From positions 1 through 36,487 of the forward strand of contig VGGK01000020.1 of assembly GCA_016868665.1 (NCBI GenBank): a stretch of 36,487 nt of DNA. Direction: 5' to 3'. A model generated the notes under the pieces. It saw only the letters and a list, made by a program, of their open reading frames with translations, was not told the origin of the DNA and did not search any database. This DNA is from Chlorobiota bacterium. Its GTDB lineage: Bacteria; Bacteroidota; Chlorobiia; Chlorobiales; Chlorobiaceae. Of this stretch, positions 1-36,487 are shown in pieces. A program made the translations under genes and the position numbers. Each line of letters opens with the position of its first letter. Position 1 is the first letter of the stretch.

Positions 1-171
1 GCTCATGAAGCTCTCCACCTGTCGGGTTGTGTTTTCTGTACTGGTAATTGCTACGTTACCCATTACAAGATAACACTTTATGCCCATAGGTGAGGGCTTT
101 TTTTATTTCGAATCGATCAACTCAGGTTATAGTAACTTATACCATAGGTTGAAAATCAGCCTGAATGTGGA
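1..171. other. Intergenic start of window
   Basis: No convincing gene lies here. A 22-codon open frame beginning ATG at position 5 has a hydrophobic stretch, but nothing else supports it. The stretch holds a probable terminator at 82-104 for a gene outside the window. It then forms the upstream region of the hybrid histidine kinase, where I see no clear promoter. Confidence 0.4.
82..104 (+). terminator. Weak rho-independent terminator
   Basis: GCCC (82-85) can pair with GGGC (94-97) across an 8-nt loop, followed directly by seven T. The stem is only 4 bp, so this is a weak call. It would end a transcript entering from the left of the window. Confidence 0.35.
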
Positions 172-2997
172 TTGCCGGTACAGCGCATTCAGGATTTAAG
201 TCTTGTTGTCTCCCATCAGCATTCGGTTTTCACTATGCAGGAACCTGCCGACTTCGCCGGTCCGAATTCCGGTGACATCCATGATAAGAACATTTTCCTG
301 GAACGTTTCAGCCAGCAGCTTGTTCATAAGGAATCCGAATCGTGCGGCTTCAATGATCAGGCCTATCTCCAGAGCATACTGAGGGTCGTACCAGCGGGCA
401 TAGGTATTGTAGAGAACCGTATACTGCTTGATGTCAATCAGAGAGTCTGCGATATTCTTGGCTATGACCGGCAAGAGCTTGTTGGCCGGAATTCGCGGAT
501 GCTCTATCTCACCGATAAGGATTATTACTATGTGGGGGTTGAAAAGTACCGTCAGATAGCAGAATACGGCATTGGCACGGTTGAAGTGCTCATGCGCAGG
601 AAAGATGGCAGGGTCATCAATGTGGTACTCAGCTCGGTGCCTCTCGATCCTCACGATATTTCCAGGGGAGTGACTTTTACCATTCTTGATATAACGGCTG
701 TTCGCCAGGCTGAGATTCAGCTGAGGGAAAGCGAGGAGAAGTACAGGAATCTTGTGGAGCGTTCCATTCAGGGAATGATTATCGGCAGGGGTGATCCTCC
801 GAGAATCTGCTTTGCAAGCAAACCTATGGAGATGCTTACCGGCTATACGCCGTCGGAACTCGTATGCATGACTGGTGAAAGGCTTTTCGCGCTCGTGCAT
901 CCGGACGATGCCGAGGCATACTTCCATGCTTATCGTCAGAGGATCAATGGGCAGGTTCAGGGGGAATTCCGGATAATCCACAAGAATGGAGGGATCCGCT
1001 GGATTGAAATATTCGGAACGGTGATCATGTACGAGGGGCAGCCGGCGACTCAGACGGTTATGGTTGATATAACCGACAGGAAGCTTGCCGAAGAGGCTAT
1101 GGCAAGAAGCCGCGAGTCGCTGAAATTACTGTTCGATAACATACGTGACGGCATATTCGTTTATTCTCTCAGGAAAGACGGTACGCCTGGCAAGTTCGAT
1201 ATGGTGAACCGGGCCGCATGTACGATGCTCGGTTACGATGAAGAGGAGCTTCTGGCAATGTCTCCGCCGGATATCTGCTCTGCCGTGCCTTCATCAGGGT
1301 TTTCCGAATCCGTCAGAAAGAATAATTCCTGTTTTGCGGGAAATCGTCTGTTCGAAGTCACAATGACTGACAGGCTGGGTCGGAATCTGCCTGCCGAAGT
1401 CAGTTCGGCTGAAATAGATTTTTCCGGCAGACCCTGCGTTATTGCGACCGTACGGGATATCTCCTCAAGAAAACGTTCCGAGGAGGAGATCAATAAAATC
1501 AGCACGGCGCTGCAGCAAAGTCCTGCCGTAGTTGTCATGACCAATGCCGCTGCGGAAATCGAATATGTCAATCCGAGATTTACGGAACTGACCGGTTACA
1601 GCACGGCGGAGGTCTATGGAAAAAACCCCCGGATTCTCCAGTCCGGACTGATGCCCGCTGAGCATTATCGGAAGATATGGGATGTTCTTCGTTCCGGCAG
1701 AACCTGGAAGGGGGAGTTTCTCAACAGAAAGAAAGACGGTGAGCTCTATTGGGAGAACGCGACGATATCTCCCGTCCTGAACGCACAGGGCACAATCACG
1801 CACTATGTTGCTGTAAAAGAGGATATTACCGATAACAAGCGTCTGTGGAGCGAACTGGTTGCCGCCAAGGAAAAAGCCGAAGAGAGCGACCGGCTGAAAA
1901 CTGCATTTCTGGCCAACATGAGCCACGAGATCCGTACCCCGATGAATGGAATTCTCGGTTTTTCCGAATTGCTCAAAGATCCGCTTCTGAGCGGCACTGA
2001 AAAGGATGAGTATATCGATCTTATCCTTCAGAGCGGCAGAAGAATGCTCGGCATCATCAACGATCTCATCGATATATCGAAAATCGAGACAGGAGAAATA
2101 ACTGCCCATATTTCCGAGACTTCGATATTTGAAGTTTTTCAGGAACTCAAAGCGTTTTTCGCTTCACTGATGCGCAGAAAGAACCTCTATCTGCACTGCA
2201 GCAGATCGCTGCCTCCCGATGAGAGCATTATTCTGACAGACAGGAATCTGCTTGTTCAGATTATGACCAATCTGCTGCAGAATGCGTTGAAATACACCTT
2301 TTCAGGCGGTGTTGAATTCGGATATTATAAAATGGGCGATACCGTGCGCATGTACGTCAGGGATACCGGAAAAGGAGTCCCCGTCCATCTGCAGGAAAAG
2401 ATTTTCGATCGTTTTCATCAGGGGGACTTCAGCGATTTTCCGGAAAATGACGGGGTCGGGCTCGGTCTGAGCATTTCGAAGTCATTTGTCGAGGTGCTTG
2501 GGGGGCGTCTGGAGCTCGAGTCGACTGTTGGCGAGGGAAGCGTCTTTGCTTTTTCGATACCGTATCGAAGAGTCGAATCGGTTCCGGAGATGCCTGACCC
2601 GGAAGAGCGCCGGAAGCCTGGCGATTTTCTCGGTAATCTTCATATACTTGTAGCTGAGGATGACGCAGTTAATCGCATGCTGCTTGAAAAATTGCTTGAA
2701 AGGCAGAGTATAAGCGTTGTTTCAGTTGTCGATGGTGAATTGGCCGTGAACGAGGTGCGCGGGAATTCTGATATCGATCTTGTCCTTCTGGATATTCGTA
2801 TGCCGCGCATGAATGGCTATGAAGCACTTCGTGAAATCAAGCGAATCAGGCCCGATCTGCCGGTTGTCGCCCATACGGCGTTTTCATCTCCGGACGATAA
2901 GAAGCGCGCCCTGCAGGAGGGATTCGACGGGTTTCTCTCAAAACCGGTAGTTATCGATGAATTATATCGGATGATCTCCCGGTTCACTGAAAGTTGA
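172..2997 (+). CDS. Hybrid sensor histidine kinase with four PAS domains and a receiver domain
   Basis: Cytoplasmic two-component sensor, 941 residues, with no transmembrane segment or signal peptide. In order: an N-terminal leader of about 60 residues; four PAS/PAC units at roughly 62-185, 190-312, 315-435 and 440-560; a HisKA dimerisation domain with the phospho-acceptor in SHEIRTPMNG (His585); a HATPase domain with N-box Asn704 and the G boxes DTGKGVP and GVGLGLS; and a C-terminal receiver domain with Asp874 in LLDIRMP and a conserved KP at the end. All key residues are present, so it should autophosphorylate and pass phosphate internally. No output regulator or phosphotransfer protein is adjacent, so the target and ligand are unknown. 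The frame opens at a TTG (172); an in-frame ATG at 235 is an equally good start, because neither has a ribosome binding site. Confidence 0.9.
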   Translation: MPVQRIQDLSLVVSHQHSVFTMQEPADFAGPNSGDIHDKNIFLERFSQQLVHKESESCGFNDQAYLQSILRVVPAGIGIVENRILLDVNQRVCDILGYDRQELVGRNSRMLYLTDKDYYYVGVEKYRQIAEYGIGTVEVLMRRKDGRVINVVLSSVPLDPHDISRGVTFTILDITAVRQAEIQLRESEEKYRNLVERSIQGMIIGRGDPPRICFASKPMEMLTGYTPSELVCMTGERLFALVHPDDAEAYFHAYRQRINGQVQGEFRIIHKNGGIRWIEIFGTVIMYEGQPATQTVMVDITDRKLAEEAMARSRESLKLLFDNIRDGIFVYSLRKDGTPGKFDMVNRAACTMLGYDEEELLAMSPPDICSAVPSSGFSESVRKNNSCFAGNRLFEVTMTDRLGRNLPAEVSSAEIDFSGRPCVIATVRDISSRKRSEEEINKISTALQQSPAVVVMTNAAAEIEYVNPRFTELTGYSTAEVYGKNPRILQSGLMPAEHYRKIWDVLRSGRTWKGEFLNRKKDGELYWENATISPVLNAQGTITHYVAVKEDITDNKRLWSELVAAKEKAEESDRLKTAFLANMSHEIRTPMNGILGFSELLKDPLLSGTEKDEYIDLILQSGRRMLGIINDLIDISKIETGEITAHISETSIFEVFQELKAFFASLMRRKNLYLHCSRSLPPDESIILTDRNLLVQIMTNLLQNALKYTFSGGVEFGYYKMGDTVRMYVRDTGKGVPVHLQEKIFDRFHQGDFSDFPENDGVGLGLSISKSFVEVLGGRLELESTVGEGSVFAFSIPYRRVESVPEMPDPEERRKPGDFLGNLHILVAEDDAVNRMLLEKLLERQSISVVSVVDGELAVNEVRGNSDIDLVLLDIRMPRMNGYEALREIKRIRPDLPVVAHTAFSSPDDKKRALQEGFDGFLSKPVVIDELYRMISRFTES

Positions 2998-3049
2998 GGA
3001 TATCAAAAACGCTGATTCTGTTCTGTTCAACCAACCCAAGGAGGACGAT

Positions 3050-4111
3050 ATGCTGAGAAAAACCGTTGTTGCGGCTTTGGCGGTTCTGGTGACCATTTCT
3101 TCGTGTTCACCCATCAGGAAGCCGGCTGAAAAAGAGGCTGCACCGGCAGAGACCCTTAAAATTGAAGCCAAAGCGCCTCGTGCTGGTGAACCAGTTACGC
3201 CGATTGCGGCAGCAGTTCCTGCAAATCCCGCTATGGTCGAGCTCGGCAAGAAACTGTTTTTCGATCCGCGACTTTCGAAATCGGGTTTTATTTCCTGCAA
3301 TTCGTGCCATAATCTCAGCATGGGCGGGAGTGACAACCTGAAATCATCTATCGGTCATAAATGGAACAAAGGGCCGATCAACTCCCCGACCGTTCTGAAC
3401 TCTTCGATGAACCTGGCGCAGTTCTGGGATGGACGTGCAAAAGACCTCAAGGAACAGGCAGGCGGCCCTATTGCCAACCCCGGAGAGATGGCATTCACTC
3501 ATGAACTTGCCGTCAGCGTGCTCCAGTCGATTCCAGGCTACGTCGAGGAGTTCAAGACCGTTTTCGGATCGGATCAGATTACCATCGATCACGTAACAGA
3601 TGCCATAGCGGCATTCGAGGAGACGCTCGTAACGCCTGATTCCCGATTCGACAAGTGGCTGCTCGGAGACGATAACGCTATTACGAAAGATGAACTGGAA
3701 GGATATGAACTGTTCAAATCGAGTGGGTGCACTGCATGTCATAACGGGCCTGCACTCGGAGGCAACTCCTATCAGAAAATGGGCGTGATCGAGCCATACA
3801 AGGCCACAAGCCCGGCCGAGGGGCGTTCTGCCGTCACGGGAAAGGATGCCGATCGTTTCAATTTCAAGGTACCCACGCTTCGCAATGTCGAACTGACCTA
3901 TCCCTATTTCCATGACGGAGAAGCGGCCACGCTTGCCGAAGCAATCGACGTGATGGGCCAGATCCAGCTCGGCAAGAAATTCACGCCGGAGGAGAACGCT
4001 AAAATCGTGGCTTTCATGAAAACCCTTACCGGGTCGCAGCCGTCATTCATGCTGCCGGTTTTACCGCCATCTTCCGATTCCACACCATCTCCGGAGCCTT
4101 TCGGGAAGTGA
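3050..4111 (+). CDS. Di-haem cytochrome c peroxidase (CcpA/MauG family) lipoprotein
   Basis: Reduces hydrogen peroxide to water with electrons from c-type cytochromes on the periplasmic side. The 353-residue product begins with a lipoprotein signal (lipobox ISSC, lipidated Cys19), followed by an Ala/Pro/Lys/Glu-rich tether of about 40 residues. Two c-type haem sites follow, CNSCH (Cys83-His87) and CTACH (Cys227-His231), spaced as in bacterial di-haem peroxidases. Family hallmarks include the ELGKKLFFDPRLS segment, the WDGRA motif and TLRNVELTYPYFHDG near the C-terminal haem. The ATG follows a strong AAGGAGG site, one of the few clear ones in this window, suggesting good expression. It sits 52 bp after the kinase gene and is closed by the terminator at 4149. 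In an anaerobic phototroph a likely role is peroxide defence during oxygen exposure. MauG-like activity is less likely because no amine dehydrogenase genes are nearby. Confidence 0.92.
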   Translation: MLRKTVVAALAVLVTISSCSPIRKPAEKEAAPAETLKIEAKAPRAGEPVTPIAAAVPANPAMVELGKKLFFDPRLSKSGFISCNSCHNLSMGGSDNLKSSIGHKWNKGPINSPTVLNSSMNLAQFWDGRAKDLKEQAGGPIANPGEMAFTHELAVSVLQSIPGYVEEFKTVFGSDQITIDHVTDAIAAFEETLVTPDSRFDKWLLGDDNAITKDELEGYELFKSSGCTACHNGPALGGNSYQKMGVIEPYKATSPAEGRSAVTGKDADRFNFKVPTLRNVELTYPYFHDGEAATLAEAIDVMGQIQLGKKFTPEENAKIVAFMKTLTGSQPSFMLPVLPPSSDSTPSPEPFGK

Positions 4112-4148
4112 TACCCCCATGTTGTTTCCTGAAAAACCGGAAAAAGGG

Positions 4149-4176
4149 GGCGCTCTTCAGAGCGCCTCTTTTTTTT
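4149..4176 (+). terminator. Rho-independent terminator after the peroxidase gene
   Basis: A perfect 8-bp stem, GGCGCTCT (4149-4156) with AGAGCGCC (4159-4166), has a minimal loop and is followed by TC and a run of eight T. It lies 38 bp after the peroxidase stop codon. Confidence 0.9.
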
Positions 4177-4199
4177 ACAATACAGCGAACGTAAAGGGG

Positions 4200-4385
4200 A
4201 GCCAGGCCGGATACAGGAATCATTTCAGGCAGAAAGAACAGCACAAGGATCTGAACTGAAAAAGTTATGGCCGATGGGTGACGGTAAGTCTCTCTTTACA
4301 TACGGTTCTGTAACCGTGATGGCCGTGTGTCCTGACAGACCATCAATAGTATAGCAGCGCTCACTGCATTGAGCGGATTTTTTTT
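4200..4385 (+). ncRNA. Candidate small RNA: two hairpins plus terminator
   Basis: Nothing codes here on the plus strand, and the preceding gene already has its own terminator. The region still holds a perfect 6-bp hairpin with a 4-nt loop (ACGGTT 4302-4307 / AACCGT 4312-4317), and immediately after it a second one (GATGG 4318-4322 / CCATC 4340-4344, with an inner TGT/ACA). A rho-independent terminator follows (CGCTCA 4358-4363 / TGAGCG 4370-4375, then eight T at 4378-4385). Two stem-loops followed by a terminator, as an independent transcript, is how the published Chlorobi-1 RNA motif is described. I recall the architecture only, not its consensus sequence, so the match is tentative. The 5' end is not defined and no clear promoter is visible. 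The terminator overlaps the last codons of the convergent gene at 4361. Confidence 0.45.
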
Positions 4386-4915
4386 ATGATCATCCGGTGA
4401 GGATGCATGATCAGGTCGTCTTCATGTTCAGGCAGGGTGACGTGCCGGGCTACAATTTCGAGCATGCGAGGTTCGAGGTGTTCCGAAATGTCGAGCATGT
4501 GGGCGAGATGGTGCTGCAGTTCGTAGTGGATGAACTTGGCGGCATGGTTTTTTTTCATTTTTCCGAGGAGTTCGGCCACCAGTTCACGTTCGAGATGTTT
4601 TGATACTTCGCTGAAGTATTCAAGAGGCAGGTCGTTAGCATAACCTGTCGCCTGATCTACCCCCATCTTCCGGCAGACTCCTGCCGCGATCCGGGGTTTG
4701 ATATGCTCTACCATGAGCGGAATTACAATAAAGTGCGGAATGTATTTCACGATCATGCCGATGGCATGGTAAAGTTCTTCGAACCCTTCGGTTTCCCTGT
4801 TCACCACGTCCCTGACATATGAAGCCATGCTTTTCTGTTGAAACGGCTGCAGGTTATTGAGTTCTTCAGGTAAGGGAATATCTGTCCAGGCAAGCGTTTC
4901 CTGCAGTTCTGTCAT
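4361..4915 (-). CDS. Conserved-looking hypothetical protein, alpha-helical
   Basis: I do not recognise this 184-residue protein. It has no signal peptide, no convincing membrane span and no familiar catalytic motif. Its middle (about 45-75) is hydrophobic enough to form a buried helix. The C-terminal half is rich in His and charged residues (KMKKNHAAKFIHYELQHH). The sequence looks helical throughout and is probably cytoplasmic. Codon use resembles neighbouring genes, which supports a real gene. It stands alone, divergent from the ABC-F gene, and its 3' end overlaps the plus-strand terminator at 4358-4385. The ATG lacks a strong ribosome binding site. Confidence 0.65.
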   Translation of the reverse strand: MTELQETLAWTDIPLPEELNNLQPFQQKSMASYVRDVVNRETEGFEELYHAIGMIVKYIPHFIVIPLMVEHIKPRIAAGVCRKMGVDQATGYANDLPLEYFSEVSKHLERELVAELLGKMKKNHAAKFIHYELQHHLAHMLDISEHLEPRMLEIVARHVTLPEHEDDLIMHPHRMIIKKIRSMQ

Positions 4916-5135
4916 GATGCGGATTCTTTAGCTCATTTGTATGTTTCCGTCATTCTCCGGTTAACTGTAAAAACTATTTTATTAAAAAAAACGGTAAGAA
5001 TGAATGGCCGCGGAGGAAATCCTCGTCGAGCGGAAAAAAACCTTGCTTGAATGGCTATATTGAGCGGTTTTCCGCATATGTGTGCGAAATTATCAAACGC
5101 ATTCAAGATTAAACGAGGGCATAAGGGCGACGGAT
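4916..5135. promoter_or_regulatory. Divergent intergenic region with inverted repeat before the ABC-F gene
   Basis: This 220-bp region separates two divergent genes and should hold both promoters, though no clear -35/-10 pair stands out. It contains an 8-bp inverted repeat, GCGGAAAA (5030-5037) and TTTTCCGC (5068-5075), and a smaller GAGGA/TCCTC hairpin around 5013-5024. Both could fold in the mRNA leader of the ABC-F gene. A role in control is an inference. Confidence 0.3.
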
Positions 5136-7028
5136 ATGGTATTATTGACGGTAGAGGGACTCAGCAAACAGTATGGTCTGAAAAAACTTTTCGAGGATGT
5201 CTCATTCGGCATTGACGACAGGGACAAGATCGGCATCATAGGAGCAAACGGCAGCGGCAAGAGCACCCTGCTGAAAATTCTTGCAGGGGCCGAAACTCCG
5301 GACAAGGGAAGGGTTTCGGTAACCAATAACCGCAAGATAGCCTATCTTCCCCAGGAGTCTCCCTATAATCCCGATGATTCCGTGCTTGAAGCGGTGCTGA
5401 AGTCGGGAGACAACGTCATGCAGCTCATTTTAGACTATGAGCTTGCTTGTCATGCGCTTGAAGCCGGCCATGGCGACGATCCTTCCCTTGTGGAAACGGT
5501 CAGCAGGCTTTCGCACGAGCTCGATGTGACGGGAGCCTGGGAGCTCGAGGCTAATGCCGTGGCTGTACTCGGCAAGCTTGGTCTTCAGGACGTTACCGCA
5601 AAAATGGGTATGCTTTCCGGGGGTCAGCGCAAACGCGCCGCGCTGGCCCACGTTCTTGTTACGCCTTCCGATGCGCTTATTCTCGATGAGCCGACCAACC
5701 ATCTCGATGCCGACAGCGTCGAGTGGCTTGAGAATTATATCCGCCGCTATCAGGGGGCGGTACTGCTTATTACGCACGATCGCTATTTTCTCGACCGCGT
5801 CGCCAACCGGATGTTCGAGCTGGACGGACGGACGGCCAGAACGTTTACGGGAGGTTATGCGGCTTATCTTCAGCAGAAGGCAGATATCGAAGAGCAGGAA
5901 CTGCGTGAAGATCGTAAGCGGCAGGCTCTGATCCGCCAGGAACTCGACTGGATGCGGACCGGCTGCAAAGCGCGCACGACCAAGCAGAAGGCTCGCTTGC
6001 AGCGAGCCGAAGAGCTGGTATACGCTCCAAAAAAAGAGCAGCAGAAGGAGATGGAGATAGGGTTCGGCGCGGAGCGACTCGGAGGCAGGATCATCGAGTT
6101 TCACCAGGTTTCGAAATCGTACGGGGATAAAACGCTTCTGCACTCGTTCGAATATCTGCTGCAGAAAGGAGACAGAATCGGCATTATCGGTCCGAACGGA
6201 TCGGGAAAAACCACGCTTTTCGACATGATTACCGGAAGGGTTTCGCCTGACAGCGGCCATATCGACATCGGTAAAACCGTAAGAATCGGATACTACGATC
6301 AGGAGAGCCGGGAGCTCGACGACGATAAGCGGGTGATAGAGTTCATCCAGGAGGAGGCCGAGCAGATCAGGCTGAAGGACGGCCAGGTTTTTTCGGCATC
6401 GAAAATGCTGGAGCGTTTTCTTTTCGCCCCATCTACGCAGTACAGTTACATCAGGACGCTTTCCGGCGGAGAGCGTCGGAGGCTCTACCTGCTAAAACAG
6501 CTTATAGGTTCTCCGAACGTGCTGCTGCTTGATGAGCCGACCAACGACCTCGATATTCCTACCCTGCAGGTTCTTGAGGACTATCTCGATTCCTACGAAG
6601 GGTGTCTGCTCGTGGTAAGCCACGACCGCTATTTTCTCGATCGTACCGTCGAGCATGTTTTTGCTTTCGAGGATGGGGGAAGGATCAGGCGGTATCCGGG
6701 TAATTACAGCGTCTATCTGGAGATGAAGCAGAAATGTTCTGACAGGCCGAAGGAAAAGACGCCTGCGCCAAAGGAGCCGGCAGTCGTAAAGCCTGTCAGG
6801 GAAGAGCCGAAACAGAGGAAGCTGAACAGTAAAGAGAAGCGGGAACTCGAACAGCTCGAAGAGCGGATAGCCGAAGCAGAAACCCGCCAGGAAGCTATCA
6901 ACAAAGAGCTTGCAGCCACCGGTTCCGATTTCCAGGTCATACAGCGTCTGGGAGCGGAACTGCTCGATCTTCAGAAAAAACTCGATCGGGATATGAACCG
7001 CTGGAGCGAACTTGCTGAATTGGCCTGA
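5136..7028 (+). CDS. uup: ABC-F family ATPase, Uup type
   Basis: Cytoplasmic ATPase with two ABC modules and no membrane domain. ABC-F proteins act on ribosomes; Uup-type members are linked to translation and, in E. coli, to suppression of transposon excision. Module 1 has Walker A GANGSGKS (36-43), signature LSGGQ and Walker B ILDEPTNHLD. Module 2 has Walker A GPNGSGKT (about 352-359), signature LSGGERRR and LLLDEPTNDLD. Between them lies the charged linker typical of the family, with a Lys/Arg-rich stretch near the TTKQKAR segment. The C-terminal 65 residues (KEKRELEQLEERIAEAE onward) form the coiled coil that marks the Uup subgroup. I chose the ATG at 5136 because the protein then begins VLLTVEGLSKQYG, like its relatives; the frame extends upstream to a GTG at 5082. 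AlkD-like repair follows 23 bp downstream, probably in one transcript. Confidence 0.92.
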   Translation: MVLLTVEGLSKQYGLKKLFEDVSFGIDDRDKIGIIGANGSGKSTLLKILAGAETPDKGRVSVTNNRKIAYLPQESPYNPDDSVLEAVLKSGDNVMQLILDYELACHALEAGHGDDPSLVETVSRLSHELDVTGAWELEANAVAVLGKLGLQDVTAKMGMLSGGQRKRAALAHVLVTPSDALILDEPTNHLDADSVEWLENYIRRYQGAVLLITHDRYFLDRVANRMFELDGRTARTFTGGYAAYLQQKADIEEQELREDRKRQALIRQELDWMRTGCKARTTKQKARLQRAEELVYAPKKEQQKEMEIGFGAERLGGRIIEFHQVSKSYGDKTLLHSFEYLLQKGDRIGIIGPNGSGKTTLFDMITGRVSPDSGHIDIGKTVRIGYYDQESRELDDDKRVIEFIQEEAEQIRLKDGQVFSASKMLERFLFAPSTQYSYIRTLSGGERRRLYLLKQLIGSPNVLLLDEPTNDLDIPTLQVLEDYLDSYEGCLLVVSHDRYFLDRTVEHVFAFEDGGRIRRYPGNYSVYLEMKQKCSDRPKEKTPAPKEPAVVKPVREEPKQRKLNSKEKRELEQLEERIAEAETRQEAINKELAATGSDFQVIQRLGAELLDLQKKLDRDMNRWSELAELA

Positions 7029-7051
7029 ATCAATAACTGACGCTGCAGTTC

Positions 7052-7759
7052 ATGACGACGACCGATGCCATATTTTCAAGGCTTCAGCTCATTTCGGACG
7101 AAAAAACCGCGAGCACTCTCCGGTGGTTTTTCAAAACCGGACCCGGAGAGTATGGTGAAGGGGATTTGTTTCGAGGAATCCGCGTACCCCAGCTCCGCAT
7201 GATATGCCGGGAATTTTCTCATGCGAGCGTCGATGATGCCGGCAGGCTTCTTGCCTCATCCTGGCATGAAGACCGGCTGCTCGGTCTTCTGCTGCTTGTC
7301 GAGCGCTATAAAATGCCGGATGAAGCACAGAGATCGTTGATTTATACCCGCTATTGCGCCTCTACAGACAGAATCAATAACTGGGATCTCGTCGATCTTT
7401 CGTGTCCGAGGATCGTCGGTTGCCACCTGCAGGAGAGAAACCGTTTGCCGCTGTATCGTTTCGCACTGTCGGAGAGTCTCTGGGAGCGTCGTATTGCCAT
7501 AGTCTCGACTTTTCATTTCATCAGGGCCGGCGATTTCCACGATACGCTAGCCATAGCCGAAAAGCTGATCGGAGACCGGGAGGATCTTATACACAAGGCG
7601 ACAGGCTGGATGCTCCGCGAAGTCGGCAAGCGCGATGTCGGGGCGCTGGAAGGGTTCCTGTCGGAATACTACCGCGACATGCCGAGAACGATGCTTCGCT
7701 ACGCGATTGAAAAACTTCCGGAACCACGCAGACAGGCCTGGCTCAAAGGCCTGATCTGA
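7052..7759 (+). CDS. AlkD-like DNA alkylation repair protein (HEAT-repeat DNA glycosylase family)
   Basis: A 235-residue protein of the AlkD/AlkC superfamily, which removes positively charged alkylated purines from DNA using a solenoid of HEAT-like repeats. Family landmarks are RVPQLRMICREF near residue 45, NNWDLVDLSCPRIVG around 110 (which carries the Asp used by AlkD) and the C-terminal DLIHKATGWMLREVGKRD block. The length matches AlkD (about 230-240). It has no signal peptide. It starts 23 bp after the ABC-F gene on the same strand and is probably cotranscribed. Family membership is clear. Substrate range cannot be read from sequence, because many AlkD relatives are untested. Confidence 0.88.
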   Translation: MTTTDAIFSRLQLISDEKTASTLRWFFKTGPGEYGEGDLFRGIRVPQLRMICREFSHASVDDAGRLLASSWHEDRLLGLLLLVERYKMPDEAQRSLIYTRYCASTDRINNWDLVDLSCPRIVGCHLQERNRLPLYRFALSESLWERRIAIVSTFHFIRAGDFHDTLAIAEKLIGDREDLIHKATGWMLREVGKRDVGALEGFLSEYYRDMPRTMLRYAIEKLPEPRRQAWLKGLI

Positions 7760-7906
7760 GGTGCTCCAGCCTCCTGACTCCGGTTCTCTCCGTAGTGCAT
7801 GTAATGAAGGACACGCCCTGATTTGCTGGCAGGACGCACAAGGACGAAGACGGACGTTCAGGGGCGGATTCTGCTGCTTTCCTGCTTCATTCTCCTGCTT
7901 CGCGAT

Positions 7907-10102
7907 TCACTTCTGAAATTCCGGATGTCCTGTTTGCCAGAGGCCGAAGCTCAGTACGTCGGCCAGGGTTTCGAAGTTTTTTGTTTTGGCGTTTCCCATG
8001 CCGTGGCCGGCTTCAAAATCCGTGAAGAGCAGCACGGGTTTGCCGGAGGCTGTTGCTGCCTGCATACGGGCGGCGAATTTTGCGGGCTGCCATGCAATCA
8101 CCCTTGGGTCGTTGATGCCCCCTGTCACGAGGGCGGCAGGATAGTTCACGCCATCTCGCAGATGCAGATAGGGGTCCATGGCAATAAGCGCCTTGCACTC
8201 TTCGGGTATTTTCATGGTACCGAACTCGGGTACGTTCACCGGTCCGTTAGCTGTTGTTTCGCCCCGGAGAGGGTTCATCGCCCCGACCTGGGGAATTGCG
8301 GCTGCAAACAGATCGGGTCGCTCAGTAAAGGCGCGCCCGACCATAATCCCCCCCGCGCTGGCGCCGTTTATGGCAATTCGTTCGGGTGAGCTATAGCCGT
8401 TTTTTACCAGGTACTCCGCCCCGCTGATTGCGTCTTTCCATGTATTGGCTTTTGTTGTTTTCATTCCGGCAGTGTGCCATCTGTAACCCAGTTCTCCGCC
8501 GCCACGCACATGAGGAACTGCGAAAATACCGCCTTTCAATGTCCAGAGCAGCATGAACGGACTGAAAAACGGGGTTACAGAGTTTCCATAAGCACCGTAT
8601 CCGTAAAGCAGTACGGGGTTATTTGCGTTTTTTTCGAGCCCTTTGCGGTAAATCAGCGAGAGCGGCATTGCAACGCCGTCATGCGAGGGCACCATCAGTT
8701 CCTCGACCACGAGATTCTCGTATTCAGGGTACCGGGCAGGCGAGGAAAGCGTCTCATCGAAGAACGTAAAACTCGTTTTGTCAAAACGGAATCTCCGGTA
8801 ATCGCGGTTCCATCCTGTCAGGACAGTCCATATTTCGGGGAACCGGAATCCCTTCGAGGAGAGCGATATGGTGCCCGCCTTGAACGGCAGGGTGACTTTA
8901 CTGCTCAGGTAGCTTCCGTAATCCTGATGATAGAGTTCCTCCTGTACGCCGTTCCTCGAAAGCTTGTAGTATATGCCTTCGCTTGTGAGAACAAACCCGG
9001 TGAGTTTTGCATCGCGGAACTCAGGTATGACCACTTTGGCTGTATTCGGGTCGGGGTTCTGCAGAGGTGTTTTGAGTACCCTGAATCCGGGCGCATTTTT
9101 AGGGGTGTAGAGGTAAAGTTCTTTGTCCGTGATGGCAAAGTCATGAATGTCGTCTTCGGGTTTGAAGAGAGATTTCCATGAGATTGTTTTCTGCTGCAGT
9201 TCAGCAGCCGGAGCATAGTAGACCTGAAGCCGTCGATCGACATTCGAAACGAATGCGAAGAGCATGCCGCTCTCTTTGTCGTACGATGCAAGGGGGATGT
9301 TTTCGGGGTTGATTCCAAGTTCCGTATTCAGCGTGCTTGAAAATATTTCGCGATCATTCGATGGATCAGTTCCGATTCGGTGCAGCCATACTTTGCTTGC
9401 GTATTGTGGCCCTGTGCCTGCTGCGCCAGATGGTTCGAGGCGATTGTAAAGGAATGATCGTCCGTCAGGCAGCCATGAGGGCGATGCGAAACGGCTTCGG
9501 TTGATGGCTTCGGGATACCATTTTCCGCTATCGGTATCCACGATGAGGAGGGTTGCGTTTTCAGATCCGTCCGGGTAGACTGTCAGTGCAACGGTGGCGC
9601 CGTCGTCACTCGGGGCAATCCGTCCGATCGTGTAGTGGGCGTCTTTTTTATGATTGTATGTCGAGGGGTCGAAGAGCAGGGTTTCTGTTCCGGTATAGCC
9701 GTTACGGTAATAGAGCTTTCCGGTTTCGTCAGATGGGGTTTGCTTCAGGTAGAAATAGCGATCGTTATCGGTGATGGCAAGATTGTATATTTTTGCGGAT
9801 TTTCTGCTGTCGAAATCCCGCATTTTCTTTATCAGTTCATTCCGTCCCGGTATTCTGTCCAGCATGGTGCGCGCATAGGTCGATTGAGCTTTAAGCCAGG
9901 CAGTCACTTCGGGATCTCCGAGCTTTTCCATATACCTGTACCGGTCGGTTAAGGTGGTATCACATATTGTCTCCTCAAAAGGTTTTTCGGTTGCTTTCGG
10001 TGGTAAGCCGGAGTTTTCCTTTATCTGTTGAGCATGAACGCGGGCTGTTCCGAAAAACAGCAGGAAGACGGACAACGCAATCAGGATATTTCGAAGCTTC
10101 AT
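7907..10102 (-). CDS. Secreted prolyl oligopeptidase (peptidase family S9A)
   Basis: Serine peptidase that cleaves short peptides after proline, here exported: residues 1-24 form a classical signal peptide ending VHA-QQ. The 731-residue precursor has the S9A layout, with an N-terminal segment (DRYRYMEKLGDPEVTAWL), a seven-bladed propeller region to about 440 and a C-terminal alpha/beta-hydrolase domain. The catalytic triad is visible: Ser582 in NGASAGG, Asp665 in GGINDPRV and His700 in EAGHGMG. LLYGYGAYG and HVRGGGELGYRWH are further family blocks. All key residues are intact. It converges on the AlkD-like gene and lies 91 bp downstream of the repeat-rich secreted protein on the same strand. 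Periplasmic peptide recycling is the simplest role. Confidence 0.94.
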   Translation of the reverse strand: MKLRNILIALSVFLLFFGTARVHAQQIKENSGLPPKATEKPFEETICDTTLTDRYRYMEKLGDPEVTAWLKAQSTYARTMLDRIPGRNELIKKMRDFDSRKSAKIYNLAITDNDRYFYLKQTPSDETGKLYYRNGYTGTETLLFDPSTYNHKKDAHYTIGRIAPSDDGATVALTVYPDGSENATLLIVDTDSGKWYPEAINRSRFASPSWLPDGRSFLYNRLEPSGAAGTGPQYASKVWLHRIGTDPSNDREIFSSTLNTELGINPENIPLASYDKESGMLFAFVSNVDRRLQVYYAPAAELQQKTISWKSLFKPEDDIHDFAITDKELYLYTPKNAPGFRVLKTPLQNPDPNTAKVVIPEFRDAKLTGFVLTSEGIYYKLSRNGVQEELYHQDYGSYLSSKVTLPFKAGTISLSSKGFRFPEIWTVLTGWNRDYRRFRFDKTSFTFFDETLSSPARYPEYENLVVEELMVPSHDGVAMPLSLIYRKGLEKNANNPVLLYGYGAYGNSVTPFFSPFMLLWTLKGGIFAVPHVRGGGELGYRWHTAGMKTTKANTWKDAISGAEYLVKNGYSSPERIAINGASAGGIMVGRAFTERPDLFAAAIPQVGAMNPLRGETTANGPVNVPEFGTMKIPEECKALIAMDPYLHLRDGVNYPAALVTGGINDPRVIAWQPAKFAARMQAATASGKPVLLFTDFEAGHGMGNAKTKNFETLADVLSFGLWQTGHPEFQK

Positions 10103-10192
10103 TTCTATGGGATGAAAATGGAAAAGGCATGTTGCTATCCATGCCTTGAGAGTTACGAAAATAAATATACGATCGAAACATGTAAAGACCGA

Positions 10193-11182
10193 TTATCTTC
10201 GGTCGCGATTGCCCCAGCCGCCGAACTCGCCGCGAACATCGTTATATCGGCCTTCTTTTGTTCCTGAATCGCCTTTGTCGTCGCCTTTTCGTTCATCGTT
10301 ATCCTTGATATATTTTCCCGCGCTGCCCAATTTGCGGTCATCGTCGAATTTCCTGATACCGTTGAACTTGCGGTCATCGTCGAATTTCCTGACACCGTCG
10401 AACTTGCGGTCATCGTCGAATTTCCTGACACCGTCGAACTTGCGGTCATCATCGAATTTCCTGACACCGTCGAACTTGCGGTCATCATCGAATTTCCTGA
10501 CACCGTCGAATCTTTTCTTTTCGTCGAATCTGCGGTCATCAAAACGTTTGTCGTAATGGCGGCGGTATTCGAAGTCGCGATATTTTCGTATGTCTCCCCA
10601 GTTGTGCCTGCGGATTTTAGACGGCAGCCGGTTATGATTGTGGATTTTCCATGGTCCGCGGTAGTTCGATGAACGGTACCAGAATCCGTCACGATAGGCA
10701 TAGTAATAATGATCATAATAGAGAATGTCCCAGGGGCTTCCTATGGAAACAGAAAATCCGAGAGCAGGGATATACATTAAATCCAGGTACTGGTTGCGGT
10801 CGAACCAGTAGCTGTCGTGATGGCGGCGGTATGCAAAGTCACGGTAGTGACGGATCTGCGCCCAGTTGTGTCTGCGGATCTTGTATGGCAGATGATCGTA
10901 ATGCACGATGATCCATGGTCCCCGCCGGTGTGAGGAGCGGAACCAGTATCCGTCACGGTAGACGTAATAATAGTTGTCGTAAGAGAGTATATCCCAGTCG
11001 CTGCCGACCGATACGGAGAAGCCGAGTTCGGGTACATAGATGAAGCTTGGCCAGATGTCGATAGATAATGATGGCCTGCCGCCGATGCCTATATGTACAT
11101 TGACGTCAGCTTTGGCATCATGCGCGGGATCTCCGATAAGCATACCGGCTATGCCTGCGGCAATCCAGAGCGTTTTTTTCAT
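10193..11182 (-). CDS. Repeat-rich secreted protein of unknown function
   Basis: About 329 residues. I placed the start at the ATG ending at 11182 because it follows a good GGAGA site and gives a signal peptide (KKTLWIAAGIAGMLIG...AKA-DV). The frame also extends 18 codons upstream to 11236. After the signal come two similar units of roughly 75 residues, each with the pattern Y(V/I)P.LGFSVS(V/I)GS.WDIL, then YYY.YRDG(Y/F)W(F/Y)RSS, then a RGPW block and KIRRHNW. They clearly arose by internal duplication. The C-terminal third is an array of five 12-residue repeats of the type KFDGVRKFDDDR, alternating basic and acidic residues, then a charged tail. Aromatic, Arg and His content is very high. 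I recognise no enzyme. A periplasmic or surface binding or structural role is a guess. Confidence 0.8.
   Translation of the reverse strand: MKKTLWIAAGIAGMLIGDPAHDAKADVNVHIGIGGRPSLSIDIWPSFIYVPELGFSVSVGSDWDILSYDNYYYVYRDGYWFRSSHRRGPWIIVHYDHLPYKIRRHNWAQIRHYRDFAYRRHHDSYWFDRNQYLDLMYIPALGFSVSIGSPWDILYYDHYYYAYRDGFWYRSSNYRGPWKIHNHNRLPSKIRRHNWGDIRKYRDFEYRRHYDKRFDDRRFDEKKRFDGVRKFDDDRKFDGVRKFDDDRKFDGVRKFDDDRKFDGVRKFDDDRKFNGIRKFDDDRKLGSAGKYIKDNDERKGDDKGDSGTKEGRYNDVRGEFGGWGNRDRR
10332..10511 (-). repeat. Five tandem 36-bp repeats within a coding region
   Basis: Five head-to-tail 36-bp units encode the 12-residue KFDGVRKFDDDR repeats of the secreted protein. The three central copies are almost identical in DNA. 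The distal copy (10332-10367) has diverged (KFNGIRKFDDDR). There are no spacers, so this is not a CRISPR array. Copy number probably varies between strains. Confidence 0.9.
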
Positions 11183-11340
11183 GATAGATCTCCTCTCTTT
11201 GCGGTTATCGTTCAGGTTCCTTTGCTTTGTATTCATGCTTGTCTAACTGTTCTGACGATTATTTCTTCCGGATTCATGCGGAAAAAAATACACAGGGGAC
11301 AGGAGTGGATGATGGTGTGCCGTTGGCGGGGGAAGGCGCT

Positions 11341-12417
11341 TTATGCCTGCATTGTTTTCAGTTGCTGGCGGATTTTATCGAGCGCCTGTCGCATATCGTC
11401 GGGGAGCGGGGCGCTGAATGTCAGTTTTTCGTTTGTCGATGGCTGTTTGAAAGAAAGGGTCTCTGCGTGCAGGGCCTGGCGGTGCATGAGTTCGATGAGA
11501 TTTTTTACGAACTGTTCGCTTTTACTGAAAGAGAGTATCCTGATTGCCGCTCCGCCGTAGGTTTCGTCGCCGAGGATCGGGTGGCCTATATGCTGCATGT
11601 GGGCCCTTATCTGATGGGTTCGTCCGGTATGCAGCGTGAGCGAAACGACGGAAAACCAGTGCAGGTTTTCTGCAACGGCATAGTCGGTAACGGCATGTTT
11701 TCCCTCAGCCCCTTCGAAAGGGAAGTTCGCCATCACCTTGCGGTTCTTTTTTGAGCGGCCTATGTTGGTTCGGATGGTGCCGGATTCGGGTTCGGGAACT
11801 CCCCATACGATGGTTTTATAGACCTTTTCTACCTGTCGCTGGGCGAACTGCCTGGCCAGCCGGTGGAGGGACGTTGGATTTTTTGCGATAATGATGAGGC
11901 CTGATGTATCCTTGTCGAGACGATGCACAATGCCCGGCCTGAGCTCCGCAGGGTCCAGCGTGCCTGCATCTTTTCCGATATGGTGCAGAATGGCGTTGGC
12001 CAGGGTGCCTGTCCAGTTGCCGAATGCGGGATGTACCACCATGCCCGGTTTCTTGTTGATCACCATGAGGTCGTCATCCTCATAAACGATATCTATGGGA
12101 ATATCTTCGGGAGAAAGTTCGGGAGCGGGCGGACGCAGGAAGGTGATCTGGATGGAGTCGCACGATTTTATCCGGTAATTCGATTTCACCGGTTTTCCGT
12201 TTACCAGTACCCGGCCATCTTCGATTGCTTCCTGAACCTTGTTACGTGTGGCGTTTTCAACCTGCTGGGTCAGGTACCGGTCTATTCTCATCGGTATCTG
12301 CACTTTGCTGACCTGCAGAATGAGTTTTTTTGGTTCGGGCGACTCGGCTTCGGGTTCTGCGGATTGGTTTTTTAGTGTGTGATTTTGCATTTTGTAAAAC
12401 TTTGCTGCATCCGGCAT
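11341..12417 (-). CDS. RluA/RluD-family pseudouridine synthase
   Basis: Converts uridine to pseudouridine in RNA, most likely 23S rRNA given its similarity to RluD/RluC. An N-terminal Glu/Pro-rich tail of about 35 residues precedes an S4 RNA-binding domain (about 42-100, RIDRYLTQQVENATRNKVQ). The catalytic domain follows, with the family signature HRLDKDTSGL (nucleophile Asp168), then EKVYKTIVWG and HTGRTHQIRAHM. The 358-residue length is slightly long because of the N-terminal tail. The start is supported by GGAG six bases upstream. It is divergent from the dihydrolipoyl dehydrogenase gene, with 68 bp between them. RluD is favoured over RluC, but sequence alone does not fix the target uridines. 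Confidence 0.9.
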   Translation of the reverse strand: MPDAAKFYKMQNHTLKNQSAEPEAESPEPKKLILQVSKVQIPMRIDRYLTQQVENATRNKVQEAIEDGRVLVNGKPVKSNYRIKSCDSIQITFLRPPAPELSPEDIPIDIVYEDDDLMVINKKPGMVVHPAFGNWTGTLANAILHHIGKDAGTLDPAELRPGIVHRLDKDTSGLIIIAKNPTSLHRLARQFAQRQVEKVYKTIVWGVPEPESGTIRTNIGRSKKNRKVMANFPFEGAEGKHAVTDYAVAENLHWFSVVSLTLHTGRTHQIRAHMQHIGHPILGDETYGGAAIRILSFSKSEQFVKNLIELMHRQALHAETLSFKQPSTNEKLTFSAPLPDDMRQALDKIRQQLKTMQA

Positions 12418-12485
12418 CTGTTCTCCGCATGCAGTATAACAAAACCAGACGATTTCTTTTTATGAGGGAATACGGGGAGAAGAGA

Positions 12486-13865
12486 ATGCACGATGTCGAT
12501 GTCGCAGTTATCGGCTCCGGTCCAGGGGGCTATGAAGCTGCTCTCAGGGCCGCGCGAAGTGGCTTGAAAGTGACAATTGTCGAAAAAGGGGCGCCTGGCG
12601 GAGTATGCGTGAACTGGGGGTGTATACCTGCAAAGGCATTGCTGCGCAGCGCCGGCATGTTCGATGATCTGTCGAAAGGGGCCGCATATGGCGTGCTGGC
12701 GGATAATCCCCGCTTCGATATTGCCCAGGCGGTCAAACGCAGCAGGAATGTGGTGCTCAAGATGTCGAAAAGCATCGAGTTCATGCTCAGGAAAACCGGT
12801 GTCGAGTACCGTCAGGGTGAAGCCCGGTTAACCGATGCCCATACGATTGCCGTTTCCCGCAACGGGGAAGAGTCCTGCAGGTTCAGCGCTGAGAATATCA
12901 TTGTAGCCACCGGAGGCCGCTTCAGGGAGCTGCCCGGCCTTGTGCCTGACGGCAGGCGCATCATCACGAGCCGTGAGGCGCTTTCCATGAAAGAAGCGCC
13001 CCGTTCGTTGCTGGTACTTGGCGGTGGAGCCATCGGCATCGAGCTGGCCTGGTTTTTTGCCAGGGCAGGCGCTGCCGTGACCCTGGTTGAAATGATGCCG
13101 CAGCTTCTTCCGCTCGAGGACTTCGATATATCAGAAGCGCTCCGCCGTTCCTTCGAGAAGTCGGGCATATCGATTCACACGTCATCGAAACTCGAACAGG
13201 TTGTCAGCAGTAAGGATGGGGTAAGTGCCGTGATTTCAAGTGATGGTCAGGAACCTCTGGCGGTATCTGCCGATTGCCTGCTCGTTGCGGTCGGGGTGAC
13301 CGGAAATGCTGAAGGTCTGGGACTCGAGGAGGTTGGCGTGGATGTTGACCGGGGGTTTATTGTGACCGATAACCAGTGCCGGACAGCGGTGGAGCATATC
13401 TATGCTGTAGGCGATGTGCGCGGCGGCATGCTGCTTGCGCATAAAGCTTCGGCCGAAGCCGCCGTCGCTGTGGGCGCCATTGCCGGAAAACCCCTTTCTC
13501 CGGTAGACGAGACGAAAATACCGGCATGTGTCTATGCCGAACCCTCTGTGGCAAGCGTCGGATTTACCGAGGCAAAGGCGACATCCGCAGGATTCCGGGT
13601 TATTGTCGGCCGTTCGATGTTCGCAGCTTCCGGAAAGGCAAACGCCTATGGCAGTCTTGACGGGCTGGTAAAGCTGGTTTTCAATGCCGACGATCACAGG
13701 CTTCTCGGCGCTTCTCTCGTCGGCCACGGTGCGGTGGAGCTTGTCGGCGAGATCGGTCTTGCCCGCCATCTGGAAGTAAAAGCGGAAGATATGGCTCATA
13801 TGGTTCATGCACACCCGACACTCTCTGAAACTATCCGCGAAGCGGCGGAAAACGCCCTCGCATAG
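12486..13865 (+). CDS. lpdA: Dihydrolipoyl dehydrogenase (E3)
   Basis: FAD enzyme that reoxidises dihydrolipoyl groups with NAD+, serving 2-oxoacid dehydrogenase or glycine-cleavage complexes. With the start at 12486 it has 459 residues, normal for E3. FAD site GSGPGGYEAA lies near the N-terminus, the redox-active disulfide is Cys41-x4-Cys46 in GGVCVNWGCIP, the NAD site is LGGGAIGIELAWFFA, the second FAD motif is IYAVGDVRGG, and the C-terminal catalytic His-Glu pair is in HAHPTLSE. I preferred this ATG over the upstream in-frame ATGs because GGGGAG precedes it at a proper distance and the protein then begins directly with the Rossmann strand. No lipoyl or E1/E2 gene is nearby, so the partner complex is encoded elsewhere. 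Confidence 0.93.
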   Translation: MHDVDVAVIGSGPGGYEAALRAARSGLKVTIVEKGAPGGVCVNWGCIPAKALLRSAGMFDDLSKGAAYGVLADNPRFDIAQAVKRSRNVVLKMSKSIEFMLRKTGVEYRQGEARLTDAHTIAVSRNGEESCRFSAENIIVATGGRFRELPGLVPDGRRIITSREALSMKEAPRSLLVLGGGAIGIELAWFFARAGAAVTLVEMMPQLLPLEDFDISEALRRSFEKSGISIHTSSKLEQVVSSKDGVSAVISSDGQEPLAVSADCLLVAVGVTGNAEGLGLEEVGVDVDRGFIVTDNQCRTAVEHIYAVGDVRGGMLLAHKASAEAAVAVGAIAGKPLSPVDETKIPACVYAEPSVASVGFTEAKATSAGFRVIVGRSMFAASGKANAYGSLDGLVKLVFNADDHRLLGASLVGHGAVELVGEIGLARHLEVKAEDMAHMVHAHPTLSETIREAAENALA

Positions 13866-14058
13866 CCTGTTCCGGCAGCGGTCAGACAGCGATTGACAAG
13901 GACAGGTAAAAAGCTTGTCGAAGTGCGAGAACTATTTTCTATTGTCTCGTTAAAAGCATAAATTCAGAGTTTATTATTTGAGCTCAAAAAAACAGTAAAC
14001 CTTTGCCTCGGAACAAGTTCACCATTCAGGGGACAAAGTAACAACCAAAAGATCAATT
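13866..14058 (+). promoter_or_regulatory. Upstream region of the magnesium-chelatase operon, with a 12-bp palindrome
   Basis: The AT-rich gap before bchI contains a perfect palindrome TTTGAGCTCAAA at 13977-13988 and a looser inverted repeat, GACAAG (13895-13900) / CTTGTC (13914-13919). These are candidate operator sites for the bch operon. No textbook -35/-10 pair is obvious and no ribosome binding site precedes the bchI ATG. Regulatory function is inferred from position only. Confidence 0.35.
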
Positions 14059-15219
14059 ATGACTCAGACTGAAACAGCTGCAAAGAAACGTCCCGCAGCC
14101 AAGGCGAAAACAGGTTCGGATGTGCCGGCAACCCAGGAACCGAAAAAAGCTGCAAAGCCTGCTGGCAAGAAAAAGTCAGGCCTTGCATTTCCTTTTACCG
14201 CTATTGTCGGTCAGGAGGAAATGAAGCTCAGTCTGATCCTCAACATCATTGATCCGAGGATCGGCGGCGTGCTGGTCATGGGTCACAGGGGCACCGGAAA
14301 AAGTACCACCGTCAGGGCTCTCGCAGAAGTGCTGCCGTTCATCGACAGGGTGAAGGATGATATATACAACCGTACTCCGGAGCAGTATGTCGAGTACGAA
14401 GACATGAAAAAAGGGGCGAAGAGTGTCGATCCGGCTACCCTCAAGACCGAGAAGATTCCGGTGCCGGTCGTCGATCTTCCGCTCGGCGCTACCGAAGACC
14501 GCGTCTGCGGAACCATCGATATCGAGCAGGCGCTCACCAGCGGCGTAAAAGCCTTCGAGCCCGGTCTGCTTGCGCAGGCCAATCGCGGTTTTCTCTATAT
14601 CGACGAAGTGAACCTGCTTGATGACCATCTTGTCGATGTGCTGCTTGACGTGGCCGCCAGCGGCAAGAACGTTGTCGAACGCGAAGGTATCAGCATCCGC
14701 CACCCGGCTCGTTTCGTGCTTGTCGGTTCAGGCAACCCGGAAGAGGGTGAACTTCGTCCCCAGTTGCTTGACCGTTTCGGTCTGCACGCCCGCATCATCA
14801 CCATTCTCGATGTGGCAAAGCGTGTCGATATCGTCAAGCGTCGTCGCGAGTTCGATGAGGATCCGGACGCCTTTATGAAAAAATACAGCCGCGAACAGCA
14901 GAAGCTTCAGAAAAAGATCGAACAGGCCAAGGCGCTGCTTCCCCAGGTAACCATGGATGACAGCGTTCTGACCGATATTGCCAGGCTTTGCATGAACCTC
15001 GGTATCGACGGTCACCGAGGAGAGCTTACCATTACCCGTACCGCTCATGCTCATGCGGCCTTTATGGGCGACAAGGAAGTGACCATGAAGCATGTCAGAG
15101 ACATTGCCGGTCTCTGCCTGCGTCATCGTCTGCGCAAGGATCCTCTTGAAACCCTTGACGCCGGTGAAAAAATCGATCGTGAAATCGCTAAAGTCCTTGG
15201 AGAAGCAGAAGCAGTATAA
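14059..15219 (+). CDS. bchI: Magnesium chelatase subunit I (BchI)
   Basis: AAA+ ATPase subunit of magnesium chelatase, which inserts Mg2+ into protoporphyrin IX, the first committed step toward chlorophylls and bacteriochlorophylls. It has 386 residues. Walker A is GHRGTGKST (Lys81), Walker B is FLYIDEVNLL (Asp182), and sensor/arginine-finger segments GSGNPEEGELRPQLLDRFGL and the C-terminal helical lid match the family. About 45 N-terminal residues rich in Lys, Ala and Pro precede the conserved FPFTAIVGQEEMK start; this tail is longer than in many BchI proteins and is probably disordered. It forms hexamers with BchD. The gene heads the bchI-bchD-bchH operon and its stop overlaps the bchD start by one base, which suggests translational coupling. 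Confidence 0.97.
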   Translation: MTQTETAAKKRPAAKAKTGSDVPATQEPKKAAKPAGKKKSGLAFPFTAIVGQEEMKLSLILNIIDPRIGGVLVMGHRGTGKSTTVRALAEVLPFIDRVKDDIYNRTPEQYVEYEDMKKGAKSVDPATLKTEKIPVPVVDLPLGATEDRVCGTIDIEQALTSGVKAFEPGLLAQANRGFLYIDEVNLLDDHLVDVLLDVAASGKNVVEREGISIRHPARFVLVGSGNPEEGELRPQLLDRFGLHARIITILDVAKRVDIVKRRREFDEDPDAFMKKYSREQQKLQKKIEQAKALLPQVTMDDSVLTDIARLCMNLGIDGHRGELTITRTAHAHAAFMGDKEVTMKHVRDIAGLCLRHRLRKDPLETLDAGEKIDREIAKVLGEAEAV

Positions 15220-17081
15220 TGATAGCTTTTACCGATATAGTTGGAATGGATCTGGCCAAGCAGGCTCTCATGCTGCTGGCCGTCGATCCGGCCCTTGGAG
15301 GGGTGGTCATCCCTTCGGCGGTAGGTTCCGGAAAATCAACCCTTGCCAGAGCGTTCGCCGATATTCTTCCTGAAGGAACTCCGTTCGTGGAGCTTCCGCT
15401 GAACGTCACAGAAGACCGCCTGATCGGCGGCGTCGATCTCGAAGCGACGCTTGCCAGCGGCGTGCGGGTGGTGCAGCATGGCGTGCTGACCAAGGCGCAC
15501 GGGGGCGTGCTTTATGTGGATTCTCTCAGCCTGCTCGACAGTTCCGCCGTGTCGCACATCATGGATGCCATGTCGCGCGGCGAGGTGCTTGTTGAGCGCG
15601 AAGGTCTCAGCGAAGTGCACCCGGCAAAGTTCATGCTGGTAGGCACCTATGACCCGAGCGACGGAGAGGTGCGGATGGGCCTGCTTGACAGGATCGGCAT
15701 TATCGTGCCGTTTACCGCGCAGAACGATTTCCGTGCCCGCAAGAAAATTGTTACAACCGTGCTCGGTACACGCGACAGCGAGGATACCGAGGACGAACTG
15801 AGAATGCTCCGGGGTCTTATCGGTGCTGCCCGCGAGCAGCTCCGGCATGTTTCCATTACGAGCGAGCAGGTGCAGGCGCTCATCCAGACCGCGCTCAGTC
15901 TCGGTGTCGAAGGCAATCGCGTCGATATCTTCACGGTTCGTGCCGCACTTGCAAGCGCCGCGCTTGCACAGCGCACCGATGTGGAAGAAGAAGATATGAA
16001 GCTTGCCATCAAGCTTATTCTCATTCCCCGTGCTACCCGCATGCCCGAGCGAGAGGCGGAAGCCGACGAGATGCCTCCCCAGGAAGAGCCTCCGCCACAG
16101 GAAGAACCCGAAGCCGAGGATGAAGAGGCTCCGGCCGATACTCCTGATTCCGATGCCGAAGCCGACGAGGAGCAGAAGGATACTCCCGACATGATCGAGG
16201 AGCTCATGATGGACGCCATCGAAACAGAATTGCCCGATAACATTCTCAATATCTCTCTTGCTTCGAAAAAGAAAGCCAAGTCCGGAAGTCGCGGTGAAGC
16301 GCTCAATAACCGGCGCGGCCGCTTCGTGCGTGCCCAGCCCGGAGAGATGAAGAGCGGCAAGGTTGCGCTTATTCCTACGCTGATTTCAGCTGCGCCGTGG
16401 CAGGAGACCCGTCGTCGTGACAAGAAGATGGCCGGTCGTCCGAAAACCGCACTTATCATCAGCAAGGACGATGTTAAAATCAAACGATTCCGCGACAAAT
16501 CCGGCACGCTGTTCATCTTTATGGTGGATGCATCCGGTTCCATGGCGCTTAACCGCATGCGTCAGGCCAAAGGAGCAGTGGCCAGTCTTCTTCAGAACGC
16601 TTATGTGCATCGCGACCAGGTTGCCCTGATCTCATTCAGGGGCAAACAGGCCCAGGTGCTGCTGCCTCCTTCGCAAAGCGTGGACCGGGCCAAGCGCGAG
16701 CTCGACGTGCTGCCGACCGGAGGCGGAACGCCTCTTGCTTCCGCACTCTACCTTGGCTGGGAAACTGCCAAGCAGGCGCGTACAAAAGGCATATCGCAGA
16801 TCATGTTCGTGCTTATTACCGACGGGCGCGGAAATATCGGTCTGCAGGCTGCTTTCGATCCTGATGCGGTAAAACCCTCCAAGGAGGATCTTGAAAAAGA
16901 GATCGAGGCGCTCTCCGGCTCCATTTGTGCTGACGGTATCGCGGCTATCGTCGTCGATACCCAGATGAACTACCTTTCGAGGGGCGAGGCTCCCAAACTT
17001 GCCCAGAAACTCGGAGGCCGTTACTTTTACCTCCCCAATGCCAAGGCGGAACAGATTGTCGAAGCCGCCCTCAGTTTTTAG
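15219..17081 (+). CDS. bchD: Magnesium chelatase subunit D (BchD)
   Basis: The 620-residue platform subunit that joins the BchI motor ring to the porphyrin-binding H subunit. The N-terminal AAA-like module (1-275) resembles BchI and retains a P-loop sequence, SAVGSGKST. A central acidic, proline-rich linker runs about 285-340 (Glu, Asp and Pro dominate). The C-terminal von Willebrand A domain begins near 430 with an intact MIDAS motif DASGS (Asp437) and later TGGGTPL and ITDGRGN. The ATG overlaps the bchI stop (TAATG). A long hairpin follows the stop before the H-subunit gene. Identification is secure from the domain order and the operon. Confidence 0.97.
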   Translation: MIAFTDIVGMDLAKQALMLLAVDPALGGVVIPSAVGSGKSTLARAFADILPEGTPFVELPLNVTEDRLIGGVDLEATLASGVRVVQHGVLTKAHGGVLYVDSLSLLDSSAVSHIMDAMSRGEVLVEREGLSEVHPAKFMLVGTYDPSDGEVRMGLLDRIGIIVPFTAQNDFRARKKIVTTVLGTRDSEDTEDELRMLRGLIGAAREQLRHVSITSEQVQALIQTALSLGVEGNRVDIFTVRAALASAALAQRTDVEEEDMKLAIKLILIPRATRMPEREAEADEMPPQEEPPPQEEPEAEDEEAPADTPDSDAEADEEQKDTPDMIEELMMDAIETELPDNILNISLASKKKAKSGSRGEALNNRRGRFVRAQPGEMKSGKVALIPTLISAAPWQETRRRDKKMAGRPKTALIISKDDVKIKRFRDKSGTLFIFMVDASGSMALNRMRQAKGAVASLLQNAYVHRDQVALISFRGKQAQVLLPPSQSVDRAKRELDVLPTGGGTPLASALYLGWETAKQARTKGISQIMFVLITDGRGNIGLQAAFDPDAVKPSKEDLEKEIEALSGSICADGIAAIVVDTQMNYLSRGEAPKLAQKLGGRYFYLPNAKAEQIVEAALSF

Positions 17082-17090
17082 TTTTTCTTC

Positions 17091-17123
17091 TGCCTCCTGT
17101 GTATCTTGCGTATACAGGAGGCA
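17091..17123 (+). other. Intercistronic hairpin between bchD and the H-subunit gene
   Basis: TGCCTCCTGT (17091-17100) pairs perfectly with ACAGGAGGCA (17114-17123). Four further inner pairs, including two G-T, leave a 5-nt loop. No T-run follows on either strand, so it is not a standard terminator. It begins 10 bases after the bchD stop and could act as an mRNA processing or stability element within the operon. Confidence 0.6.
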
Positions 17124-17214
17124 TTATGGAATGAATTGCCTTCGAATTACATTAGATGCACAGGTATCACCGGGAAAAAGGATTTTCGTCTAATGCTCAC
17201 CTATCAGTCACATC

Positions 17215-20200
17215 ATGTCAACTCGCCGAAAAATTGCCGCTATCGTAGGGCTTGAGCAGTACAATGCCGGCCTCTGGAAAAAAATCAAAGGGCTTCTCGA
17301 TAACGAAGCCGAACTCACCCAACTCAGCGATATCGATCTTGAAAAGCAGACGCCTGAAGCAGCTGCGGCCATTCAGGATGCGGATTGCATTTTCATGAGC
17401 ATGATCCAGTTCAAGGAGCAGGTTGACTGGTTCAGGCTGCAGCTCGAGCAGGGCCGGCCCGATAAGACGGTTTTCGTTTTCGAGTCGATGCCTGAAGCCA
17501 TGTCGCTCACGAAAGTCGGAAATTATGTCGTTGGAGACGGTAAAGCCGGTATGCCTGACATGGTGAAGAAGGTGGCCAAAATGCTGGTAAAGGGCCGCGA
17601 CGAGGATGCTTTGTATGGTTACATGAAGCTGATGAAGATCATGCGTACCATTCTTCCGCTTGTTCCGAGCAAGGCGAAAGACTTCAAGAACTGGCTGACG
17701 GTCTATTCCTACTGGATGCAGCCGACTCCCGAGAACATTGCCAACATGTTCCGCCTTATCCTGCGGGAATACTATAACGAACCGGTGAAGGTCGGTGCTA
17801 TTGTTGATGTGCCGAACATGGGCCTCTATCATCCTGATGCTCCGGCCTATTTCAAGGATGTGAAAAGTTACAAGAGCTGGTCGAAGAAACGCGGCATCAA
17901 CCTCGATAAAGGCCGGAAAATCGGGGTTCTGTTTTTCCGTAAACATCTGATTCAGGAAAAAACATATATCGACAATACGATCCGTGTGCTCGAAAAGCAC
18001 GGTATCAATGTCTATCCCGCTTTTGTGATGGGTGTTGAAGGGCATGTGCTGGTTCGCGACTGGCTGCTCAGGGAAAATCTTGATCTGCTCCTGAACATGA
18101 TGGGGTTCGGTCTTGTCGGCGGCCCCGCAGGTTCCACCAAGCCAGGAACTGCCTCTGACGCCCGACACGAAATAATGTCGAAGCTCGATGCGCCCTATAT
18201 CGTCGCCCAGCCGCTTCTGACCCAGGAGTTCGACTCATGGCAGGATTACGGCGTTTCGCCCATGCAGATTACCTTCACCTACTCCATTCCCGAAATGGAC
18301 GGAGCGGTCTGCCCGGTCATTCTCGGCGCGCTGAAAGACGGCAAGATCGAGACGGTGCCCGAACGTCTCGATCGGCTTGCAAAGCTTATCAGGCAGTGGC
18401 TAAGACTTCGCGATACGGCCAACCGGGACAAGAAGCTCGCCTTTGTGGTCTACGACTATCCTCCCGGTCTCGGCAAGAAAGCGAGCGCCGCTCTGCTCGA
18501 TGTGCCTCGGACGCTTTTTGCCGTGCTGCAGCGTCTTAAAAAAGAGGGTTATAATGTTGGCCAGCTTCCCGAAACTCCCGAAGCACTTTTTCAGGCGCTC
18601 GACCGTGCGACCGACTACCAGATCCAGCAGCAGCGTGCCGATGCCCTCAAGGTGCATTATGATAAGTTCAAGGAACTGACCTCCGTTCGCGAACGCGAAC
18701 GGATCGAGGAACGGTGGCAGGGATTTCCCGGCGAAATCGTGCCGATCGGCACCGAAGAGCTTTTTATCGGCGGAATAAGATTCGGAAACGTTTTTATCGG
18801 CGTACAGCCGAGAATAGGCGTGCAGGGCGATCCCATGCGCCTGCTGTTTGACAAGGCCAACACACCGCATCACCAGTATATTGCATTCTATCGCTGGATC
18901 AGCCGCGAGTTTCAGGCACATGCCATGGTCCATGTCGGTATGCACGGTTCCGCCGAATGGATGCCCGGCCTCCAGTCCGGCCTTACCGGCGACTGCTGGC
19001 CCGACGCCCTGCTCGGTGAGGTGCCGCATATCTATATCTATCCGGTCAACAACCCCAGCGAATCCTCAATTGCGAAGCGCAGGGGTCTGGCTACCATGGT
19101 TTCGCACGTCGTGCCTCCGCTTTCACGGGCAGGCCTTTACAAGGAGCTTCCTGCCTTGAAGGACCTGCTTACGGATTTCCGCGAACGCAATCTCGCGCTT
19201 TCCTCCGACGGTAATTCGGACAGTTCCGGCATGGAGGAGGCCATCATGCAGAAAGCCGAACTGCTCAACCTTACCGACGACTGTCCCCGTCGCGACGGCG
19301 AAGGATTCGGCGATTACGTCAGCAGGCTATACATCTACATCTCCGAGCTCGAGAACCGGCTTATTTCCAACTCCCTGCACGTCTTCGGCGAAGCGAGTCC
19401 GCTTGAATCGCAGATCATCACCATTACCGAAACCCTCAAGAACAGGGGGGAAGATGGCAAAACGCTGCCGTATGTGCTTATGACCTCTTCGGGCAGGAAC
19501 GGCCACTATCGGAGTTACGAGGAACTTACCGGTCGTTCCCGCAAGGGCGACGAAGAGGCGATCCGCCTGCGCGAGTGGGTGGAGCAGGCCTGCCGCGATT
19601 TTGTGCAGCAGGTAATTTTCGATCGCAAGAATGTTTCCGCATCCTTTGCTTCGATAACCGGCGGCACGCAGCTCCCGGCAGAGTACATGCCGCTCATAGA
19701 GCGGCTGACCAGCGAAGGCGCACAGCTTCTTCACGCGCTTCGCGACAATACCGGCGAGATGGAATCGCTCATGAAAGTGCTTTCAGGCAGCTACATTCCT
19801 TCAGGACCCGGCGGAGATCTGGTTCGCGATGGCATCAACGTACTTCCTTCCGGCAGGAACATCCACTCCATCGATCCATGGAGAATCCCGTCGGAACTTG
19901 CCTTCAAGCGGGGTACGCTTATTGCCGACAGTATCGTTAAAAAACATCTCGAAGAGAACGATGGAAACTATCCTGAAACCGTTGCGCAGGTGCTCTGGGG
20001 TCTCGACACCATTAAAACCAAGGGCGAGGCGGTAGCGGTGGTCATCAGGCTGATCGGCGGGGAACCATCCTACGACGGTTCGGGCAAAATCAGCCATTAC
20101 AGCCTTGTTCCGCTTGAGAAACTCGGCAGGCCCCGTATCGACGTACTCATGCAGCTGAGTCCGATCTTTCGCGATGCATTCGGCATTCTCATGGATCAGC

Positions 20201-21045
20201 TCGACCGGCTTGTTAAGGATGCCGCAAAAGCCAGCGAACCCATAGAGATGAACTACGTTAAAAAACATGTCGAAGAGGCTCTCGCCTCCGGCGTCGAGTT
20301 CGACAGTGCTACAGCCCGGCAGTTCACCCAGGCGCCGGGAGCATACGGAACCTATGTCGACGATATGATCGAAGATTCCGCATGGGAGTCGGAAGGCGAT
20401 CTCGACGATCTTTTCATCCGCCGCAACAGCAGCGCTTACGGCGGCGGTCGGAAGGGAGAAAAGGAAACCGAAATCCTCAAGAGTCTGCTCGGCTCGGTAG
20501 ACCGCGTGGTGCACCAGGTCGATTCCACCGAGTTCGGCATTTCCGATATCGACCATTACTTCTCGTCCTCAGGATCGCTGCAGCTTGCCGCAAGGCGCCG
20601 CAATACGAGAGTGAGCGACGTTAAGCTCAACTATGTTGAGTCTTTCACCTCCGATATCAAGGTGGATGATGCCGAGAAGTCGCTGCGGGTTGAGTATCGT
20701 TCCAAGCTGCTCAACCCGAAATGGTTCGAGGGCATGCTCAAGCACGGCCACAGCGGCGCGACGGAAATCAGCAACCGCGTTACCTACATGCTGGGATGGG
20801 ACGCCGTGACCAAGAGCGTGGACGACTGGGTTTACAAAAAGACGGCAGAGACCTATGCGCTCGATGCCGACATGCGCGAACGGCTTGCAACGCTCAATCC
20901 CCAGGCTATCAAGAACATCGTAGGCCGCATGCTCGAAGCGCACGGCAGGGGAATGTGGAAGGCCGATCAGAACATGATCGACGAACTGCAGGAGATCTAC
21001 GCCGATCTCGAGGATCGGCTGGAGGGGATGACCGACGACGAGTGA
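17215..21045 (+). CDS. bchH: Magnesium chelatase large subunit H (BchH family, probably the BchT paralogue)
   Basis: The 1276-residue porphyrin-binding subunit of magnesium chelatase (CobN/BchH family). Conserved blocks include HVGMHGSAEWMPG in the middle, which carries the His-x-x-x-His pattern of the family, and PTGRN-like NVLPSGRNIHSIDPWRIP. The C-terminus has NRVTYMLGWDAVTKSVDDWVY and GRGMWKAD. Green sulfur bacteria carry three such paralogues (BchH, BchS, BchT). From memory, the copy next to bchI-bchD in Chlorobaculum tepidum is named bchT, so by gene order this is probably that type. The general symbol is used because sequence alone does not separate them for me. No ribosome binding site is visible before the ATG. 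It ends the operon and is followed by a strong terminator. Confidence 0.93.
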   Translation: MSTRRKIAAIVGLEQYNAGLWKKIKGLLDNEAELTQLSDIDLEKQTPEAAAAIQDADCIFMSMIQFKEQVDWFRLQLEQGRPDKTVFVFESMPEAMSLTKVGNYVVGDGKAGMPDMVKKVAKMLVKGRDEDALYGYMKLMKIMRTILPLVPSKAKDFKNWLTVYSYWMQPTPENIANMFRLILREYYNEPVKVGAIVDVPNMGLYHPDAPAYFKDVKSYKSWSKKRGINLDKGRKIGVLFFRKHLIQEKTYIDNTIRVLEKHGINVYPAFVMGVEGHVLVRDWLLRENLDLLLNMMGFGLVGGPAGSTKPGTASDARHEIMSKLDAPYIVAQPLLTQEFDSWQDYGVSPMQITFTYSIPEMDGAVCPVILGALKDGKIETVPERLDRLAKLIRQWLRLRDTANRDKKLAFVVYDYPPGLGKKASAALLDVPRTLFAVLQRLKKEGYNVGQLPETPEALFQALDRATDYQIQQQRADALKVHYDKFKELTSVRERERIEERWQGFPGEIVPIGTEELFIGGIRFGNVFIGVQPRIGVQGDPMRLLFDKANTPHHQYIAFYRWISREFQAHAMVHVGMHGSAEWMPGLQSGLTGDCWPDALLGEVPHIYIYPVNNPSESSIAKRRGLATMVSHVVPPLSRAGLYKELPALKDLLTDFRERNLALSSDGNSDSSGMEEAIMQKAELLNLTDDCPRRDGEGFGDYVSRLYIYISELENRLISNSLHVFGEASPLESQIITITETLKNRGEDGKTLPYVLMTSSGRNGHYRSYEELTGRSRKGDEEAIRLREWVEQACRDFVQQVIFDRKNVSASFASITGGTQLPAEYMPLIERLTSEGAQLLHALRDNTGEMESLMKVLSGSYIPSGPGGDLVRDGINVLPSGRNIHSIDPWRIPSELAFKRGTLIADSIVKKHLEENDGNYPETVAQVLWGLDTIKTKGEAVAVVIRLIGGEPSYDGSGKISHYSLVPLEKLGRPRIDVLMQLSPIFRDAFGILMDQLDRLVKDAAKASEPIEMNYVKKHVEEALASGVEFDSATARQFTQAPGAYGTYVDDMIEDSAWESEGDLDDLFIRRNSSAYGGGRKGEKETEILKSLLGSVDRVVHQVDSTEFGISDIDHYFSSSGSLQLAARRRNTRVSDVKLNYVESFTSDIKVDDAEKSLRVEYRSKLLNPKWFEGMLKHGHSGATEISNRVTYMLGWDAVTKSVDDWVYKKTAETYALDADMRERLATLNPQAIKNIVGRMLEAHGRGMWKADQNMIDELQEIYADLEDRLEGMTDDE

Positions 21046-21053
21046 TGAGTGAC

Positions 21054-21087
21054 GGGCGGACCTGAGAGTGTCCGCCCCTGGTTTTTT
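21054..21087 (+). terminator. Rho-independent terminator of the magnesium-chelatase operon
   Basis: A perfect 8-bp GC-rich stem, GGGCGGAC (21054-21061) with GTCCGCCC (21070-21077), is followed by CTGG and six T. It begins 8 bases after the H-subunit stop codon. Confidence 0.9.
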
Positions 21088-21110
21088 AACTGCACCGTCA
21101 AACCGGAACT

Positions 21111-22217
21111 TCAGATTCGCGTGCGCATGCAATGGTTGAATCTCGCCTTTACGCGTTGTGCAAACCATTTTGTTGAAAGGCTGCCGCTTGCGAATTTCGG
21201 GCTGTTCAGCGCAATATCGGGTAAAACTGCATAGATCGTGCGTCCGAATCGTTTCCTGTGGAGTTCAGAAAGGGTTTTGTAGGACCAAGTCTCCTCGAAT
21301 TCATGGCTTTTTTCCTTTGAAAAATCCTTTCTGATCCTGTTTTCGTCGAATTCGATCTCTTTTTTCTTCAGGAAATCGATGAAGGTGCCATAGGTGACCG
21401 ACGAGCCTATGTCGCTGTTTTCATAGTTGACCAGGTCTCCGTCGAGGGAGAGTCTTTTCTTAGCCAGACTCGACAGCATTTTCTGAAAACCGGCATTTCT
21501 GCACGAGTAGTGGCCGGCGTTGAAATCGGCGAACACATACTTCCAGTCGTCGTAGTCGTGTTTGAAGTCGAGCAGGTAAGCCGTTCCGTAGAATACTCCG
21601 CCTTTGTGGGTATATAATGATTTGCGCACGCTACCCAGGCCGACGTTGCCGGGTTTTTTCAGATAATCTTCCGCGAAGCTGACGGAAACCTGCATGGAAC
21701 CGATAGTCGTGACCAGGTCGCTTGCATCCTTGTTGAGTACGAGCAGAATCGGTTTCGTCACGTTTGCCGAGGTAAACTCCTCATACCAGCGCTCGAAATC
21801 AAGTTCGCTTTCAATTGCGTCGATGTTTTCGTCGAATGTTTTTCCGTTCGAAGCTTTCTGAGCAAGTCTGGTTTCGATGATAAAGCGCAAAACCTCGTTC
21901 GATTTGGCACCATCTATCTGTTTTCGGAGGATAGAGGCCATCCTGGGGTTTTTTTGCGAAATCGAAAATCCGCTCACCTGCGATATGATCGCAATTACGG
22001 CACTCACATGCTCCTTGTCAACAGGCTTATCGAGCTCTTCGAGACTCTCTTTTATTGCCTTCGCCCAGATATCCGGCGAGGAGGTGTTCGGCCTTGATGC
22101 CAGAACAAGCTTTTCGATCTGCATTTCCGTCAGGCCCGAATCCCTTGGGCCGGCGCATCCTGCGAGAAAGAGAACGAAAAGAAAAGCAAGCACTATGAAT
22201 CGCTGCGTTTTCGGCAT
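21111..22217 (-). CDS. Lipoprotein, DUF1615-like
   Basis: A 368-residue lipoprotein precursor with a clear signal (VLFLAGC, lipidated Cys21). The mature part contains TTIGSMQVSVSFAED, GGVFYGTAYLLDF and YVFADFNAGHYSCRNAGFQ, which resemble the DUF1615 family of bacterial lipoproteins as I recall it; the assignment is moderate. Function in that family is unknown. The pattern 'surface lipoprotein with a conserved globular domain' suggests an envelope role. The C-terminus is unusually basic (KWFAQRVKARFNHCMRTRI). It lies 70 bp downstream of guaB on the same strand and may share its transcript. It converges with the chelatase operon. Confidence 0.75.
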   Translation of the reverse strand: MPKTQRFIVLAFLFVLFLAGCAGPRDSGLTEMQIEKLVLASRPNTSSPDIWAKAIKESLEELDKPVDKEHVSAVIAIISQVSGFSISQKNPRMASILRKQIDGAKSNEVLRFIIETRLAQKASNGKTFDENIDAIESELDFERWYEEFTSANVTKPILLVLNKDASDLVTTIGSMQVSVSFAEDYLKKPGNVGLGSVRKSLYTHKGGVFYGTAYLLDFKHDYDDWKYVFADFNAGHYSCRNAGFQKMLSSLAKKRLSLDGDLVNYENSDIGSSVTYGTFIDFLKKKEIEFDENRIRKDFSKEKSHEFEETWSYKTLSELHRKRFGRTIYAVLPDIALNSPKFASGSLSTKWFAQRVKARFNHCMRTRI

Positions 22218-22287
22218 GGCTGGTTGATTTTGCAGGTAATGCCGCTTATTGCGGCGCCGATTGGATGATTGTTACGGCGGCCTTCCG

Positions 22288-23793
<1,506 letters not shown>

Positions 23794-23937
23794 TTATATT
23801 ACTCCGAAATAGAATTCGCCAATTTACGAAAAGTGGCTGGACTATGGTAATGTTAATCACTGTTAAGTACATATCGCTGTAGATGCCAACAGAAGCAGGC
23901 ATCCACTGTCAGCGGAATTTTTCTGCAGAATGTGTTT

Positions 23938-23964
23938 TTGAAAAATCAAAAGAGAGTGTAAATT
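23938..23964 (+). promoter_or_regulatory. Possible promoter of the tRNA-Ser cluster
   Basis: TTGAAA (23938-23943) and TAAATT (23959-23964) are separated by 15 bp, short for a sigma-70 promoter but in an AT-rich setting. The first mature tRNA base lies 18 bp beyond the -10-like box. There is no other evidence. Confidence 0.35.
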
Positions 23965-23981
23965 ACAGGCCTTTTAATTAC

Positions 23982-24072
23982 GGAGAGGTCGCATAGTTGG
24001 TCTAGTGCGCTCGCCTGGAAAGCGGGTAGGGTGTTACAGCCCTCGAGGGTTCGAATCCCTCCCTCTCCGCCA
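23982..24072 (+). tRNA. tRNA-Ser (anticodon GGA)
   Basis: Class II tRNA. The acceptor GGAGAGG (23982-23988) pairs with CCTCTCC (24062-24068), the anticodon loop CTGGAAA gives GGA, and there is a long variable arm followed by the T arm GAGGGTTCGAATCCCTC. The discriminator is G24069, and CCA is encoded at 24070-24072. Its 3' end and flank are repeated downstream in altered form (see the repeat entries). Confidence 0.95.
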
Positions 24073-24395
24073 GTAAAATCAGTGACGAGTACTGAGTGCC
24101 GAGAGCTGAGTGAAAGACCAGAGAAAGGCAGGTGAGAGGGAGGGTGAGAACCCTCGAGGGGGTTCGACAAATAGCCGAAGGCTATTTGGACGGCGAGCGA
24201 AAGCGAGTCCGCCCCGAAGGGGTGAGGGCGAAAGCCCGAATCAATCCCTCCCTCTCCGCCAGTAAAATCAGTGACGAGTACTGAGTACCGAGAGCTGAGT
24301 GAAAGACCAGAGAAATGTTAAAGAGAGGGAGGGTGAGAACCCTCGATCGGGTTCGAAAACGGCCCAGCCGTTTCGACGGCGAGCGAAGCGAGACC
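24071..24395 (+). repeat. 189-bp direct repeat of the tRNA-Ser(GGA) 3' end and flank with a hairpin cassette
   Basis: The sequence just after tRNA-Ser(GGA) (24071-24259) is repeated from 24260 with a period of 189 bp. The second copy stops at about 24395. Each unit contains a flank, a GGGT-GAGA-ACCC hairpin, a GGTTCGA fragment of a tRNA T arm, a hairpin cassette and, in the complete copy, ATCCCTCCCTCTCCGCCA, an exact tRNA-Ser 3' end. Cassette hairpins in the first copy: AAATAGCC/GGCTATTT at 24169-24187; CGG/CCG with an inner GC-GAAA-GC at 24191-24211; CCCC/GGGG with a GAA loop at 24212-24222; GGGC/GCCC with a GAAA loop at 24226-24237. The second copy keeps hairpin 1 with changed pairs (AAACGGC/GCCGTTT) and is truncated after hairpin 2. 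Confidence 0.85.
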
Positions 24396-24463
24396 TTTAA
24401 AATTTTTCTCTGGCATTTTCTCTGCGATTCGCTATCTTTGAAGCCAGTTCTTTGCAAGTAGTT

Positions 24464-24548
24464 GGAGGATTAGCCTAATTGGTAAGGCAGCAGTCTTGAA
24501 AACTGCCGGGTTCACGCCCATGGGGGTTCGAGTCCCTCATCCTCCGCA
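24464..24548 (+). tRNA. tRNA-Ser (anticodon TGA)
   Basis: The acceptor GGAGGAT (24464-24470) pairs with ATCCTCC (24539-24545), with discriminator G24546 followed by CA. The anticodon stem GCAGT/ACTGC encloses CTTGAAA, giving anticodon TGA, which reads UCA. The variable region can form a short GGG/CCC arm, consistent with a class II serine tRNA. It is not a selenocysteine tRNA, which would have anticodon TCA and a longer acceptor branch. Confidence 0.93.
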
Positions 24549-24560
24549 CAAACACATTCA

Positions 24561-24650
<90 letters not shown>

Positions 24651-24652
<2 letters not shown>

Positions 24653-25006
24653 AAAAGCCCCGCGAAAGCGGGGTTTTTGCATTCCGGGAGGGGTTCGAAC
24701 CCGGGTGGAGGGTTCGAAAACGGCCCAGCCGTTTCGACGGCGAGCGAAAGCGAGACCGCCCCGAAGGGGTGAGGGCTGAAAGGCCCGAATCAATCCCTCC
24801 CTCTCCGCAAAAAGCCCCGCGAAAGCGGGGTTTTTGCATTCCGGGAGGGGTTCGAACCCGGGTGGAGGGTTCGAAAACGGCCCAGCCGTTTCGACGGCGA
24901 GCGAAAGCGAGACCGCCCCGAAGGGGTGAGGGCTGAAAGGCCCGAATCAATCCCTCCCTCTCCGCAAAAAGCCCCGCGAAAGCGGGGTTTTTGCATTCCG
25001 GGAGGG
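24651..25006 (+). repeat. 157-bp tandem repeat of terminator, T-arm fragments and hairpin cassette
   Basis: Two copies (24651-24807 and 24808-24964) appear identical base for base, and a third breaks off near 25006. Each unit starts at the 3' end of a serine tRNA: terminator, palindromic GGGTTCGAACCC, GGAGGGTTCGA, then hairpin 1 AAACGGC/GCCGTTT with a CCA loop (24718-24734), a CGG/CCG hairpin with inner GC-GAAA-GC, CCCC/GGGG with GAA, GGGCT/GGCCC with GAAA (24773-24786), and finally ATCCCTCCCTCTCCG, matching the last bases of tRNA-Ser(GCT). The cassette is the same kind found after tRNA-Ser(GGA), although the outer flanks differ. Spurious proteins can be read across these repeats; none is credible. 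Confidence 0.92.
24652..24678 (+). terminator. Rho-independent terminator of the tRNA-Ser genes (first of three copies)
   Basis: CCCCGC and GCGGGG pair around a GAAA tetraloop, preceded by five A and followed by five T. The same terminator recurs exactly at 24809 and 24966 as part of the 157-bp repeat. Confidence 0.92.
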
Positions 25007-25040
25007 ATGAGAACCCGAGCAGAGGGTGAGTATTCCGGGG

Positions 25041-25112
25041 AAAGTGTACCACTTGTTCTGGAGCAAACTGTACCACTGATTCAGGAGGAAAGCGTACCAC
25101 CGACCACGGGCG
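25041..25112 (+). repeat. Three 24-bp-spaced repeats, possibly a remnant insertion-sequence end
   Basis: The 12-mers AAAGTGTACCAC (25041), AAACTGTACCAC (25065) and AAAGCGTACCAC (25089) recur at exactly 24-bp intervals, with weaker similarity between them. Regularly spaced terminal repeats of this kind are known at the ends of IS21-family elements, where the transposase binds. No transposase gene is present in the window, so this may be a stranded end or an unrelated operator array. Confidence 0.5.
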
Positions 25113-25308
25113 GATTTTGTGTGTGTGATTTACATATTATTTCCCCTTTTTCTGACGTCGGAAAGAAGGTACAATCAGTTCGATCCGGTGAGCATAGCTT
25201 AACGGAGCATATCTCTCCCTGCTGATCGGAACGGAGTATCACGGAACCTTGTGATCCGTATTTCTGTTTTTAATTGCATTCTTTTGCAAAGCGATTTTTC
25301 ATCGATTA
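25113..25308. other. Intergenic, AT-rich
   Basis: No gene, tRNA or strong hairpin is visible between the 24-bp repeats and the orphan secreted protein. Base composition becomes markedly AT-rich here. Confidence 0.4.
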
Positions 25309-26034
25309 ATGGTAAATCAACATATCAACATGATGAGCATCAGATTTTCATGGTATCAGGTGTTCACAGCAGTGTTCTTGTCCTGCTTTCTTGCCGGAAG
25401 CGACTCGATTGCTGAAAACAGGAATCTGAACCCGGCCAAAGCCGGTGTATCATTTCGTCTTGCAAAGCCTTTTTCCTTGATCGGTTCTGGAAAAATGCAG
25501 AACAGGCTCAAGCCTGAAATAAGGCTTAATCTCGAAAAACAATTTATTGGGCAACATCTTGGATTGCAGGCTGATCTGGTTGGAATTGGCGAACGGAAAA
25601 CACTGGATCTCACTGCTTACGAACTTGGTGACGGTTACAAGGTAAAACTTGATTTCCGTGGTATCAATCTGGTATACGGAATCGGCGTATACAATATGCC
25701 GGGGGAAACAGAACCATATACTCCGCTTGTATTGAGTGCATCACCAATGCATATAGTACTTTCATTCAGACCGGGCATTCAACAGCGCCGAATGTTTCTC
25801 ATATCACTTGAGGGTATGTTTGTTTCGAGTAAACCTGAGATTTTTTACACTGTGACTTCGTATCCCGGAAAAAAGGAACTGTGCAGGAATTGTGCTGTAA
25901 CGTTTTCCGGACAGAATACTCTGGGTCATTTGATTATTGATGATCCTCCGATGAATACTGATTATTTTGAAATTCAAATTGATGCCAATTCTTTTATACT
26001 TCTTCAGACTATTGATATAACTGCAGTTGATTAA
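25309..26034 (+). CDS. Orphan secreted protein of unknown function
   Basis: I do not recognise this protein. Up to 241 residues; the true start may be the ATG at codon 8 or 9, which gives a cleaner signal peptide (SIRFSWYQVFTAVFLSCFLAG...SIAEN). The mature part is predicted beta-rich, with alternating hydrophobic residues (KVKLDFRGINLVYGIGVYN, PMHIVLSFRPGIQQRRMFLI) and two nearby cysteines (ELCRNCAV). There is no catalytic motif I can name. It is clearly more AT-rich than the flanking bch and gua genes and stands alone between the tRNA repeats and a broken gene, which suggests recent acquisition. Confidence 0.6.
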   Translation: MVNQHINMMSIRFSWYQVFTAVFLSCFLAGSDSIAENRNLNPAKAGVSFRLAKPFSLIGSGKMQNRLKPEIRLNLEKQFIGQHLGLQADLVGIGERKTLDLTAYELGDGYKVKLDFRGINLVYGIGVYNMPGETEPYTPLVLSASPMHIVLSFRPGIQQRRMFLISLEGMFVSSKPEIFYTVTSYPGKKELCRNCAVTFSGQNTLGHLIIDDPPMNTDYFEIQIDANSFILLQTIDITAVD

Positions 26035-26046
26035 AGCCGCAAGCGA

Positions 26047-26232
26047 TCAGGAAACCTCGATAAAGTAATTGCGCGACGGTTGGTCGAGGTTCGAATACCC
26101 ATTTAATCCGTATTCGCAGCAACTCCGGATCCTCTGGATTTCATCGGGCAGTGTGCCCTCGGGAAACCACGACAGATACCCGGTAGGGCAGCATTATACG
26201 TTTTTTTTGCCGAGGAAGTAAGCAGGCTGCAC
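26047..26232 (-). pseudogene. Small broken gene with an in-frame stop
   Basis: Reading the minus strand from a GTG at 26232, the frame encodes QPAYFLGKKNV, then TAA (26196-26194), then continues open for 48 codons to a TGA at 26049-26047. The downstream part, including GYLSWFPEGTLPDEIQRI and NLDQPSRNYFIEVS, has a natural amino-acid mix and reads like real protein. A single T-to-A or C-to-A style change from a Tyr codon would explain the stop, next to a run of eight A. No family is recognised. It could also be two unrelated short frames. Confidence 0.35.
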
Positions 26233-26318
26233 CTCGTTTTTGGAGTTTTAATTTGTGTATTTTAGCCATATAATCATGTTCTGTCCAGGATTGAGGCAAC
26301 GTTAAAATTCATCGACCA

Positions 26319-27353
26319 TTGACTACTTCGACATCTCCGGCTGAAAATGCTGTCAAGGCGCAAAAGAAGCGTGTTATTGTTGTGGGGTCAACCGGGTATA
26401 TAGGCAAGTTTGTCGTCAGGGAGCTGGTTTCGAGAGGCTATGATGTGGTCAGCTTCGCCCGTCAGCGCTCCGGTGTGGACGCTTCGACTACCGAAGCCGA
26501 GACCAGGCAGAAGCTGAAAGGTTCTGATGTGCGGTTCGGTGATGTCTCGGACAGGGAGTCGCTCATTCGCGACGGCATTCGGGGGGAGCATTTCGATGTG
26601 ATGGTTTCGTGCCTGACCTCGCGTAACGGTGGCATCCGGGATTCTTGGAACATTGATTACCAGGCCACTCGCAATGCGCTCGACGCGGGCATATCCGCCG
26701 GTATCAGCCAGTTCGTGCTGCTCTCGGCCATCTGCGTGCAAAAGCCGATGCTGGAGTTTCAGCGCGCCAAGCTCAGGTTTGAAAAAGAGCTGCAGGAGTC
26801 CGGCGTGACCTACTCCATCGTGCGTCCGACCGCCTTCTTCAAATCCATTGCCGGGCAGATCGAGAAGGTCAGAAGCGGCAAGCCTTACGTCATGTTCGGC
26901 GACGGAAAGATCACTGCATGCAAGCCGATCAGCGAGGCCGATCTTGCCCGCTTCATTGCCGATTGCCTTGAAGATCCTGACAAGCGGAACAAAATCCTGC
27001 CCATTGGCGGACCGGGAGAGGCCGTGACGAATCTTGACCAGGCGCTGATGCTTTTCGAGCTGCTTGGACGCGAACCGAAGCTCAAGAAGGTGCCGATCCG
27101 GATGTTCGACATCATCATTCCGGTGCTCACCCTGCTGTCGAAAATTTTTCCGCAACTGGCCGACAAGGCGGAGTTCGCCCGCATCGGCAAGTATTACTGC
27201 TCCGAGTCGATGCTGGTGTGGGATCCGGTCAGAAAACGGTACGACGCCGATGCCACGCCTTCGTACGGCACAGAAACCTTGCGTGATTTTTACAGTCGCG
27301 CTCTCAAGGATGGGCTGGCTGGCCAGGAGCTCGGCGCCCATTCGATGTTCTGA
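26319..27353 (+). CDS. bciA: Divinyl (proto)chlorophyllide a 8-vinyl reductase (BciA)
   Basis: Reduces the C8 vinyl group of divinyl chlorophyllide precursors to ethyl using NADPH, a step of (bacterio)chlorophyll synthesis. The 344-residue protein belongs to the NmrA-like/atypical short-chain dehydrogenase group. The Rossmann motif GSTGYIG is at 23-29, and ISQFVLLSAICVQKPMLEFQRAKLRFEKELQ (split here across the catalytic region) and YSIVRPTAFFKSI are typical of BciA and its plant DVR relatives. The C-terminal half (FELLGREPKLKKVP, GKYYCSESMLVWDP) also matches that family. The first codon is TTG, and no better start is in frame. It stands apart from the chelatase operon, as bch genes often do in Chlorobi. 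Some Chlorobi use the unrelated BciB instead. Confidence 0.9.
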   Translation: MTTSTSPAENAVKAQKKRVIVVGSTGYIGKFVVRELVSRGYDVVSFARQRSGVDASTTEAETRQKLKGSDVRFGDVSDRESLIRDGIRGEHFDVMVSCLTSRNGGIRDSWNIDYQATRNALDAGISAGISQFVLLSAICVQKPMLEFQRAKLRFEKELQESGVTYSIVRPTAFFKSIAGQIEKVRSGKPYVMFGDGKITACKPISEADLARFIADCLEDPDKRNKILPIGGPGEAVTNLDQALMLFELLGREPKLKKVPIRMFDIIIPVLTLLSKIFPQLADKAEFARIGKYYCSESMLVWDPVRKRYDADATPSYGTETLRDFYSRALKDGLAGQELGAHSMF

Positions 27354-27744
27354 CAGAGTCGGTACCAAAAGAGGTTGCGAGCCGGAGGACCGATCATGCC
27401 TTCGTTTTCCGTGAGGAGGAGGGTTTGCTGCAGCCATGAGTTTATCAAAACGAACCATGACAGGTGGTGAATGCGGTTCATATCTCCGCAGACTCTCCGG
27501 ACAGAGCGATTCTATTCAGTGAAACCACGTAATAGATAATTATCGGATACATGGATTTCTTGTGAAACAAATCGTATCGGATCAGGACTGCATGCATCTG
27601 GATGAACGTGTCGCCGAGACGGAAGAGCCCACCGGAACCCGGATTGTATTGAGCGTGATTCAGCGGAGCAAAGTCGATGCGGAACTGCGCAGGAAAAGCA
27701 CGTGACAACGAATTGCCCGACAAAGTGATCGAGGAGAAAGGTAT
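27354..27744. other. Intergenic with a possible short gene
   Basis: No clear gene fills this 391-bp stretch. A 47-codon plus-strand frame from GTG 27562 to TGA 27705 (KQIVSDQDCMHLDER... ending LRRKST) and an 81-codon minus-strand frame (27478-27723) overlap one another; neither has supporting features. No terminator is evident after bciA. A good GAGGAGAAAGG site precedes the next gene. Confidence 0.3.
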
Positions 27745-28695
27745 ATGAAGCTGCGTTCGATTGTTCTGTTGCTCCCGATCATGCTGCTCCTCAGCACCAC
27801 GATACTGTTTGGTGCGGATGTTCCTTATCTGACCGGGAGGATTACCGATAACGCCCAGCTTCTGTCTCCGGCAGTCAACCGGTCATTGTCGGACAGCCTG
27901 CAGGCACATGAAAAACGCACCGGGAACCAGATTGCCGTGCTGACGATTCCCACGCTTGACGGGGAGAGCATCGAGGATTATGCAGTCAGGGTGTTCGAGT
28001 CATGGAAACTCGGACGGAAAGGCAGGGACAACGGCGTTCTGATCGTGGTGGTTCCCAACGACCGGCAGATGCGCATCGAAGTGGGGTACGGTCTTGAAGG
28101 AGCGCTTACCGATGCGATGGCGGGAAGGATCGTTCAGAACGTTATGACCCCGAAATTCAAAAACGGTGATTTTGACGGTGGTATTGCCGATGGAGCCGGG
28201 TCTGTGATGAAGCTTCTCGAGGGTGGCGAATTGCCGGAGGCCATCGCCGGTACCGCTTCGACGAACAAGTTGAATTTCTTTGAAGCCGAAGGACCGGAGC
28301 TTTCGATTCAGGAACGCATTCTCCTGGGTGCGTTTGTTTTCGGAATCATCGGACTGTTTACCGCGATCGGTATACTCACGCCGGGTGTCGGATGGTTTTT
28401 ATACTTGTTTCTGATACCATTCTGGGCGGTTTTTCCGATTGTAGTTCTCGGGTCAGGCGGTGCGTTCTATTGTTTTATCGCATATGTGATCGGTTTTCCG
28501 ATAACAAAACTGTTCATCAGCAAGAGCGACTGGTACCGGAAAGCTCAAAACGATCTGCGCACCAAGGGAAGTGCTTCGATCGGAGGTTTTTCGATCGGTT
28601 CCGGCAGCTCCGGCTCATCATGGTCTTCTGGAGGATCAGGTTTTTCAGGCGGAGGCGGATCATCTGGTGGTGGCGGTGCTTCAGGCAGTTGGTAG
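27745..28695 (+). CDS. TPM-domain membrane protein (YgcG-like)
   Basis: A 316-residue envelope protein. A signal peptide (about 1-24) precedes a TPM domain (about 30-155), with the family blocks VPYLTGRITDNAQLLS, NQIAVLTIPTLDGESIEDYA, DNGVLIVVVPNDRQMRIEVGYG and ALTDAMAGRIV. Three hydrophobic segments follow at roughly 192-213, 215-238 and 240-260. The tail is almost entirely Gly and Ser and ends GASGSW, as in many YgcG-like proteins. TPM domains are reported as acid phosphatase-like in plants and linked to photosystem II repair there; the bacterial role is unsettled. A GAGGAG site supports the start. The last 151 bp overlap the convergent deacylase gene on the other strand. Confidence 0.88.
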   Translation: MKLRSIVLLLPIMLLLSTTILFGADVPYLTGRITDNAQLLSPAVNRSLSDSLQAHEKRTGNQIAVLTIPTLDGESIEDYAVRVFESWKLGRKGRDNGVLIVVVPNDRQMRIEVGYGLEGALTDAMAGRIVQNVMTPKFKNGDFDGGIADGAGSVMKLLEGGELPEAIAGTASTNKLNFFEAEGPELSIQERILLGAFVFGIIGLFTAIGILTPGVGWFLYLFLIPFWAVFPIVVLGSGGAFYCFIAYVIGFPITKLFISKSDWYRKAQNDLRTKGSASIGGFSIGSGSSGSSWSSGGSGFSGGGGSSGGGGASGSW

Positions 28696-29720
28696 GACTC
28701 CATGATATAGCCGAGGCAATCCTGCCGGATAATCTTCACATCACGGGTGAACATCGATGGCACGACCGGCACACGGGTGAGAATGCGGTTTTCGCTGAAA
28801 AGGAGGTAACGGTCGGTAACGGTTTCGTTCATGTTGTCGATGACCCTGATCGGCGGCAGTTCTTTGCTAAAGCGCCCCAGTTCCGTTCCTTCGGGCACCC
28901 GCTCGAAATTGAGGGTTTCGAGGTCCTCGCGAAAACAGATGTCGGCGCTGTCATCACACTGTCCGAATCCCGGACGGGTTCCTTCAGAGAGGAGTATCCG
29001 TGCGGTGGTATGGAAGAGGTCGTTGTGATGATTGGCCGGCGGAGCGAACAGGATCTCCTCGGGCAGTTCAAGGCAGTGCCGGAGATAATTTTCGACATGT
29101 TCTGTTCCGGTCGCATCGCCTGAAACCCCGCATTCAAGCGTAACCGCAGGGCATATGGCCGACAGGGCGACTGCAAGGACTTCGTGGGGTTCCGTAAACC
29201 AGACGATGGTTTTGCTGAACCGCCTTGCAAGCGAAAGGGATTTGTGTTCGAGCCGGTTGACGCACCCATAGTGCGGGTTTTTGCCTGTGTTGTTGTGCAG
29301 ATCGATGCCGGCAACCGGAGCCGCCCTGGCAATTTCGGCCAGAACATGCCGTGCCAGCAGGTGTTCCGGATAGCGTTCACCCTGCCATATGCGATTGTAG
29401 TCGGCCTGACCGTCGAGTTTTCGCACTCCCCTAACGGCCGCGGCCACGTTGCCGACAAAGAGCAGCATCGGTCTCGGCAGCAGACGGCGGGGAGCACCGA
29501 ATCCCTCGAGGAGCTGCTGCATGGCTGAAAACCCCGTAGTTTCGTTGCCGTGCAGCAGTATCGAAACGAAGATCGGAGCCCCTTTTTCGCCCTCGATACG
29601 GATGAGCGAAGGGCCCGGCAGGATCGAGCCGAGTTTTTCGATTGCGATTCCGGTGAAGCCTTCGGGAAGCCGATCGAACAGGCGCAGATCGGGGGGTTGA
29701 TACTGGTTCAGATGCTCCAT
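28545..29720 (-). CDS. Succinylglutamate desuccinylase/aspartoacylase-like zinc deacylase
   Basis: 391 residues, related to the AstE/AspA branch of the M14 zinc peptidase clan, which hydrolyses N-acyl amino acids or amide-linked amino acids. The zinc ligands are visible as LLHGNETTG (His57, Glu60) and IDLHNNTG (His142), and the probable catalytic base is Glu196 in VTLECG. The catalytic domain ends near 345. The last 45 residues are a Pro/Asp/Glu-rich tail encoded antisense to the Gly/Ser tail of the TPM gene. The start overlaps the end of the GCS2-family gene by 13 bp, so the two are translationally coupled. Substrate is unknown; with an amidoligase partner, an acyl- or peptide-amide made by that enzyme is a reasonable inference. 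Confidence 0.85.
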   Translation of the reverse strand: MEHLNQYQPPDLRLFDRLPEGFTGIAIEKLGSILPGPSLIRIEGEKGAPIFVSILLHGNETTGFSAMQQLLEGFGAPRRLLPRPMLLFVGNVAAAVRGVRKLDGQADYNRIWQGERYPEHLLARHVLAEIARAAPVAGIDLHNNTGKNPHYGCVNRLEHKSLSLARRFSKTIVWFTEPHEVLAVALSAICPAVTLECGVSGDATGTEHVENYLRHCLELPEEILFAPPANHHNDLFHTTARILLSEGTRPGFGQCDDSADICFREDLETLNFERVPEGTELGRFSKELPPIRVIDNMNETVTDRYLLFSENRILTRVPVVPSMFTRDVKIIRQDCLGYIMESYQLPEAPPPPDDPPPPEKPDPPEDHDEPELPEPIEKPPIEALPLVRRSF

Positions 29721-31141
29721 TCGTGTACGGGAAGGTTTCCGTTCTGGTTTTCAAGGTATGCCTGGGTCATCGCCCTGAAATCGGGGCCATGCCGTCCGAT
29801 GAAGGTTCGTTGCCACCAGGCCCCGTTCCGGCGTGTCTCTACGCGCCTTGCCAGAATATCGACAAGGTAGTATCTCAGATCGTGACTGTCGAATCCGCGT
29901 TCGGCAAGAGCCGTAATTGCCCCGGGGATCAACTGTTGCAGCAGCAGGGTCTCCACCGGCAGGGCGCTTCCCGAAGTCCAGGTGACCGTGGAGTCAAGCC
30001 CGAATCGAGCGGAGGCGTAAAAATTCGACCGGGCCTGTTCGAACGATATCGAAGTTTGCGGCGCTTCGGTTTGCAGGTGAAGCATTGCGCCATAAAAAAA
30101 GAGGATATTGGCTGTGATGTCCGGGATCGATGGTCCTGCGGGGGGGACGCGATGTTCGATGCGCACATGGGGGCGGCCATCCTCTCCGAATCCGATCAGC
30201 GGGCGGTTCCAGCGCCAGATGGTTCCGTTGTGCAGCCGCAGATGGTTCATCTGGCTGAAGTCATCGTCGAACGTGACCGGAAGCAGCACCGGAAATCCGT
30301 CGAGATTTTCGAGGAAGACCTCTTTAAGCGAATTGCGGACGTAATCCCGCCCGAAGGTGACGCGCGAAACCATTCGACCGGAGATATCAACGAATGCCGG
30401 CGATTTTACGGCCTGCTCGTACAGGGGGATGCGAGTTTCATCCCAGAGTTCCCTGCAGAAGAGGAACGGAGAGTTGGCTGTGAGTGCGACCATCGGTGCC
30501 GACAGCACATGGGCAATGTTGTAAAAAGCTGCCGCATTGCTGACCGGCACCTGAAAGTGGATCTGCAGCGATGTCGTGGCCGCCTCGGCCATAACGTCAT
30601 GATGGACGATCTCCAGCGAATCTTTCGTGCCCTCTATATGTATCTTAAGCGGGTTCGAGGATCTCAAACGAAGGATTTCGCGGTTCAGCGCATGATACCT
30701 TTGGAGCGAAGAGATGTTCCGGAGCGTCAGCATTCTGTCCTGCAAGGTCGGCAGGATGCCGGTCATAAGGATATTGCACCCCATGTCGCGGGCATTGACT
30801 GTGCAGATCTGCCAGAGCTTCTGCAGTTCCCCGTTCAGGAATGCCGGAAGATTGCGATCGAGCGGATGCGGAGTGATGTTGAGCTCGAAGTTGTATTTCG
30901 ACAGTTCAGGTACGACCAGCGGGTTGTTGACCCGCCGGAGGAACTCCTCGTTTCTCGGGACAGGATCGCAATGCCGATCGACGATCCAGCCTTCGAGTTC
31001 GAGGCCGCACATCTCCTGATGTTTTTCGAAAACATCCGAGGAAAACCATTCCATCAGAATCAGCGTTTCCTTTCTCAGATTCTGGCGAAACTGCCGGAAA
31101 TCTTCGTCGCTGAACTCGGTTTTTGCTATTTCACTGCCCAT
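29708..31141 (-). CDS. GCS2-family carboxylate-amine ligase (glutamate-cysteine ligase-like)
   Basis: 477 residues with the glutamine-synthetase-like fold of the GCS2 amidoligases, which join a glutamate-type carboxylate to an amine using ATP. Supporting segments are CGLELEGWIVD near 45-55, KYNFELNITPHPL around 92-104, a central TTSLQIHFQVPVSNA block and the C-terminal RPHVRIEHRVPPAGPSIPD. True glutathione synthesis is unlikely: no gshB-like gene is adjacent, and green sulfur bacteria are reported to use a methylated bacillithiol instead. Coupling with an AstE/AspA-like deacylase points to a different small-molecule or peptide modification. The opposite strand is open for 490 codons across this gene; the minus-strand frame is the one with family motifs. 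Confidence 0.82.
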   Translation of the reverse strand: MGSEIAKTEFSDEDFRQFRQNLRKETLILMEWFSSDVFEKHQEMCGLELEGWIVDRHCDPVPRNEEFLRRVNNPLVVPELSKYNFELNITPHPLDRNLPAFLNGELQKLWQICTVNARDMGCNILMTGILPTLQDRMLTLRNISSLQRYHALNREILRLRSSNPLKIHIEGTKDSLEIVHHDVMAEAATTSLQIHFQVPVSNAAAFYNIAHVLSAPMVALTANSPFLFCRELWDETRIPLYEQAVKSPAFVDISGRMVSRVTFGRDYVRNSLKEVFLENLDGFPVLLPVTFDDDFSQMNHLRLHNGTIWRWNRPLIGFGEDGRPHVRIEHRVPPAGPSIPDITANILFFYGAMLHLQTEAPQTSISFEQARSNFYASARFGLDSTVTWTSGSALPVETLLLQQLIPGAITALAERGFDSHDLRYYLVDILARRVETRRNGAWWQRTFIGRHGPDFRAMTQAYLENQNGNLPVHEWSI

Positions 31142-31432
31142 CGGTATGTCGTTAGTTACTTCAATCTGAACAATCGGTTTGTCAGATGCAAATGATTTGC
31201 CGGGAGTTCCATGAATCTCGCTTTTGCATTCGGCCTGACTTGTTCCGAAACGTAAAGGGTGAAGCTGGCGGCTTCTGCGAATTGTTTATATTGATTCAAA
31301 ATAGAGTATTGCGGCTGTGCATCGCAGACCGTGCGCTGTAAATCCGGTTATCGTCCGAGCGAGAGCAGGGCCGATACCGATACGAATGGAATGGGCGTGA
31401 CCGGTAATTATGAACGATTGACAAGCATTGCC
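31142..31432 (+). other. Divergent intergenic region
   Basis: It separates the amidoligase operon from the ChaN-like gene and should hold both promoters. The plus-strand frame of the latter extends upstream into this region to 31331, but the extension (MRCKSGYRPSES...) lacks protein-like features. TTGATTCAAAATAG near 31291 is AT-rich but not a convincing promoter. No riboswitch consensus was recognised. Confidence 0.35.
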
Positions 31433-32293
31433 ATGTTTTACAAGATTTTTATCCTGCTTTTCGCAGCGGCCTTCGGTTTCAGCGCGTACGGTCGCGATAA
31501 AGCGGCATTTGTTCTCTATGACAATGCCGGTAAAAAGGCGAGCTATCATAAGTTGCTGAAGAAAGCGAAGAAAAGCGATGTCGTATTGTTTGGGGAATTG
31601 CACGACAACCCCATCGCACATTGGCTGCAGCTGGAGCTCACCAGGGACTTGCATAAAACAAACAGGCTGATTCTTGGCGCCGAAATGTTCGAAGCCGACA
31701 ATCAGAAAGCGCTTGACGATTACCTGTCCGGCCGGATTGATTCGGCCGGGCTGGATTCCCTTGCCCGTCTCTGGCCTAACTACAAAACGGATTATGCTCC
31801 TCTGGTGGATTTTGCCAGGGATCATCGGGTAAGGTTTATCGCATCGAATATTCCAAAAAGATTTGCCCGTCTGGTTCACAAAAACGGAGGCTTTGCCGCT
31901 CTTGATTCGCTCGGCAATGAAGAAAAAAGCTGGATTGCGCCATTGCCGGTTCATTTCGATCCCGAACTGCCGGGTTACAGGAACATGCTGACGATGATGG
32001 GTGGACATGGTACTCCCGGGATGGTGAAGGCCCAGGCCATCAAAGACGCCACCATGGCCCATTTTATATTACTGAACCATAAGCCGGGCCATGTTTTTCT
32101 TCATTTCAACGGGGCATACCATTCGGACGATTATGAAGGTATTGTATTCTATCTGCGGCACAAGAACGACTCCTTGCGATATATGACCATCACCACGGTT
32201 GAGCAGGAAAATATCCGGCACCTGGAAAAGCAGCACAGAGGTCGCGCCGATTTCATCATCTGCGTGGACAGCGATATGACGAAAACTTACTGA
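31433..32293 (+). CDS. ChaN-like haem-binding protein (DUF399/ChaN family)
   Basis: About 287 residues. The start chosen at 31433 places a signal peptide (FYKIFILLFAAAFGFSAYG) at the N-terminus; the frame extends 34 codons further but without sense. The family signature GELHDNP lies at residues 54-60, followed by LILGAEMFEADNQKALDDYL and a C-terminal GHVFLHFNGAYHSDD block. ChaN of Campylobacter binds haem and is iron-regulated; relatives include the TIKI protease-like superfamily. It is likely exported to the periplasm; there is no lipobox cysteine. An iron or haem role is inferred from the family only. It converges with the Pro/Ala-rich gene. Confidence 0.85.
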   Translation: MFYKIFILLFAAAFGFSAYGRDKAAFVLYDNAGKKASYHKLLKKAKKSDVVLFGELHDNPIAHWLQLELTRDLHKTNRLILGAEMFEADNQKALDDYLSGRIDSAGLDSLARLWPNYKTDYAPLVDFARDHRVRFIASNIPKRFARLVHKNGGFAALDSLGNEEKSWIAPLPVHFDPELPGYRNMLTMMGGHGTPGMVKAQAIKDATMAHFILLNHKPGHVFLHFNGAYHSDDYEGIVFYLRHKNDSLRYMTITTVEQENIRHLEKQHRGRADFIICVDSDMTKTY

Positions 32294-32340
32294 ATGATCG
32301 TATCAACTTCGGATATAACCACATAACCGCCAAGGGGCGA

Positions 32341-32383
32341 GCTGCCGGGCAATGTTCACGCTCTGAATCATGCCCGGCGGCAG
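32341..32383. other. Large hairpin between convergent genes
   Basis: GCCGGGCA (32343-32350) pairs with TGCCCGGC (32371-32378) around a 20-nt loop, extended by CTG/CAG after a short bulge. There is no T-run on the plus side. It lies between two convergent stop codons and may act as a shared transcription or decay barrier. Confidence 0.45.
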
Positions 32384-32387
32384 GCTG

Positions 32388-32762
32388 CTACTGCTTGTTC
32401 CGATTCTGATTTCCTGTCAGTTTTTCAAGAGATTCCGAAACGGCATTGAGGATGGTCTCTGCCATTTTCAGGTGATTGACCCCCAGGTTTGCGATACTTT
32501 CGAAATAGTTCCGAATAGCTGCTTCAGTATCGACAGTGTCCGTCTTGTCGTTTTTTTCCTGGTTTGCAGCAGGAGCCGGTTTTGGGCGAAGAGCCGGCGC
32601 AGTTTCCGATTTTTCGGGAGCCGCAGGGGTTGCAGGAGGTGCCGGTTTCGGTGCCGCCGCCGCTGCCTGCTGTTTTGAACCGTTATCGGCCGAAGGGGTT
32701 CCTGCCGTTTTGTTCTTTTTCATCCATGAAAACAAGCCACTCTGTTTTTTTTCGTCTGCCAT
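32388..32762 (-). CDS. Small Pro/Ala-rich hypothetical protein
   Basis: 124 residues with the start at 32762, where AGGAAA precedes the ATG by a suitable distance; the longer frame to 33023 lacks support. It has three parts: a basic N-terminus (ADEKKQSGLFSWMKKNK), a disordered Pro/Ala/Lys/Glu linker (about 25-75) and a C-terminal helix of about 40 residues (NYFESIANLGVNHLKMAETI onward) that looks amphipathic. No signal peptide. I cannot assign a function. A membrane- or chlorosome-surface association through the terminal helix is possible but unsupported. Confidence 0.65.
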   Translation of the reverse strand: MADEKKQSGLFSWMKKNKTAGTPSADNGSKQQAAAAAPKPAPPATPAAPEKSETAPALRPKPAPAANQEKNDKTDTVDTEAAIRNYFESIANLGVNHLKMAETILNAVSESLEKLTGNQNRNKQ

Positions 32763-33111
32763 GGTTTTTCCTGGTAAAATGGTTTTTACGGGTCTGCCGT
32801 CCTGGTTAAGATCAATTAAAACATAATATATAACAAAACCCCTTTTTTCATTTGCTCGGTTGAGAAGAGGAGGAAAAGAGTGCGGGCCGTGAGCCGTTGG
32901 CGGTGAGCAGAAAGAGAGGAGTATCGCTGTTTTGCAGCGCCAGGGGGTGATAAAAGGTGTTATGAGATACGCGCAAAGGGTGACGAGGGAAGAGGCTGGA
33001 TAGCCCCCATGTTGATGAAACACAGGTTCAGCAATACCGATCCGGAACCCGGCGCTCCCGGTTGAAAATGGTAAGGTCGGCTTGTATTTGCTTGTTAGAG
33101 AGCGATATATG
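32763..33111. other. Intergenic before the Hsp70 cluster
   Basis: No gene is supported in this 350-bp stretch. The minus-strand frame that crosses part of it reads like non-coding sequence. It should contain the promoter of the Pro/Ala-rich gene (AT-rich around 32810-32840). The plus-strand promoter of the next cluster lies at its right edge. Confidence 0.4.
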
Positions 33112-33117
33112 TATAAT
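33088..33117 (+). promoter_or_regulatory. Sigma-70-type promoter of the Hsp70 cluster
   Basis: TTGCTT (33088-33093) and a perfect TATAAT (33112-33117) are 18 bp apart. The first gene starts 36 bp after the -10 box. This is the best promoter match in the window. Confidence 0.6.
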
Positions 33118-33152
33118 CTTTAAATAGCTCATATGTTGATTGTCGAATCCCG

Positions 33153-34517
33153 ATGCAAGCCGAAAAACACCTTTTTGCCACAAACCCGCTCCTCGGCGCG
33201 TTCCTCAGAAAGAGAGCGGTGGAGCGCCTGTTTTCGGGCCACAGCCGTGAGGCCGCCCTTGAACTGTCAAGCGCGGTAGAGAACGGGCATCCGGAATCGG
33301 ATGCGATATTCCGCCGTCTGCTGCTCCTGCAGCACAGCGACGAGCCGGTCATGCACGTCGCGCTCTGGAACTACTGGAAATCACGTCGTTTCGAAGAGCT
33401 GCTGAAGAGGACGCACGCTTCCGAAGCGCTTCGGCAGGATATGCTCGAGGCGATTGAGGCCATGCCGGAAACCGACTGGGGCAACGGTATGGTATTCACG
33501 CTCTGGAGTATCGCCGATCGCGACGACATCGCCGAAAAGATCGAAGCGAAAAGCCGCCATGCGCCCGCGCTTGAGATGGACGCCCTGTTCGGGCTTGCGC
33601 GAGGCAATCCGGAGCGCTATCTCGCTCTTGAAGATCCCGATCACTCAATTTTCGAAAAAGCATGGCTTGCCGCATCTTCCGCCCGGAGGCAGCGGATCAG
33701 CACCACGGTCCTCCAAAGTCAGAATCCCCGGCTTGTGGCGGCTTACGACCATGCCGTCAGGGAGGGGCACGACCCGCAACTGGTGATCGAGGCCCTTAAA
33801 CTCTGCGGCGATCACGATGCGCTGCTCGACCGGCTGCACGGTTTGCCCTTCACCAGTGCGCTCGAGGTTGTCGCCTACTGGGAAGAGAGCGGCGGAAGGC
33901 CGAAAAACCCCTCCGGAAAAGCGGTCGTCGAGGCTGCGGTCGCCCTCTATCGGGAACTGCCGGGGCTTCTTCCGGAATCACGGTCGGCCCAGCCGTCCCT
34001 TCCGCCCGGCACGAGGGATATCTTCTCGTTCTGGACGGAACGGTATGGGTCCGGCGAGCTGCAGGAGCAGGATCTTTCGAGCCCGGATCCCTTCAGACGG
34101 GCCGGAGCGCTCTTTGCCGGAGCGCAGCGGGGATCGGTTCCCCGCAGCAGGCTGCAGGAGATCACCCTGAACGGCACCTGGCCCGAAAAACTCGCGCTGC
34201 ACTACCTCGTTACCGTTCCGGAGGGAGGCTCCCGGCAGGAGCACGTCTGCTGGCTCCGGCCGCAGGACAACATCGTGGCCGGTATCCTCGCGACACGCCT
34301 GCCCGGTTCGCCGGAAGAGAGCAGTATGCTGATGGACAGGCTGTATACCGGTGCCGGACAGGCCGACCGGTCGGCGGGGCTTCAGGCCAGACTCCTGCAA
34401 TTGCTGTCGCTCCTGCAGGGGTACTTTCTTCGCGGTCTGATCACCGTTGACAGCAGCGACGACGCTACCGAAAAAACTGCCGTGGAGACGGAAGAACTGA
34501 AGGATATGGAGTGGTAA
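33153..34517 (+). CDS. Uncharacterised alpha-helical protein of the Hsp70 cluster
   Basis: I do not recognise this 454-residue protein. It is soluble, with no signal or membrane span, and rich in Leu, Ala, Arg and Glu with repeating helix-turn patterns, suggesting a HEAT- or TPR-like solenoid. Short similar phrases recur, such as FRRLLLLQHSDEPVMHVALW and the later ALKLCGDHDALLDRLHGLP, but no clean repeat unit could be aligned by eye. Its only clear context is the Hsp70 gene 21 bp downstream, almost certainly cotranscribed from the promoter at 33088. A role as adaptor or scaffold for that Hsp70 is an inference. The ATG lacks a ribosome binding site. Confidence 0.75.
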   Translation: MQAEKHLFATNPLLGAFLRKRAVERLFSGHSREAALELSSAVENGHPESDAIFRRLLLLQHSDEPVMHVALWNYWKSRRFEELLKRTHASEALRQDMLEAIEAMPETDWGNGMVFTLWSIADRDDIAEKIEAKSRHAPALEMDALFGLARGNPERYLALEDPDHSIFEKAWLAASSARRQRISTTVLQSQNPRLVAAYDHAVREGHDPQLVIEALKLCGDHDALLDRLHGLPFTSALEVVAYWEESGGRPKNPSGKAVVEAAVALYRELPGLLPESRSAQPSLPPGTRDIFSFWTERYGSGELQEQDLSSPDPFRRAGALFAGAQRGSVPRSRLQEITLNGTWPEKLALHYLVTVPEGGSRQEHVCWLRPQDNIVAGILATRLPGSPEESSMLMDRLYTGAGQADRSAGLQARLLQLLSLLQGYFLRGLITVDSSDDATEKTAVETEELKDMEW

Positions 34518-34538
34518 CCCATGATAACCGTTTGAAAA

Positions 34539-36158
34539 ATGGCTCTCGCTTTTGATTTCGGGACATGCAACAGCGTGGTCGCACGCTGGAACGAAGCCCT
34601 GCATGCCGTGGAAACTCCCGAACTGCCCAATCTCGGCATAAGGTTTCCCCAGCCGGGATCGGAACCCGCGAGGGTCATTCCCTCCGTCATTCATTTTACG
34701 GAAGATAACGGGCTCCTTGCCGGCAGTCAGGTCGGCGCTTCAGGTCTTGTCAACCATCCGGGAACGTTCAGGTGGCTGAAAATGGATATGCTCCGCACCG
34801 GCGGGGCCAATCGCGGACGGCGCGTCAACGGCAGGGTTATCTATCCCCGCCATGCGGCGGACGAGCTCGTCGATCGCATCCTGATGTTCGTGCGCGGCTA
34901 TTTCGGCGACATTGACGAGGAGATCGTGCTGACCGTCCCGGTGGAAGCTTTCGACCACTATATCGACTGGCTGCGCGAAGCGGCCATAAAACGGTTTCCG
35001 GGAGGGATCACCTTCATCGACGAGGCAACCGCCTGCATGCTCGGGTACAGCGACGGGGTGCTCGACGGCGAAGCGTACTGCATCGTGGATTTCGGCGGCG
35101 GCACCCTCGACGTTTCGATAGTCCGTACCGATCTGCTGCATGCCGGTCATACGAAATGCCGATTGCTTGGCCGGGCCGGCGAGGAGATCGGCGGCATCAT
35201 GGTCGATAACTGGCTGCTGGAACACATCCAGGAACGGGAGGGACTCTCGGATGACGATATCGCCTCGATCGGCCCGTCCCTGCTCGAAGCGATTGAGGGG
35301 GCGAAAATAGCCATCTCCAGCGGCAGCGAAGCGTCGTCGTTCGCGTGCTATAACGACGTTACCGGCCGTCTTATCGAGGTCACCCTCACTGCCGGTACCC
35401 TGAAGGAGGTGCTCGAGAAAAAACGGGAGCCCGGCAGGAACAGCCTCTACCAGCACATCATCCGCACGCTCGACCGCGCCCTCGATCAGGCGCGCGACCG
35501 GGCCGGTATGCGCAAGGAGGAGCTCAAGGGGGTTTTTCTCGTAGGGGGGAGCAGCCTGCTGCCGGGCATCGAAGAGAAAATCCGGGAGTTTTTTCCACTC
35601 TGCGACGTTCATGCAGGCAACCCCTTCGAAGCTATCGCCCGTGGCGCATGCCGCTTCTCCGGCGGGATGTTCGACCAGACGCTGACGCATGATTACTGCC
35701 TGCGCAGCTGGAACCGGGAACTCCGGGATTTCGAACTGGTTCCCGTCGTTGCGCGCGGCACCCCGTACCCGACCGGCAAACCGGTGTGCAGCAAGTATAT
35801 CAAGGCCGCCTCGGACAACCAGGAGACGCTCGGGCTGGTCATTTATGAGCGGTCATCGATGATCCGTCCATTGATCACCTACGTCAACGGGGCCGACGGC
35901 TTGCGTCCGGTACGGGAAGGGGAGCGGGAGGAGAGCCGGCATAAGCCGCTCAACCCCGAAGACAGCGAGTTCATCCATGCCGAGCCGCCCTGCCGTTCGG
36001 GAGAGCGGCGCTTCATCGCAGGGTTCGGGGTGGACGGCAACCGCCGCCTTACGCTCTGGCTGCGAGATACGGAGGAGAACAACCGTTCCTGGATCCTGCT
36101 GCGCGACGGCTCGCGATTGCCGTTGCCGGTGAGTGATCTGCCGGTGGTAAAACTGTGA
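34539..36158 (+). CDS. Divergent Hsp70-family ATPase
   Basis: 539 residues with a complete actin-like Hsp70 ATPase domain: phosphate-1 loop FDFGTCNSVVARW at the N-terminus, a Lys in RWLKMDML matching the catalytic position, VPVEAFDHYIDWLREAA, phosphate-2 loop VDFGGGTLDVSIV (Asp184) and adenosine loop FLVGGSSLLPGIEEKI. ATPase activity is therefore expected. After about residue 380 it does not look like the DnaK substrate-binding domain and lid; instead there is a shorter beta-rich region of about 160 residues with no EEVD-like tail. No DnaJ or GrpE gene is adjacent. It sits between the helical protein and an AAA+ ATPase, indicating a specialised chaperone machine, not general protein folding. 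Confidence 0.9.
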   Translation: MALAFDFGTCNSVVARWNEALHAVETPELPNLGIRFPQPGSEPARVIPSVIHFTEDNGLLAGSQVGASGLVNHPGTFRWLKMDMLRTGGANRGRRVNGRVIYPRHAADELVDRILMFVRGYFGDIDEEIVLTVPVEAFDHYIDWLREAAIKRFPGGITFIDEATACMLGYSDGVLDGEAYCIVDFGGGTLDVSIVRTDLLHAGHTKCRLLGRAGEEIGGIMVDNWLLEHIQEREGLSDDDIASIGPSLLEAIEGAKIAISSGSEASSFACYNDVTGRLIEVTLTAGTLKEVLEKKREPGRNSLYQHIIRTLDRALDQARDRAGMRKEELKGVFLVGGSSLLPGIEEKIREFFPLCDVHAGNPFEAIARGACRFSGGMFDQTLTHDYCLRSWNRELRDFELVPVVARGTPYPTGKPVCSKYIKAASDNQETLGLVIYERSSMIRPLITYVNGADGLRPVREGEREESRHKPLNPEDSEFIHAEPPCRSGERRFIAGFGVDGNRRLTLWLRDTEENNRSWILLRDGSRLPLPVSDLPVVKL

Positions 36159-36279
36159 CGGGTATCTGTAAAATGTATTGCGCGATGTGATTGCTGCGTT
36201 GTTCCGACTTGCACTCGAACCGCTCATCACAATTTTATCGGGATGCCCGGAGGTATAAAATTTTAAAACAGGATGCATC

Positions 36280-36487
36280 ATGGCCTGGCTCGACGAACTC
36301 AAACTGAACGCTGACGCGCGGGTAGCCGTCATACACCTGGCAACCATCGACGAAGAGGATGCCATGCGCGCGCTTGCCGGCTGGTCGCAATCGGGCGAGT
36401 GGCCGAAAGGCATGGGGCTCATCACCTGGGATATCGGCGACCAGTTCCGCCACCTTCGGGAACCTGCGGCGACCTTCAGCAAGCTCT
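36280..36487 (+). CDS. N-terminus of a probable AAA+ ATPase (Ycf46-like), cut by the window edge
   Basis: The first 69 codons are present. The start AWLDELKLNADARVAVIHLATIDEEDAMRALAGW is split here into its two recognisable elements: a short helix (DELKL) and a strand with a following acidic helix (VAVIHLATIDEEDAMRAL). Next comes GMGLITWDIGDQF. This resembles the N-terminal domain of Ycf46-like AAA+ proteins, which begin with similar 'L-IRARYPLIYLVT-EEER' and 'FTWS' elements, as I recall them. The ATPase domain would lie beyond the window. It is 121 bp after the Hsp70 gene; TTGCAC (36209) with an AT-rich -10-like box may give it its own promoter. Confidence 0.5.
   Translation, partial: MAWLDELKLNADARVAVIHLATIDEEDAMRALAGWSQSGEWPKGMGLITWDIGDQFRHLREPAATFSKL

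Follow-up and report, generated by a model that had tools for sequence, protein, structure and literature searches.

Several described systems resemble one or both halves of the ligase-hydrolase pair analyzed here. The YbdK/GCS2 ligases (PF04107) share with the ligase their fold, the GxExE and other active-site motifs and their size class, and the eukaryotic glutamate-cysteine ligases (GCL; yeast 3ig5, plant 2gwc) share its fold. AstE and aspartoacylase have in common with the hydrolase the fold and the zinc and catalytic motifs, as CphZ, the cyanophycin dipeptide hydrolase, has its M14/AstE-like fold and, presumably, isopeptide cleavage. The pupylation enzymes PafA and Dop likewise set a GS-fold ligase against an opposing hydrolase, but both are GS-fold proteins, whereas the hydrolase here is an unrelated zinc enzyme. 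No published description of the pair was found in the literature covered; the 2009 amidoligase survey, which lies outside that coverage, is said to deal with GCS2 neighbourhoods and may mention it. The portion of PMC2588565 available describes the GxExE signature and carboxylate-amine ligases lying beside a glutamine-amidotransferase-like peptidase or an Aig2 cyclotransferase, hence the same logic of a GCS-fold ligase next to an amide-cutting enzyme, although in that portion the ligase family differs and the hydrolases are unrelated.

The window, a 36,487-nucleotide stretch of a Chlorobiota bacterium (contig VGGK01000020.1), carries both genes, on the minus strand, at the positions at which the sequence-only reading had placed two open reading frames overlapping by 13 bp. 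The GCS2/YbdK-like carboxylate-amine ligase gene (29708-31141, 477 residues) is supported by its ORF, Pfam, profile and fold, and the AstE/AspA-like zinc amidohydrolase gene (28545-29720, 391 residues) by its ORF, Pfam, alignment and fold. In the overlap (29708-29720, minus strand, ATGGAGCATCTGA), the hydrolase begins within the codons that specify the ligase's C-terminal Glu-Trp, of which Trp475 is invariant. This 13-bp overlap recurs in all nine green sulfur (Chlorobi) pairs examined, window included; of the 63 genome_contigs loci whose hydrolase was recognised, 11 show it, two of them Chlorobi. Between Chlorobi copies of the pair, dN is about 0.08-0.12 and dS about 0.5-0.7 (four closest of five comparisons); the pair is thus conserved and under purifying selection among these copies, and does not result from chance. 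The hydrolase ends in a proline-rich tail (28545-28688, minus strand; about residues 345-391) that is absent in relatives, is modelled with low confidence by AlphaFold2 and is antisense to the Gly/Ser-rich end of a convergent TPM-domain protein gene (27745-28695, plus strand), which overlaps the hydrolase gene by 151 bp. On the other side lies a divergent gene for a ChaN/Tiki-type protein (31331-32293, plus strand). Both are neighbours that stand outside the ligase-hydrolase module.

The ligase barely reaches the PF04107 cut-off (21.8 bits against 21), its relative L028 falls below it (17.9 bits), and a six-frame PF04107 search of the window's own genome at E ≤ 0.001 returned zero matches. In contrast, hhalign profile-profile comparison with YbdK and 12 canonical GCS2 proteins reports a strong hit (99.4%, E = 1.5e-20). 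The ATP/Mg motifs are intact: residues G46, E48 and E50 of the GxExE motif, E86, H195, R237, E329 and R331 are invariant in 55/55 aligned homologues (54 of the 80 fetched loci and the window, picked as full-length and varied), and GxExE, H195 and E329/R331 line up with their YbdK counterparts in the profile alignment, which also reveals an added segment around residues 165-190 as compared with YbdK. The AlphaFold2 model (pLDDT 91.2 for the hydrolase, 95.8 for the ligase) superposes by VIA-align, in the case of the ligase, on the YbdK-type structure 1tt4 (Z 37.9, rmsd 2.3, 342 aligned) and on yeast GCL 3ig5 (Z 29.4, rmsd 2.9), with 461 of its 477 residues aligned on the yeast enzyme. In contrast with this shared fold, no sequence match to the eukaryotic GCLs is detectable; a PDB sequence search with the ligase returned nothing useful, and a profile match to E. 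coli GshA is absent. The ligase is thus a divergent GCS2/YbdK relative, marginal by Pfam and secure by profile-profile and fold comparison, which upholds the GCS2 class first read from the letters alone.

The hydrolase scores 32.7 bits against PF24827 (AstE_AspA_cat; cut-off 25), and H57-x2-E60, R100, N109-R110, H142, E196 and Y338 are invariant in 47/47 aligned homologues (46 loci and the window, picked as full-length and varied). Its HGNE, R, NR, H and E residues line up with AstE. Its model resembles succinylglutamate desuccinylase 1yw4 (VIA-align Z 21.4, rmsd 3.7, 274 aligned) and CphZ 8eip (Z 17.6, rmsd 4.0, 270 aligned). It is therefore an AstE/AspA-type zinc enzyme, the class also proposed beforehand, with the zinc motif intact. 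It differs from AstE itself, as it scores 17 bits against the cut-off of 305.65 of the succinylglutamate desuccinylase equivalog TIGR03242, and an arginine-succinyltransferase cluster is not seen among the annotated recurrent neighbours of the pair. CphZ is a beta-Asp-Arg isodipeptidase according to the accessible part of PMC10206079, and the resemblance therefore indicates that dipeptides linked through a side chain are among the compounds cut by this fold family; in contrast with CphZ, the hydrolase here is partnered by a GCS2-type ligase.

The coupling of the two genes, suspected from their overlap, holds on a broader scale. Among 232 sampled genomes of the Ectothiorhodospira class, 84 carry both genes, three only the ligase, two only the hydrolase and 143 neither, so that 84 of the 89 genomes with either gene have both (Fisher p = 7.6e-57, relatedness ignored). 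The two genes are adjacent, on one strand and within 1.5 kb, in 76 of these 84, and unlinked co-occurrence is seen too, as in G127, where they lie far apart on one 2.96-Mb contig. An AstE-type gene follows the ligase in 63 of 80 genome_contigs loci; in eight of the other 17, no more than 431 bp of sequence remain beyond the ligase stop. In two cases, L052 (820 residues) and L142 (815 residues), ligase and hydrolase are fused into a single ORF; these fusions are 46% identical. The ligase and hydrolase distance matrices correlate with r = 0.78 (62 pairs), or 0.74 once Chlorobi are removed (54 pairs), values that include ordinary species relatedness; the 62 pairs comprise six of the window's genus, one being the window's own, and 56 of the 63 recognised genome_contigs pairs, those remaining once the L052 fusion and any short hydrolase or incomplete ligase had been set aside. 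A search of viral contigs gave zero matches. Counting against the make/break reading given below, the ligase stands without a hydrolase in nine of the 72 loci having more than 431 bp downstream (L062, L067, L091, L092, L099, L108-L111) and in three of the 87 ligase-carrying genomes, and the hydrolase stands alone, beside a MurU-like gene, in G187 and G297. The ligase-hydrolase pair is a real, widespread module.

Since the pair travels together, even in bacteria devoid of glutathione, it probably makes and unmakes a small molecule. We propose, with a probability of about one half, that it is a self-contained make/break module for an amide of the gamma-glutamyl or a similar type. With ATP, the ligase would phosphorylate a carboxylate, most likely that at the gamma position of a glutamate-type substrate, and the activated group would be carried over to an amine to form an amide, for example an isopeptide of the gamma-Glu-X kind. 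The zinc enzyme would then hydrolyse this N-acyl-amino-acid amide, or one closely related to it, and release its parts, while the translational overlap may hold both enzymes in step. The folds, intact catalytic motifs, co-inheritance, adjacency, natural fusion and independence from glutathione genes are established; the reaction and substrate are predicted, and the action of both enzymes on one compound is likewise a prediction. Its acyl part is presumably gamma-glutamyl, glutamate as acyl donor being suggested by family precedent, and other GS-fold ligases take other carboxylates. Physiologically, the compound may pool, store or protect an amino acid or amine. Apart from MurU, flanking genes differ from genome to genome, in tallies that include a non-random sample of 40 extra regions picked mainly for having no listed nearby MurU-like gene, and this variation suggests that the substrate comes from general metabolism.

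Only one further gene recurs beside the pair, a gene for a MurU-like nucleotidyltransferase seen in gammaproteobacteria. Among the 87 Ectothiorhodospira-class carriers, at least 45 have it upstream of the ligase at a distance of up to 4 kb, and it is also upstream of the ligase in 35 of 80 genome_contigs loci. The linkage is seen in LptD-AmgK-MurU and thioredoxin-Rho-MurU contexts at least, and G187 and G297 keep the hydrolase beside MurU although they have no ligase. The pair might therefore be an accessory of cell-wall recycling that works alongside MurU/AmgK on an acid or peptide derived from peptidoglycan, for instance by making a D-Glu or peptide amide on muropeptides undergoing recycling, or by trimming one. 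We consider this unlikely and did not adopt it, because Chlorobi carriers have no close MurU: their nucleotidyltransferases are only distantly related (at most 38% identity), and G001 has none at E ≤ 1e-10. Moreover, a MurU-like nucleotidyltransferase is absent from G067 and G107, two carriers of Bdellovibrio type, the listed MurU-like gene lies elsewhere than near the ligase in 35 of 87 carriers, and the MurU setting may represent one inherited ancestral operon. Replacement of Mpl by the pair is rejected, since 208 of 232 genomes have mpl.

A role as an ordinary glutamate-cysteine ligase in glutathione synthesis would agree with the fold match to YbdK and plant and yeast GCL, with a weak EgtA match (13.3 bits, far under the equivalog cut-off of 370.8) and with the 42 of 56 carrier genomes searched (those of 50 of the 80 loci and six further carriers) that have a GSH-synthetase domain above cut-off. 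However, no PF02955 gshB domain above cut-off was found in eight of eight Chlorobi carriers (G000, G001, G008, G030, G032, G035, G061 and G062, with a single sub-threshold match, E = 9.2e-4, in G035), nor in carriers G063, G065, G075, G107, G109 and G110, and a near-obligate hydrolase is left unexplained. The available part of PMC6282198 describes Chlorobiaceae genomes as devoid of glutathione biosynthesis genes, with N-methyl-bacillithiol as thiol, and bshC occurs in 60 of 61 genomes of the window's genus. The sequence-only reading had set glutathione aside in green sulfur bacteria, and indeed it is not the product in these carriers; for the ligase in general, a glutathione role is very improbable and is rejected. 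Similarly improbable is a protein-modifying pair in the manner of PafA, the Pup ligase, and the depupylase Dop. The ligase belongs to the same fold superfamily (PafA 4bjr: Z 18.1, rmsd 3.8, 304 aligned; Dop 9cku: Z 19.7, rmsd 3.7, 305 aligned), but these matches are far weaker than those with YbdK and GCL ligases (Z 29-38), the hydrolase is of the amino-acid deacylase type, and a recurrent small partner gene was not seen among called ORFs of at least 70 residues.

Glutathione amide, a form of glutathione in purple sulfur bacteria whose C-terminus is amidated, could be made and removed by the pair, given that many of the carriers are purple sulfur bacteria and that we know of no amidating enzyme for it. 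The accessible portion of PMC8877833 infers the amide for Chromatiaceae and Ectothiorhodospiraceae. The chance is slim and this product is rejected, since some carriers are devoid of gshB and the Halorhodospira-type L095 carries the pair while its group is inferred, in the same portion, to have unamidated glutathione; in Allochromatium vinosum, one study did not find the amide, as far as the available part of PMC4213376 reports. The idea of the sequence-only reading that a RimK-like ATP-grasp gene might lie nearby, making the pair a branch of GCS2 and RimK-like peptide systems, is rejected as hardly credible: an E. coli RimK search (tblastn, E ≤ 0.01) gave no match in 127 pair loci (1.63 Mb) as compared with RimK-like genes adjoining 5 of 12 canonical GCS2 genes, and RimK/GCS2 neighbourhoods therefore belong to another branch.

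Returning to the make/break module, the pair would consist, at somewhat less than even odds, of a synthetase and a hydrolase dedicated to one small amide, of the gamma-glutamyl or a similar type, that has so far escaped recognition. About one-third of the sampled Ectothiorhodospira-class genomes would cycle this metabolite, and some green sulfur bacteria would have acquired the pair, which would work there without glutathione. The ligase family is mostly overlooked by standard Pfam searches, yet it is present in 87 of 232 genomes, almost always with the hydrolase, and its frequency in one proteobacterial class points to a common metabolite or repair cycle. Small, self-contained and naturally fused, the pair is directly testable, with one ligase, one hydrolase and one product to look for.

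The ligase (29708..31141) and hydrolase (28545..29720) genes, both on the minus strand, are present where the sequence-only reading had placed them and overlap by the 13 bases ATGGAGCATCTGA. The hydrolase start codon lies within the ligase codons for Glu-Trp near the C-terminus, and ligase Trp475 does not vary across the family alignment. The overlap recurs in all nine Chlorobi pairs examined, the window included, with identical bases in seven. At its other end (28545..28695), the hydrolase gene has been extended by ~45 codons that intrude on the convergent TPM gene, while relatives stop near residue 355; the proline-rich character of this tail follows from its lying antisense to the Gly/Ser-rich end of the TPM gene. 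Elsewhere in the window, a 157-bp tandem repeat (24635..25017; 2.4 copies, 98% matches) accompanies ORFs (24182..25100) resembling translated repeat rather than genes, and at 33153..36158 an Hsp70-like gene (539 aa) has immediately upstream of it a gene whose 454-aa product matches nothing in Pfam or NCBIfam.

The ligase, a divergent GCS2 enzyme, matches PF04107 at 21.8 bits (Pfam cut-off 21), and a PF04107 search across the whole of its own genome returned no match at E<=0.001. An alignment of 55 homologues reports a hit covering the whole domain with YbdK and 12 canonical GCS2 proteins (99.4% probability, E 1.5e-20), and the GxExE and remaining motif residues are invariant (55/55). The predicted structure (pLDDT 95.8) resembles YbdK-type 1tt4 (Z 37.9, rmsd 2.3, 342 aligned), as well as the plant (2gwc; Z 32.8, rmsd 2.7, 377 aligned) and yeast (3ig5; Z 29.4, rmsd 2.9, 461 aligned) GCL. 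Regarding the hydrolase, it is a member of the AstE/AspA zinc enzymes (PF24827, 32.7 bits, cut-off 25), and its model (pLDDT 91.2) superimposes on 1yw4 (Z 21.4, rmsd 3.7, 274 aligned). Its zinc and catalytic residues, which we take to have the roles described for aspartoacylase, are invariant (47/47) and align with their AstE and aspartoacylase counterparts. The equivalog model does not identify it as a succinylglutamate desuccinylase (score 17, cut-off 305.65). Weaker than the 1yw4 match but relevant is that with CphZ (8eip; Z 17.6, rmsd 4.0, 270 aligned), which PMC10206079 describes as cutting beta-Asp-Arg.

Within its own genus, the ligase occurs in 7 of 37 genomes searched, and the hydrolase in the same seven; none of 12 genomes searched from the rest of the order carries the ligase. 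Such patchiness in the genus is compatible with acquisition by transfer and with loss. Scanning named genomes returned at least 594 relatives, of which the best 80 were retained. These are mostly gammaproteobacterial (purple sulfur bacteria, sulfur-oxidising symbionts, methanotrophs), together with alphaproteobacteria, a Nitrospinaceae bin, Bdellovibrio relatives, two Chlorobi and actinobacteria. The ligase is followed by the hydrolase in 63 of these 80 loci; of the other 17, eight have no more than 431 bp of sequence beyond the ligase stop (in L035 this includes the beginning of a hydrolase), and nine are without hydrolase. In the class that includes Ectothiorhodospira shaposhnikovii, with 232 genomes, the ligase is carried by 87 and the hydrolase by 86 (both 84, ligase only 3, hydrolase only 2, neither 143), the two genes being adjacent on the same strand (<=1.5 kb) in 76 of the 84. 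Two loci encode both as a single protein (L052, 820 aa; L142, 815 aa). These co-occurrence counts and fusions are the strongest evidence for the pair as one functional unit. Four distant ligase relatives (L029, L030, L031, L108) have C-terminal CBS domains, called by Pfam except in L030 (through similarity to L029), and no recognised AstE partner within the searched stretch. The divergent ligase of L153, without AstE, has a class-II glutamine amidotransferase gene on one side and a putative cyclase gene on the other, possibly a different pathway.

In each of the two trees, the Chlorobi copies cluster together (support 0.915 and 0.949). Their nearest relative is the Nitrospinaceae bin in the ligase tree (0.826), support for the nearest relative in the hydrolase tree being only 0.039. 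The four closest Chlorobi comparisons yield dN/dS ~0.14-0.19, a fifth (L028) being left out as too divergent for usable dS.

The flanks of the pair are highly variable (125 loci), and the principal recurring neighbour is a MurU-like gene, labelled from its Pfam class and position beside AmgK-like and LptD genes. At least 45 of the 87 carriers in the class of E. shaposhnikovii have it upstream at a distance of at most 4 kb, at times with AmgK, LptD and SurA, or with Rho and a thioredoxin identified by reading its sequence. Chlorobi carriers have distant nucleotidyltransferases only, so MurU is dispensable for the pair. The mpl gene (208/232 genomes) is common with or without the pair. Cell-wall recycling is a possible rival role in the MurU-linked branch. 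Glutathione, already discounted by the sequence-only reading, is not the explanation in green sulfur bacteria: PF02955 matches above cut-off occur in 42 of 56 genomes searched and in none of eight Chlorobi carriers searched. Nearly every genome of the genus has the bshC gene (60/61); PMC6282198 reports N-methyl-bacillithiol and absent glutathione genes in Chlorobiaceae. A RimK-type system finds no backing: a nearby RimK-like gene, which the sequence-only reading had proposed to look for, occurs in 0/127 pair loci vs 5/12 canonical GCS2 loci. The gammaproteobacterial canonical GCS2 genes adjoined by a RimK-like gene (L159-L163) form a branch separate from the studied pair.

The fold, motifs, co-inheritance, fusion and glutathione independence of the pair are shown. 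We conclude that the two enzymes form a make/break pair acting on one amide. We infer their common substrate and its identity, the amide probably being gamma-glutamyl or a related isopeptide.
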